Below, in pieces: positions 1-64,000 of a DNA stretch of 64,000 nucleotides (the first letter of the stretch is position 1; every line of letters begins with the position of its first letter). Where the stretch lies: positions 3,152,281 through 3,216,280 of the forward strand of contig OX422190.1 of NCBI GenBank assembly GCA_949130485.1, given 5' to 3'. The position numbers and the translations under genes were made by a program. The stretch is from Agelas oroides (Eukaryota; Porifera; Demospongiae; Agelasida; Agelasidae). The notes beneath the pieces are model-generated. The model was not told where the DNA came from. It did not search any database and was given only the letters and a program-made list of their open reading frames with translations.

Positions 1-205
1 GAGAGCCATGCTTCAAACATGGTTTTAGTTCCTTCAACAGGATTATTCTCTGCTCTGAGATCATTGAGAGTGGAATGATCCAAATGTAAAGCTGCAGCCA
101 TTGTAAGATACTTGGGGGCTAGCTGGTTGTAGATTGAAATGCCAGCCACTGCCTCCAAGCAATCAAGTGCAGACATGGTGAGGTAGCCATCAGGAAATGA
201 GGTTG
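1..205 (-). CDS. Death-domain-like exon (third of a series), gene continues off the window
   Basis: On the minus strand an acceptor (tttccacag) ends at 206 and an open frame runs to the window edge. Entering in phase 1, it reads as a helical death-fold domain with a YNQLAPKYLTMAAALHL core, an LNDLRAEN turn and a FEAWL end; the W and the L spacing fit the last helices of a death domain. Death domains are homotypic interaction modules in apoptosis and innate-immune signalling; the function here is inferred from the fold only. The same phase and orientation as the exons at 2033-2302 and 4122-4397 suggest a single gene with repeated death domains. The donor is outside the window, so the exon is partial. 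The call rests on pattern recognition of a divergent family. Confidence 0.5.
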
Positions 206-710
206 CTGTGGAAAGGTACGTGTAAAAGTAGATGCTGGTTGGATATCCCATGTCACCAAAAAATCAGAAACCCCTTTTTTGGTACCCTCATTCCAAAATT
301 CCTAGGATGTGTGGCACTCGGATTCCAATTAGGTATAAAATGAGTGACTCCCTTCTTTGACCACTCCAAAAACCTGGCATTCCAGATCGTAGTTGTGCAA
401 ATGCAATTAGTGACACTAAAAGTGACTGTGCATTTCTGTCCCAGAATGCTAGGCTAAATTTATGAGTACCAAAAACAGTGAGTACATTTTGTAGCAGAAA
501 AGTGTGGAACAAGCCACTGAAGAGCACAACAAAAAACGTTTATAGAAATGTATTTTCTGTCATTTGAATGTAGATGGAAAATAAGCTCCTATTGTTGATA
601 TTGTGCATGCATCAGGGGGTGGGGCTGGTAGTGCAGACAAGGACTGCTAGAGATTGCGGTATGCAAGACAAGTGAGATTATAGTTTAAGATTGGTGTAAT
701 ATAGTTTACT
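206..710. other. Intron-like spacer without a recognised gene
   Basis: This lies between a minus-strand acceptor at 206 and a tandem array. The open frames are short and show no domain or splice-consistent extension. It is most simply intron of the death-domain gene. Confidence 0.4.
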
Positions 711-1079
711 GGAGACAGGGGAATGCAAGATAGTTTATTGGAGACGGGGGAATGCAAGATAGTTTATTGGAGACGGGGGAATGCATGATAGTTTATTGGA
801 GACGGGGGAATGCATGATAGTTTATTGGAGACGGGGGAATGCAAGATAGTTTATTGGAGACGGGGGAATGCAAGATAGTTTATTGGAGACGGGGGAATGC
901 AAGATAGTTTATTGGAGACGGGGGAATGCAAGATAGTTTATTGGAGACGGGGGAATGCAAGATAGTTTATTGGAGATGGGGGAATGCATGATAGTTTATT
1001 GGAGACGGGGGAATGCATGATAGTTTATTGGAGACGGGGGAATGCATGATAGTTTATTGGAGATTGGGGAATGCAAGAT
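711..1079. repeat. 29-bp tandem repeat array, about 12.7 copies
   Basis: The unit is GGAGACGGGGGAATGCAAGA followed by TAGTTTATT, 29 bp in all. Copies differ mainly at GCAAGA versus GCATGA, and one has GGAGATGGG. Units abut with no variable spacers, so it is a minisatellite and not a CRISPR array. It sits between two death-domain-like exons, probably in an intron. Confidence 0.95.
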
Positions 1080-2032
1080 TGCTGAGATACTGTGGAATGC
1101 TGGATTTATGTGTATTTAAAGCAGGAGTTGAGCGGGAAGTAGCATTCTCTCCAGCAACGACACCTGCTGCCAATGAAGCAAAACATATTTTTCTGAAGTA
1201 TCTTGCTGCAGGAAGCAGAGAAGAGGGGTTGATCCCTGAAGCTCCAGTTTGCATGTACCAATCCCCTATGGTGTCTAGTCTTTCATAGTGCAGGAAAGAA
1301 GAGCCTGGAAGGTGGGAGGAGATCTAATAGTCATCGATTGGCTTATGGGGAAGTCTGTGTAGCCTCTGGGGTGTTATTTCATTTTGGTTTTTACCCCTCA
1401 CAATTTTTTCCTCACTGAGGTTTTTAGAGGGTTTATTTCCCATGGCCACATGCCCAAAATAAATTATTTAGTTAGTTGGCTCACCCCAGTGAAATTGTTA
1501 GACCCCATGCATGCTAGCTGTACAGGTCTGGTGCATATTGTCTGTACTCTGTGTACATTATCTTTAGTGGCAGCGCTCACACAGTTGCTACACATCCCCT
1601 CACACTGCTGCACAAGTGTCTAAGCAGTCTGCATAGTGCATGCCTAGCTTAAATAGGAGGTTCTAAGTACCGTTTTGAATATGAATGCACTATTAGATAT
1701 ACAATACAACAATAGTATATTAATCTTAGACATCAGTGTGTGCAGACATTCCTTGTACATATTCCTCTAACCAAATTTGATTTGTCTGTGGATCAGCATG
1801 AGTCCTTTTGGTTTTCCTTTTTTTTATCAGTCTATAGTCCCATACATGAAGTTAGTGCGCATCACCAGTATGTATTGTATGGCACTTTGAGGCTCTTTCT
1901 GGATACATATTGTTCATGCATTATAGGTACTGCAGTGTTTTGTCCTAAAGAATTGGTACCTGTTCGCCTACTCACACAATGTTGAATATTGTCCAAAAAT
2001 TATACCAGTGTGCATCTATGGATTACATGTAC
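1080..2032. other. Spacer with no supported gene
   Basis: Several 60-90 codon frames exist on both strands, but none has recognisable domains, and none joins its neighbours in phase through credible splice sites. It probably belongs to an intron between the death-domain exons. Confidence 0.35.
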
Positions 2033-2302
2033 CTCTTCCAAAGTATTGTGTTGCTATTGTTGCTGCTTTCTCCTCTTCACACCCATGAAGTTCCCTGGCT
2101 AGTTTCTCCCAGGAGGCTTCAGGGTCTGTCTTGACCCAGTACTCTCCCAGTGCACAACTCTTCTCCCTCTCAGTGGATGGCTGTTGCTTGATACTAAGTA
2201 ACTTAAACTGTGGGATTTCTAGACCAAAGAATCCTCCCACCTTCTCCCAGTTGCTCACCTCCCCCATCACCTCAGTCACATTCTCCACAGTAAGAGTTGA
2301 GT
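2033..2302 (-). CDS. Death-domain exon (second of a series)
   Basis: This 270-bp exon has an acceptor (ctctccctcag) just above 2302 and a donor GTACAT just below 2033. It is phase 1 at both ends, so it is a symmetrical, shuffle-competent exon. The translation has classic death-domain spacing: NWEKVGGFFGL at the first helices, then TEREKSCALGEYWV, then the ASWEKLARELHG helix and a final alanine-rich helix ending before FGRG. Death domains assemble signalling complexes by homotypic contacts; partner and pathway are unknown here. It is flanked by similar exons at 1-205 and 4122-4397 in the same orientation and phase, which suggests one multi-death-domain adaptor or receptor. The upstream first exon was not identified. 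Confidence 0.65.
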
Positions 2303-2636
2303 CTGAGGGAGAGGCATGAGGGGACAGTGAGAAGCTCCTAAGTCAGCAGAACACATTATGTAACAAGTCTCCTTACAAGAATTATGCCATAAATATCATA
2401 CAGCGACTCATGTAACTTGATGATCTTCGACAGTTACATATATGCCCATAGCTAGTCACACAGTATTCAAGCAATGAACCAAGGACTATTCAAACTAGTG
2501 TAAAATGTCCTGTTGTAGAGACCCGTGGGTGAGTGTGAATTAACATGGACATGTCTAACTTTAAAAGTGGTAAAAAGATTCCCTATAACCTGACCACAGT
2601 TTAACATCCTTAACAGGATATCAGTTGAAGCTTTAG

Positions 2637-2745
2637 AGAGAGAGAGAAAACTCAACAAGGATCTAGCTGGGAATCCACCAAGGACCTTCCAATTACCAGT
2701 TGGACACTCTTACCATTGAACCAGTGGATCCATGGTAAAGGAGCA
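2637..2745 (-). mobile_element. tRNA-derived SINE
   Basis: Read on the minus strand, 2705-2723 has an A-box-like TGGTTCAATGGTAAGAGTG, and a B-box-like GGTGGATTCCC lies at 2669-2679. After it comes a CT-rich tail (TTTTCTCTCTCTC, then TAAAG) instead of a tRNA 3' end. This head-and-tail layout is typical of tRNA-derived SINEs. Related tails occur at 32035-32410. It probably lies in an intron of the death-domain gene. Confidence 0.55.
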
Positions 2746-3301
2746 AAGCAAGTCTGCTTATAACAGCCAGGCTAGAAGCCTCAGCTGCTTTTCTCTCTCA
2801 CAAAGCTAGATACACTACCTATTATGAATGGAGATCCTGGTAGATCTAGATGGGATTAATGTGTGCTGCCTGTGTCACATTTAATGCTCAGAAGTATTGT
2901 GAACACAGGAGCATATTTACTTGGTATCTCTGTTCAAAAACAATATGGTAGGGGTATTAATATCATGTGGTTGTTCATCACGAAGAATTGACAGTTGAAG
3001 TAGACCAAATAGCATTAGATGAAACTGGATTAGACCAAACAGTAGTAAACAAAACAAAAGTATAGCTTTGTCATCGACTAGCAGAAGTGTTATAGGCAGC
3101 AACATGTCAATCATTGGTAGAAATCAAATGGCAAGACTATCAAAACTCTGCCACTGTGGACCCTTACTGTGATTTCCTCTTCATACAGCAACAGTTGCTT
3201 TATGTAAAACAACAAGCAGAGTGTTCAATCCAGTTTCAGTGAGCCTTCATTAAGCCAGATGTGTGGCTATAATAGCATGCACATGCAGATAGGTGCATAA
3301 G

Positions 3302-3484
3302 CAGGGACTGATCCAGGATTTCTGGGGTGGCTGACTGAATAATTAGCAAAGTTTTCTTGATAAGTGTGTTAATTTTTTAAACTAGTATTTACAATAGTAC
3401 AAACATAGTGCACAACACCGATTTTTGAAGGAAAAAGAGGGAGATGGCTAGCCACCCTTTCCGCCCTCCCTAGATCAGCCCCTG
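3302..3484. mobile_element. 183-bp non-autonomous TIR element (MITE)
   Basis: The left end CAGGGACTGATCCAGG (3302-3317) is matched by the right end CCTAGATCAGCCCCTG (3469-3484), an inverted repeat with 14 of 16 positions identical. ATAAG flanks both sides (3297-3301 and 3485-3489). There is no coding capacity. CAGGG termini recall hAT-type ends, but the visible flanking repeat is only 5 bp, so the superfamily is left open. Confidence 0.7.
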
Positions 3485-3899
3485 ATAAGTATAAATACCA
3501 CCGGAATACAGTATGTAGTCACCCATAAAATTCCGTTATGTTTTTGAAGTTAAGTTATAGCTCATGTATGCTGTTTCACAACCATTTACTAGATGCTGCA
3601 ATAGTTGCTTGTACGTAACATTTTTCTTTCTTGAAAATGGACCATAGGTTGTTAGCTAGCTTTACAGTGCAACAGTGAAGACAGTAAAGACAGGCCCCAG
3701 TGTCCAGCAAAACTAATCCTATGAATCTAGTTACTCGTACAACAATGGTTAACAATACTTTCGATATGAATGTGAAATTGTGTTTATGCATTAATTACAT
3801 TGTAATTGTGCACATACATTATTTAATGTAGATCAACTAAAACGACAGGGGCTGTATCAGGAGTAGCTACTTGAAAGAAGACAAAATGTGAGCTAGAAC

Positions 3900-3940
3900 T
3901 AGCCTCGTTCCCAGGCCTTCCCCGCCTCCAGTTTTTGATC
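3900..3940. mobile_element. One-ended fragment of the TAGCCTCGTTCCCAGG MITE family
   Basis: TAGCCTCGTTCCCAGGCC followed by a CCTCCAGTTTTTGATC segment repeats sequence seen at 21820-22173. No partner terminus was found nearby, so this is a solo end or a truncated copy. Confidence 0.5.
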
Positions 3941-4121
3941 GCCTTGTAATAGGCAACCTTTCAGAGTTATTCCTTCTAGCTTGGATATGTTTTGTACGAT
4001 TGACGTTGTTCTCTGCCGGCGCTTGTCTGGTCTTCATAGCTAGTACAGAATGCAAGATCAGTCTTCTCCCTAGCATGGCTATACATACTGCACAAAAATG
4101 TGACGGAGTCATGCAACATAC

Positions 4122-4397
4122 CTAGGACAGGCTCAGCAAAATGCCTCATGTTGTCAGCAACCCTGTTCTCATCTGCATGGTCTAGTACCCAAATGAGCTC
4201 CCTCCATGATGGTTCCCAATCCTTCCCTTTACCACACAACCAGCGATCCACCACAGCATGTAGACGATCATCATTAGAGTGGTACTGCTTTTCAATTCTG
4301 TTCATTAAACTTGACCAAGGAAGAAGCACCTCCCCCAGCTTCCGCCATGCTACTCCCTGCACAACTGTTAGGATGTTCTTCTTTGTGAGGGGTGGAG
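4122..4397 (-). CDS. Death-domain exon (first of a series)
   Basis: This 276-bp exon lies between acceptor gacttcag (above 4397) and donor GTATGTTGC (below 4122), phase 1 at both ends. The domain starts LTVVQGVAWRKLGEVL and continues through NRIEKQY, RLHAVVDRWL and EPSWRELIWVLDH to a final NRVADNMRHF helix. The W-R-x-L-G motif, the V-x-x-W-L helix and P-S-W-R-x-L-I are standard death-domain landmarks, so this is the clearest of the three exons. It probably supplies a homotypic protein-interaction module in cytoplasmic signalling. Its 5' neighbour exon on the minus strand was not found, and the order of death domains in the protein would be 4122-4397, then 2033-2302, then 1-205 if one gene holds all three. 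Confidence 0.75.
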
Positions 4398-4499
4398 CTG
4401 AAGTCAAGAGGAGAAGGTAATCAACTGTTACCTTGCATTATGCACAGAATGTATCCATTGGAAAAGTACTATGAATTTAACTTCCACCATAGCATACAT

Positions 4500-4550
4500 T
4501 AGCTTTGTTCCCAGGCTCCGCCCATGCATGAGAGCCTGGGAACGAGGCTA
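4500..4550. mobile_element. Short MITE, TAGCCTCG family, with 9-bp target duplication
   Basis: TAGCTTTGTTCCCAGGC at the left is inverted as GCCTGGGAACGAGGCTA at the right. The flanks AGCATACAT (4491-4499) and AGTATACAT (4551-4559) agree at 8 of 9 bases. It has no coding potential. Copies of the family recur throughout the window. Confidence 0.75.
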
Positions 4551-5109
4551 AGTATACATGTACGTATGTACAAAGTCTCACTATTACCAGCTTCCAGCTA
4601 AAGACATACTTTCCTGCATATCTTTTGATGGAGACTCAGGATGCCAGTAAAAACGTTTCAATTGCCAGGACAGGTTTTTGAGCTCACGGCTAGTAACAAT
4701 TACATATAAAATTCAAGCATGCATGGGTCTCCATAGCTGGATTTGGTAATTGAATATAACTTTGATGCCTAGGTCTGAGAATTGTATGTAAACAGCCTGG
4801 ATGGTCACAGAGGGGAAGGGAAGGATCACTTCATAGTCTCACTCCTAGACTACTTCCCCAAAATGGAAGGAAACAAAAAAAAAACTTCCAAAGACCAAAG
4901 CATAGGCAAAGCTTATGGTGTTTAACTGATTTAGTCCATGCTTATCAGCAAACCTACCGTTAAGGCTTTAGCCACGATATTTAGTGGGTGCAAAAACTTT
5001 CTCTTTTAGTCCGAATAACACAAAATCAACATCCCAAAATCAGACAAGTACGCATCCGTGTATATATTATAGTATTCTCTCTGTACACAAAAAAAGCCTT
5101 CCAGTTACC
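4551..5109. other. Intergenic stretch, nothing recognised
   Basis: No long open frame, RNA gene or repeat could be supported. It contains a short A-run near 4876 and otherwise ordinary AT-rich sequence. Confidence 0.3.
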
Positions 5110-5168
5110 TAGTCTCGCGTGACCAGACCCTACCCAGGTACTAGGTGGGGTCTGGTCACGCGAGACTA
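5110..5168. mobile_element. Foldback MITE, TAGTCTCG family
   Basis: TAGTCTCGCGTGACCAGACC is mirrored by GGTCTGGTCACGCGAGACTA around a 19-bp centre. Another CGAGACTA end at 5262-5269 follows a partly similar GGGTGGGGTCTAGAC stretch, so this may be part of a composite 5110-5269. No clean target duplication was seen for this copy. Confidence 0.7.
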
Positions 5169-5633
5169 AAAAATGTAGTAAAGCCTTGTTCCGCAACAGA
5201 GAACCGGAGCATGGGAATGGAAGTACACACGCCTTCCCGAGAGCTGGGTGGGGTCTAGACACGAGACTAGTCAGCACTGGGTTGTTCCTGAAATATTTTC
5301 CATTGTGTATTCACTGATGCTATTACTTAGCATAGCTACCATGTTAGGCCCACAAAGGTGCCATCTAAGCTAGCTTAGTTGCAGCACTTTCCTTGCACAT
5401 AAAAAGTCTAACATTCAAGCTATAGCTATGTAAGTTTATAGCTTAGTAGAGGTCATTTACTATTCACACTCATTGCACTGCTATTCAAGACTTAAGAATA
5501 TGAAGTGAAGATGTTCAGTATACAGTATATACTGACACTAGCAAATTAGTAGCTTAATCAAAAGGAAAACATTGTCAGCTAGCATTGATTGTGGCTGTGT
5601 GCCACATGCAGAGTCGGTGGTTGTGGAAAATTG

Positions 5634-6193
5634 AGGTCTCGCAAGGGTCCGTAGGACCTGATGTGAGACCAGAATTCTATTAATACCAGGTGAATACATG
5701 ACAGTGTATGTTGGCCTTTAGCTACTTCCTATAACTTCAAAGGAAGTAATCTTGTGAGAGAGAGGAAAAGAAAACTGCGCATGCCCCCGCGCCCGCGTTC
5801 CACTTGGCGGCCTTAATTTTGCGAGGATCAGGTAGTTAACACAATCTCTCTGTGAAAAAATTCCTTCTCAGAGAATAAAAGTTTGTGACCTAGTCAACCA
5901 CAAGCCAATCAAATGCAACTGAATTCTGATGTAGATATATACACTCATTGATCATAATGACAGGGCATAAGTGCAAGTCTTGTCATGACTGCTAGTGAAA
6001 ACCCCACTTCAAAGTCAGGGATGTAATCTAATCCCTTGTCAGAACCGGATCTGTTACAGAGGAAAAGTGAACACCAGTATAAAGGGGGGGTAGACAATAT
6101 TGAAGGGTGGGAAAATATACACTGTCGTGTATTCACCTGCTATTAATAGAATTCTGGTCTCACATCAGGTCCTACGGACCCTTGCGAGACCTA
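5634..6193. repeat. Inverted repeat pair next to the DIRS-like element
   Basis: About 80 bp beginning AGGTCTCGCAAGGGTCCGTA near 5635 are repeated in inverse orientation ending at 6193, and both arms continue into AATTCTATTAATA and a GACAGTGTAT tract. A third, degenerate copy of the inner part (ATTCATACATGACAGTGTAT-like) follows at about 6197-6235 in direct orientation. DIRS-type retroelements carry inverted and split repeats at their ends, so these may be terminal sequences of the adjacent element. The intervening ~400 bp (5720-6110) show no gene. Confidence 0.55.
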
Positions 6194-6233
6194 CAATTCT
6201 ATGTCATGCAGGTTCATACATGACAGTGTATGT

Positions 6234-7170
6234 TCAAAGCCCAACTTTCTTACCAGTGGATGCAGCCTGTTGGACGGCCTTGCCAAATGAGTAATCAATA
6301 GGCTGGAAAGTGGACTCCCTCAACCAATCGGCTGCACACATGATATCCTTTGTGGTCACGCAACGGTTCTTGGCTGCTGATGTGGATGCAGCTCGGGTAG
6401 AGTGTGCCTTAAAACTCGAATCCACTCCAGCCTTCATCAACATGTTTCTGATCCATCTTGAAATTGTAGCCGATTGCACAGGCTTGTGCGGCTTACTATA
6501 CAGCGGGTTTGCCACACTTCCAGTAGGGCGGTGGATGATTGTTCTACTCTCATTGTGTCGCAGAGTTTCAACAAGGCACACGCTCTTCTCTGGAAATGAC
6601 GGGTAGAAAGCCTGACGTGGGGGTCCAGATCTGCGGGTCTTAGTTAGCCCCAGTATCTCAAAAGTGACCCCCTCTGGTGAGAAATTCCTATATCTAAGGT
6701 CAAGAGCGTGTAGATCAGAGGCTCTATCGGCGTTCATGAGAGCCATCAGGGTTACCAACTTCCAAGACAGATCTTTCAATGAAAGCCTGTCTGATGGTTG
6801 AATATGTACAACGTCTCTACGTTCCAAACTGACTGGTACTTATAGGTCTGGGTGGTCGGGAGTTGAAAAATCCCTGCATTAGCCTACAAACAGTGGGGTG
6901 TTTCCCCACCACGACTCCATCAATGCTCATATGAGACATTGAGATAGCTGAGCAGTGTGTATTGACAGTGCTATATTCCTTGCCTTCCTTATATAAATCT
7001 GTTAGGAATTGGAGGATATCTGCCAGAGATGCAGAAAGGGGATTTGTGTTCTGTTGGTCCCAGCTGACCCAACGTTGCCAAGCTGATTCATAGGATTTTG
7101 CTGTTCCCTTCCTCCAGGACTTGCAGATGATGTCTGCACTCTCCTGCGAAATTCCCTGGTTAGAGAGCAT
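6234..7170 (-). pseudogene. Tyrosine recombinase of a DIRS-like element, frameshifted
   Basis: Two overlapping minus-strand frames (about 7170-6817 and 6827-6234) make one tyrosine recombinase. The upstream part carries the SAM-like core-binding domain (ESADIICKSWRKGTAKSYES, ending GFFNSRPPRP). The downstream part holds the catalytic domain with a RASDLHALDLR arginine region, the HSTRAASTSAA box (H-x-x-R) and a late SFGKAV segment preceded by a candidate nucleophile Tyr in PIDYSF. The enzyme would join a circular DNA intermediate to the genome. The frame changes near 6825, and the N-terminal end is cut by MITE insertions at 7180-7229 and 7248-7575, so it cannot be active. Order and strand match the RNase H and gag-like remains upstream (7685-9102). 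The family call is confident; DIRS versus a related tyrosine-recombinase group is not resolved. Confidence 0.8.
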
Positions 7171-7179
7171 GTTCCGGAT

Positions 7180-7229
7180 TAGTCTCGCGTGGCCACACCC
7201 CGTTCCGCAAGTGTGGCCACGCGAGACTA
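7180..7229. mobile_element. 50-bp MITE, TAGTCTCG family, perfect 9-bp target duplication
   Basis: Ends TAGTCTCGCGTGGCCACACC and its inverted copy ending CGAGACTA flank a tiny centre. GTTCCGGAT is present at 7171-7179 and again at 7230-7238, a perfect 9-bp duplication. It interrupts the recombinase of the DIRS-like element, so it is younger than that element. Confidence 0.9.
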
Positions 7230-7247
7230 GTTCCGGATATGGGCCAC

Positions 7248-7575
7248 TAGTCTCGTCCCCAGACCCCACCCTCTCACGAGGGCAAACGGTCTGGTGAACC
7301 AAGTCGAATTTCTTGGGCTAGCGCACGCGCACGCTTTCGCGACAATGTAACCTAGCAACGATCAAAACATTTTGCGGCCAACCCGCTCAAAAAAGGTACG
7401 GATACTCGAATGGAGATTATCAAATTTTACTGTTGTAAGGGAAGTTTACGTAATAATTACCGATCTCGCGATCTCATTGGCCATTACCCGTTTTGGGTTA
7501 TAAGCCCAAGAAATTCGACTTCGTTCACCAGACCGTTTCTCGCCGGGAGGCGCGCGCGGGCGGGGCACGAGACTA
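7248..7575. mobile_element. 328-bp MITE, TAGTCTCG family, perfect 9-bp target duplication
   Basis: The left end TAGTCTCGTCCCCAGACC is matched by the right end with CGAGACTA, and inner arms around AAATTCGACTT/AAGTCGAATTT are also inverted. ATGGGCCAC occurs at 7239-7247 and 7576-7584. The insertion lies 9 bp from the smaller MITE at 7180-7229, whose right duplication abuts this one's left duplication. The centre has CpG-rich GCGCACGCGCAC sequence and no gene. Confidence 0.9.
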
Positions 7576-7684
7576 ATGGGCCACGCGGCTAAAGCAAGAT
7601 GGCCGTTCAGGATCAGTGGGTGTTGCTCCTGCTGTGGATTCAGGAGTAAGTCCGGAGATGACGGAAGGATCACTGGATTGTTGC

Positions 7685-8590
7685 TCAGTATTGACAGCAG
7701 GAGAGGGTACCAGATTTTGGGCTGGCCAGACTGGAGCTATCAGGTAGTGATCTCGTCTTCTCTCTGCGTACTTTCTGCAGGCAACGACCAATTAGGGCGA
7801 AGGGGGGAAATGCATATGGGTGCTCTTGACTCCATGGGTGAGCCAGAGCATCCACCGCCAATGCCAGCGGATCTGGCCTCCAACTGAAAAACCGGTTCAC
7901 TTGCGTGCTCCAGTGTGAGGCAAACAGGTCGATTGAAAAAGGGCCAGACTGGGCATTCAGCTGTAAAAAGGTCTCTGGATTCAGTTTCCAATCACTGCAA
8001 TCGGATAGGTGGCGGGACTCGTAATCTGCAAGCATTCAACTTGCCTGGCAGGTGCTCCACATGTATTGTGATCTGGTGTTTCATGCACCAGTCCCAGAAC
8101 TCCACCGCCAGCTTGCACAGCTGCAGAGAGTGTGTCCCCCCCCCATCTGATTTATGTATGCAACCGCCACCTGGTTGTTGAGAAAAATTTGAACATGGCA
8201 TGAATGTTTCACAAATGTCTGAGTGGCTAGGAAGGCCGCTTTTAGTTCCAGTCAGTTGATGTGTGCTTGTGACTCTTCGCGAGTCCATGCAAGATCCCCC
8301 TGTTGAGATGTCGTTCTCTCTGCAATGAGCTCCCCAGCCTTTCTTGGAGGCATCCGACTCGAGAACCAGTGTCGGTTCTGCCGAATAAATTGGCCTTCCA
8401 TTGTGATGATGGAGCGAGTGGATCCACCACTGTAGATCTTCTACTGCTTCTGATGAAAGCTTCACAGAGGTGTCATAGTCTGAGGACCCCTTCTGTCCCA
8501 GAGCTTCCATCCTTAGGCTCTGAAGGGCTCTGTAATGTAACGGGGCTGGGTGGATGGCAGGTAGGACTGACTTCCCGCCATCTCTGAAAG
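7685..8590 (-). pseudogene. RT-connection and RNase H remnant of the DIRS-like element
   Basis: Minus-strand frames at 8705-7992 and 8035-7685 encode a region normally downstream of the reverse transcriptase palm. It has PAIHPAPLHYRALQSLRM, DLQWWIHSL, an RNase H-type LESDASKKGWGAH (first catalytic Asp), EHLPGKLNA near the end of RNase H, and then the SIDLFASHW motif common in DIRS and Ngaro polyproteins. The reading frame breaks more than once, for example around 8250 and 8020. The reverse transcriptase palm with its YxDD box is absent: sequence passes from the gag-like frame straight into the connection domain near 8590. This is therefore an internally deleted, dead copy. Confidence 0.75.
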
Positions 8591-9102
8591 CCGGGCCCCC
8601 TCGATAAAACTTTCCATCTGGTTTCGCACCTTGGGCCTTCCCTGCTGTTTTGTTGAAGGCTGCCAGGGTATCCACCCTCTCTGATATAGTAAACTGCTGG
8701 CCCAAACAGCAATGCCCCTTCGGGCTTATTCTTCTTGCAGGCGCTCTTCAGCACCCTACAGAGACTCCTCTTTTTCTTACTAAGTTTGCCAATGATCAGG
8801 TCTCGCCTGATCTCTGAGACGTAGTTGGAGGCATTTCTCAGTAGGACTAATGATTTTTGAATCATTTCCAATACTACTTCTGTCTGGATTAGGCCGCCCT
8901 GCCCAACCGTGAGTTGCTGCTCCTCCAAGTGTGCCCACAGATTCAATACTGGCGCTCCGGCTGAAATGACTGCTGTCTGAATGCTCTTGTAGTGCTCCTC
9001 TGAAGATGATGGGAAGTCATTACCCATGTAGTCCACTAGAACATCATCCATTTCGGGTGGATGGAGTGATGGAGGGTCTGGGAGAGGATTGTCTCTAGCC
9101 AT
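8590..9102 (-). pseudogene. Gag-like N-terminal ORF of the DIRS-like element
   Basis: The frame starts with Met at 9102 and reads DNPLPDPPSLHPPEMDDVLV, then a helical stretch (VLNLWAHLEEQQL, EMIQKSLVLLRNASNYVSEI) and RRDLIIGKLSKKKRSL, which resembles the gag-like first ORF of DIRS-type retroelements. It keeps an open frame into the junction with the RNase H region. Position and strand fit a gag, deleted RT, RNase H, recombinase order. No zinc knuckle is visible. The family call depends on the neighbouring genes more than on this sequence. Confidence 0.55.
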
Positions 9103-9675
9103 GGCTGTCTGAGAGCTTCAGTTTTCAGTTTGCATGGTCAATATGACTCCGGTTCAAATTGGATCATGTGGGTACAGTACCTAGAATGCACAACTGTCAA
9201 CACTGAAGAAAACAGCAGGACAATAAATGAGACGGATAATTTATAGATCAGCAATTACAAACTTAGTCTCAAACCCAGATCCCACTCCAAAGAGGAAAGG
9301 GGAGTCTGGCGAATATAGTACAGCCTCACGCCATGGGCTAGGGAACGAGGCTATTGCATGTGCCTAATCATGTCATGATCATGCAGTTTTATATGCAGAG
9401 AATTGTGCTAGCTATGCATGTTGGGTGGTCAGGGTTCAATTTAGGGGGAGGGGGGAGGAGCTTTTCTCCCAAACACTCCAGCTTCCCCACCCAAATATTT
9501 TACTAGTTCCAGGAAAAATATGTGGTTAAATCCTGTGTTGTGAGTATATACCACAACGGTATTCATTCACGCAAAAAGATCGGCAATACAAGTGGCGCGC
9601 CTATGCACGGATACAACGTGTCACAAAAAGTTTAAAATTAATGCTTGCACAGTGCAGGTATAAGCTCCACTGACC
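9103..9675. other. Intergenic region and presumed tyrosinase promoter
   Basis: It lies between the 5' end of the DIRS-like relic and the tyrosinase start. A TATATA-like string (gagtatatacc) is at about 9540-9551, some 130 bp before the start codon. No recognisable gene was seen. Part of this must hold the 5' UTR and promoter of the downstream gene. Confidence 0.35.
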
Positions 9676-11349
9676 ATGTTGCTCGCCATTTGGTTCATGC
9701 TACTTCTCTCAGTGCCCTTGGTGTGGGGGCAGTTCCCTGCTGTCTGCAATACCCCCGACAGCCTCAACGCCAAGGAATGCTGTCCAAACGACTGCAGCGG
9801 ACGTGGCAATTGCATGGACATCACCAATGATGTTGTGATGTCCTGGAATAGTGCTGATGAAAGTGTTGTTGAGATATTGCGCAATGGTCCGGCGAATGAT
9901 CCTAATGAAAGTTGGCCATTAGATGTACGATACCAGTGGCCTCTGCGCGTCTTTGAAAGGGTTTGCAACTGCAGTACAGGATGGGGGGGCTACGATTGCA
10001 GTCGGTGCGATTTCGGCTACGTTGTCAACGGAGATAGGTGTGTGAAACAAAATGATGAAAATCAACTTCCTGCTCGAGAGAACTTTGCGGAACTGGATCC
10101 AGTAAAGCGAAGCGAATACATCAGGGTCATCAGAGCAGCTAAGAATGAGATGGAGGAGAGATGGGCAGTTGTAGTTCGTGAGCCGACAGACAGTAACGGA
10201 TCTTTTGTACTGCAGAATGTTTCAACTTACGATATGTTTGTGACACTGCATGCTCTTGCGGGCAGAGAACAAGATACTAAACCAGCTTGCAAAGATGTTC
10301 TTGGTGGAGTGAAAATCGATTTTGCTCACCAAGGCCCTGCTTTCTTGACCTGGCATCGTTACTACCTTCTGATAGTGGAGAGTGAATTTCGCCGAGTTGC
10401 AGAGGGAATGGGCATCACGAACTTTACCTTACCATACTGGGATTGGCAATTAGATAATGAAGCAATCTTTCATAACGATCTATTTGGCACACCTTCATAC
10501 AACACTAAAATGCAGGTTGTTGTTTCTGGGACACTCTTTGAGAACTGGCCAACTGTTTGTGACCAGCATTATCGTTTATACGCCGACGAGAGCGTCCCTT
10601 GTAGGGAAGTAAGAAGGTTGTGCAACGTTAACGATGACCGTCTTGCTGGGCGACGCTTGGAACGTGGAAAGGCCCCCAAACTGATGGATGACGATCTTTT
10701 CCTTCCAGATGAAAGTTCTGTTGTATTGGCCTTGGTTTCTGGTAATAACAATGACCAATACGGATTCAGAAACCGTCTGGAGGGTTTTGTGGACCTGTGT
10801 CCTGGTAATAGCCCACAGTGTATTAAATATGTGGCGGGTGACATGGGTACACACAACAATCTGCATAACGCTGTGCATATCTTCTTAGGTGGTCATATGC
10901 GAATCGTTCCTTCGGCTAGCAATGATCCAATATTCTTCCTGCATCATGCAAATGTTGATCGTCTTTTTGAAAGCTGGATAAGAAAATTTAATGGCAATCT
11001 ACCTGACTACAGCATGACAGCAAGTGGTGGACATCCCGGTCACAACCTGAATGACTATCTTGTACCATTTTTCCCACTGAGGACAAATGCAGACATGTAC
11101 AAAAGATCATCTGAGCTTGGTTTCCGCTATGACATGCTGCAGCAGACTGACAACCTACCTTCAGATGATTCTCTCACCAGCATGCCGTGCACTAGCACAT
11201 GTATGAAGGGAGGGTACAGTGAACCAGTAGCATCACCCACACCAATTGCAACTCCGACAACTTCTACAACTGACTCATCCAACTCCATCTACCACATTCA
11301 GCTGTATTTGCTGTTATTTGGATTTGCCATAGCTGCCATTCTCATGTGA
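9676..11349 (+). CDS. Tyrosinase-family binuclear copper oxidase, secreted or membrane-anchored
   Basis: This 557-residue single-exon gene begins with a signal peptide (about residues 1-19, LLAIWFMLLLSVPLVWG). Next is a Cys-rich EGF-like N-terminal region (CCPNDCSGRGNC, CNCSTGWGGYDCSRC) like that of vertebrate tyrosinase and TYRP proteins. Copper site A is seen in His192, FAHQGPAF (His218) and TWHRYY (His227). Copper site B is seen in HNNLHNAVH (His397, His401) and FFLHHANVDR (His424). The family oxidises phenols to quinones. The last 20 residues are hydrophobic with no tail, which fits either a membrane anchor or a GPI signal. All six expected His ligands are present, so it looks functional. 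It has no introns, unlike the spliced genes nearby, which suggests retroposition or ancestral intron loss. Its exact substrate is not predictable. Confidence 0.93.
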   Translation: MLLAIWFMLLLSVPLVWGQFPAVCNTPDSLNAKECCPNDCSGRGNCMDITNDVVMSWNSADESVVEILRNGPANDPNESWPLDVRYQWPLRVFERVCNCSTGWGGYDCSRCDFGYVVNGDRCVKQNDENQLPARENFAELDPVKRSEYIRVIRAAKNEMEERWAVVVREPTDSNGSFVLQNVSTYDMFVTLHALAGREQDTKPACKDVLGGVKIDFAHQGPAFLTWHRYYLLIVESEFRRVAEGMGITNFTLPYWDWQLDNEAIFHNDLFGTPSYNTKMQVVVSGTLFENWPTVCDQHYRLYADESVPCREVRRLCNVNDDRLAGRRLERGKAPKLMDDDLFLPDESSVVLALVSGNNNDQYGFRNRLEGFVDLCPGNSPQCIKYVAGDMGTHNNLHNAVHIFLGGHMRIVPSASNDPIFFLHHANVDRLFESWIRKFNGNLPDYSMTASGGHPGHNLNDYLVPFFPLRTNADMYKRSSELGFRYDMLQQTDNLPSDDSLTSMPCTSTCMKGGYSEPVASPTPIATPTTSTTDSSNSIYHIQLYLLLFGFAIAAILM

Positions 11350-12060
11350 TGAGCTCCTAAAACAGTTAGCATGCATGTTGCTTGGCTTTGTATAGCTTAT
11401 GACATATAGTGTAGAGTATTGTTATGCACCCAGCTAGGTTGATGATGTTAACTTTTATAAGGATTAGCAAATTCATGCTTTGAATAATGCAAACTGGTGC
11501 TCTTTTAGTACTAGTTGCTTTTTCCACCAACTACCCAGCACAATTTGGAGGGTGATGAATAGGGAAAGAGGAAGAGAGACAGAAGGGAGGGAGGTGAAGG
11601 GAGAGGAGAGGAGGAAGTAAGGAGTGGTAGATAGAGGGAGGAGAAGAAGAAAATCAGACCAGGTTGCATGTTGGTATGCACGAGCATCATGTGATTGAAC
11701 ACTGAATTGTTAGATTTAGAAACATGCCCTTGACCACTGCAGCACATATGGGTGGGAGTAAAAACTTCTTGTGTGGGTAGGGGTATAAGAACAGCACTAT
11801 GTCCCACTGATGTATTTATACATTACTGCATGCTACATGTACTACCACATATCTGATCAAACAAAAAGACAGCCTCCCATGCCATTAAAGTCACATCCAT
11901 GCACAGCGTTGGCTAATGCCCAACTATAAGCACTGTAGCAGTGTATAAATTCAACTAATTACCTGTTTTTACTACAGTTAGCTAGCTACAGTTCTAACGT
12001 GTGAGCATATGTAGAAATTATGACCATAACTCTCTTTAGCATTCCAGTTTGACCCTTACA
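11230..12060. repeat. Copy 1 of a segmental duplication: tyrosinase 3' end and flank
   Basis: The last ~120 coding bases of the tyrosinase and the following ~700 bp recur at about 13090-13900. Matching landmarks are GCCATTCTCATGTGATGAGC, CTAGCTAGGTTGATGAT, CCACCAACTACCCAGCA followed by a GA-rich tract, ACAGCCTCCCATGC and GTGTGAGCATATGTAG. Identity is moderate with many indels, so the duplication is old. Confidence 0.85.
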
Positions 12061-12061
12061 T

Positions 12062-12898
12062 ATGTATCAAGTTTGCGTAGGGTATATGTATTTGTGCATG
12101 GTTTATAGAAACCATGCACAAATATACCCTACGCAAACTTGATAGACTATAAACCATGCACAAATATACCCTACGCAAACTTGATAGACTATAAACCATG
12201 CACAAATATACCCTACGCAAACTTGATAGACTACAAACCATGCACAAATACACCCTACGCAAACTTGATAGACTATAAACCATGCACAAACATACCCTAC
12301 GCAAACTTGATAGACTACAAACCATGCACAAATATACCCTACGCAAACTTGATAGACTATAAACCATGCACAAACATACCCTACGCAAACTTGATAGACT
12401 ACAAACCATGCACAAATATACCCTACGCAAACTTGATAGACTACAAACCATGCACAAATATACCCTACGCAAACTTGATAGACTATAAACCATGCACAAA
12501 CATACCCTACGCAAACTTGATAGACTACAAACCATGCACAAATATACCCTACGCAAACTTGATAGACTATAAACCATGCACAAACATACCCTACGCAAAC
12601 TTGATAGACTATAAACCATGCACAAACATACCCTACGCAAACTTGATAGACTACAAACCATGCACAAACATACCCTACGCAAACTTGATAGACTATAAAC
12701 CATGCACAAATATACCCTACGCAAACTTGATAGACTACAAACCATGCACAAATATACCCTACGCAAACTTGATAGACTATAAACCATGCACAAACATACC
12801 CTGCGCAAACTTGATAGACTATAAACCATGCACAAACATACCCTACGCAAACTTGATAGAGACCATGCACAAATTTTCCCTACGCAAACTTGATACAA
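12062..12898. repeat. 42-bp minisatellite, about 18 direct units plus one inverted unit at its left end
   Basis: The unit reads CCATGCACAAATATACCCTA followed by CGCAAACTTGATAGACTATAAA. Because 42 is a multiple of 3 and the unit lacks stops in several frames, long spurious ORFs run through it on both strands. Units differ mainly at ATAT/ACAT and TATAAA/TACAAA. The first unit (12063-12107) is the reverse complement of the rest, giving a foldback junction at about 12108. The array lies inside the duplicated flank of the tyrosinase; the paralogous position (about 13890-13945) has only a short degenerate equivalent, so the expansion happened after the duplication. Confidence 0.95.
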
Positions 12899-13090
12899 TG
12901 TAAACTGGAATGTTCATTCATGAGGCCTTGGTTCCTAGGTACATGCAAACATAGCAGTACCCACCATCCTGTCAAAACAACATAACTTGCTACTTATTTA
13001 TTGCAATAAATTTATGCTAGATGTAGTAAGACCTGTGATGTCTCAAAATTTATACTGGACAAATAAAATTGCATCAGGGGAGGATACCGT
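12899..13090. repeat. Unique-flank tail of duplication copy 1
   Basis: GTAAACTGGAATGTTCATTC and the following GCAAACATAG..CCCACCATC..TTTATGCTAGATGT match 13945-14100 in order. This shows that the minisatellite expanded inside a longer duplicated block. No gene is present. Confidence 0.7.
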
Positions 13091-13212
13091 GCACCAGCAG
13101 CATCACCCACAAGACAACTTCTACAGAGACTGAGTCATCCAACTCAATCTACTAAGTTCAGCTGTATTTGCTGTTATTTGGAGTTGCCATAGCTGCCATT
13201 CTCATGTGATGA
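13090..13212 (+). pseudogene. Tyrosinase 3'-end fragment
   Basis: About 120 bp match the C-terminal tail of the gene at 9676-11349: the Ser/Thr-rich linker, the hydrophobic end and the stop. A stop (TAA, in ACTAAGTTCAGC) replaces the Tyr-His of the intact copy. No upstream copper-site sequence was found, so only the 3' end was copied, by DNA duplication together with its flank. Confidence 0.85.
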
Positions 13213-14100
13213 GCTCCTATTAAACAGTTATCAATATGTACTAGTATAACTTAGGCTCACAAGTTGCATGGCTTTGGCATAGCTTGTAGTGGGAGGATGT
13301 TTTTGTAGCTAGCTAGGTTGATGATATGGTTTTTGGATGTGATAGGAATTAAAAAATTTGCTTTGATAATGTAAGACCCCTTCTCTTTTTAACATTGCCA
13401 TTTTCATTTCCACCAACCACCCAACATGATCTGGAGAAATGGTGATAGTTACATAAAGAGGAAAGGAGGAAGGGAGGCAAGAAGGGAGGAAAGAAGAGAG
13501 GTAGGGAGATGAAGGGAGCATGCAGCGGAAGAGGGACAAAAGAGAAGGACAGAGATGGATAGAGAGGATTCATTTGGGAGTCATCTGATGAGAACCTGCC
13601 CATGCATTTCATCTGTGTGTGTTTAGATACTGTCTGTACTGCACAGACAATACACTAGTGCTATGCCAATGATAAACTTCATACACTAGTGCTACTTTCA
13701 CAATAGGTTGAAATATACAGCCTCCCATGCTGTCAAATGTCACAAACACAGTGTTGGCTAATGCCTAATTAAAGCACTGCAACAGTGTGTAAACTCAAGG
13801 ACCTGTTTTACTGCATGTAGCTACAGCTACAGTTGCACCATGTGTGAGCATATGTAGGAGTTATGATCTCAGTTTGGCCTTACATAAACTACATATCATA
13901 CCCTGAACAAGCTAAGCTCCATGACATAGTATATGTACGTAGGGTGAACTGGAATGCCAAGTACATTCATGAGGCATCGGTGTATGCATGCAAACATAAA
14001 GCAACTGTAGTACCCACCATGCACTAAGTCAAAAATAACTAAGTAGTTAGCTATGTAGCTACTTAGTTATGGCAGTGAATTTATGCTGGATGTGCACACT
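13213..14100. repeat. Copy 2 of the tyrosinase 3'-flank duplication
   Basis: It follows the pseudogene fragment in the same order as copy 1: a GA-rich tract (about 13455-13560), the ACAGCCTCCCATGC block and the GTGAACTGGAATGCC block. The minisatellite of copy 1 is missing here. Confidence 0.75.
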
Positions 14101-16254
14101 ACAAACTAGGTTGTTGCTTTAGCTGGTTAGTTACAGTTGCATGACTATCCCTATACTATGCAAATTTTATGAATCTATAGTGCTGGAAAAGATTCATGCA
14201 GTGGGAGCTTATATACTTCAGTAAACTTTACTAGCCTCCTACAAAAAGTTTTACCAGCACCACATTCTTTGAATTGGCATAGGAAGGATATAGTCACACA
14301 ATTGTAGCAACCAAATAATTTGCTAAAACAGCAATTTTGTTTTTATAGTGGATCGATGTATATGTGATGTCTCAAACTCCACTCTCCTACCTTTGCCTCT
14401 CCCTCTCCTGTGTGATTCCACCAAGTTGGTGACTCCAGGCAGGGGCAGTCAGGTGATGTTTCCATGAACATTTTGTACTAGTGTGAAGGTATGGAGGTGG
14501 AGTCTCCTAGGAAATTTCCAGCCCCTCCCAAAAATTAAAACTGGAAAAAGATTTGGGGTCAATTTAACCCAAGATGGATCACCTCAATTTCGGCACCTTG
14601 CCCATGCCCCACCTCCCACTTTTCTCAAGGTTTAGGTTACATCCCTTGTGTTTCAATAAAGAATAAACACTGCATGAATACTGCCCACAGTTTAACCTTA
14701 TCATTTATTAGTGTGCAAACGTTATCTTAGTTCATCATAAACATAGCTCACATTCCACCCCCTGTCTGGCACAAACATGCAACCACAAAATGGCTTTCAT
14801 TTTACAATGTATATTCATGACCTAGAGCAAACAAAAGGTGTAACCATAAACCATGGCAAAAATGGGAGGTGCATGGACCACATGCTGGACCTGGATGAGG
14901 TCAAACAACAATAAATGAACCGATATGTCTCTACATCTTGACTTACTATAACTATGACCACATTTTATTGGCAACATGCAGAAGTCTTGGTAGTAGTTTT
15001 GGTTTTTGTTTTATGAAGGTCAACATTTAGCAGTCGTGCTTCTATATGTACATGTGACCTAGCATGTTCTGATGTGTCTCATGGCTGCTAGGTGGAATCT
15101 GAAAAGATTGCAGATGCTACCCCTATTCCTCCATCTCAATGGTGACAACCCCTCCAGTAGTCAACTTCATATTGTGCTGTGTTAACTTGTATACTATAAC
15201 TATAATCATAATAATTACTAAAACCAAAAATATTTGGTGTTCATATTCCAGAACTATAACCAAACCTAACCAAAATCATTTCCAGATCCGAAAAACTAAC
15301 TACAACTAAACTAAAACCATAAACCATTTACTAAAACAACACTGTCAGAAACCTTGTTTGCAAACTACAATTACACCATGTTTTGCTGACAATAATTAAA
15401 AACCAAAATGTGAAATTTATATACATGCAATGGGCGTTATATAGGTCTAAGTTGTCCAGCTTTTAAACACACTCTATGTAATATATAGCTACTAGTGCTA
15501 ACTATCATTTGCACTGGTGTTTGCCAAATTTTATTAGTGAAACAGTCAGCCAAGGAATACCCCTTGGCCTCCAGACTGATCAGTGCCAGTCGACTGCAGG
15601 GTGAGAAATACAGCCTCTGCAGGTGAGTTAACTAAATTTGTTTAAAAGGAGTTTCAGTTTTAGTTCTGATTAACAAGGTTCTTGTTCTAGCACAGTGCTT
15701 CACCTTAAATGGCGCATGTTATCCCAAGGAGTGGCCGTATAGTTCGCCTGATATCCTTCAATATGCGCGCGTATCCTAACTAGTTGTGGCTTGCGAGACT
15801 AGACCTGTAGCCAGTAGTGTCCAAACGTCATATATTTACTGATACATGTACAGCTTGTAGGCCACTGTCATGTACGAAACTGAAACACATGTATTTACAT
15901 AACTATCTGCATTCATAAATACTAAATCTTTATGCCTAGGCATATAAGATATAACAGCCAGCCTACGTTAAGAATATGGCAGACAATAGTCTAGGCAGTC
16001 ATGGCTTATCACCGGACATACTACATAGTGAACGGATAAAAATCATTCTGTTCGGAGTCCTTTTTGCGTTTCGTATCGCTCTGCTCTTTCTTTTTGGGTC
16101 CATCCTGCTTGTTTTCTTCAGATTGATCGCTTCTGCTGCATGATGTACTTACGCCATCATTTTGATCCACAGACTCGCAGGACTCATTGTTTCCAGAAGC
16201 TTCGCCGTTTTCCATGTTTTCCGTTCCGCAGAGCCGATCGCTTGCAGTATATCA
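14101..16254. other. Gene-poor intergenic region
   Basis: The sequence is AT-rich with simple CTAAAACCA-like stretches at about 15200-15330 and no recognised domains, RNA genes or TIR pairs. A CpG-containing GATATCCTTCAATATGCGCG segment occurs near 15750-15775. The only frame worth naming is listed separately at 16021-16215. Confidence 0.3.
16021..16215 (-). CDS. Possible small charged protein or first exon, function unknown
   Basis: This 64-codon frame starts MENGEASGNNESCESVDQ and is very rich in Glu, Asp, Lys, Ser and Asn (EENKQDGPKKKEQSDTKRKK). Such composition is more typical of coding sequence than of chance frames. It has no domain. Its start lies only 40 bp from the left end of the Ginger-like element at 16255, pointing away from it, so it might be a host first exon whose promoter was separated by that insertion. 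Alternatively it is a chance frame. Confidence 0.25.
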   Translation of the reverse strand: MENGEASGNNESCESVDQNDGVSTSCSRSDQSEENKQDGPKKKEQSDTKRKKDSEQNDFYPFTM

Positions 16255-16500
16255 GGTGTCATAGGGAATTTGGCTTCCCCGGTTTTTGGCACCCCCGGAG
16301 CCAAATCCCCTAGGGATTTTGGAACCCCCGAGTAAAATACGCTGAGGGATTCTGGCACCCTGCGGTGCACCCCTTGGGGAATTTGGCATCCCGCGACGGT
16401 ACAGAATCTTATCAAAAGGTGTCAGTCATGGTGAACTTGCGTGACTACTTGAAGAGCGTGTGGTGCTCTACATGTCACATTTACCGAGAATCAGAATCAT

Positions 16501-16731
16501 GGCGGACTATGCAGCGGAGATTGAAGTTCGGTCGGACGGTGAGGCGGAGCGTGGAGAGCTAACGAACTACGACGAAGTGCAGGACTACCTAGCCAACGGT
16601 ACCTACCCCGAAGGAGCGACAAAAGCAGGGAAAGCTGTTATTAGGAAAAGGGCAAAAAAGTTCCAACTCGTGGATGGTGTCCTTCACTACAAGGAGACTC
16701 TGAAAACTGGACAGCTGAGACTTAGACAGGT
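16501..16731 (+). pseudogene. Ginger-like transposase N-terminal exon, copy 1
   Basis: The frame reads MADYAAEIEV, then YDEVQDYLANGTYPEGATKA, then RKRAKKFQLVDGVLHYKE, ending at a donor-like GTAACA. The closely similar frame at 18108-18283 (YLTRNEYPEGATKG, KRSKKFRMVDGLLHY) shows it is a shared element gene and not a chance frame. This region normally precedes the HHCC zinc-binding domain of integrase-type proteins, and the following DNA at 16810-16970 is a decayed version of that domain. Confidence 0.65.
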
Positions 16732-17059
16732 AACATAATGCCTATGTATAGTGTACAGTGTGTGCACAATATGTGATATTCATCTGCTGTGAACTTCTAT
16801 GCTACCTTGCAGGTTATCAGAGATAAAACAGTCAAACTGAGATACTGGAAGCCTGCCATGATGATCGGGTTGGGGGCTGTCATTTTGGACGTGACAGGAC
16901 TATTGACAAAGTCACAACCTGTTAGTACTGGAAGGGCATTTACAAAGATACAGAAGAATGGGTAAGTACACATGTTTAAATTGCATAGTTGTCTGTTGGT
17001 TAGATGAAATGTCATGCAATGGTGTGCATGTTGATATGTATGCCTATGTATTTCAGCAG

Positions 17060-17500
17060 CACATTGCTTAGGTGAAACATTGTGAAGTTTGCCAGAGGTC
17101 CAAGAGAAAGTTTGACAAACCAGCACTGTCCCTGCATCCCATCCCGATACCTGGAACAAGGTGGGAATCGATTTGATTGAACTGCCTGTCAGTAGCAGAG
17201 GTAACCGCTACTGTATCACACTGAAGCTATGCCAGTGCCCACAAAGGAGGCCAGTCATGTTGCTGATTTCCTGTACAAGATGATCTTCCGCCGTGGATGC
17301 CCTGAGGAGTCATTTCAGATCTGGGCCGAGAGTGACGAGTGCATATCATCCGCAGTCCAATGGACTGGATGAAAGGATGAATCAAACTCTGAAAGCGGCA
17401 CTGCAGAAGCTGGTCAATGAGAATCAAGAGGATTGGGATCAGCTACTTGAAAACGTTCTCAGACTAAGGCTGGCCCTCGTTGCCAGACCTATTTCCCCCA
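17060..17500 (+). pseudogene. Integrase core fragment, Ginger-like copy 1
   Basis: Across frames one can read HCEVCQRSKRKFDKPALS (the CxxC half of the HHCC domain), then GIDLIELPVSSRGNRYCIT (first catalytic Asp region), KEASHVADFLYKMIFRRGCP, and finally TSAYHPQSNGLDERMNQTLK with the catalytic Glu. The stretch that should carry the second catalytic Asp (between GCP and the TSAYHPQ motif) is missing or replaced. It is therefore a dead DDE integrase with the fold still recognisable. Confidence 0.75.
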
Positions 17501-17514
17501 TATGGAGATTGAAC

Positions 17515-17650
17515 TGTTCTGCACTTGTCAGATGCCAGAAACATATGATGATATGGTCGAGTGTGACACGTGTGGGGACTGGTACCACCTCAAGTGTGTC
17601 GGTCTACAGCAATTTCCAGCAGAAAGCGAACAGTGGAACTGTAATATTGT
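17515..17650 (+). pseudogene. PHD-finger fragment, Ginger-like copy 1
   Basis: In frame +1 relative to the open frame one reads CTCQMPETYDDMVECDTCGD then WYHLKCVGLQQFP and a final WNC. The C4-H-C3 spacing and WYH are typical of PHD fingers, which bind histone tails. A second PHD of the same type ends copy 2 at about 20565-20710. PHD fingers are known cargo of Ginger-type transposases and may guide them to chromatin (inference). Confidence 0.65.
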
Positions 17651-18107
17651 TACATAAGGTGCTATAACAGAAGTGATTGATTTGAAAGCTAATATATTAA
17701 TTTTTTGCATGGGGATGCCAAATTCTCTAGGGAATTATGCATGGGGATGCCAAATCTCTAGGGAATTTTGCATGGGGACGCCAAATTCCCTGTTCGGTGG
17801 GGGATACCAAAAGCACTGAGGGGGTTCCAAAATCCCTAGGGGATTTGGCTCGGGGGTGCCGGTGTCACAGGAAATTTGGCTTCCCCAGTTTACGGCACCC
17901 CCGAGTCAAATATACTAGGAAAAATTAACACCCCCGTTCAATTTTTCCTAGTATCTACTGTACTCTCCAAATTCTCACCCCAGGAAATTTTGTACCCCCC
18001 TCATGCAGCAGCTGCTCCATGGCGGGAAAACAGATAGACAGGTGCCAACCTTGTGGTGCCTGTAAAACGGTAAACAGCGCAGTTAGTAGTACGTTTCAAA
18101 GGCGATC

Positions 18108-18930
18108 ATGGAGGGCTATGAAGGAGAGAATTACAGCGAGATCGAGACCTACCTAACCCGTAACGAGTACCCCGAGGGAGCAACGAAGGGAGAGAAAGGA
18201 TCTATTCGGAAGCGATCAAAAAAGTTTCGGATGGTGGACGGGCTACTTCACTACACTGGAGGAAAAGATGGAGTGTTAAGACAAGTAAGTGTATGGAGAA
18301 ACTTTTGCATGCACATGTTAGTTTAAAGCAAGGTACTCAGTCTAGAAAAAAAAACATCCTCACAGTCTTTCTTCATTGTTAGGTAATCACTGACAAACCT
18401 AAGAAAGCTAAAATCCTTGAAGCTTGCCACGACAATCGAGTTGGTGGGTGCCACTTTGGTCGAGATTGCACCTACGACAAAGTTAGCACCCGATTCTACT
18501 GGAAAGGGAGTAGATGACTGGGTAAGCTAACTAAATAATTTTGTATATTTACACCCCGGGTAGGAAGAAAAAAAAGATCTGGGATAAAAAAGCCGTAAGA
18601 GTGCTCAAACCTACCTACTATTTTCTCTACGAGCCTAATGGGACCCCACTAATTCATTTCATTACTTTCTACTTGGGGTGTGGTTATGATGTAGTAATAA
18701 TGTACATGTACGTTTGAAGAAAAGATCCAGCAGCTCCTTGACATCAGGAAGCAGGTGCATGACAAAGCTTGTGCCAATATCAAGAAGGCACAGGCTAATC
18801 AGAAACGCCAATATGATGCCAAGCATAACACCAACACCCATCTAAAAGTTGGAGACAAAGTTCTTGTCGAGAACAAACGAAACGATGGGAGGAAAGGGGG
18901 AAAGCTGGATGTACGATTTCCAGGTGGGCC
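18108..18930 (+). pseudogene. Transposase exons of Ginger-like copy 2: N-terminus, HHCC and GPY/F-like
   Basis: Exon-like pieces are MEGYEGENYSEIETYL..VDGLLHY with donor GTAAGT at about 18283; then after a ttgttag acceptor VITDKPKKAKILEACHDN and GGCHFGRDCTYDKV (H..H and the YW turn of the HHCC domain); then KKAQANQKRQYDAKHNTNTH, LKVGDKVLVENKRND and KLDVRFPGG followed by PY, which matches the GPY/F extension of integrases. The DDE core between 18520 and 18750 is absent. The intact splice-site pattern suggests the original element was spliced. Confidence 0.6.
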
Positions 18931-19099
18931 ATATATAACATATTCAAAATGTAGCTACATGCAGGCATATGCATACTGTACTATACTGAGTAGCTACAAT
19001 GCATGTAGTTTATGCATAGACTTAAAATTGACTGAATAGCTCGTCAAGGTCATTCTCGGTAAGTTCAATGTTTGGCGTCAGTGGAGACTGTGTGTAAGC

Positions 19100-19375
19100 T
19101 TTTTATCTCGGGCGTTGTTGTTTCTGGCGACTTGTTTCTGACTGACAGTGGACGCTCAGAGAGTATTTCAAGATGGATTCCCAAACTGGATTGGCAGGAT
19201 ACCTCGCATTTCTTTCCTTTATCCAAGCACTGAAGGTGTTCAAGGCCCACTTAGTGCTCCTGGTAGTATTTTCAGGAACTAGTCCCTTAGCGAAAGTGGA
19301 GAGATCTTCTGTGGTGAATTTAAAACCGTGTAGATTCGGGCTGAACGCAAAGAGAGGAGTGGCTGCTCGAGCTTG
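19100..19375 (-). pseudogene. Crypton / DUF3504-like recombinase fragment
   Basis: On the minus strand one frame reads QQQARAATPLFAFSPN, then FTTEDLSTFAKGLVPENTTR, then STKWALNTFSAWIKERNARYP. The pattern ENTxRSTKWALxxFxxW is typical of the N-terminal domain of Crypton-derived tyrosine recombinases (KIAA1958/QRICH1/ZMYM-like). Only this N-terminal part remains. It sits on the opposite strand inside Ginger-like copy 2, so it is a nested insertion remnant. Identification is by motif only. Confidence 0.45.
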
Positions 19376-19597
19376 CTGTTGCAGGTGGAGAATGAGGAGG
19401 CGGGGCTGAAACGAGCGGGTAAGTTGGGCGTGGAGTGTCCTCTAGTTGAAGCGCACCTGGACAGTCGGTCCATTCACAGAGGCCAAGGCAGTAAGGATCG
19501 TAGGAACAAGTTGCTACAGTCGAATGAAAAAATAACACAGTCGCTATGGTTGCTATTGAAAATTTAAATATTGTGTCACCAAGGATACGGATACGGA

Positions 19598-20090
19598 TTT
19601 ATGGCAGTAAACAAACCTTGTCCTCGGGCTTCGCCCTCGGACTCGGTTCGTTTACTCCCATAAATCCCTGGCCCCGTGCTATAACTATTACATAATTATC
19701 ACCATAGTACAAAGCTATACCGGAAAATATCACGAGTTTGTTGCTGTCTGTATTGTTACGAGTGCGCAGCACGAGTAACAATGCCAACGGCAACAAACTC
19801 GTGATATTTTTTCCAGTATAGCTTGGTACTATGGTGATAATGATTTTATCATACGAACCTTCGATTTCATTGCACGTTCAGACGCAGCGCACGTGACTTG
19901 TAGTACCTGATACGGATTCTCGCGTGACTTGTAGTACCTGATACGGATTCTCGCGTGACTTGTAGTACTGATACGGATTGTCGCGTGACTTTTAGTAAAA
20001 AAATACGGCTTTTTATAAACTGCGTGCAGCTGCAAGGCTTCCCCATTGACTCCCATACATTAGCGTGAGTTAGACGTATGATAATACTGT
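19598..20090. mobile_element. Foldback element nested in Ginger-like copy 2
   Basis: ATTATCACCATAGTACAAAG (about 19693) is inverted at about 19825-19848, around ACTCGTGATATT arms. To the right lie three imperfect repeats of CGCGTGACTTGTAGTACCTG and ATACGGATT. A reverse-orientation relative occupies about 24539-24815, and the terminal block CTTCCCCATTGACTCCCATA recurs at about 62412-62465. It has no coding capacity. Boundaries are approximate. Confidence 0.6.
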
Positions 20091-20169
20091 GTAGTACTAT
20101 ACCTTGCAGGTTCACGGATGCATGTATACATAACCCATTTACAATATCTCTCCACCCTCCCTTACCCTC

Positions 20170-20719
20170 AGCCATCCAGATCTTCTACAATGGCTATGCC
20201 CATTGGGTGACTACCTTCTCTGACGGGAATGAAATTTTTCTCTTTGACAGCCTCACACGTGATGACCTCCCATCCACACTGGAAGAGCAGATTGCAGCTG
20301 TGTATGCTAGTTTTTGCAGTAAGGATGGCTTGTTGACGATCACCAAGGTTGGTGTTCAGCAGCAAAAGGGTATGACAGACTGTGGGCTGTTTGCGATTGC
20401 CTTTGCCTATCACTCTGCACGAGGTGACGATGTCGCAAAGCTTGAATTCGACCAATCAATTATGCGACAACACCTTCTGGACTGCTTCCAGTCAGAGGAG
20501 CTTAAGCCTTTTCCGATGACCACTGCCAAGCCAAAGAAGCGAAAACCCAAGCACATATTCATACATTTATACTGCACTTGCCTAATGCCTGCAAGTTATG
20601 ATGTGCAGATGATAGAATGTGATGTATGTGCCAAATGGTTCCATTTTAAGTGTGTAGGTTTGAGAGGGAAGTGCCCAAAGAGATGGGTTTGTAGGTGTTG
20701 TCGTTATGATACATTGTAG
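20170..20719 (+). pseudogene. Ulp1-type (C48) cysteine protease plus PHD finger, Ginger-like copy 2
   Basis: The open frame carries a protease core with all triad motifs: GYAHWVT (His), IFLFDSLT (Asp) and QQKGMTDCGLFAIAFA (oxyanion Gln region and nucleophile Cys). Ulp1/SENP enzymes cleave ubiquitin-like modifiers; in transposons the domain is an acquired accessory. A basic linker KPKKRKPKH then leads to a PHD-like C4HC3 finger (YCTCLMPAS, ECDVCAKWFHFKCVG, CRCC). This part has no internal stop. The upstream end runs into an inserted foldback element, so the reading frame's natural start is lost. Confidence 0.75.
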
Positions 20720-20961
20720 CAGTTTTTACTTTTCTGTACATATTTCAGCTATTTGTGTATTTAGGTTTGGTTATAGCAGTTACTGGTGCATTTTATTTAA
20801 CCATTTGATTGTTATGGTGCATGGGGATGCCAGATTTACTAGACATGATGGGGGTGCCTTTTTCTCCGGAGGGGTGCCATTTTTCCTAGAAAATTTGGTA
20901 TGGGGGTTCCAAATTTCCGGGGGTGCCAAATTTACTATGACACCGGATCCCCTATGACACC

Positions 20962-21223
20962 GGCCCGCACACGCGCCTCAATTTGTAATCTGCGCGCGCA
21001 GTAACGTAACCTGCAGCTTAGCCCTCGGTGTCATTTATAGAATGTATAAAATTGTGGGAGAGACTCTGAGTAGGCTGTCAACGATCACTGGACTAAGAAA
21101 AAAGCACCGCGTTAGCTGTGATAGAATTCCTGTGAACAAGACTATTAACGCGGTAAGACAACTACCTCGTTCCGTGGTAAGCCGATATGGGAATCGGACA
21201 ATGGGAATGGGACAAACTTCAAG
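20962..21223 (+). promoter_or_regulatory. Presumed WDR70 promoter and 5' leader
   Basis: A short CpG-rich stretch (CGCACACGCGCC, CTGCGCGCGCAG) follows the Ginger-like element and precedes the WDR70 start by about 200 bp. A 61-codon upstream frame from 21042 ends with TGA overlapping the WDR70 ATG (ATGA at 21224-21227). The transcription start is not determined. Confidence 0.4.
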
Positions 21224-24200
21224 ATGAGTGGAGATGATGTTGATCAGGACATTGCGGCTGTCATGGGGTTCTCTGGCTTTGGTGAGGATAGTACGGGGAG
21301 AGCTGAGAGCTGAACTTGCTTATGAATGACTTCATATGAACTAGCAGGAGCATTCGTGAATTACTGCATGACTGTTGATACCTTGAGATAGTCACAGGGA
21401 GGAGATCATAGTACTTTTGAAGGGGTCTGTTCACGCTGTAACCATCAACTTTTTGCCATGGCAGAATGTTGCTGTAACTAATGAAATCTTCGTTCATCAT
21501 AGATTGCATTATTTGTTGCTGAATATGTTACAGCATGTTTAGCAGACATCAAGCATATTATTTAACCACACTGTTTGGTAATTGTGTTCCTTGGCGACAA
21601 CTTGTCAGTTGCAGTGTGACCAGACTCTTCCTCTTTCTGTGGAGGGTGTGGTGTGCAAGAATAAAAACATGCATGGTGTTAGAGAGAAGTGTCTGGTCAA
21701 ATTTATCGTATCAAGCTAGACCACCCTCACGTCTGGACCCGTGGTGAGAGATGGTCTAGTCTGATGTAGTAGATTAAGTTACCCACATCATCTTACTTTG
21801 GTTAATGGTGGACATCTCTAAGCCTCACTCCCAGGCCTTCCCCGCCTCCAGTTTTTGATCACTTGCAGTTTTGCATAGCCTCGTTCCCAGGCCTCCCCCG
21901 TTTTCGTCCTTCGATTTGCGTTCAGTATAATACACACAAGCGGAAGAGCACGAAAAATGGGGAAGGCCTGGGAACACTTATCACGTCCACCTGACGTCAT
22001 TCACGTGATAAGTGTTCCCAGACCTTCCCTGTTTTTCGCGCTCTTCCGCTTGTGTGTATTATACTGAACGCAAACCAAAGAACAAAAACGGGGGAGGCCT
22101 GGGAACGAGGCTAAGTTTTGCAATCTGCAAGTGGTCAAAAACTGAAGCCAGGGAAGGCCTGGGAACAAGACTAGACATGATGTATGCATTTGGCATAGTT
22201 AGGTGTGTGTGTAGTTGTCTTTTTAGCACGTCCCAATTATGTTCACACCCACTTTCGTCATCACTTACTGCTGAAAAAGTACTTATTTTGCAACTCAAAA
22301 GCCTGACAGGAATTTGACCCATCTCCCTTGAGACCACAGTCTGTGGTATGGATTGAACTGTGAGGGAAGTGGCAACTTTCATGATGTACGTTTCCCCACC
22401 AGGTAAGAAGACTGCGATGAAGTTTGATGTGGAGAAGATATTCCAGGAGACAAGAAGGACAGCCCGAGAGTACTCCCAACAAGCCTCAGGTAGGAGGAAG
22501 TTTCTCCTTCCTCTGCATACATGTACCACAGGCTGAATCACTCACTTTCAACTCCTGCTACGGTACACTAGGATACAGTGATGTGCATATACATTGCTCA
22601 CCTAGCCTCGTTCCCAGGCCTTGCACAAAGCCTGGGAACGAGGCTATTGCCCACCTACCCACATGTAAATTGCTGATGTGAAATCTTGGCCTATTCAAAC
22701 TTTTACTACAGTAGCCTCATTCCCCCACTCCCCCCAGCTATTTAGTCTCGACTGAAAAGCTGGGAGGAACCAGGAGGAACCTGGGAATGAGGCTAACTTT
22801 TACTGTTACTGTGGGTATCTTCCTGTATCCTTAGCAAAGCAGAAACAGGAGGGGACGGCAGTTAGTGTGGAAGGTGGTGATGATGAAGGAGGAGCATCAG
22901 GAGGAGGAGGAGGAGGAGGACACATGGACAGTGACAGCAGTGACAGTGAGGTGGTTGGCCCACCTCTTCCACCTGGATACGAGGTACTGTTACTTATTGA
23001 CGTGTTTGGTACAAATGTCTTGAGTGTTGCAGCTAGTGTTATCACAAAGAGGTCATTCTCAACCGTGTCCCTTACCTTCGGTGCTTAGCTGGTTCAGTTC
23101 AGAGGAGGTCAGACACGGTTGAACTTTACTAATTAAAATGGCTGGAGGTCACACTAATTGATTTTCATATCTCAACAGACTAGCTCTCTCGACTTTTACT
23201 GAGGTGGGGCCCCAGTTTTCAAATCAAGATTCAAGGCTGGGGCCAGTTTCTATCTTGCAACAATTAGTGTGACCTCAGCCATTTTAATTAGTAAAGTTCA
23301 ACCGAGTCTGACCTCCTCTGGGTCCAGTGTATGACTAAACAATTATTGTCATTCCCAGACCCCAGACCCTGCTAAGTATGCACAAAGAGTTTTGGTATAG
23401 AGCTACAATATGTCTTTCGTCTTGCAAGCCACACTCTTTACAGTAAGAGGTAGGCTCCCGCACATTATGCTTCGTTGCTATCCTATTATGCTATTCCTTT
23501 ATTCCTGATAATTTTACCAATTATCCTCCATTAACTTCCCCATTGAATGTGTACACAGCATTACGAGACAGTTCTGATCCTTGAGTCGGTCCAACAATGA
23601 TACAGTCAACTTGGAAGATGTGGACTCCGCCTCCTTGGGCATACTACCCGAACTCTGATATGAGCTGTTGCAAGAATCAGACGTTGCGATCCTCGTGCTA
23701 GTAGTACCTAGCGTGAGCGGTATATACGTATACTACAGTTAATTTACACGTGGGCATTGTTTACTAGGTTCAAAGGTTAAATAATTATGTAAGCGCGTTG
23801 CGCTTACCTATTATGCTCAAGATTGTGATGCTAATAGTTGCCTATTGTGCTTTAAATTATGCAGGCATAATGTGCGCATGTCTAGTAAGAGGAAAGGTCT
23901 GTCACACTGCAATTGATGTTTTGTTAGGAGGAACACAATATTATTGTACAGTGCAGTTAGGTTAAATAAGATGCTATCATCTGCTTTAGTGACATATTTG
24001 CTACTCCATGGCAACGGGTGCAGTCTATGAAGATCATTAACCCTCGGCGCGCATGCGCAGCGAGGGTTACAGTACTTGGTTGGTGTCATTAGTCATGGCA
24101 ACATTCTTCAGTGGTGACAACTTAATGGTTGCAGTATGACCAGACCCTTTCTTTCTTTGTGAAGGGTGTGGGCTTGCAAGACTACATGTACATACCAGAA

Positions 24201-27200
24201 GTGGAAGCAAGACAGACTCTCAGCCGCTCTCTTCCCTCTGTGTAGGAGGATTCTTCTCATGGCAGTAGTGATGAGGAGGAGGGAGAAGAAGAAGAGGTGA
24301 GGGGAGTAGGAAGGTTTCTCCAGGGCTGTATGCTCCCGACCCCTTCCCCCCACTCCCCACACGGCTTAATGACTTTCTTACTCCATTTTAGAAATTGGAT
24401 GCTCTGTGATTGCTTCTTCTGATTATTCTAGAGCCTAACTTACTGCCAAGGAGGGTAATGAAGCTAGGGCAGTGAGGGGGAGGAAGGCCTGATGTATAAA
24501 TGTTCAATATCATACGTCTGAGTCACACGAATGTATTGCATGCAGTTTATAAAAAGCCGTATATATTTTACTTTAAGTCACGTGAGAATCCGTATCAGGT
24601 ACTACAAGTCACGTGCGCTGCGTCTGAACGTGCAATGAAATTGAAGGTTCGTATGATTAAATCATTATCACCATAGTACCAAGCTATACCGGAAAAAATA
24701 TCACTCGTTTGTTGCCGTTGGTATTGTTACTTGTGCTTCTCACCCGTAACAATACAGACAGCAACAAACTCGTGATATTTTCTGGTATAGCTTCGTACTA
24801 TGGTGATAATTATATAGTATTCAAAGCTGCCTGCCTGTTATATTGTACACTTCATTTTTAAACTGAGTGAGTGAAAGATTACGAGTGGTATCTGTGTTCT
24901 CTTCAGGAGTTTTATAAGAGATATCCAGTCTCCCACGAGGTGTCCCTTGAACATGGAACTAAACCTGTGAGTTTTATAAATGCGTGGGTTTGCATGCACT
25001 ACCTTTTGTGAGTCATGGCTACTGCCCCATTTCTTTCTCTTGTCTCTTTCCTTTCTCCTCTCTGATTTATATCCCCTATTTCTCACCGATTCCCTAGTTG
25101 CTTTTCCCTCCATGTTTTTATATTTTAACTAGCTTGTCTGCTTTATCTGTTAAAACAGTACCCAGAATAGAACTCCTAATAAGGAAGGTAGGGTGAGGAA
25201 GAGAAAGTGGGGAAAAGGGTGGAGGAGAGGGAAGGGCAAAGAAAGGGAGAGATGCAGAAGGGAAGGAAATAATGAGGGGAAGGAGGAAAAGGAGGGGAGG
25301 GATGGAGAAAGAAAGAGAGGAGGGATGGAGAAAAAAAGAGAGGAGGGATGGAGAAAGAAAGTAGAGAAGGAAAATGTGATATCCATGCACAGGTCTCAGC
25401 GCTGGCCATGGACCCCTCTGGGGCGCGGGTGGTCACTGGTGGATATGACTATGATGTAAGATTGTGGGACTTTGCCGGAATGGACTCTTCTCTCCAGTCC
25501 TTCAGGACCATTCGGCCCTGTGCGAGGCAAGTTGTCAGGGTAGCCTCAAAGAGGTCTGGGTGTTGGACCTGCTCCGGCAGGCTTGGCAACTGCCAGAAGA
25601 AGGTTCTTCCTGATAGTTGTAATCACTGACTGTTCGCTCTGTTCACCATAATCTGTCCGATCATTTCAAAAGTGCTTCTGACACTCCTGGAGGTGGTCTA
25701 GTCTATCAGGCTACATGTACCCTCTCTTCCTAACCTCTAGTTGGGTCAGAGAGAACATCTAGCTTGATAGCTAGAGTTCATCACCATTCAGTAGCAGTGG
25801 GTCTTCTTCAAGTAGTACAACTACCACAAATTGATCTATCTCAGGGCAAAAAATTTTATACACGTTTATGTTTCAGCCTATTTTTCTGTTGGTGTACATT
25901 TTGCCTAGCCTCGTTCCCAGGCCTTCCCACCGTCTAGTTTTGTGATTGCTTGCAGTATGTAAAAATGGAAGGGGAGGCCTGCTCCATTTTATCATGTGAA
26001 TGACATCAGTGTCCACCTAGGTAGACAGAGGGAGTGGAGGGGTCATCGATTGAAAGAATGAGCTTGAGGCCTTATCTTGTAGTTTCTGTCCCAAGCGCTG
26101 GAGCTTCGAATGTTTGCGAAGCAAAAACGTACCACTCCTGGTTCAAAATGAAGAATGCATGTGCGAAATGCATTCTTTCTATGGAGACCCCTCCCCCCCA
26201 TGTCTACGTAGGTAGACACTGACGCCATTCACATGATAAAATGGACCAGATCTCCCCCCTCCATTTTTGCATAAGTACTATAAGTGATCAAAAACTGGAC
26301 GGTTGAAGGCCTGAGAACGAGGCTACCTTCTGCCCCAAGATAACTCCAGTAATTCAGACTACAGCTCCCTGCTTATGTTCTGGTGGGGAAAAAACGTTAG
26401 TAGTGGACGTAGCAAACTAATCGTTGTTGGACTCCCCTCCATCCTTCTTCACTTCCATCAAGTTTCTGTAGTTTCTTCAAGTTTGTGTGCTGATTATGTT
26501 TCTCTGTCTCCACAGCCACCAGATCTGCTCCGTACAGTACAGTATCACTGGGGATTCCATTTTAGTGGCAGCTGGAAATGCACAGGTAGATGTTCATGAC
26601 TGTAGGGCCGTGTACTCATCATCCCCACCTACTCAAAATTTTCCCCTCTAGTCAATATTTTTATGGCAATAATTACAGCAGTAGATCAATGGCAATAATA
26701 CTGTTCTTGTTCACGGAGCTAAAGTGCTGAAAGTAACAATTACACTTTCTGAGGTTTATAACAACTATGTGCATGTCACTCCAGTACAGCTGATGAAGCA
26801 TGGTATTGGCTGAAACACGTCCTGCACGGTGGGTGACTTTTTATCACAGCTAGGCCACCCTTTTTTCAAGGAAATGTGATTCACTGATTGTTCATACATG
26901 TACATAGTTGTTACACCAGTTTGGCTTCAGAAAGAATGCCTAAGAAAATGAAAAATCAGAAGCTGCATCCCTCTCCTTTTTAAGTCGAATGAAAAACAAG
27001 TTGTAATTTTTACATGGCCAAGAAGGAAGCGTGGACTCAGCTGTACTGATGATGCTTGTTTATACTTCTTGTGCAGGCGAAGGTTCTGGACAGAGATGGT
27101 CATGACGTCATGCAGTGTCCAAAGGGATGGCAGTACATTGCCGACATGGCTAATACCGATGTACGTTCAGTTCACAAAGCAACATTCCCAGTTCACAAAG

Positions 27201-30200
27201 CAACATTCCCAGGCTCCTACGTTATTTCATCTGGAAAGCTGGGTGTGGGCTCGTAAATGAGGCTAAACCCAGTTACACGGCACTTTTTGTGATGTACTGA
27301 TCTTAATGCTTAATTCTGACTGACAAAAATGTATATTTATATTCACCATAATATGTACAAAACAACAAACATTAGCTTTGCCACATTCCAAGTCCCTATC
27401 TCTTGAGATCATGCAGGCCTGGGAATGGGGTTAAAAGCATATGATACGTATGTAAAAGCATGTTCAGTTTCTCGCTTTTCACTCTCCTTTCACTACATTG
27501 AAACAGCTCTGATATGTACTATCTCAACACTTTCTGCAGGGTCACATTTCGATGCTGAACTGTGCTTGCTGGCACCCAAAGATAAAAGAACAATTTTTAA
27601 CATGTTCCAACGATTGGTAAGCTCTCTAGCTGAAAGCAAAAGTTACACGCGCCTCTTGCTGTTGAGCAGTGAGAGGTCCTAAGACTGAAACTACATGATC
27701 AATGAGTTGTCAATTGAGACAATGTAAAAACATGTATTGCTACTTCTCTCCTCCTTTCGTTTGCCCCCTCCCCCCCTTCCCCCCCTCCCCCCACCCTCTC
27801 CCCGATCTCTTGCAGCTCGCTGAGAATATGGGATGTAAATCAACCCAAGAAGCAGCTTCATGTTCTCAAAGGAAGAGACAAGCATGGTTAGTTTTAGTCA
27901 AAGGACTTTAACCAAACACCCTTCAAACAACCAAACCAAACACCATCTTTGAAATAAGGTTATAAGAGCATTCTTTAAAGTAGAGAGAAAACAGCTGTTA
28001 TGCCTGCTTTAGTGTTACAAACTAAAGTTTGGATCTGTGAGTCTATGACTTCCACAGTATTTAGGAAAGTGGTACACTTCTTTAACATACTGTAGCTGAG
28101 CCAACATTTGATTGATTTACCAGCATGCACACGAAGGAGATCTAAAAGTAGAATGATTTGCATAGTTTACCATTGTTGTTGATACGTTGTCTGGCACAGT
28201 GTTGAGGCTCCACCCACTAACAAACACAACGTTAGGTTGAGTTTCAAGAATGCTAACTTTACTGTAATAAGCAAGAACGGTTCTGTGTCTGTGTGACTGT
28301 GTTGACCATCCAGGCAGAAAGACAGCTGTAACCACCTGTGCCTTCACTAAGGATGGGAAGCTGATTGCAGGAGCAATGATTGATGGCAGCATTCAGCTCT
28401 GGAAGAGCACAGGACCCTATGTATGTCAACATTCTTCATTCTGCCTTCCCTTTCCACTTCCTTCTTCTTAGATCTTTCTCCTCAGACTTAGTGCTACCTT
28501 TATGTGCATCCACGGAAATAGTCTTGTTCTCCAGCCTCCCTTGTTTTGGGGGGTTGATATTTACAATTGAAAGTTGAAGAGTAAAGCAGGGAGCTCATTA
28601 TTCATGTGAACAATGTTAGGTGGATGCAAGGTGGGTGTACATGTAAAGTAGGGATGGGTGTTGTACTAAACTTGAAAGTGAGTTTCTTAGTGGTCAAGCT
28701 GGGTAATTTCAGTGTAGCAAACATCTATAATCTGGACTACCAGTAGGTCTGGCGTGGTGGAGCAATTATACCGACGGAGGAGGAGGAGGGTCGTACTCAC
28801 TGTGTTGAGGGCCCAGACTGCATTATTTGCACGTGGACATCACGCCTCCATGTCCACTTTGGATTCATCTGACATAGTTCACATCATCAATGAACCAGGC
28901 CTTCACCATCTTTTGCTTCCATACAAACCAGAGGAGGTCTGACACAGTCACATGCGCTATGCATTAATGAGCATTCCAAGGACTAAAAATCATCAATACA
29001 ACAATCGGAAACGCTATGCGGCAAAGATCATGATGGGTTTAGGGGGTTTTCGTGATGCTGAAAGTGTCTCGCCAGTCAGCAGTTAACATTGCATGCCTTT
29101 GTGACCTCTAAACCGCATTCATGTGGCTGTTGAGAGCTAGATGAACGGCGGTGATCGATCTCGGCCTAATAGACAGCTTCAGTATGGTTGAAAATACCCC
29201 CAACCTGAGTGAACCCAGCACGCTAGAAGCTTCTGATGCCCAGAAATCGTTCTTGAAGCAATGGAATGCAGGAGGTTAGCAATTAACTTGACAATCAGGA
29301 TCACGTGTTGATGCGTATGACATCACTAGTGTCGGACCTCCTCTGATACAAACCAGAGAATAAAAAATGGGGGAGGCCTGGGAATGATGCTAGCATGACT
29401 AGGTGGTGGTGATGTTACCTACCAGGAGGCTCATCTGTTCATTCCCCATGCAGGTACGATCTTCTATACAGCAGTATGGTGCCCACACACAGGGGAGTGA
29501 AACGTCTTGTCTCTGCTTCTCACATGACAACAAGACCCTGGTTACAAGAGGAGGTAACACACACTCACAGTGGAATCTCTCTAATATGGACACTCTTGGG
29601 AACATGTCCTGATTAGCAAGGTGTCCTCATTTCAGAGAATGGGTATGAAGTAGAGGCTTTGGACTTGCCTTGGTACCGGTATGGAATGCTCTCTCTGAGC
29701 CTTAAGTTCCATGGTATTACGTCATATTGGAGATCAAGTAACATCACGCAAGAGCGCATAAGAACGGGCGGCTAGAGTAAGAGCGTGTAACTCCTTAAAT
29801 TTGAAACCGGTCGGAATTATTGAAACGTACTGCGCAGCTGCGCGTAGACATAAGCCGTTGTTGCTAAGCACATGCCGGGTGTTCTATTTTTAGTAACAGT
29901 TCAATAATTTTGACCAGACTATGGGCTTCTATTGGAGTTACACGCTCTTACTCTAGCCGCCCGTTCTTATGCGCTCTTGCATCACGCAATTGAGTGCAAA
30001 TCATAAGAATCTCGGCAAGAAATGCCTTTGACATGTTGCACACAATGCTGATCGCCCTATCGGCAAAGACTCACATTACTGTACAGTGTATTGAGGTCAC
30101 TGTCTATCACCATCCTCAGAGCTCTCTACTTGACCTCCACTAGCTATGACGTATTACCATGGAAACAAGATGTTCAAAAAGGTGTAACCAAGCTCACCAC

Positions 30201-33200
30201 ACGATGTTTACATGGTATAAGGAATAATCACTTACATCTCACCTGAATCAAACGATCAAGCTACAGGAGCAAGATGATCTGAATGACTAGGATCAATGAA
30301 TCAACAAATCTTCTTAGTTATACTGGAGGCTTGCATGTTGTTCTTTGAAAACAATGTGGCTATCAAGAGATTTGGGAGAGGATGACAAAGATGATCAAAG
30401 GTGTAAGTTAGCTCACTACATGGTGTAAGGTACTCTTTCTTGTCTTTGTTGAAGGTGACGACACTCTGAAGCTGTGGGACATCAGAGCTTTCAAGAGACC
30501 AGTGAACGTGGTGACCAAACTTGAGACCTTCTTCTCTGTGTAGGTACAATAATGTGCCCAACTTAGATTGTAAATCATAATGCTACAAATTATGTGAGGC
30601 AGTTTTAAATGCATATTTGGTTAACTTTCGTGATTTTGAAATTGTTCGACTGGACTGGTAGCTAGCTATCACAGTGCTGTGGCACTGATGAGACTAACAC
30701 TTGGTTAATACTTACAAACAAACCTATACTGCTATTCACTGCAAACCTTTGGCACTGCTACTGTCCGAAAACAGGGACCGATCAACTTCATGTAGTTATG
30801 GTTTACTGCTGGTGAAGTTACTATGTTGTCAGCATCAAGACAGTCATTCGGATCGTGGCTAGCTGTCAGAGGTTACACACACACATTACCATAGGCGCTC
30901 TAAATATGCGTCACTCAATATTTTTTCCCAGATGGCACAAAAAGAATGTGTACTTTTGTTAAATTTTTTGGCCAATTGACACAATTAGAAACTGTACTTT
31001 CTGTATAGTTAATTTTGACGTGGAATTAGAGCGACGCATATTTAGAGCACCTACAGTAGTCAGATAGACTAACATTTGCATTAAGTATCATTCAGGCGAG
31101 CCCCACACTAGCGGGACTGCATTGCAAGACGCGTGTGTATGTCTGCTTGCAGCCATATACCGTAAATTTTAAATGCGCATAAATATTTCCTGAAAATTGA
31201 ACGTCCTAGTATAGGCAATGCTGGGCTACTGCTGGAGTGCAGCGTCGGCAACCGTAGCGGAGACAGCTCAAGATGAAGCACGTACGGCACCTTGTTTGTC
31301 ACGGCAGCTACGGACCGGACCGACCATCAACAGCAGGCTGCTCGCAGACCCGTCGTACAAATTATTCACGCCGGTTTGAGATCGCTCAGGTAAGGCCTGT
31401 GCATAAACTCATGATTTCAGCGTGAAGCTTAGTCTATTCATGTGTAGCCATAGTAGCTGCTTGCTCAGGCTCGCCCCCACAATGTTCTACATTTTCTAGT
31501 TTTACATGTTACTGTTGTTTCTTTCAAATTGATTGAGCTGGTTTGTCTTCTCTCCAGAACTGACTGTGTGTTCAGCCCAGATGAGCAGCTGATAATGACA
31601 GGCACCTCTGTGAGGAAGGGACAGGTGTGTGCAGTAATGGTGTGGTTCACTGTAAGACACTCAGATGGATCTCCTTCTCTCTTTTATTCCTTCCCTCCCT
31701 TCCTCTTCCTTCTTTCTACACCCCTCACGTACAAACCAGGGGAGTGGTAAGCTGATGTTCTATGACAAAGACTTGAAACAGGTTTACCAACTTCCAGTGT
31801 CTGACTCAGTAAGTTCTCCCAGGATCTCCATCTGGTCTCTGGTTTCTTACAACAATAATGTCATTGTGAGGGCGGGTGGTTGGTTGCCTGGTAGTCATAT
31901 GTCGGTGGTCAGAACACTGGCAGCTCAAGCCAGTGACCTTAGGTTCAGTTTCCAGCAACTACCGGTTTTCACTATTTTTATCAAGTTTGTCATGGCACAT
32001 TTATCTGCCAATAATTGTGTAGACAGGGATAGAAACTTTATGTAAGCTTTGAGAAAAGTGAAAACTCCACCAGAAAATTCAGTTGGGAATAAACCCCCGG
32101 TACCTTTCGAATACGAATACTCAGATGCTCTTACCACCATAATTGAGCCAGAGGCTGGGATGGTGGATGGTGAGAGTATTCACTCAGGCAATGTTCTTGT
32201 ACAGCCAAACCATCCCAGGCCCACAAACCTGTCCACAGGTTACAACAGCGAGAAAGACAACTGAAATTGGCTGAGACCTTTTAGCCTGGGTGCTACTACT
32301 TATATGAGCAGACTTGCTTCTGCTCCTCTGCTGTCCGAATCCCAGGTTCAATTCCCAACTGGATCCCAAATTTTTCTCTGGACTTCTTTCTCTCTCCTAA
32401 GCTTACATCAGTATTGTAAAAGAGTGAATGCATGCATTGTGGAGCGAGCCTGAGCAAGTTACATTTTCTGAAGCTTTGGGAACGTTTGTTGCGGAGCAGT
32501 AACTGAGCTGCTTGCTTGGAGTTTAGGACTTAGCTCTCAGCACTGTAAGTCAAGCATAGGTAAAACAGTCCTCACTATGGAATGATTCTTGAATGTACAT
32601 CAAATCCCAACTTCTATTGATCACAGTTACATGATGTCCACCAGCTTTTTAATTAATGCTCAGATGCAATATTCATGGCAATGAATATGGAATTCATGGC
32701 AATGAATTCCCTTGAAACCCATACTTACTTCGCCCACAATACACAGCATTATAAATAAGAGAATGGGACTATCACTCTTGGATGGTTGACGCCATCTATC
32801 TCAATATCCAATATACAATATACTAACCATCCATTTCCATACCAGTGTTTCCAGTTGGTGGGGATGCAGGGGCTAGGCTTCGGAGCGTTAGACTCTGTAT
32901 CTCCGGGAGCACATGGTATTTTTTTTACCCAATCTGTCAGTCTGACAGTCAAAAATATTGGAAAACCACCCAAACAAGCAATTTACACAGTTCAATAACT
33001 CACGCATGACATTTACAATGTAAATCTTTGTATCTCGGTGTATGTATTATAGTGCCTGAAGTGGCTGAAATGGTTCTACCGTCATTATTCTAATAGAACG
33101 GTAGATCCAATCTAGCGGAAGAAATTCAATTTTTGTGAGTTTTGTTAATCCAATTATGCGGAAGGTAGCTGCACGAATTATTTTTGAGTGAATCCAATTT

Positions 33201-36200
33201 AGCGTAGTAGTAGACACCACGACGCATTCTTAGCAAAACAGACGGCAAAGTCACGAACAGAACGAGTCTCTTTAGTGCACCAGGAAGCGTTCCTATCAAA
33301 ACAACACTTGTGAAGTCACTGCAGAGGCATTGTAGTGCACCCAGACCATGTTCTTATCAAAACAAGTACAGCCGATAGTCGCTGGCAGACAGAATGATAC
33401 TCAGCCGATCAAAGTTCCCAGAGCCTATACACTTCTGGGAAAGCCTATGGCAATTTAGTACTGCAACCAACACTCCCTGGGCCGAAGAGGCCTCCGTGCG
33501 TGGCTAGTGCTTTTCTTGAAAAATGTGCTCCCATTACAGCGGTAGATCTAATCCAGCAGAAAAAATTTTCCTGGAAGTTTTATCTACCGGAAGCGAGATT
33601 TGATTTCCTACCGTTCTATTAAAACAATGACGGTATATTGTGTAGTTTCTCATTATCCTGTGAGTTTCTCATACCCAGATGACAAAATCTCTGTCTGGGT
33701 ATGAGACTGTGAGTGAACTGGTCATGCCCATTCCAAGTATAACGTGCACATAGTATACACGTACAATGGCTGACTATGGGAGTTGTTACTTGACATCCCT
33801 TCAGTCAAGTGCACAAGAATGTTCACAGCTAGTAGCTGTTGGAGTGACCACTATGATATGTCATCTTTCCCAGAGCGTCGTTCGTTGCTTGTGGCATCCC
33901 AAACTGAACCAGATAGTGGTGGGGTGTGCAGATGGTAAAACTAAAGTCTTCTTCAGTCCTAAACACAGCTTCAGGTATGTATCACATATACTGCACCAGA
34001 CCAATACCTATAGTATACCATAGTATACCATAGTATACCATAGTATACTATGGTATACTATACCTTAAGGGCACTATTGATTGCGAGTATTTAATTTAGC
34101 GATTTTAGCGAATAACCCATTTTTCGCTAAAAATTGTACTCGCCAATATTAAATTCATTGCTACATTCATTCCAATAACTAGATTAAAATTTCAAAATCG
34201 CTAAAATGAATACCTGCTAAATCTGCTATTTTCCGAAACCGCTAAAATTTGTACCCGTTAATAACAGTAACCCTAAGGTAGTATATATGGTATACTATAG
34301 TATACCATAGTATACCATAGTATACTGTATATGTACATGCTGGATGCGTGCATGTGGTCTCATCCCCAAGGTTTATAATCAGCACACATAGAATGTCAAG
34401 ATTGAATATTGAGCAAATGGCACAATGAACCACATCTCCCCGCAAAAAGGCGGGGGCTATATGTAAGTTGCCTTTCTTATGCAAGAAAGGCAACCAAGTG
34501 CCTGACCTTATCCCTATGTACATCTGCATGATGTTGGGGTAAAAGTACATCATAAAGCAAATCTCAAAGTTGTCAGTAGTTTTGAACTACACATTAGTTT
34601 GTTTGTGTGTTCAAATACATGTACATTGACACAGTTTAGTGGTTGCAGTAGGATCCATTATAGCCTCCCATTATACAAGCCGAAGCTCAAGTTTATACTC
34701 CGGGAATGAGGTGGTCATCTGGGACTGAGTTTCTGACCACTGTGGTGTCTTCATCTTGTGTTGTGCTCAGGGGTGCTAAGCTGAGTGTCGTGAAGCAGAA
34801 GAGGAGGAAGGAAGTGTCTGAAGAGATGTCTCTCAACGTTCCCATCATCACTCGTACGTACCTACCACTTGAAGAACTGTAGCCTCACCCAGGCCTTCAC
34901 CACCACCTGTCGTTGATCACTTGTGGTGGGTAAATACGTGTGGGGAAAACCTGGGAGATTTGTTCACATGTGGTTATGTCAGGGTGGACAGAGGGTAGAC
35001 ACCAGGGTTCTAGCTAGGCCTTTAGCGGATGGTTTTGTACCATTTCGCAGCACCATTTTGATTTTGGTAAGAGCACCACTTCCTAAACCCTGCCCATAGC
35101 AGTTACTATCCTGGCTTCAAGTGATGTGTATAGAGAGGGTGTTTAATACCTGCCACCTGCCTATTGTACTATGCACCATTTGGAAGTAGAATTTTAGTGA
35201 GAACCCTGGTAGACACATGTGGGGGGAAGTGCCTAATGAAGATCTGGAGGCTCTTCTTGTATTGTCTATACAAGGACTGGAAGCCAGAGCATTCTCAAGG
35301 CAGCATCATACCACCTGTTTAGAACACCAGAAATGGATTTATGCGAAACTTGAATGGCTATGGTAGGGTATCACCTCCCGTGTGTCCCTGACCACCACCT
35401 TGTGCAGCTTCATGTGACCAAATCTCCCAGTCCTTCACACTCTGTATTTCCATACTACAAGTGATCAAAGACAATATATGGAGATGGTAAAGGCTTGGGT
35501 ACAAAGCTAGGAATGCTGTGCTTCAGCACATATTATAATTCCTTGAATAGTGTTCCATCATAGTGATACTGTGTAGGGTGATGTTCAATCAACTAACTAT
35601 ATTGCGTAAATCTTCATCATCTAGTAATGTGAACATAGCACCGTATGACATTCCGGATTTTGAAAGTTTTTCAGATCAGCTATGAGTATAGCTTTTTTAA
35701 TTTTAGTTCACTGTTGTTCAATCATTTTTTTATGCATGCTTCCCATCACACATACCGACTCACACAACAAACTTTCATTTGTACAACCACGTATAGCTCA
35801 TGCTCTTCCCATGTTTCGTGACAACCAACCAAAGAGTCTTAAGAGGAAACGAGAACTGGAAAGAGCAGACCCACAAAGATCCAGAAAACCAGAGGCCCCA
35901 TTGGCTGGAAAAGGTTAGATTCACTTCGTGTGTGTGCATGGGCAATCGGTGAACCATGTCTTTCTATGAATAGTAAGTTTAGGTAGATAGTATAATTATA
36001 TACATGTATGTATGTACATGCAAAGTCACTCTATGCACAGGATGCGTTTTGTCCAATATTCATCAGGCTTCATCAGCTCTGCTACATGAGTATGTACTAC
36101 TGTGCCCATATGTGACCCATGATATCCATGCATGTGGGTATGCCACATTACCATGTAGATGGGTAGAAATCAAGTATGCTGCACGGTTGTGTAACATTCA

Positions 36201-37676
36201 GAAACATGTGACATACCTCTGCCGAATATGCAGGTATATGTGCTGTAATGGCCACTGTGACCATATTTTAAATCCCAGGTTTCTGTTACTATAGCAACAA
36301 CACTGAGTCAACTGCATTTGCACATCCAACTTCAGTGTGAAAATGTAATGTAATGAGTCAGGTACTTTCATTGATAATGTTACTTACTCGTTTTGTGATA
36401 GCCACAAATATGTTCTTGTCTCACAAAGAGCTGGTTGTCACATAGCCTCATTCCCAGGTCCTTGTTCATCTTTCTGCTGCTTTACCATAATTATTGCAAA
36501 AGACAGAAAGCTGAACAGAAAGGGCTGGGAACAAAGGCCAGTTGTTACATAGTCATACTTGCTGAATACACACACACTGATATTGTTCAGGTGCTGGTGG
36601 TCGAATTGGTGCTGGTAGCTCTCTGGGGGCGTATGTGAGAAAGATTGCTGCACTGGAGAAGGTGGACATTGACCAAGACCCAAGGGAGGCTTTGCTCAAA
36701 TATGCAAAGGTAATGATTAATTTGTTCCACGAGTTACTACCTCTAGTTGCAAATGTATTGGTTAGCCACTTCCATATTATTGGGTATGCTCATGGCAAGG
36801 ACTGTTTTATGTTAGTAATTCTGAAGTTGCATGTGTGACCATGCAGTCAGGGTTCACATATCACATGTGTTGTGCATTGAAGAGTTCTGAGTAATCTGCA
36901 TGCTGGTACAAGTTTGTTGTCATATAGTGTAGGGTGCATGGGCACCTGGCCTCCCTAGTGGTATCAGCAGTTTTAATGCCTAGTGTTCAGCTTATGATGC
37001 AAGAGTTTTATCAAATATGACAGTGACAGGTTGTGAGTGAACTTGTTGTGCCACTTTTGAACTTTGCACCACAATTGATATCGTCTGTGCTACATCAAAG
37101 TTGCTGTGTCACTTTCTTCTCTCCTGTAGGTTGCATCAGAAAATCCCTACTTTGTGTCACCAGCTTATCAAGGGTGAGGATATGATTGATAGACCATAAT
37201 CAAAGGCCACAAAACCGTAATGGGCTAATTGGTAGTAGCCATGAAGAGAATGTAGAAATGTGACTGTCATCCATATTAGTTCATATTGTTAAGCCTACAA
37301 GTGTCCACTTCCTTGTTTATACATGGTACATACTCACAGCTAGTTATGCATCCAGCTGCTAGTTGTTTTCTGGCTCATTTAACCTTGTAATGTTATCTGC
37401 TTCATTGATGCAACTAGTAATAGTATCATGAACCATAAGTGCTGGCAGTGACGAGGAGGCAGGAAGGGAGGAGCAGTAATCACCAACCTTTGAATAGTAC
37501 ATGAAACATTGGTTTTATCACAGTTAAAAGTTTTGTTTTCTAACATGGGTTGCCACCTATAATGGCTCTGGGCTCTTCGAATTATCAAGTGATGCTATGG
37601 ATCCATCCCCTTCACCTACAGCACTCAGCCCAAAGCTGTGTTTCAGGAGGTGGAAGATAGTGATGAGGAGAACTAA
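21224..37676 (+). CDS. WDR70: WDR70 (WD repeat-containing protein 70), complete 21-exon gene
   Basis: Exons: 21224-21281, 22403-22489, 22835-22983, 24246-24296, 24907-24966, 25393-25526, 26516-26585, 27077-27160, 27540-27616, 27816-27886, 28314-28420, 29454-29553, 30455-30539, 31558-31624, 31740-31808, 33874-33974, 34771-34853, 35797-35913, 36591-36709, 37130-37173, 37622-37676. They sum to 1788 bp, 595 codons plus stop, in frame throughout. Diagnostic matches are MGFSGFG at the N-terminus, SDSEVVGPPLPP, VTGGYDYDVRLWDFAGMD, LTCSND, SVVRCLWHPKLNQI, TPHALPMFRDN and a C-terminal acidic VEDSDEEN. WDR70 is a nuclear seven-bladed WD40 protein linked to histone H2B ubiquitination and DNA repair in other animals and yeast. 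All introns are GT-AG except intron 6, which uses a GC donor (25527). Introns are full of MITEs and SINEs. Length is slightly under the vertebrate protein because the acidic linker is shorter. Confidence 0.96.
21820..22173. mobile_element. Nested TAGCCTCG-family MITEs in WDR70 intron 1
   Basis: An outer copy (TAAGCCTCACTCCCAGGCC at left, GGCCTGGGAACAAGACTA at right) is split by an inner copy at 21876-22113. AGTTTTGCA at 21867-21875 and 22114-22122 is a perfect 9-bp duplication for the inner copy. The inner copy is itself a long palindrome, with GAACACTTATCACGT arms around a TGACGTCA-containing centre. Confidence 0.85.
22603..22646. mobile_element. 44-bp MITE, TAGCCTCG family
   Basis: TAGCCTCGTTCCCAGGC and its inverse GCCTGGGAACGAGGCTA are almost the whole element. 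The flanks TTGCTCACC and TTGCCCACC match at 8 of 9 bases. It lies in WDR70 intron 2. Confidence 0.85.
22712..22795. mobile_element. Divergent TAGCCTC-family MITE
   Basis: TAGCCTCATTCCCCCA at left is paired with TGGGAATGAGGCTA at right, in WDR70 intron 2 just before exon 3. Target duplication is not clear. Confidence 0.6.
23100..23320. mobile_element. CAGAGGAGGTC-TIR MITE
   Basis: CAGAGGAGGTCAGACACGGT at left is matched by the inverse of ACCGAGTCTGACCTCCTCTG at right. The inversion continues through TTGAACTTTACTAATTAAAA and ATGGCTG. A relative with the same ends is at 28929-29345. Located in WDR70 intron 3. Confidence 0.85.
24539..24815. mobile_element. Foldback element, inverse relative of the one at 19598-20090
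   Basis: GTTTATAAAAAGCCGTATAT, GTCACGTGAGAATCCGTATC and the ATTATCACCATAGTACCAAG foldback repeat the elements of the nested copy near 19.7-20.0 kb in reverse. It has no coding capacity and lies in WDR70 intron 4. Confidence 0.65.
25186..25376. repeat. Polypurine (GA-rich) tract upstream of WDR70 exon 6
   Basis: About 190 bp of almost pure A and G contain three GGAGGGATGGAGAAA repeats. The tract lies on the sense strand and ends just 16 bp before the exon 6 acceptor, where a pyrimidine tract is normally expected. It could form triplex DNA (inference). Confidence 0.85.
25906..26325. mobile_element. 420-bp TAGCCTCG-family foldback element
   Basis: The ends TAGCCTCGTTCCCAGGCC and GGCCTGAGAACGAGGCTA enclose inner arms that are also inverted (CATTTTATCATGTGAATGAC and GTGTCCACCTAGGTAGACA against their reverse complements at 26208-26265). 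Flanks CATTTTGCC and CCTTCTGCC are weakly alike. It lies in WDR70 intron 6. Confidence 0.75.
28929..29345. mobile_element. 417-bp hAT-like MITE with 8-bp target duplication
   Basis: CAGAGGAGGTCTGACAC at left and GTGTCGGACCTCCTCTG at right form the TIRs, with one mismatch. ATACAAAC is present at 28921-28928 and 29346-29353. An 8-bp duplication and CA...TG ends fit hAT-type elements. It lies in WDR70 intron 11. Confidence 0.85.
29742..29988. mobile_element. TIR element with 46-bp arms and direct repeat CATCACGCA
   Basis: AGAGCGCATAAGAACGGGCG and the following CTAGAGTAAGAGCGTG at left are inverted at 29933-29979. CATCACGCA flanks both sides (29742-29750 and 29980-29988). The interior contains CTGCGCAGCTGCGCG. 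No gene. It lies in WDR70 intron 12. Confidence 0.8.
30893..31052. mobile_element. 160-bp MITE, GCTCTAAATATGCGTC termini
   Basis: AGGCGCTCTAAATATGCGTC at left is matched by GACGCATATTTAGAGCACCT at right. It lies in WDR70 intron 13 and has no coding potential. Confidence 0.75.
31860..31985 (+). mobile_element. tRNA-like SINE fragment
   Basis: A TGGTTGCCTGGTAGTCATAT A-box-like start is followed 60 bp later by a B-box-like GGTTCAGTTTCC, in WDR70 intron 15. The 3' tail is not as clear as in the neighbouring SINEs. Confidence 0.4.
32035..32262 (-). mobile_element. tRNA-derived SINE, minus orientation
   Basis: On the minus strand a TGGTGGTAAGAGCATCTGAG A-box-like segment leads to GGGGGTTTATTCCCAACTGA and a tail with TTTTCTGGTGGAGTTTTC then AAGCTTACAT. 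The next SINE, in opposite orientation, ends with the same AAGCTTACAT motif. Confidence 0.5.
32281..32410 (+). mobile_element. tRNA-derived SINE, plus orientation
   Basis: A TGGGTGCTACTACTTATATG head and B-box CAGGTTCAATTCCCAACTGG are followed by a TTTTTCTCTGG and TTTCTCTCTCC tail and AAGCTTACAT. Head-to-head with the SINE at 32035-32262, sharing its terminal motif. Confidence 0.55.
33077..33635. mobile_element. 559-bp TIR element in WDR70 intron 15
   Basis: TACCGTCATTATTCTAATAG followed by AACGGTAG is inverted at the right end (CTACCGTTCTATTAAAACAA then TGACGGTA). Subterminal GATCCAATCTAGCGGAAG/TCTAATCCAGCAGAAA motifs recur inside. Ends in TA could be a TA target duplication, as in Tc1/mariner-type elements (inference). 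Confidence 0.75.
34011..34326. repeat. TATACCATAG palindromic repeats bracketing a 200-bp core
   Basis: Units of TAGTATACCA occur three to four times at the left (34011-34062) and again at the right (34283-34326) in mixed orientation. The core has TTTAGCGATTTTAGCG-like repeats, partly inverted. It is probably a foldback MITE whose termini expanded as a 10-bp microsatellite. It lies in WDR70 intron 16. Confidence 0.7.
36443..36540. mobile_element. 98-bp MITE, TAGCCTC family
   Basis: TAGCCTCATTCCCAGG pairs with GGCTGGGAACAAAGGCCA at right. The flanks GTTGTCACA (36434-36442) and GTTGTTACA (36541-36549) agree at 8 of 9 bases. It lies only 42 bp upstream of WDR70 exon 19. Confidence 0.75.
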
Positions 37677-39557
37677 ACCTTTTGACTCTCTTGTTAGCAT
37701 GTGGCAATTGAAGTGTATAGCCCACTCATGTTTGTACATAATATACTTCTACCACACTCGTTAATCACATTGGCACTGTACAATATGTTCTATCAATCTT
37801 CTGCAACTCAAAATAGTGCATCAAACTGCTAGTAACTCCGATACCGCTGACTATATGTTCACCAGTTATCATTTAGCGTATATACGTACTCTAAACTGAT
37901 GGAATCTTGCTGCTATGCTGTTATCTGGGATGGCATGCTATACATCGTAGAAAGTAGAGCAATGCATGCCGAGTTGTGCAATACTCATTAGCAATAATTG
38001 AATAGTACATATTTTCCCTCCATCGTTCTAATTGCCAACTATTTTGGGGAATGCAGCAGTGTTATTTGTTACTAATGCGCAACTCAGCACGAATTAATGA
38101 AGCATGATATGGCTTACTAAAGTGGTGTGTCAAGCTTCACAGCGCTAATGTACATATTCTTCAATACTGGCCTATAGCAATAGCCTGGCTCCCAGGCTCA
38201 AGCTCAGAAAGAGCCTGTATGGAAACAAGGATAGGGTTCTACCTTACTTTATAGTTACAGCACAGTGCAGGGATTTATGGCAGTAAACAGACCAAGTCCC
38301 AGGGCGTAGCCTGACGATGAGGTTTGTTTACTGTAGCCTTAAATCTCTGCCCACCTGTGCTATAACTATTATATATCCCACCTGATTGGTCCTTTGTTGT
38401 TATTACATCTGTACATGTGCAAGTGTTTACAGCAACTTCAATATTATTTTTACACACAACAGTGTATAAAATCTGTACTATAGTAGTGGACTGTAAGCTA
38501 AAAATACATGGGGAGGGAATTATGAGCCATAATTTAATTCCCTTGTAGCCCTCAGGGAGGGAAATTATCACAGTTAAACCCCACCTGTTGTATAGGCAAA
38601 ACTATACTAGGTGGGATAATTATATGTAAACCATGCACAATAGACAGGGATTTATGGTCCATACCGGAGGGTTGTTTATGGCCAGTCTACTGTGGTATAT
38701 TCTCCACTCTGATTGGTCCTTGTTGTTATTAGTAAACATACACATGGTAGTTTCACTGTAAACAAGGTAGCTTATATAGGAAACATCATTTTGCAACTTC
38801 CTGTCAGCCAATGGAAAATAGTATCCACCTGTTACTATAGCAACAAGGGTGTGATGTGGAGAATATATGATAACTACTGCATGATTGTGCAGTCATGCAT
38901 TGCATGTTCTGGAGCAGCTTAGCAACTTACACCCCAAGATGCAACTTAAAATGAATGAACAAAATAATGAATGTGTCTTCTTGAATTGTAGGTCTTTTTT
39001 TTTTTTTTTGGCTGACACATACCATGTGTCAATTAAGACCATGGCTTGGATACCATGTGCAAATATCACAGCTTGCATGCATATCACACACATGACCATG
39101 GCTTGCATACCACAATCATGCAAAGATCACATGCAGCTCGCATATCACATGTAGGGTTCATAGTTACAGCCACATGTCAAGATCATTCCATTTTTGCAGC
39201 TTGTCTACGTTTCAAGATTGGTTGCAATACACACCACCCTACGGCAAAGATCACAGTTTGCATATCACATTAGAATGGAATTAAGTCATTTTTGCATAAA
39301 ACACCTTACAATAAATAATGTGAAAAGGCAACAGGAGGACAAACAGGAAGAGTGATCAAATTGTCACAGCACAGTGCCTGTACAACATGATTAAATATTG
39401 GGTTACATACTGCAGTAGGTGGAGAGATAAACAAATTCAAATTTTGCAATGAACAGTGACAACTACTGCCTAATGGGAACAAGGCAATAGCACAGGAGGA
39501 CAAACAGAACGAGTATAATCAAATTGCCACGGCACACAGTTCCTTCACAATGTTGGG
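37590..39557. repeat. Left copy of a block duplication downstream of WDR70
   Basis: From the last WDR70 exon through the intergenic region, ordered blocks match about 57800-59296. Examples are GTGTTTCAGGAGGTGGAAGA, GCAATGCATGCCGAGTTGTG versus a diverged relative, TTGTTACTAATGCGCAACTC and AAAGTGGTGTGTCAAGC, then GTTACATACTGCAGTAGGTGG. Foldback fragments with GGGATTTATGG (38273-38365, 38644-38700) have inserted. No other gene is seen in the 38 to 39.5 kb interval. Confidence 0.75.
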
Positions 39558-42500
39558 TTACCACCTATTGTAGTTCTCAGAAAGATAAATAAAATCCGAT
39601 GTCTTATACCACAAACAATCTGTATCTGATGGTACATTAAATTTCGTTTCTTCTTCAACTTTTGGTGTGTACAATCCAGCCACTCCTGTAAGTATGTATG
39701 CAAGAAGTAAGTGTTTATAATTAGTGACATGGCAGTTTAATCCACTTGTTAACAGTTTCCGTGAAAAACTGTAACTGGTCACTGTGTATAGCTTTAATCT
39801 TATATTTTCTACTCAGGACAAAAGCTGTGCTACATGCAGCTAGGGTAGCTTCTATAACTGTGCTACTTACCTATAGAACGAGTCTGGTATCTAACAGAAT
39901 GAGTGATTACTCCTCACTCTAGTTTTGATGATAGCACTAGGTGGTAAATACTGACAGCTGTATTATTAACATAATCTCTTACCTGCATGTAATTTCTGTC
40001 TTATCCTGAAGTAATTGAATGGTTTCCTGGCTCCCTGCAGTTCCACTGTGTAGTCCAGCTCTAGGGGAAAATCTGCTTCAAGTGGTGAACCCACATACTT
40101 AATGTAGAGGTGGCATTCTGGAAGCTGGCCTTCCCTGTAGCTATCAGCCTGCTGTTTCGATATCTGTAAATAACACGGGCAGTAATTATGCATACAAGTG
40201 TACATAACGTATAGTGCAAGTGTCTTCTAAAGTGGCAATAAAGTAACATCCAAAGGTATTACACATGCAATTCAGTAGTAAAGACACGTATTGTAGTGGG
40301 TTTAAATAGGGTATCAGTATGCATCCTAATTAGAGCTGTTTTGGGGTATGTGTGCAAATAGCTGGCCTCATTCCTAGACCTTCCTCCTTTTTTGTTCATC
40401 GGTTTGTGTCCAATATGGTACACAAAAGCAGAAGAGTGGCGAAAACAGGGAAGCAATTATCACGTAAGGTGCATGGATGCAAAGTGGGCCAATCTCATAA
40501 ACATCTGAGGTAATGCTTAGTGATGGAGTGGCTCAATGATGAACTCTATAATGTGGTCTTTGAATGTGGATGACACTTCCACCTTGATGTTTATCATGTT
40601 CTCAGGCTTTCCCTGCTTTTTTGCCCTCTTTCACTTCGTGATCTGTTTATTATTTAGAACAAAAACCAAAGAACAAAGAAATGGGGGAGGCATGGGAATG
40701 AGGCTATACATATAGAAATACACATGTAGCAGCACAAGAGTAATTTAATCCTGGTCCACTGTGCCACGCAATGTCCGCAACACTGACTCCAAAGATGAAG
40801 TATTCAGTAAGAAATTCAAAAACAAAAACTTGCATCTGTGTTGCTCTAATTTGAAGGCGTCTCTCTAAAGAAGAGTCTGCAGTAATTTTTCCTATCAGAA
40901 GATGTGGATTGTAATGATGTTTTAATTAGAGTGGCTATGGTAAGGCATCACATTCACTGCTGAGTTTGCCTTACTTACCCCTGGATGTGTAGTTGGAGTG
41001 ATCTTCCATCCTTCAGCAGTAGTGACTCCATCCTTTGGGATACTGAGGGAAATGATATCCTTCTTGAATGAGACCACTTGACTGGGGCCGCACTGGGTGT
41101 GGGAATACTTCTTCTTAGCAATCTGTAGGTCAATGCAAATGTGTTACATCTGGATACAATGGCTACTAACTTGATCATGAATGTGGCCAGTATGATCCAA
41201 TAGTGCATAAGCTGATAAGCACCTTCCCTTTTGTTGCAAGGCTTGCATGAATGTAGTGAAGCAAACAGCCCAAAACCATGTAAACAATTTGTTTACCACC
41301 ATTATTATACATACCTGAAGCCATGGGTCATGGTCTCGGACGACAGTGAAGTAGACAGACCACTCTGTTAGGCTCTCTGCACTAAAGTACACACTTGCAC
41401 GATACCTGCACTGATTGTCACTGGAGAGCAATGCTCGAATTCTTGGTTCATGCTTTACAATAGCAATCAGCGTGGGTTTACTGTCAAACTGTGAATGAGT
41501 GATGCTTCCATGGGTGGGAGAGAAGTGTGACCTGGATGAAGGATCTGCAGTTTCAAATTTATACATTGGTGCTCCACTGTGGAAATGTGGAGCGCAAACA
41601 AATGCGAGATTTTTCTTGCTGACTGCACAGTGCTGTATCTCAATGTTAATAGACCCAGCCAGTTTTCCCTTCACAACCTGAATACAGTAGACTGCGCTAA
41701 CAAGCTCACAATGCTTTGGGAATTCAAACTGACCAGACAGGCTGACGTAGATCAGAATTTCAACAGTCTCCTTAACAGCATCTGCAGGCACATTAAGTTT
41801 AAGTCCACTGCCTTCCCAGGTGAAACTCTGAAGGGACTCGCTACTGGACACTGTAACTCTCACTTGTTTAACCACTTCCAGATTAGGTTCTGTAAGAACG
41901 TAAAAATAAACCAGTTAATCTATCCAGATGAAAAGTAACTGGTGTTGTCATTAGATCACTACACATTTATAAAGTACATGAAAAAAATCAATGAACCACA
42001 TCTCTAATGGTGTCCCAAAAAATCACCCACTATGCAGGACATGTTTTGGATAGGGCATATGTATCAGGTGCTAGTACAACAATGCACAAGTGATAAGGAA
42101 GGGAGGAAGCTGAGATGTAGGGAGGCAATGAACAGCCAGCCCCTACAAAACAGGTCAAGTCAACCAGAGTAAGTAATGGTTAACCGACGGAGTGTCAAAT
42201 GTTGACGTTCCAGTTTGCTTTACCCCTCGCCCATCATACCTTTCCCAGAGATTTGCTTCATGGTGAATGCAGTTGTTCAATTTACCATTGTACTGTGAAA
42301 TGCAGGCAAGCAGATGTATGTGCATGTACTGCAGTGGGTTATTATGTATGTACAAACTGGGGAAGTTCAGTGTGTATATTTTATCATGCATCATTTTGAG
42401 TGTGTGATAGAATGCAATCTACTTTTTCATTTGTTTAGGCTCATTCTGGTTGATTTGACTACTCATTTGTATTAATGCATAACATGCACACAAAGAACAC

Positions 42501-43973
42501 AATAAAATGATGTGCCAGCATGTGCAGGTAATATGACCAAATATGATCGATGAAGGAGCAACACAACAAAGAAGCCAGCCATCAGCAACAGAAACAGTTT
42601 GATTAACTCAACTAAGTGTCAGCAATGAATATACATAGTGACCAAAGCCACTCTGTCAGCTATAGTATTATAAATGAAGAGAAGGTTATCTGTTACGGTG
42701 AGTGTTACCAACTTGAGCTCGGTTATCTGTTACCAACCGAGCTCAAGTACTAGTTGGTAACAGATACATGTAACCTTCTCTTCACTTATGGAGAAGCCAA
42801 CTGAGAAGCCACTGAAAGATAGAGTATTATAGCTACATGTAATAATGTATGTATATTACTGCACTTACATGTATTTGTATGATGTATGTGCATCATGACG
42901 TAAAATGCCATATAAGGCTACATACAAAGTGCATGAGAGATAGGGGAAAGGGCCAGGGAGGGGGGAGTTTTGGAAATGAATGGAGAGTTGCAGGCTAACC
43001 TGGAATGGAGTCAGCACTCAGCTGCTGTGATTGGCTGCATTCATCATCTTCTGGAACATCCAGTATATGGGCTGGAATATATAGTATTAATAAGCTTCAG
43101 GTTACTTATTAGTATGGTCAATTTCAAGGTCCATTTGGATTGCACAGATGTTTAGCTATCACGAGGTACATTTAATCTCACCCCACTTATTCCGCAGGTC
43201 CTTTGCCAGTTCGGGGTGCCAAGTATGCTCATCACCATTGACATCTTCCAGGCACTCAATCAATTTTTTAATTCCTATCCTCCCCTTACGGCTGAGGATA
43301 AGAAGGAGGCAGTTGAACTTTTCATTTCGACCTTCAAATGAATACTTCTGTAATTCCTCCTCCTCTGACAAAGAAAGAACATCCCTCTGGACTAACTGGT
43401 CTCTCAATTTCACAAAATCAGCCTTTGCGACGAATTCTGCAGTGTACTTTGTCAGAGACTTCAGGCTATCACAACCTGTATCTGATCATGGAGGAGAAAG
43501 GGCACCACGACTGATATTGATAGAGCATGAACACAGACAATGCAATCACTTTATAATTACACCTACATATGAATAATATAGTCTACAATAAGAAGGCAGG
43601 ATAATTTATCAGATAACCTACCACTTTTATGGTGCTTTCCACGATCGCATTTGTACCAGCCGTGACGACAAGCCACGCAGTCACACGCTTCTCCCAAATC
43701 TGATATAGGATTGAAGTTGGATGTCGGGAACACCTTTATCAGGTACAAGGTCAGCACCGACGCTACAATCGCATACAGAAACGTGAAGTACTGCAGCCAA
43801 AATGCAGCGATGTGCTGCAGCCACACTCCTCCATAGTACACAAATGCATACAGGCACGACTTGAGCGATAAAACGCACTGGAGTACAATTTCCCGGGCAT
43901 GCACTAGGCCACATGTCATGTGCATGGCAATGAGCACCCCAAAAATTAACAGCACCCGATCGCGCCGCTGCAT
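39558..43973 (-). CDS. ZU5-A: two-pass membrane, CARD-like and ZU5-domain protein
   Basis: Seven exons (43973-43622, 43481-43182, 43071-43000, 41889-41315, 41122-40979, 40163-39983, 39685-39558) give 583 codons plus stop in frame. Residues ~5-27 and ~58-82 are hydrophobic membrane segments. Next comes a short Cys-rich CDCVACRHGWYKC stretch that may bind zinc. Exon 2 encodes a CARD-like helical domain (FVKLRDQLVQRDVLSLSEEE, LLLILSRKGRIGIKKLIECL, HPELAKDL). Exon 4 holds the ZU5 domain (FTWEGSGLKLNVPADAV, GSINIEIQHCAV, WSVYFTVVRDHDPWLQ). Exons 5-7 encode a UPA-like C-terminal region (WKITPTTHPG, PECHLYIKYVG). ZU5 is known from UNC5, ankyrin, PIDD and UNC5CL proteins. The architecture suggests a membrane-anchored innate-immune or death-signalling adaptor (inference). 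Its paralogue is ZU5-B at 59297-63737. Confidence 0.8.
40362..40706. mobile_element. Degenerate TAGCCTCG-family foldback MITE in ZU5-A intron 6 region
   Basis: It begins GGCCTCATTCCTAGACCTTC and ends GGCATGGGAATGAGGCTA. Internal segments such as GTTTGTGTCCAATATGGTAC and AGAACAAAAACCAAAGAACA match the inner MITE at 21876-22113. It lies between ZU5-A exons 5 and 6. Confidence 0.65.
42675..42784. repeat. Compound hairpin with GAGCTCAAGT arms
   Basis: TGAAGAGAAGGTTA at left is inverted as TAACCTTCTCTTCA at right. Inside, ACTTGAGCTCGGTTATCTGT and TGTTACCAACCGAGCTCAAG form a second, overlapping set of arms. It lies in ZU5-A intron 3 and may be a foldback MITE or a folded intronic RNA. Confidence 0.75.
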
Positions 43974-44163
43974 TCTCGGTAGCTAGCTACTATCGCTTTC
44001 TGCGGCGGAGTCTGTACCAAAAACTGAGAGTAAACAAAGCGAATATCATGCGATACGCTAGGCGGCATCACATCAGGCAAGTCTGCATGGAGCCACGTTG
44101 GCGTGCGTAAAAACCCCGTCCGTCCTAGATGATGTAATGATATAGGAAGTGAGCACGGAGTCA

Positions 44164-44171
44164 TGACGTCA
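44164..44171. promoter_or_regulatory. CRE-like palindrome TGACGTCA upstream of ZU5-A
   Basis: A perfect TGACGTCA lies about 190 bp upstream of the ZU5-A start codon. CREB/ATF factors bind this sequence in animals. The 6-bp target duplication of the large transposon (TCATGG, 44169-44174) overlaps its right half. Functional status is inferred from motif and position only. Confidence 0.4.
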
Positions 44172-44779
44172 TGGTGCGGTGGCCCGGTCAGCTCACTTCT
44201 AACTTTGCGATATTACATTCGACATTCCGTCAGTGCGCAGTCGATTTCCGTTAGTGCGTTTCCACTTTTGCGTTTCTGACAAGCGCGTTTCTGCTTTTGC
44301 ACTACAACTTCGCTAAACAACACTTACAGTATCGCGTTCAATTCGGATTTACGGTATACACGTGGCTTGTTTACGTTTCCTCTACTGCTACCTCCGCGCT
44401 TCTACTGCTACCTCTAGGCTTCTACTGCTACCACTGCGCCTCTACTGCTACCACTGCGTCTCCCTACTGCCAAGTAAGAGAGGTCAGTGTGGGGGGAAGG
44501 GTTAATTATGCCGCTGCATGTGGAGGCTTGAGCAGCTGTGCATTCCCAATATTAAATAATATTGTCTAGGTTGTGCCTGCCAATTCCTCAGAAACCCACT
44601 AATCAAGCCCTTCAGAAAAATCTTCAGAGGGTTGATGGGTTATCCTATTGCAAAACTTGATGTACCCGCATTCTATAGCCAGCCGAAGTTCTTTGTTGGA
44701 TCAAAGCTAGCTGTCAAAGCAGGTGCTACGATTTGTGCTCAAGATTTGGTGCTCACGGGCAGTAGTCCCTTCCAAAATG

Positions 44780-47700
44780 TATTTTAAAGTCTGGTGTGTG
44801 TACGTGGAAAAGAATCGAGTAACGAGCTTGGTGTATTAGGGTGCGTAGGAAGGACCCATTCTTGTTCGGTTTAAAAATAAAGCCTGTTGGGTGGGTTATG
44901 TTTGCAGTGCTGGTTACTAGCCTGTATTGGAGCTAGGAGGTTGAAAGTTGACATGTGGGTAGGCAACTCATCACTTTATGTTTGTACTGCGTTGGGTGGG
45001 GAATGGGTGTGGCTTAGCCTGCATCAAAGGAAGAGCATTTTACCTTATTTTAAGCTACTACATATGCAATGCAAATGGGCCTTTGTGCTCAATATTTGGT
45101 GTGCACGGTCAGTAGTCCCTTTCAAAATGTAATTTAAAGTTTGGTGTGTGTACGTGGAAAGGAATCGAGTAACGTGCTTGGTGTATTAGGGTGCGTAGGA
45201 AGGACCCATTCTTGTTCGGTTTTAAAATAAAGCCTGTTGGGTGTGTTATGTTTGCAGTGCTGGTTACTAGCCTCTATTGGAGCTAGGAGGTTGAAAGTTG
45301 ACATGTGGGTAGGCAACTCATCACTTTAAGTTTGTACCTAGTTGGGTGGGGAATGGGTGTGGCTTAGCCCGTATCAAAGTGAGAGTATTTCACCTTGATT
45401 TAAGCCACTACACATGCAATAGAAATGGGCCTTTGTGCTCAATATTTGGTGTGCACGGTCAGTAGTCCCTTCCAAAATGTAATTTAAAGTTTGGTGTGTG
45501 TACGTGGAAACGAATCGAGTGACGAGCTTGGTGTATTAGGGTGCGTAGGAAGGACCCATTCTTGTTCGGTTTTGAAATAAAGCCTGTTGGGTGTGTTATG
45601 TTTGCAGTGCCGGTTACTAGCCTGTATTGGAGCTAGGAGGTTGAAAGTTGACATGTGGGTAGGCAACTCATCACTTTAAGTTTGTACCGAGTTGGGTGGG
45701 AATGGGTGTGGCTTAGCCTGCATCAAAGGAAGAGCATTTCACCTTATTTTAAGCTACTACATATGCAATGCAAATGGGCCTTTGCGCTCCAGATTTGGTG
45801 TGTACGGGCAGTAGTCCCTTCCAAATCGTAAAATAAAGTTTGGTGTGTGTACGTGGAAAAGAATCGAGTAACGAGCTTGGTGTATTAGGGTGCGTAGGAA
45901 GGACCCATTCTTGTTCGGTTTATAAATAAAGCCTATTGGGTGGGTTATGTTTGCAGTGCTGGTTACTAGCCTGTATTAGAGCTAGGAGGTTGAAAGTTGA
46001 CATGTCGGTAGGCAACTCATCACTTTATGTTTGTGTCGAGTTGGGTGGGGAAAGGGTGTGGCTTAGCCTGCATCAAAGGAAGAGCATTTCACCTTATTTT
46101 AAGCTACTACATATGCAATGCAAATGGGCCTTTGCGCTCCAGATTTGGTGTGTACGGGCAGTTGTCCCTTCCAAATCGTAAAATAAAGTTTGGTGTGTGT
46201 ATGTGGAAAAGAATCGAGTAACGAGCTTGGTGTATTAGGGTGCATAGGAAGGACCCATTCTTGTTCGGTTTATAAATAAAGCCTATTGGGTGGGTTATGT
46301 TTGCAGTGCTGGTTACTAGCCTGTATTGGAACTAGGAGGTTGAAAGTTGACATGTGGGTAGGCAACTCATCACTTTATGTTTGTACCAAGTTGGGTGGGG
46401 AATGGGTGTGGCTTAGCCTGCATCAAAGGAAGAGCATTTTACCTTATTTTAAGTCACTACGTATGCAATGCAAATGGGCCTTTGCGCTCCAGATTTGGTG
46501 TGTACGGGCAGTAGTCCCTTCCAAATCGTAAAATAAAGTTTGGTGTGTGTACGTGGAAAAGAATCGAGTAACGAGCTTGGTGTATTAGGGTGCGTAGGAA
46601 GGACCCATTCTTGTTCGGTTTTAAAATAAAGCCTGTTGGGTGTGTTATGTTTGCAGTGCCGGTTACTAGCCTGTATTGGAGCTAGGAGGTTGAAAGTTGA
46701 CATGTGGGTAGGCAACTCATCACTTTAGGTTTGTACCAAGTTGGGTGGGAATGGGTGTGGCTTAGCCTACATCAAAGGGAGAGCATTTCACCTTATTTTA
46801 AGCTACTACATATGCAATGCAAACGGGCCTTTGCGCTCCAGATTTGGTGTGTACGGGCAGTAGTCCCTTCCAAATCGTAAAATAAAGTTTGGTGTGTGTA
46901 CGTGGAAAAGAATCGAGTAACGAGCTTGGTGTATTAGGGTGCGTAGGAAGGACCCATTCTTGTTCGGTTTAAAAATAAAGCTTGTTGGGTGGGTTATGTT
47001 TGCAGTGCTGGTTACTAGCCTGTATTGGAACTAGGAGGTTGAAAGTTGACATGTGGGTAGGCAACTCATCACTTTATGTTTGTACCAAGTTGGGTGGGGA
47101 ATGGGTGTGGCTTAGCCTGCATCAAAGGAAGAGCATTTTACCTTATTTTAAGTCACTACGTATGCAATGCAAATGGGCCTTTGCGCTCCAGATTTGGTGT
47201 GTACGGGCAGTAGTCCCTTCCAAATCGTAAAATAAAGTTTGGTGTGTGTACGTGGAAAAGAATCGAGTAACGAGCTTGGTGTATTAGGGTGCGTAGGAAG
47301 GACCCATTCTTGTTCGGTTTTAAAATAAAGCCTGTTGGGTGTGTTATGTTTGCAGTGCCGGTTACTAGCCTGTATTGGAGCTAGGAGGTTGAAAGTTGAC
47401 ATGTGGGTAGGCAACTCATCACTTTAGGTTTGTACCAAGTTGGGTGGGAATGGGTGTGGCTTAGCCTACATCAAAGGGAGAGCATTTCACCTTATTTTAA
47501 GCTACTACATATGCAATGCAAACGGGCCTTTGCGCTCCAGATTTGGTGTGTACGGGCAGTAGTCCCTTCCAAATCGTAAAATAAAGTTTGGTGTGTGTAC
47601 GTGGAAAAGAATCGAGTAACGAGCTTGGTGTATTAGGGTGCGTAGGAAGGACCCATTCTTGTTCGGTTTAAAAATAAAGCTTGTTGGGTGGGTTATGTTT

Positions 47701-47995
47701 GCAGTGCTGGTTACTAGCCTGTATTGGAAGTAGGAGGTTGAAAGTTGACATGTGGGTAGGCAACTCATCACTTTAGGTTTGTACCAAGTTGGGTGGGAAT
47801 GGGTGTGGCTTAGCCTACATCAAAGGGAGAGCATTTCACCTTATTTTAAGCTACTACATATGCAATGCAAACGGGCCTTTGCGCTCCAGATTTGGTGTGT
47901 ACGGGCAGTAGTCCCTTCCAAATCGTAAGATAAAGTTTGGTGTGTAATGGAAAAGAATCGAGTAACGAGCTTGGTGTATTAGGGTGCGTAGGAAT
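44780..47995. repeat. Left ~350-bp tandem array of the large transposon
   Basis: Units share GGGTTATGTTTGCAGTGC, GGAGGTTGAAAGTTGACATG, GGCAACTCATCACTTTA and AGGAAGGACCCATTCTTGTT. Period is about 350 bp. The stretch from 46321 repeats exactly 699 bp later at 47020, so two-unit higher-order blocks have been copied recently. Repeated 60-90 codon frames in both directions are by-products of the repetition. Confidence 0.92.
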
Positions 47996-48310
47996 GACCT
48001 ATTTTAATACAGTTTAGCATTAGCTCTGAATATGTTACAGGTTTGAAATGAAGTGTAATTATGTTATGGAGTTATGGAAGCTTTTGTATTCAACTTTGCC
48101 GATGAAGATGAGTTGGCTGTTGTTTTTTCTTGTGTTGTTTGCACCTGGTGAGGCTCAAGGAAATGTACCTCAGCCTGAAACTGATCGTGAGGAAGTATTT
48201 TAATCGTTACATGACCTGAAAACTGTTATTGCAAAGCTGCATTGCTTGTTAGAAAGACATCTCAAGGTAAACTATTGTAATAATCATCATTTATTTACAT
48301 TGCTATACAG

Positions 48311-50207
48311 AGCTTGTGAAGACGTACTTTCACCTTGGGAAAAGTTACAGCATGATACTAGCTTATCTGCTGGCACGACATAGTATTCATGTCAGGTTAG
48401 TATGGAGTTGTTCAGGACATGTTTGGTACTACTTTAACAATACATACTATATTTCCTATATCAAGACAGCTTTTAATTTGCATTATGTCACAGTTTGTCA
48501 TGGTTGAAGCGCAGGCTTTCTTTTCTTGGCCTTCGACGGAGGGGAGTGGTTGAACGCCCAGCAGACATAGCTGCAAGCCGTCAAGCCATAAGAGTGAAGT
48601 GGCTATCAATTAAGCATCATGATGTAAACATTAGTGTATATGGTGCCCTTATCTCTAGATTGAACTTCAGACTGCAAACTGTGGGCTAGGCTATCGGAGC
48701 ATGTGGTTACTCCTAAAAATGAAGTACAAAATTTTTGTGAAAAGGTAATTATATGCCAGCTATATCTGTACATGTGATACCTGTACACAAATTTTGTTTC
48801 CTACTCAAGAGACACAGTGCGTAAACTACTGAAAGAGTTAGACCCAAGTGCTGTTAGCTTACGCAGGAGGCGAAGGTTGAAACGACGAAAGTACCTCAAT
48901 CTAGTAATCTTGGTGTTGAAATTTGATGATGTAACTCAACTGAAATGTGATCTTCCTTTGTTATGGTGTACAGGGTCCAAACTTTGTTTGGCATGCTGAT
49001 GGGTATGACAAGCTATCACGTTTTGGCTTCACCATACATGGATGTATAGATGGGTACGGGTTGGCTTTATGTGGTTAATGTATGTATAATTACTATGTGT
49101 ACGATTAATATGCTTTTGAATCTTCTGGCTGATAATGTAGGTTTTCACGCCGAATGTTATGGCTGGAATTGTCTCCAACAAATCATGATCCCAAAGTTAT
49201 CATAATGTACTACATGCAGGCAGTTGCTGAGTATGGAGGTGTGTGTGTGTGTACATGAACAGAAATGTATGCATGATGGTACATTTTCCGTGTTGCACTT
49301 ATGATTTGGAGGTTGTTATTGTTATAGGTTGTCCCACTGTAATGAGATGTGACTATGGGACAGAGAATTGCCTCCTTGCGACTACACAGATGGCACTTCG
49401 ACATGGACATGGTGATACCTGGGCCGGGTTGAAGTCATTTAAGTATGGAAAATCAACATCAAATACTGTAAGTTTTAAAAATTGAACTGCCTTGCAAAGA
49501 GTGACAAGATACTTGTACTTTTGCAGCGCATTGAAGGATTGTGGTCATTCTTGAGGAAGTGGAAGACAAGTTGGTGGATTCATAAATTCCAGGTACATCA
49601 TGATTATCTGTTACCTGAATGACTTGTTAGCAACACACCCTGTTACTGTTTGGTCATTCAGGATATGATTCAAGCTGGTCTTCTTAACCCTAATAATATG
49701 GATCATAAGTAAGTCGCTGCATATATGTATGTGCAAATGAATCATGTTACACATACATTACTGTGCAGGTACAGCCTTGCATATGTTTATGCCCAACTTC
49801 TTCATCAAGACCTGGTTGAGTTTGTTGAAATTTGGAATAATCATCGGCTGCGTAAGAATCATTTAGCAAATTGTCCTTCAGGGATTCCAAATGACATACA
49901 CAGATTACCTCACAAGTATGGTATGTCTTATCTTGTTTTACTTGAAATACTACCAGTATATTATGTATTTGTCACTTTACACTGTACAGGAACCACAAAT
50001 TATCTTCGCACTCCAGTTGATGTGGATGTGTTTCGTGAAGCTGCTCATCAATTTTGTGCAGCAAAGCCTCAATTCTTTCCTGTTGAATTTTCACGGCTTG
50101 CTGATGCAGTGCTATCTCAGGAGCTGAATATGGTGCATAGTGACATAACACATGCCAACTGTGATGCCGTGTTTCGTACAATTACTGAATTTATGAATAC
50201 ATTGTGA
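48311..50207 (+). CDS. DDE (rve-like) transposase of the large transposon, 11 recognisable exons
   Basis: Exons: 48311-48395, 48494-48593, 48671-48744, 48810-48903, 48974-49053, 49141-49238, 49328-49467, 49527-49592, 49662-49708, 49769-49920, 49990-50207. They join in phase to 383 codons without a stop. The first exons form an N-terminal helical DNA-binding region (YFHLGKSYSMILAYLLARH, LKRRLSFLGLRRRG, GYRSMWLLL, DTVRKLLKELDP). The catalytic triad is seen at WHADGYDKL (Asp), RCDYGTEN (Asp) and RIEGLWSFLRKW (Glu), with HGCIDGFSRRMLWLE between. The C-terminus has LPHKYG and YLRTPVDVD. Such proteins are widespread in cnidarian and fish genomes with integrase-core annotation. The 5' start exon is unresolved: a stop-free extension exists only to about 48215. 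Intactness suggests recent activity. Confidence 0.85.
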
Positions 50208-50427
50208 ACCTGAAGAGCAGTTAGTAATGGATTATGCATGACTTGTTCAAGTTAGTTGACAGAGTGAGACAGTTGTAGACACCAGTGAGTACACACAAAA
50301 TGGAATGCCCACAAGCAGTTGACTTACAAGTTACGAAACTATTACAAATTACCAACCAAAAAAGTAGAGCTAATGGTTAATGTGTTCAAACTGTTCTGTT
50401 TTTTTCAAGTTGGAGTGGTATAATGCT

Positions 50428-52681
50428 CTACTGTAGGACCACCAGCTTGTAATGAACCACCTCCTCCAGTAACTGCAGGACCTAATCAACCGTACACAAT
50501 AGAGTGAACACGCAAATATGTATGAGGAAGCAGGAAAAAGAGCATGCATACCTTATCCATCGTTGCTCTCTTGTGTCTTTTTGCCACACACATACGGCAC
50601 AACTCCTGCATTTCTTTGTATGGAATCTGGCATGTTCCACTGGTCTGTCGAAGACGTAGCCCAGAGAGATTCTTAAACAAGTCTAACTCCAACAGTGCCT
50701 CGTCAAACATATCATACTAGGAAAAGATACAAATTCACTGCAAATTAACGCAATTTCACTATATGTTATAGATAAACCACAGTAGACAGGGATTTATGGT
50801 CCATAAACCACCCGAGCCCGAGGGCGCAGCCCAAGGGCAAGGGTTGTTTATGGACCATAAATCCCTGTCTACTGTGGTTTATCTGTTATATTCTCCACTC
50901 TGATTGGTCCTTGTTGTTATTAGTAAATACACATGGTAGTTTTCACTGTAAACAAGGTATGTTATTAGTAAACATGTAAAGTAATTTACACTCTAAACAA
51001 GGTAGCTTATAGGACACATCATTTTACAACTTCCTGTGGTATATGGAACAGAATCTACAGAATCTACAACTTCCTGTCAGTATATGGAAAATAATACCCA
51101 CCTGTTACCACAGAAACAAGGGTGAAGTGGAGTATATAGTGACTTAAACAGCTATATACACAACACCTGGTATGCAATCCATGGTACTCACAAGGCAAGG
51201 AATTTTTCTCTGTTTGTCATAAGCACGTAATTCTGAGTACATTTCAAGCGCAACCTGCAATAAACCAGTTATTATTGAACATGACAGGAATATATACATA
51301 CATGTACCAACACTTATACTTACAACTCCAAATCCAAAAACGTCCACTTTCTCTCCCAGTTCACCTCGCTCAAATTCAGGAGCCATGTAGCCAGTTGTTC
51401 CACATGTTTCAGTAGTGCGGATGAAACTTTTACCCTCAGGAATTTTTGGCAGTGGTCTAGCAAAACCAAAATCTCCAAGTTTGGCTGTCATATTGTGATC
51501 TAACAAGATGTTTGAGCTGTGTAAATGATAAAAATTTCATGCTCCATGCCAAGATTTCAGTGGACATCTAAGGAATATTAAGTATAGGAACATCACTGTG
51601 ACTTCAGGTTGCGTTAATTTTGTAAGGTAATGATGACTATTCATGTTGAAAGGTAGCTTACCTTTTCACATCTAGATGCAATACTGGCACTAGTCCTCCT
51701 TCCCGAGAGTGCAGGTAGGCTAGCCCCGTAGCAGCCTCATACAATATTTTAAGTCGCATTTGTGCATCCCCGAGCTTACGATGCTGTATGATCAGAATGA
51801 CAAATAAGAACAGCAGCTTTACAGTTATATAAGATTGTTTTACTACCTGTTGTCCCTGGAACAGCATTGTATAGAGTGACCCATTATCCATCAGCTCATA
51901 GATGATGGTGAGACATGTTGGGAGAGTGCACACACCCAGAATCATTACTAAGTTCGGATGGCGATACCTGAAGAAACTGTCCAAGTGTTGCAAAGGCAGT
52001 TTCATCCAGTCTTGCACCACTATGCACTACCACCAGATTGTGTGGATTCGTATCCAGGCCAAACAGCTCTGCGCACTTCCTCTTAACTGTGACAAGATTG
52101 TCTGCCTCATTGAGGAAGCCAACTTTCACCAGCTCAGATGTACGTTTCCACTGGAGGTTGTTGAGTGTTTTTTCAGCCATAAACACATTGATCTAAAGAA
52201 TGGACATTTTTGACTCAAGTAGCGCTAACAAAAGTCCAACCTGTTACATACCAAATGTTTTGTGTTAGGACTGTTGCTTCCACCTCGCCTCATTGCACTT
52301 TGTGATCTTCTGTAGTCAGTCAGGAGGTTGTGGGCATTACTTTCAGGTGTTGGCCTACTCAGGGTTGAAGGACCTGTAAAAACAGTCGGTGTAGTATTGA
52401 TAGCAGTGTAAGGAGACTTTAGTGAAGCATGTAGTCATCATGTTGAAATCTCCATCCTAATGGTATTACAGTCTCACAATTATACATTACACTTAGCATG
52501 CAAGCAAACTGTACCAGTTTCAGAGCGTTGGTCAAGTTGGCTAATAATTCCAGTGAGAACACGTCTGAGTTCACCTAAGTATATTAATATAATTTAGCTA
52601 ATTAATCAACATCAAGTATACTAGTACAGAGCAGGGTACATGACCAAAAGAACACACTTCATGAACCAACCCACCTGCCAT
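50428..52681 (-). CDS. IRAK/Pelle-like kinase gene inside the transposon, N-lobe missing
   Basis: Exons on minus: 52681-52675 (start MAG), 52574-52515, 52373-52252, 52192 to about 51968, 51967-51847, 51783-51662, 51516-51324, 51254-51192, 50716-50552, 50481-50428. The N-terminal part is new to me ([14 protein letters not shown], then a possible ubiquitin-like [29 protein letters not shown]). The kinase half has [34 protein letters not shown] (HRD changed to HLD), [22 protein letters not shown] and [16 protein letters not shown]. The Gly loop and the ATP-binding Lys are absent. Exons 4 and 5 do not join in frame by any standard donor, so the gene is off by one base there. It is a pseudokinase, a pseudogene, or a gene with an unusual splice. 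It lies tail-to-tail with the transposase, 220 bp apart. Confidence 0.7.
50765..50890. mobile_element. Palindromic MITE in a kinase intron
   Basis: GATAAACCACAGTAGACAGG followed by GATTTATGGTCCATAAAC is inverted on the right, ending CTGTGGTTTATC. The centre has CCCGAGCCCGAGGGC. Relatives with GGGATTTATGG are at 38273-38365 and 38644-38700. It lies between kinase exons at 50716 and 51192. Confidence 0.8.
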
Positions 52682-52959
52682 TTTCACTTTGTAAACCACA
52701 AGTCTAAATTGAACAAAGCACACTGAGTCAGTGCTTTAATACATAAATATATGACTTCTACATCACAAAGTACATGCTGAGTGGCTCACATTTAAAACAT
52801 CTTTAATTACATCGTGAACCACACCATTATGTGTCCAATATGATATTAATATCAAAAGTAAAGTCATCTACTACACACACACTTTTTCTCATCTTCACTA
52901 TAATGCAGGCAAAATCTTGTGTTCAAACAACCCTTTCCTGTCATATACGCTGGGGTTTT

Positions 52960-55370
52960 AGTTAAAGGGAAATGCTGTTACATTGATACGGGATAAGCCA
53001 CACCCATTCCTCACCCAACTCGGTACAAACCTAAAGTGATGAGTTGCCTACCGACATGTCAACTTTCAACCTCCTAGCTCCAATACAGACTAGTAACCAG
53101 CACTGCAAACATAACCCACCCAACAGGCTTTATTTTAAAACCGAACAAGAATGGGTCCTTCCTACGCACCCTAATACACCAAGCTCGTTACTCAATTCTT
53201 TTCAACATACACACACCAAACTTTAAATTACATTTTGGAAGGGACTACTGCCCGTACACACCAAATCTGGAGCGCAAAGGCCCATTTGCATTGCATATGT
53301 AGTAGCTTAAAATAAGGTGAAATGCTCTTCCTTTGATGCAGGCTAAGCCACACCCATTCCCACCCAACTCAGTACAAACATAAAGTGATGAGTTGCCTAC
53401 CTACATGTCAACTTTCAACCTCCTAGCCCCAATACAGGCTAGTAACCGGCACTGCAAACATAACACACCCAACAGGCTTTATTTTAAAACCGAACAAGAA
53501 TGGGTCCTTCCTATGCACCCTAATACACCAAGCTCGTTACTCGATTCTTTTCCACATACACACACCAAACTTTATTTTACGATTTGGAAGGGACAACTGC
53601 CCGTACACACCAAATCTGGAGCGCAAAGGCCCATTTGCATTGCATATGTAGTAGCTTAAAATAAGGTGAAATGCTCTTCCTTTGATGCAGGCTAAGCCAC
53701 ACCCTTTCCCCACCCAACTCGACACAAACATAAAGTGATGAGTTGCCTACCGACATGTCAACTTTCAACCTCCTAGCTCTAATACAGGCTAGTAACCAGC
53801 ACTGCAAACATAACCCACCCAATAGGCTTTATTTTTAAACCGAACAAGAATGGGTCCTTCCTACGCACCCTAATACACCAAGCTCGTTACTCGATTCTTT
53901 TCCACATACACCCACCAAACTTTAAAATACATTTTGGAAGGGACTACTGACCGTGCACACCAAATATTGAGCACAAAGGCCCATTTCTATTGCATGTGTA
54001 GTGGCTTAAATTAAGGTGAAATACTCTCACTTTGATACGGGCTAAGCCACACCCATTCCCCACCCAACTCGGTATAAAACCTAAAGTGATGAGTTGCCTA
54101 CCCACATGTCAACTTTCAACCTCCTAGCTCCAATACAGGCTAGTAACCAGCACTGCAAACATAACCCACCCAACAGGCTTTATTTTTAAACCGAACAAGA
54201 ATGGGTCCTTCCTACGCACCCTAATACACCAAGCTCGTTACTCGATTCTTTTCCACGTACACCCACCAAACTTTAAAATACATTTTGGAAGGGACTACTG
54301 ACCGTGCACACCAAATATTGAGCACAAAGTCCCATTTCTATTGCATGTGTAGTGGCTTAAATTAAGGTGAAATACTCTCACTTTGATATGGGTTAAGCCA
54401 CACCCATTCCCCACCCAACTCGGTATAAACCTAAAGTGATGAGTTGCCTACCCACATGTCAACTTTCAACCTCCTAGCTCCAATACAGGCTAGTAACCGG
54501 CACTGCAAACATAACCCACCCAACAGGCTTTATTTTTAAACCGAACAAGAATGGGTCCTTCCTACGCACCCTAATACACCAAGCTCATTACTTGATTCTT
54601 TTCGACATACACCCACCAAACTTTAAAATACATTTTGGAAGGGACTACTGACCGTGCACACCAAATATTGAGCACAAAGGCCCATTTCTATTGCATGTGT
54701 AGTGGCTTAAATTAAGGTGAAATACTCTCGGTTTGATACGAGCTAAGCCTCACCCATTCCCCACCCAACTAGGTACAAACTTAAAGTGATGAGTTGCCTA
54801 CCCACATGTCAACTTTCAACCTCCTAGCTCCAATACAGGCTAGTAACCAGCACTGCAAACATAACCCACCCAACAGGCTTTATTTTTAAACCGAACAAGA
54901 ATGGGTCCTTCCTACGCACCCTAATACACCAAGCTCATTACTCGATTCTTTTCAACATACACCCACCAAACTTTAAAATACATTTTGGAAGGGACTACTG
55001 ACCGTGCACACCAAATATTGAGCACAAATGCCCATTTCTATTGCATGTGTAGGGGCTTAAATTAAGGTGAAATACTCTCACTTTGATACGGGCTAAGCCA
55101 CACCCATTCCCCACCCAACTCGGTATAAACCTAAAGTGATGAGTTGCCTACCCACATGTCAACTTTCAACCTCCTAGCTCCAATGCAGGCTAGTAACCAG
55201 CACTGCAAACATAACCCACCCAACAGGCTTTATTTTTAAACCGAACAAGAATGGGTCCTTCCTACGCACCCTAATACACCAAGCTCGTTACTCGATTCTT
55301 TTCCACGTACACACACCAGACTTTAAAATACATTTTGGAAGGGACTACTGCCCGTGAGCACCAAATCTTG
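52960..55370. repeat. Right ~350-bp tandem array of the large transposon
   Basis: It holds about seven units in reverse orientation to the left array, with CATGTCAACTTTCAACCTCC, GCACTGCAAACATAACCCAC and AACAAGAATGGGTCCTTCCT as markers. Several units carry ACCGTGCACACCAAATATTG where others have the left-array-like CCGTACACACCAAATCTGG, so two unit subtypes exist. Confidence 0.92.
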
Positions 55371-56712
55371 AGCACAAATCGTAGCACCTGCTTTGACAGC
55401 TAGCTTTGATCCAACAAAGAACTTCGGCTGGCTATAGAATGTGGGTACATCAAGTTTTGCAATAGGACAACCCATCAACCCTCTGAAGATTTTTCTGAAG
55501 GGCTTGATTAGTGGGTTTCTGAGGAATTGGCAGGCACAACCTAGACAATATTATTTAATATTGGGAATGCACAGCTGCTCAAGCCTCCACAACCCTTCCC
55601 CCCACACTGACCTCTCTTACTTGGCAGTAGGCAGACGCAGTGGTAGCAGTAGAGGCGCAGTGGTAGCAGTAGAAGCTTAGAGGTAGCAGTAGAAGCGCGG
55701 AGGTAGCAGTAGAGGAAACGTAAACAAGCCACGTGTATACCGTAAATCCGAATTGAACGCGATACCGTAAGTGTTGTTTAGCGAAGTTGTAGTGCAAAAG
55801 CAGAAACGCGCTTGTCAGAAACGCAAAAGTGGAAACGCACTAACGGAAATCGACTGCGCACTGACGGAATGTCGAATGTAATATCGCAAAGTTAGAAGTG
55901 AGCTGACCGGGCCACCGCATCATGGCTCACTCTCCATGACCATATATTCTCCAGGCATGCTAGGGTAGTAGACACAAACGGTTATTGCACTACTGAGAAC
56001 TACTGTGACTGCATACAGAGATAGAGATACTACTGTCAGATGGACACAATGAATTTTAGAAGCTGTGGTTAGTTAAATGGCACAATGAACCACACGATAA
56101 GCCTATGCAAATTTCATGATTGCTCAGTTTAGGTACAGACTAACTGGTTGCTTGCTAACTTTACTACAATTATTGAATGACTCGCTGTCCAAGGGATGAG
56201 ACATTAGCAGATATTTCGTTCTTGTGCTCACTCTCCATAGCTATTTCTTGTTTGTGATTGATACAAGATCCAACATTAACTGGAGGCTCCAGTTGGATCT
56301 CATAGACACCGGCTATACAATACACACTACTAGCTAGCCAGAGAATCCATGGCACTATACAACTAATGCATTATCAACAAAGTTCAATAGCTAAAAACAG
56401 ACATACTGAATAATGTAATGATGAGGGCGGTTCAAGTAAAACTCACACTTTATGTCACATGACTCAAGTTCTATTAAAATTGAGGTTTACAGCAATGGAT
56501 TAAAGTTGCTTTTCTTCATCTAGGTATATTACTAACTACTATAAATATTAGCAAGTGGGTTTTAGCCACACCCACCTTAATTAGCACGTGATTCTATGAA
56601 TATCATTAATATTACTTGAACCATCTTGTTTTTTCCTAACTTTTAACCATGCAGCTGCAGTGTTGCTATAAACTACACTAACTAGATTGCACCTTGCTAG
56701 GCAATTTGTGGT

Positions 56713-56831
56713 ACAGCAGATTGCAAAAGTCTTTGCAACAAGCAAGCTGAACAGTGTGTATGAACCAAAAAAGTGATTGTGGTTTTCCACTGTTCAGCTT
56801 GCTTGTTGCAAAGACTTTTGCAATCTGCTGT
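56713..56831. repeat. Perfect 44-bp-stem hairpin
   Basis: ACAGCAGATTGCAAAAGTCT and the following TTGCAACAAGCAAGCTGAACAGTG (56713-56756) are exactly inverted at 56788-56831, with a 31-bp loop. It is probably a foldback MITE; a long hairpin RNA precursor is an alternative. Confidence 0.85.
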
Positions 56832-57070
56832 AAAAACTTGATTGAGAAAACCCTTTGATTGTGCTATGCCACACTATATGGATGTCTATATCTGACATAA
56901 CCCCCTCACCAACCACTAAACAGCTTTGGCAGTGTCGGCCTGAAATATATTAACAGGTCAACAACAAGAAAACAACAATAACAACATCATCATCAACAAG
57001 AACAACAAATTTCCTTGAATACTCATCTGCAATGGACAGTGAGAATCAGTATATAGATGTCTTAGTTGGG

Positions 57071-57166
57071 GATGGGGATGGTAGGTAAACAGCATAACAG
57101 TAGATCGGCATATCTACTGTTATGCTGTTTACCTGCCTGTTTACCTACCTTCCTCCATCCCCATAG
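57071..57166. repeat. Near-perfect hairpin with duplicated arm segment
   Basis: GATGGGGATGGTAGGTAAAC and AGCATAACAGTAGA are inverted after an 8-bp loop. The right arm has an extra 12-base TGCCTGTTTACC copy, so it bulges there. Confidence 0.8.
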
Positions 57167-57817
57167 CTGCGTAAGTGATACTGAAGAGATCATCAGTAAA
57201 CAGAGTACTCAGGAGCACAAATAGTCTCCACAGTGCATAGAACAAATTCTAAATAGTGTAATACTGAAAAAGATAAGTAAACATGACAGTACATGATGAT
57301 ACATTTCGTTCTTCTTCCTCCAATCTGCTGCAGTGTGTCCAGAGTATATGAAACAGCATGCCTGATGCAATTACCAGTATGAGCAAACCAGGATAAGTAG
57401 TCATATATGATGACAGTACGTAGGGTGAATTACTAGTGCAAGCCTGAGCAAGCTAGCCTATAATACAGGTGTGGTCTAGAAAAAAACTTGAAAATAATGC
57501 AATTGTCTGACCAACCATCCATTCCTGTCTGTCTCGGACTTCCATCCATGTGCCAATGAAAGACAACACTACATATATATTGTGCATGATTCAGCAAGTA
57601 GCTACAGAAGACAAAAGGGAGGAGCTATCCTCACTGACCAATGATGTACCCTGAATGGTACCTGGCTATAGATAATGGTGGTGTTTCACACTTTTCTTTA
57701 CTTTCACCCTGATTACAACTGAAGCATTCGGTTGAAGCATTGGCTTACCAAGATTCTTCACCTCATTAAATGGTAATTGACCCCACATACAATGACTTTG
57801 TGATGACAGTTGGGATT

Positions 57818-57880
57818 CACCCCCTTCACCTATAGCAAAGCTGTGTTTCAGGAGGTGGAAGATAGTGATGAAGAGAACTA
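57818..57880 (+). pseudogene. Relic copy of the WDR70 last exon
   Basis: CCCCTTCACCTATAGCAAAG and TGTTTCAGGAGGTGGAAGAT plus AGTGATGAAGAGAACTAA match the WDR70 final intron end, last exon and stop (37612-37676), including the acceptor. The nine bases CACTCAGCC are missing. No other WDR70 exon lies nearby, so this is a leftover of the block duplication that produced ZU5-B. Confidence 0.9.
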
Positions 57881-59296
57881 AACCTGTTGTATCATGTAAT
57901 TCTCTCTTGTTGCCGAGTACCTTACCCTGAGGGAAGTATCACTTTGTGTTTGCATAATTATACATTTCCACTGGAATAGATGGGTATGTGCATCAACTGT
58001 GTCACGTGTTCCCTCATTGGACAAGTGCAATATTTGTAACCATTCTATTATGCAGGGTGTACAAGGTACATCACTGGCAATGCCGCACGTGGAACTATAT
58101 ACTAGAGCAATATTGCTGACTATACTCTCCTGGCTATTATTTTAGTACCCCTATAAACTCTTTAGCATGCTGTGATCCATGCTGAGTTGTGTATTGTTCA
58201 TTAGTAGTAATTGTTGGCATTACAAGAAATCATTATAGCTTGTAGTGGTTGTTATTACTTGTTAATTATTTGGGAAGTATCACATGGAACTGTGCTTTAT
58301 TGTTACTAATACAGCAATGCACAACTCAGCTCATGACGTGCATACCTTCAAGCAATAGTTAATTGGCTCTCTACTGCACTATGCTCAAAGTAAAAAGTGG
58401 TGTGTCAGCTGCAAATGCAATGCACCTCTCACAGGTTGAAGAGCAGCTGCTTATAGTAATGAATACTTCTATGGAATACACAGTAGTGAATACTTGCATA
58501 CATAGTAATGAATACTTGAGTAATATAAATAGTGCTGCGAGAACACGTGCTACAAATCACCTCTTGACTCCTCCCTTTTGTTTGTTTTATCCTGGGGGGG
58601 GGGGGGGGGGGGCAATCCAGCTGCACAGAGTAAATAAGCAAATCATGAATGTTCTCTTGGGGAATGTACCGTAGTAGTCAGGTCTTTCTTTTGCTGATGT
58701 GAAATGTTTACATTTGTGCTTAATTAGGTTAGCAACATCCAAACATGGCTTGCATACCTGTGATTACCACTGCAGCATTTTTTTAAGACCATGTCACTAC
58801 ACATCTAGTGACATGGTTTTCTGATTTGTAACTTACTGTTGTAAGTGAAGAAAGCATACGTACGTAAGATGCTAAGGAGGGTATGTACTCCACCATGCAG
58901 ATCTGTCCACTCATGATATAAATGTTACTTCTCGCTATGTAGCCACATGAAAGCATACTATTTCAAGTGACAGCACTACCCTTCCATTTAACAACTCAGC
59001 TTTGTTGCAGCTTCAAAGTTCAAACATGAGACCTGAACCATAAATATTATGTATGTGAATAGGTCAGCAACAAAGACACACTGAAACATGTCATTAGGGA
59101 GGAGGGTGCACAGGTACACAACATGTCAATATGCATGTCACAACCAACGAAAGTTGCTCTTCATGAAGACCAGCTTCTTATTTATACATAAGTACAGACG
59201 AACAGCAACAGCACAGGAAAACAAAACAAATGAGATAATTAAACAATCAGGATGAGTGGTTTGTCCCAGACACAGTGATTGAACAATGTACATAGA
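57881..59296. repeat. Right copy of the WDR70-to-ZU5 intergenic block
   Basis: In order it matches 37677-39557: TGCTGAGTTGTGTATTGTTC, TTGTTACTAATACAGCAATG, AAAGTGGTGTGTCAGCTGC and GATTACATACTGTAATATTTGG. A run of 19 G residues is at 58594-58612. No gene is seen besides the ends of flanking ones. Confidence 0.7.
58594..58612. repeat. 19-nt poly-G run
   Basis: Nineteen consecutive G bases follow CCT. This can be a real homopolymer with G-quadruplex potential or a sequencing or assembly artefact. Confidence 0.9.
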
Positions 59297-59394
59297 TTAC
59301 ATACTGTAATATTTGGAGAGATGATTAAACAATGATGTCGCAACTGATGGTCCATTTTTTCCTCTTTGTTCCAATCCTGCATGTATGTAAACAA

Positions 59395-59862
59395 CAAGTG
59401 CATACTAAACAGCAAGCCAGAAAATCATGCATACAAGTATACCTACCAGTGCATAGTGCATACTAAACAGCAAGCCAGAAAATCATGCATGCAAGTATAC
59501 CTACCAGTGCATAGTGCATACTAAACAGCAAGCCAGAAAATCATGCATGCAAGTATACCTACCAGTGCATAGTGCATACTAAACAGCAAGCCAGAAAATC
59601 ATGCATGCATGCAAGTATACCTACCAGTGCATAGTGCATACTAAACAGCAAGCCAGAAAATCATGCATGCAAGTATACCTACCAGTGCATAGTGCATACT
59701 AAACAGCAAGCCAGAAAATCATGCATGCAAGTATACTTACCAGTGCATAGTGCATACTAAACAGCAAGCCAGAAAATCATGCATGCAAGTATACCTACCA
59801 GTGCATAGTGCATACTAAACAGCAAGCCAGAAAATCATGCATGCAAGTATACCTACCAGTAT
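59395..59862. repeat. 58-bp minisatellite, about 8 units, in the last intron of ZU5-B
   Basis: The unit begins TACTAAACAGCAAGCCAGAA and ends GTGCATAGTGCA. One unit has an extra CATG. The ZU5-A last intron lacks this array, so it expanded after the duplication. Confidence 0.93.
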
Positions 59863-61884
59863 AGGAGTCGGAGTAGCCATGGGCTACAATGGTAGCAGTA
59901 GGATATGAGTATTGCTTATACTAGGGCTGAAGGTATAAGATGCACAATACAAGAGAGGTAGTCTACCTGTATATAATCTTATCCTGAAGTAGTTGAAAGG
60001 CTTTCTGGCTCCCTGCAGTTCCACTTTGTAGTCCAGCTCTGGAGGAAAATCTGATTCAAGTGGTGCACCCACATACTTAATGTGGAGGTGGCATTCTGGA
60101 AGCTGGCCTTCCCTGTAGCTATCAGCCTGCTGTTTCGATATCTGTTTGTAAAGCAACACATGCAGGCATAAATAAAATAGCATCCAGAGCATCAAAAAAG
60201 CTGTGCAGAAGTCGCTTAGGATATTAAAAAATTCAGCAGCTATAATTTTTTTCCGAGAAGTATTTCAAATCAAAATTCATAAGGTCATTCTATACAGCAA
60301 AGGGCTGTAAATATAAACACTAAAGTAGTGTGTCTTGTGTGGCTACAGTATGTGCAGCTAGCATCCATGACTAAAGTGCTGAGTTTTGCTATGCACGCTT
60401 ACCCCTGGATGTGTAGTTGGAGTGATTTTCCAACCTTCTGCAGTAGTGACCCCATTCCTTGGGATACTGAGGGAAATGATGCTTTTCTTGAATGTGACCT
60501 CTTGGCTAGGACCAGGCAGAGTACAGCGGTACTTCTCTTTAGCAATCTGTATATAGTCAATGTAAACAAGTTGCAAAATGCATTAGGTGGTGAAAACTGG
60601 CCTATGGGTGAACTGAGCAGCTATACAGAATTACAGTAGGAAGTTACTTATCTGAACATGCTAGGACTAAGGGGTGTTCAGATAACTGAAATGTTCGATA
60701 AATACAAAGCGAAACACTTTCCATTTAATGTACGGCAAATATCTACTATTTTGGGGGTTTGGATAAGTGAAGATTTGGATAAGTGAAGATTTTGGATAAC
60801 TGAAGTTCGGATAAGTGACTTTCTACTGTATAGTTGTTATTCATAAATGCATCGTGCATTCTGTTTCTCATGAAGCTTGTATAAATATATCCAGATCTCG
60901 AGTTACATTATTCTATCATCTGATCAGTTACCACATACGTATTGTTAAGAATTTGTTTACCACCATACCTGAAGCCATGGGTCATGGTCTCGGACGACAG
61001 TGAAGTAGACAGACCACTCTGTCAGGCTCTCTGCACTAAAGTACACACTTGCACGATACCTGCACTGATTGTCACTGGAGAGCAACGCTCGAATTCTCGG
61101 TTCATGCTTTACAATAGCAATGAGGCTGGGTTTACTGTCAAACTGCGAATGAGTGATGCTTCCACGGTTGGTAGAGAAGTGTGAGCTGGATAAAGGATCT
61201 GCAGTTACAAATCTATACATTGGTGTTCCACTGCAGGGATGTGGAGCATAAACAAATGCGAGATTTGTTATGCTGACTGCACAGTGCTGCATCTCAATGT
61301 TAATAGGCCCAGCCAGTTTTCCTGAATACAGTAGACTGCACTCACAAGCTCACAGCCTTTTGGAAATTGGAACTGACCGGACAGGCTGACATAGATCAGA
61401 ATTTCAACAGTCGTTTTAACAGCACCTGCAGGTACATTAAGTTTAAGTCCACTGCCTTCCCAGGTGAAACTCTTGGATGCTGTAACTGTCACTCTCTTAA
61501 GCACTTCCAGATTAGGTTCTGTAGGAAAGTTGATAGTGTTGTCTGACTTTATCATGTTAAGTAACACTTGACTCATTTGTGAAGCTGGGGGTTATTAATT
61601 CTAGCAGTTAGCTGATGCATGGGCCTAAATGCATGGAATCCATATCACTACTGCTGACGGTGCAGTAAGCTTAGTCTAGCAAAGATGTGATGATTGTACA
61701 AAACAGGAGCAGAGGAGTGGGAGGCCACACTGTAAAAAAAAGGAGTGGTCAAACCAGTCTTACTCTCATGTTACCCCTGAGATTGTTTTATGGATATAAT
61801 TATGGAAGAGTACACTATGGAAGCTGCAGTATAGGATGCATTGTAATTTCTTGCTACGCAAATTTAGAACATGTACCAATCACG

Positions 61885-61976
61885 TAGTCTCGTTCCCAGG
61901 CCCCGCCCAGCTTTCCATCGCTTGCAGTATGTTTGATTTTCCATTTGCATGTAGGAAGAGCCTGGGAACGAGGCTA
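61885..61976. mobile_element. 92-bp MITE, TAGYCTCG family, perfect 9-bp target duplication
   Basis: TAGTCTCGTTCCCAGGC pairs with GCCTGGGAACGAGGCTA. CCAATCACG is present at 61876-61884 and 61977-61985. One end is TAGTCTCG and the other reads TAGCCTCG, which links the two MITE families of the window. It lies in a ZU5-B intron. Confidence 0.92.
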
Positions 61977-63737
61977 CCAATCACGATATGTAACCAAAAG
62001 TTCTGTATGACATGCACACTCAAGTGGGTTCCACTTTGATGAAATATGACAGTTCTTGTATCTATAGTAGCCATATTGGGGGGAAGTTTTGTGTGATGTA
62101 ATGTACGTCATTCAGTTGGGTGGGTGCTATCCCATCATGTTTCTTTATTAAACCACCTGCGGACAATCAAATGGTTTCCAAGCATACCATACATTCTTTG
62201 AAGTGCAGGACTGCTAAGTTTGGCTACAATAAACTTTTATATAGTCCTACCAAAAGTATCCCTGTATGATGCTTCAAATGCAAGACCAACTACGATGAAA
62301 GACTAGCTACCAGGGAGCTAGCCATCAGTGATGAAATGCCAGTATCCAGCATCAATTAAGTGGGCCGCCAATAGTATCAAGGCTTACCAATGTGGAAGCC
62401 AAAGCTGCTATACAAGGCTTCCCCATTGACTCCCATACACAGCGTGAGTTAGACGTATGATAATAAGTTGTATTACACTTGGTATAATACACTATAACCA
62501 AAGTGGACTAACAGAGTGACTTCATCTCTGGGCTCACCTGGAAAGGATTCAGTATTCAGCTGTTGCTGCTGCGTCTGCTGTGATTGGCTGCTCTCATCAC
62601 AGTGGACTTCTGGAACATCAACTGTAGGGGCTAAAATGGTATAGTCCATAGGATAGTGATGATGACAGCATATAATTTCAATTAAGGTGGCCTCCGATGG
62701 AGCCAGATTAAACCCCTAACCTATATGACTCCTGAAATACGTATCAACATTCTAGTTTTGGACTGCAGGTGCTCAGAGGAATCACAATGATTATTTGTGT
62801 GTCCTGTACAAGTTTATGCATTAACTGAGCAATTATTGCCAATTACATTGTAATATGTTGGAGAGGTTCTGTAGCTAGGGTGAATGCCTGTTGTAACTTA
62901 CTGGGTGTTGAGTGATCTTCAGTTTCATGAAGTACTTTCACATAAGCTGCAGGTAAATATGTCCATGCATGTAATGATTATGCTGTGTGTTATTTAGTAT
63001 GTGCTATATTACCTTTCTTCAGAGTTTCTGCTAGTTCTGCATGCCCAAGGTGGGTTTCTTCCTCCTCTAGACAGCGGATTAGTCCCCTGAGCCCTCCTTT
63101 TCCCTTTGTGTGCACAATATTGACAAGACGGACTACTTTCTGTTTGTTGTTCCAACTTCGATCCAAATATACCTCCGCCACTTCATCCTTTGAAAGGACA
63201 CGTGTTTCGCAAAGCAATGGGTGCAGCGTATCAAGATTTATTAGCTCATGGAATTTTGAAATGAATTGGATGAGTGGTGGACTCGAAACGTAGAAGAGTG
63301 CTATACGAAAAGACAAGATGAATGTAGTTCAATGTAGTCACTACCTTTCTTTTGACATTTTTCATATATTATACATTCTTGAAAGGTAACAGTGATGTTG
63401 GCAGATGTAGATTTTGTGAATGTAACAGCTTACCGGGGAATAGATGTCGTTCGCAGTAGGCACCTCTTCCTCGGCGACATTCTTTGCACTCGCCGCAGAC
63501 TGGGTCCGTTATTAGATATGGTATGACATGCAGCACCTTCGGCTTGCGGACGAGGAACAGCGATACCAGGGAGCCCACAATAGCGTACGCAACGCTAAAG
63601 TATGCATACCATCGTATGTACGGTTCGATCGCCTTCCAAAACTGCAATATGAGTTGCAGTATCACGTCCCCTAATAGTACCAGGCAACACGAGAGAATAA
63701 CCGCGAGCAGAAGTCCTCTTAAACTCACTTTTACCAT

Positions 63738-64000
63738 GATATTATACGGGGTCTTTTACGTACACACTGACTTCTGCTCGAGTGTTTTATTGACAGAATT
63801 ATAGTCTATATCCGGTGGTTACGTCATCCTATTGCACGTTAAATTTATAAAACAAATGGCTACCTCAGCAGGAAGTCACATATTATATGCTGTATGCTTC
63901 AGTGGGCACACAGTTTTAGCTGCGTCTGTAGCTGTACTGGTGCGTATGTCAGCCTCTATATTGCTCCAAAGATGACAGTAAGATTCAGCCTCCTATGATC
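63738..64000. promoter_or_regulatory. Upstream region of ZU5-B, possibly a bidirectional promoter
   Basis: Only 119 bp separate the ZU5-B start from an ATG at 63857 on the plus strand that opens MATSAGSHILYAVCFSGHTV and stays open for 39 codons. This could be the first exon of a divergent gene continuing past the window, but no domain is visible and no splice donor is certain. Confidence 0.25.

Follow-up and report, generated by a model that had tools for sequence, protein, structure and literature searches.

A large sponge transposon with tandem-repeat inverted arms and a protein kinase gene opposed to its transposase gene

A gene for a protein kinase is located between the long inverted arms of a DNA transposon in the sponge Agelas oroides, which raises the question whether this kinase is captured host signalling DNA or part of the element. 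The transposon occupies positions 44175-55919 (~11.7 kb) of the window, by which we mean the whole analysed stretch of 64,000 nucleotides (assembly GCA_949130485.1, contig OX422190.1, positions 3,152,281 to 3,216,280). An earlier note on this DNA had described a large DDE transposon that has tandem-repeat arms and encloses a kinase gene, and our analysis confirmed this anatomy.

Perfect 6-bp target site duplications, TCATGG, flank the element at 44169-44174 and 55920-55925. The left inverted arm (44175-48016, plus strand, ~3.8 kb) begins with TGCGGTGGCCCGG and the right arm (52954-55919, minus strand, ~3.0 kb) ends with CCGGGCCACCGCA; the inner end of each arm is approximate. Identity between the arms is 96.5% in the outer 600 bp and 94.2% over the whole match of ~2,970 bp. 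Most of each arm is made up of a 350-bp tandem array, with 9.4 copies on the left (44732-48003, plus strand) and 6.9 copies of the same unit, inverted, on the right (52965-55378, minus strand). Comparing whole units (nine left, six right) gave a similarity of 94.4% within the left arm, 93.6% within the right arm and 92.5% between the arms. Both arms also carry a 20-bp array of 3.9 copies (44381-44458, plus strand; 55636-55713, minus strand). The inverse terminal sequences, the TCATGG duplication on both sides, the ~350-bp arrays in both arms and the mostly satellite-like terminal inverted repeats of about 3.8 and 3.0 kb were all part of the earlier description and agree with these data. Very long inverted arms of tandem repeats with variable copy number are known from the Foldback-type elements of Drosophila, whose transposase and duplication length differ from those of the window element; we know of no kinase in these Drosophila elements.

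The transposase gene is located at 48204-50207 on the plus strand. Twelve coding exons, which encode 408 residues, could be read, and the introns between them measure 46-98 bp and have GT..AG borders; the 5′ end is uncertain, as frame 0 has a stop just upstream of 48204 and the start codon could not be placed. The protein matches the Pfam family rva_4, an integrase-like DDE catalytic core (E 1.2e-35), and a helix-turn-helix match (HTH_21) stays below the Pfam cut-off. All 32 residues that are invariant among 27 homologs are kept, including the D, D, E triad, with spacings of 58 (D-D) and 40 (D-E), so that the spliced transposase with D, D, E motifs claimed earlier was found as described. A search against PDB sequences yielded nothing useful. 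For the structure model of a sponge homolog, P0121 (pLDDT 82), the nearest folds are those of IstA, TnsB and retroviral integrases; TM-scores calculated for the whole chain are low. Among the relatives with an organism name, the best belongs to the sponge Dysidea avara; a further high-ranking match carries an "Em" identifier, which we take to be Ephydatia muelleri. The name IS3EU is absent from all transposase homologs listed in the database search.

The kinase gene (50550-52681, minus strand, ends approximate) is convergent to the transposase gene. Its hand-joined reading matches Pkinase with E 6.6e-33, and the match begins only at profile position 50; the N-lobe exons with the glycine loop and the catalytic lysine are missing here and present in another copy of the element, C21 (see below). 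The exon for the N-terminal domain (71 aa, 51968-52180, minus strand) abuts the next kinase exon out of frame, and the window copy is therefore very probably dead as a kinase, its ATP-binding lobe being lost. The IRAK/Pelle-like kinase that the earlier note placed between the arms is thus present, but in a damaged copy. Neither the window kinase nor that of C21 has a Pfam match in its N-terminal part, Death domain included, and the fold model of the N-terminal domain (pLDDT 47.5) is too poor to judge the fold. A kinase intron contains a MITE of ~379 bp (50760-51138, plus strand), of which the genome holds dozens of nearly identical copies; an imperfect palindrome of 115 bp lies within it at 50770-50884. 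Besides the gene pair, the element has no further frame of at least 150 aa.

Other parts of the window hold frames and repeats of various kinds. Overlapping frames at 6234-9117 (minus strand) resemble the remains of a retroelement that encoded a tyrosine recombinase (DIRS-like by eye only), and one of the three frames scanned gave a weak Phage_int_SAM_4 match. An unbroken frame of 561 aa with a tyrosinase domain (E 2.9e-40) is located at 9664-11349 (plus strand), and a 42-bp minisatellite of 18.9 copies, with three frames open, at 12109-12895. The frame at 20069-20719 (plus strand), which has a weak terminal PHD finger and, by eye, a part resembling an Ulp1-like protease, may be a gene of another transposon. 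A weak ZU5 domain, below the cut-off, was seen at 41144-41914 (minus strand).

By its ends and duplication length the window element fits the IS3EU/GingerRoot type, and the integrase-like DDE core of its transposase is as expected for this superfamily. The accessible parts of two publications describe IS3EU with TAYGG..CCRTA ends and 6-bp duplications (PMC12730594), and IS3EU/GingerRoot with 6-bp duplications and TA..TA, occasionally TG..CA, ends (PMC10045372). Across the sponge copies the ends are TGCGG, TACGG and TATGG with GTGGCC. The window and C21 elements end in TGCGGTGGCC, that is TG..CA, which they have in common with IS3EU/GingerRoot as portrayed in that part of PMC10045372, together with the duplication length; two further loci end in TACGGTGGCC (L056) and TATGGTGGCC (L054). 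No clean 6-bp duplication was found for L056, L054 and a short copy, L045.

We searched the genome (259 Mb, 141 contigs) for further copies. The end sequence gave 24 matches, including the window's own two. One of the copies, C21, has both arms, a perfect duplication (CGTGGG) and both genes; its kinase comprises the N-terminal domain, the glycine loop, the lysine and the remainder, with 968 bp between the N-terminal-domain match and the next kinase match. A second copy, C1, has both ends and a perfect duplication (CATAAG), no transposase match between the ends, and a kinase scrap, namely a piece of the N-terminal domain that is 74% identical to that of C21. From its sequence, C1 reads as a deletion derivative. 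The remaining places fetched with the end sequence look like arm fragments or short copies. The earlier note proposed that the kinase would be a stable component if copies existed in which both genes lie between such ends, flanked by 6-bp duplications. C21 is such a copy, and the gene pair recurs in other subfamilies (see below), which supports the proposal; C1, which retains the ends and duplication with no more than the scrap of kinase, speaks against it. When the inner part of the window element was used as query, 40 of 1,272 candidates were scored, and these were the element itself or the MITE; copy number beyond the ends therefore rests on protein searches. With the C21 version as query, the kinase N-terminal domain was found at three places in the genome, all three in elements. 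The C-terminal part was found in C21, in the window and in one fragment on C2.

The arms of C21, which have fewer repeat units, are ~80-82% identical to those of the window at the DNA level. The enclosed genes are far less alike: the transposases show 37-82% identity by pieces, some of which run through introns, and the kinase N-terminal domains 43%. This suggests exchange between elements; it seems that arms are swapped or homogenised faster than the genes diverge, or that genes are exchanged between arm sets. The arms of L056 contain a tandem unit of 117 bp (1572-1935, 3.1 copies; 6660-8404, 14.9 copies). No similarity between this unit and the 350-bp unit was detected by blastn, so the arrays of L056 and the window are alike in kind and not in sequence. 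Array-bearing inverted arms may have arisen more than once.

Five further loci with spliced transposases (L053-L057) were chosen by transposase exons alone, and all five gave a kinase match, weak in L053 and L056. L059, chosen for a transposase with four near-identical copies, holds a kinase of another kind with unbroken exons and the usual motifs (1/1). A generic profile built from 176 database kinases matched in seven of the eight element loci (all but L053) and in one of 13 other control stretches; none of the 26 stretches that surround unspliced transposases, each with a flank of only 1.5 kb, gave a match. L031, which is part of C21, and the C1 element are excluded from these controls. When the element kinases served as queries, hits were obtained in two of the 41 control stretches, namely the C1 element itself and L042.

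Four kinase segments used as probes identified 100 distinct places in the genome. For 25 of these, among them four loci from which the probes came, the distance to a transposase cluster is at most 3 kb, a zone that makes up 0.25% of the genome. The kinase is convergent to the transposase in 22 of the 25; the exceptions are a mirror copy (C1:11721075), C2:12063827, whose cluster has transposase exons on both strands, and C21:4521922. Clusters with a long unbroken, that is unspliced, transposase match had no kinase beside them in any of 35 cases (four probes, 3 kb), and 24 of the 61 clusters without such a match had one within 3 kb. The other 37, C1:20412136 among them, gave no kinase match within this distance, but they also include L053, whose kinase escaped the probes, and absence is therefore not established at these clusters. 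In one probe search with 85 matches, transposases adjoin 13 of the best 19 and one of the other 66, a split that was set afterwards at a gap in the E-values; for six of the best 19, no transposase was found within 3 kb. The C15-type kinase segment, the kind present in L059, occurs at three places with 100% identity, each adjoining its transposase, and no kinase match was found beside a fourth near-identical C15-type transposase (C1:20412136).

At the mirror copy, one kinase segment lies with equal score on both sides of the transposase C1:11723111-11724363, inverted (C1:11721075, plus strand; C1:11725754, minus strand); this element may carry its kinase gene within its inverted arms. Kinase segments closely related to the element kinases, with no transposase found within 3 kb, were seen at C2:9091480, C2:10228004, C2:9972621, C22:931134, C7:9237403 and C10:403809. 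These are either decayed elements or host source genes.

To place the kinases, 24 reference kinases were picked from the search hits, 20 of which were kept and four dropped by a motif filter; the resulting tree is without L053, L056 and the host kinases of this genome, and several of its rows are half-filled. The kinases of the window, C21, L054, L055 and L057 (A-type) form one clade (support 98/93) inside the branch of IRAK, Pelle and plant receptor kinases (100/99). L059 and six database relatives (B-type, or C15-type) form another (100/99) outside the Pelle/plant receptor kinase branch. Two kinase lineages among the elements are well supported by this tree. Among solved structures, the hand-spliced C21 kinase has its best matches in plant receptor-like kinases (E-values starting at 6e-32) and IRAK4 (starting at 5e-30), the B-type kinase in CTR1 and TAK1. 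For the B-type, 14 exon-sized database frames (P0241-P0254, 46-80% identity) were found, some of which could be from the same species as the window.

The A-type kinases sit in one branch with IRAK4/Pelle and the plant receptor-like kinases, and differ from IRAK4/Pelle in their N-terminal domain, for which neither the window nor the C21 kinase has a Pfam match, and in the HRD motif. The arginine of this motif is replaced, giving HLD in the window, C21, L055 and L057 and HQD in L059 and three relatives; these kinases retain the aspartate of HxD as well as that of the DFG, DMG or DLG motif. The usual kinase motifs are present in C21, L057 and L059, while the L054 and L053 kinases deviate further from the usual catalytic motifs. 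Thirteen of the 14 B-type frames were inspected and keep the motifs that lie within them, with HQD in the three that are long enough. The main Pfam matches of the element kinases are Pkinase and PK_Tyr_Ser-Thr, and no match to alpha-kinase was obtained up to E 0.01 or 1.

The earlier note knew of no cargo kinase with this type of transposase, which does not hold, since a transposase with an opposed kinase is already described for fungi. In the part of PMC12730594 that was available, every TET-bearing IS3EU family, from rust fungi and truffle, has its TET/JBP gene in the middle, flanked by the transposase gene and by an alpha-kinase gene that runs in the opposite direction to it. These families share with the sponge elements the 6-bp duplications, the TAYGG..CCRTA ends and the kinase opposite the transposase. 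As far as that text goes, they differ in the kinase, which is an alpha-kinase in the fungi and of the Pkinase/PK_Tyr_Ser-Thr kind in the sponge, in the additional TET/JBP gene, which has no counterpart among the frames of at least 150 aa in the window element, and in the inverted repeats, stated as >30 bp in the fungi compared with kilobases of tandem arrays in the window. The word "kinase" does not occur in the IS3EU/GingerRoot paper PMC10045372. The sponge elements are thus set apart from the fungal ones by a kinase of other descent and by the multi-kilobase tandem-repeat arms.

We consider it probable that these elements form an IS3EU/GingerRoot-type lineage in which many copies encode an integrase-like DDE transposase and, facing it, a protein kinase. 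As judged from the copies compared, the kinase is part of the transposon lineage and not cargo of one copy. Capture of a host gene by a single copy was set aside; the gene pair recurs in C21 and in other subfamilies. By analogy with the family, the transposase would bind the long arms, move the element by DDE chemistry and leave the 6-bp duplications, and the arrays would provide many transposase binding sites. Their copy number presumably drifts by unequal exchange, since the two arms of a given element carry unequal numbers of units and those of C21 have fewer. The kinase might serve the transposon in trans, with the transposase itself or a host factor for silencing or repair as its phosphorylation target, which we propose only tentatively. 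Counter-silencing is one reading of such a role, because fungal elements, in the accessible part of PMC12730594, pair a kinase with a demethylation-type enzyme; the other is control over the timing of the transposase. With its ATP-binding lobe lost, the window copy would need a kinase from elsewhere or do without.

That relatives repeatedly pair a facing kinase with the transposase suggests that the kinase aids the element rather than being random luggage. Yet the kinases could be passengers, host exons picked up without function for the transposon, as the broken window kinase, the deviating motifs of L053 and L054 and the one C15-type transposase of four without a kinase match beside it would suggest; the two lineages also imply more than one capture. 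Such passengers would hardly be expected to show the constant place and orientation seen in 22 of 25 cases or the usual motifs of C21, L057 and L059; the motifs kept in the 13 inspected database frames and the 0 of 35 unspliced clusters with a kinase also speak against them, and we regard this explanation as rather unlikely.

A coincidence of location, with elements landing beside host kinase genes or host kinases happening to be there, draws on the abundance of kinases in the genome (85 matches in one probe search) and on the one kinase-bearing control stretch of 13. It is very improbable, because the window and C21 kinases lie between the arms and inside the duplications, all three places with the N-terminal domain are elements, and only one of the 66 lower-ranked kinase matches adjoins a transposase. 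An artefact of assembly as the origin of the inverted arms would be conceivable in that the assembly of long tandem arrays in inverted orientation is difficult. The window arms are ~6% divergent and unequal in copy number, however, and C21 and L056 repeat the arm plan elsewhere, each with its own arms, which leaves this explanation with next to no weight.

Returning to a kinase that serves the transposon, IS3EU-type elements may need or gain from a kinase of their own, taken up from at least three descents into the same opposed position: the fungal alpha-kinase, the IRAK-like kinase and the second, TKL-like kinase found here. Such kinase-assisted transposition is a possible reading that we offer with reserve. 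A signalling kinase is here the second gene of an animal DNA transposon lineage, for which we found a parallel only in the fungal passage of PMC12730594. Why one superfamily carries, opposite its transposase, kinases that differ in descent is a question that can be tested. If the kinase indeed regulates the transposase or host silencing, it would represent a type of accessory enzyme new to transposons, and the elements would offer the host a supply of signalling kinases ready for use.
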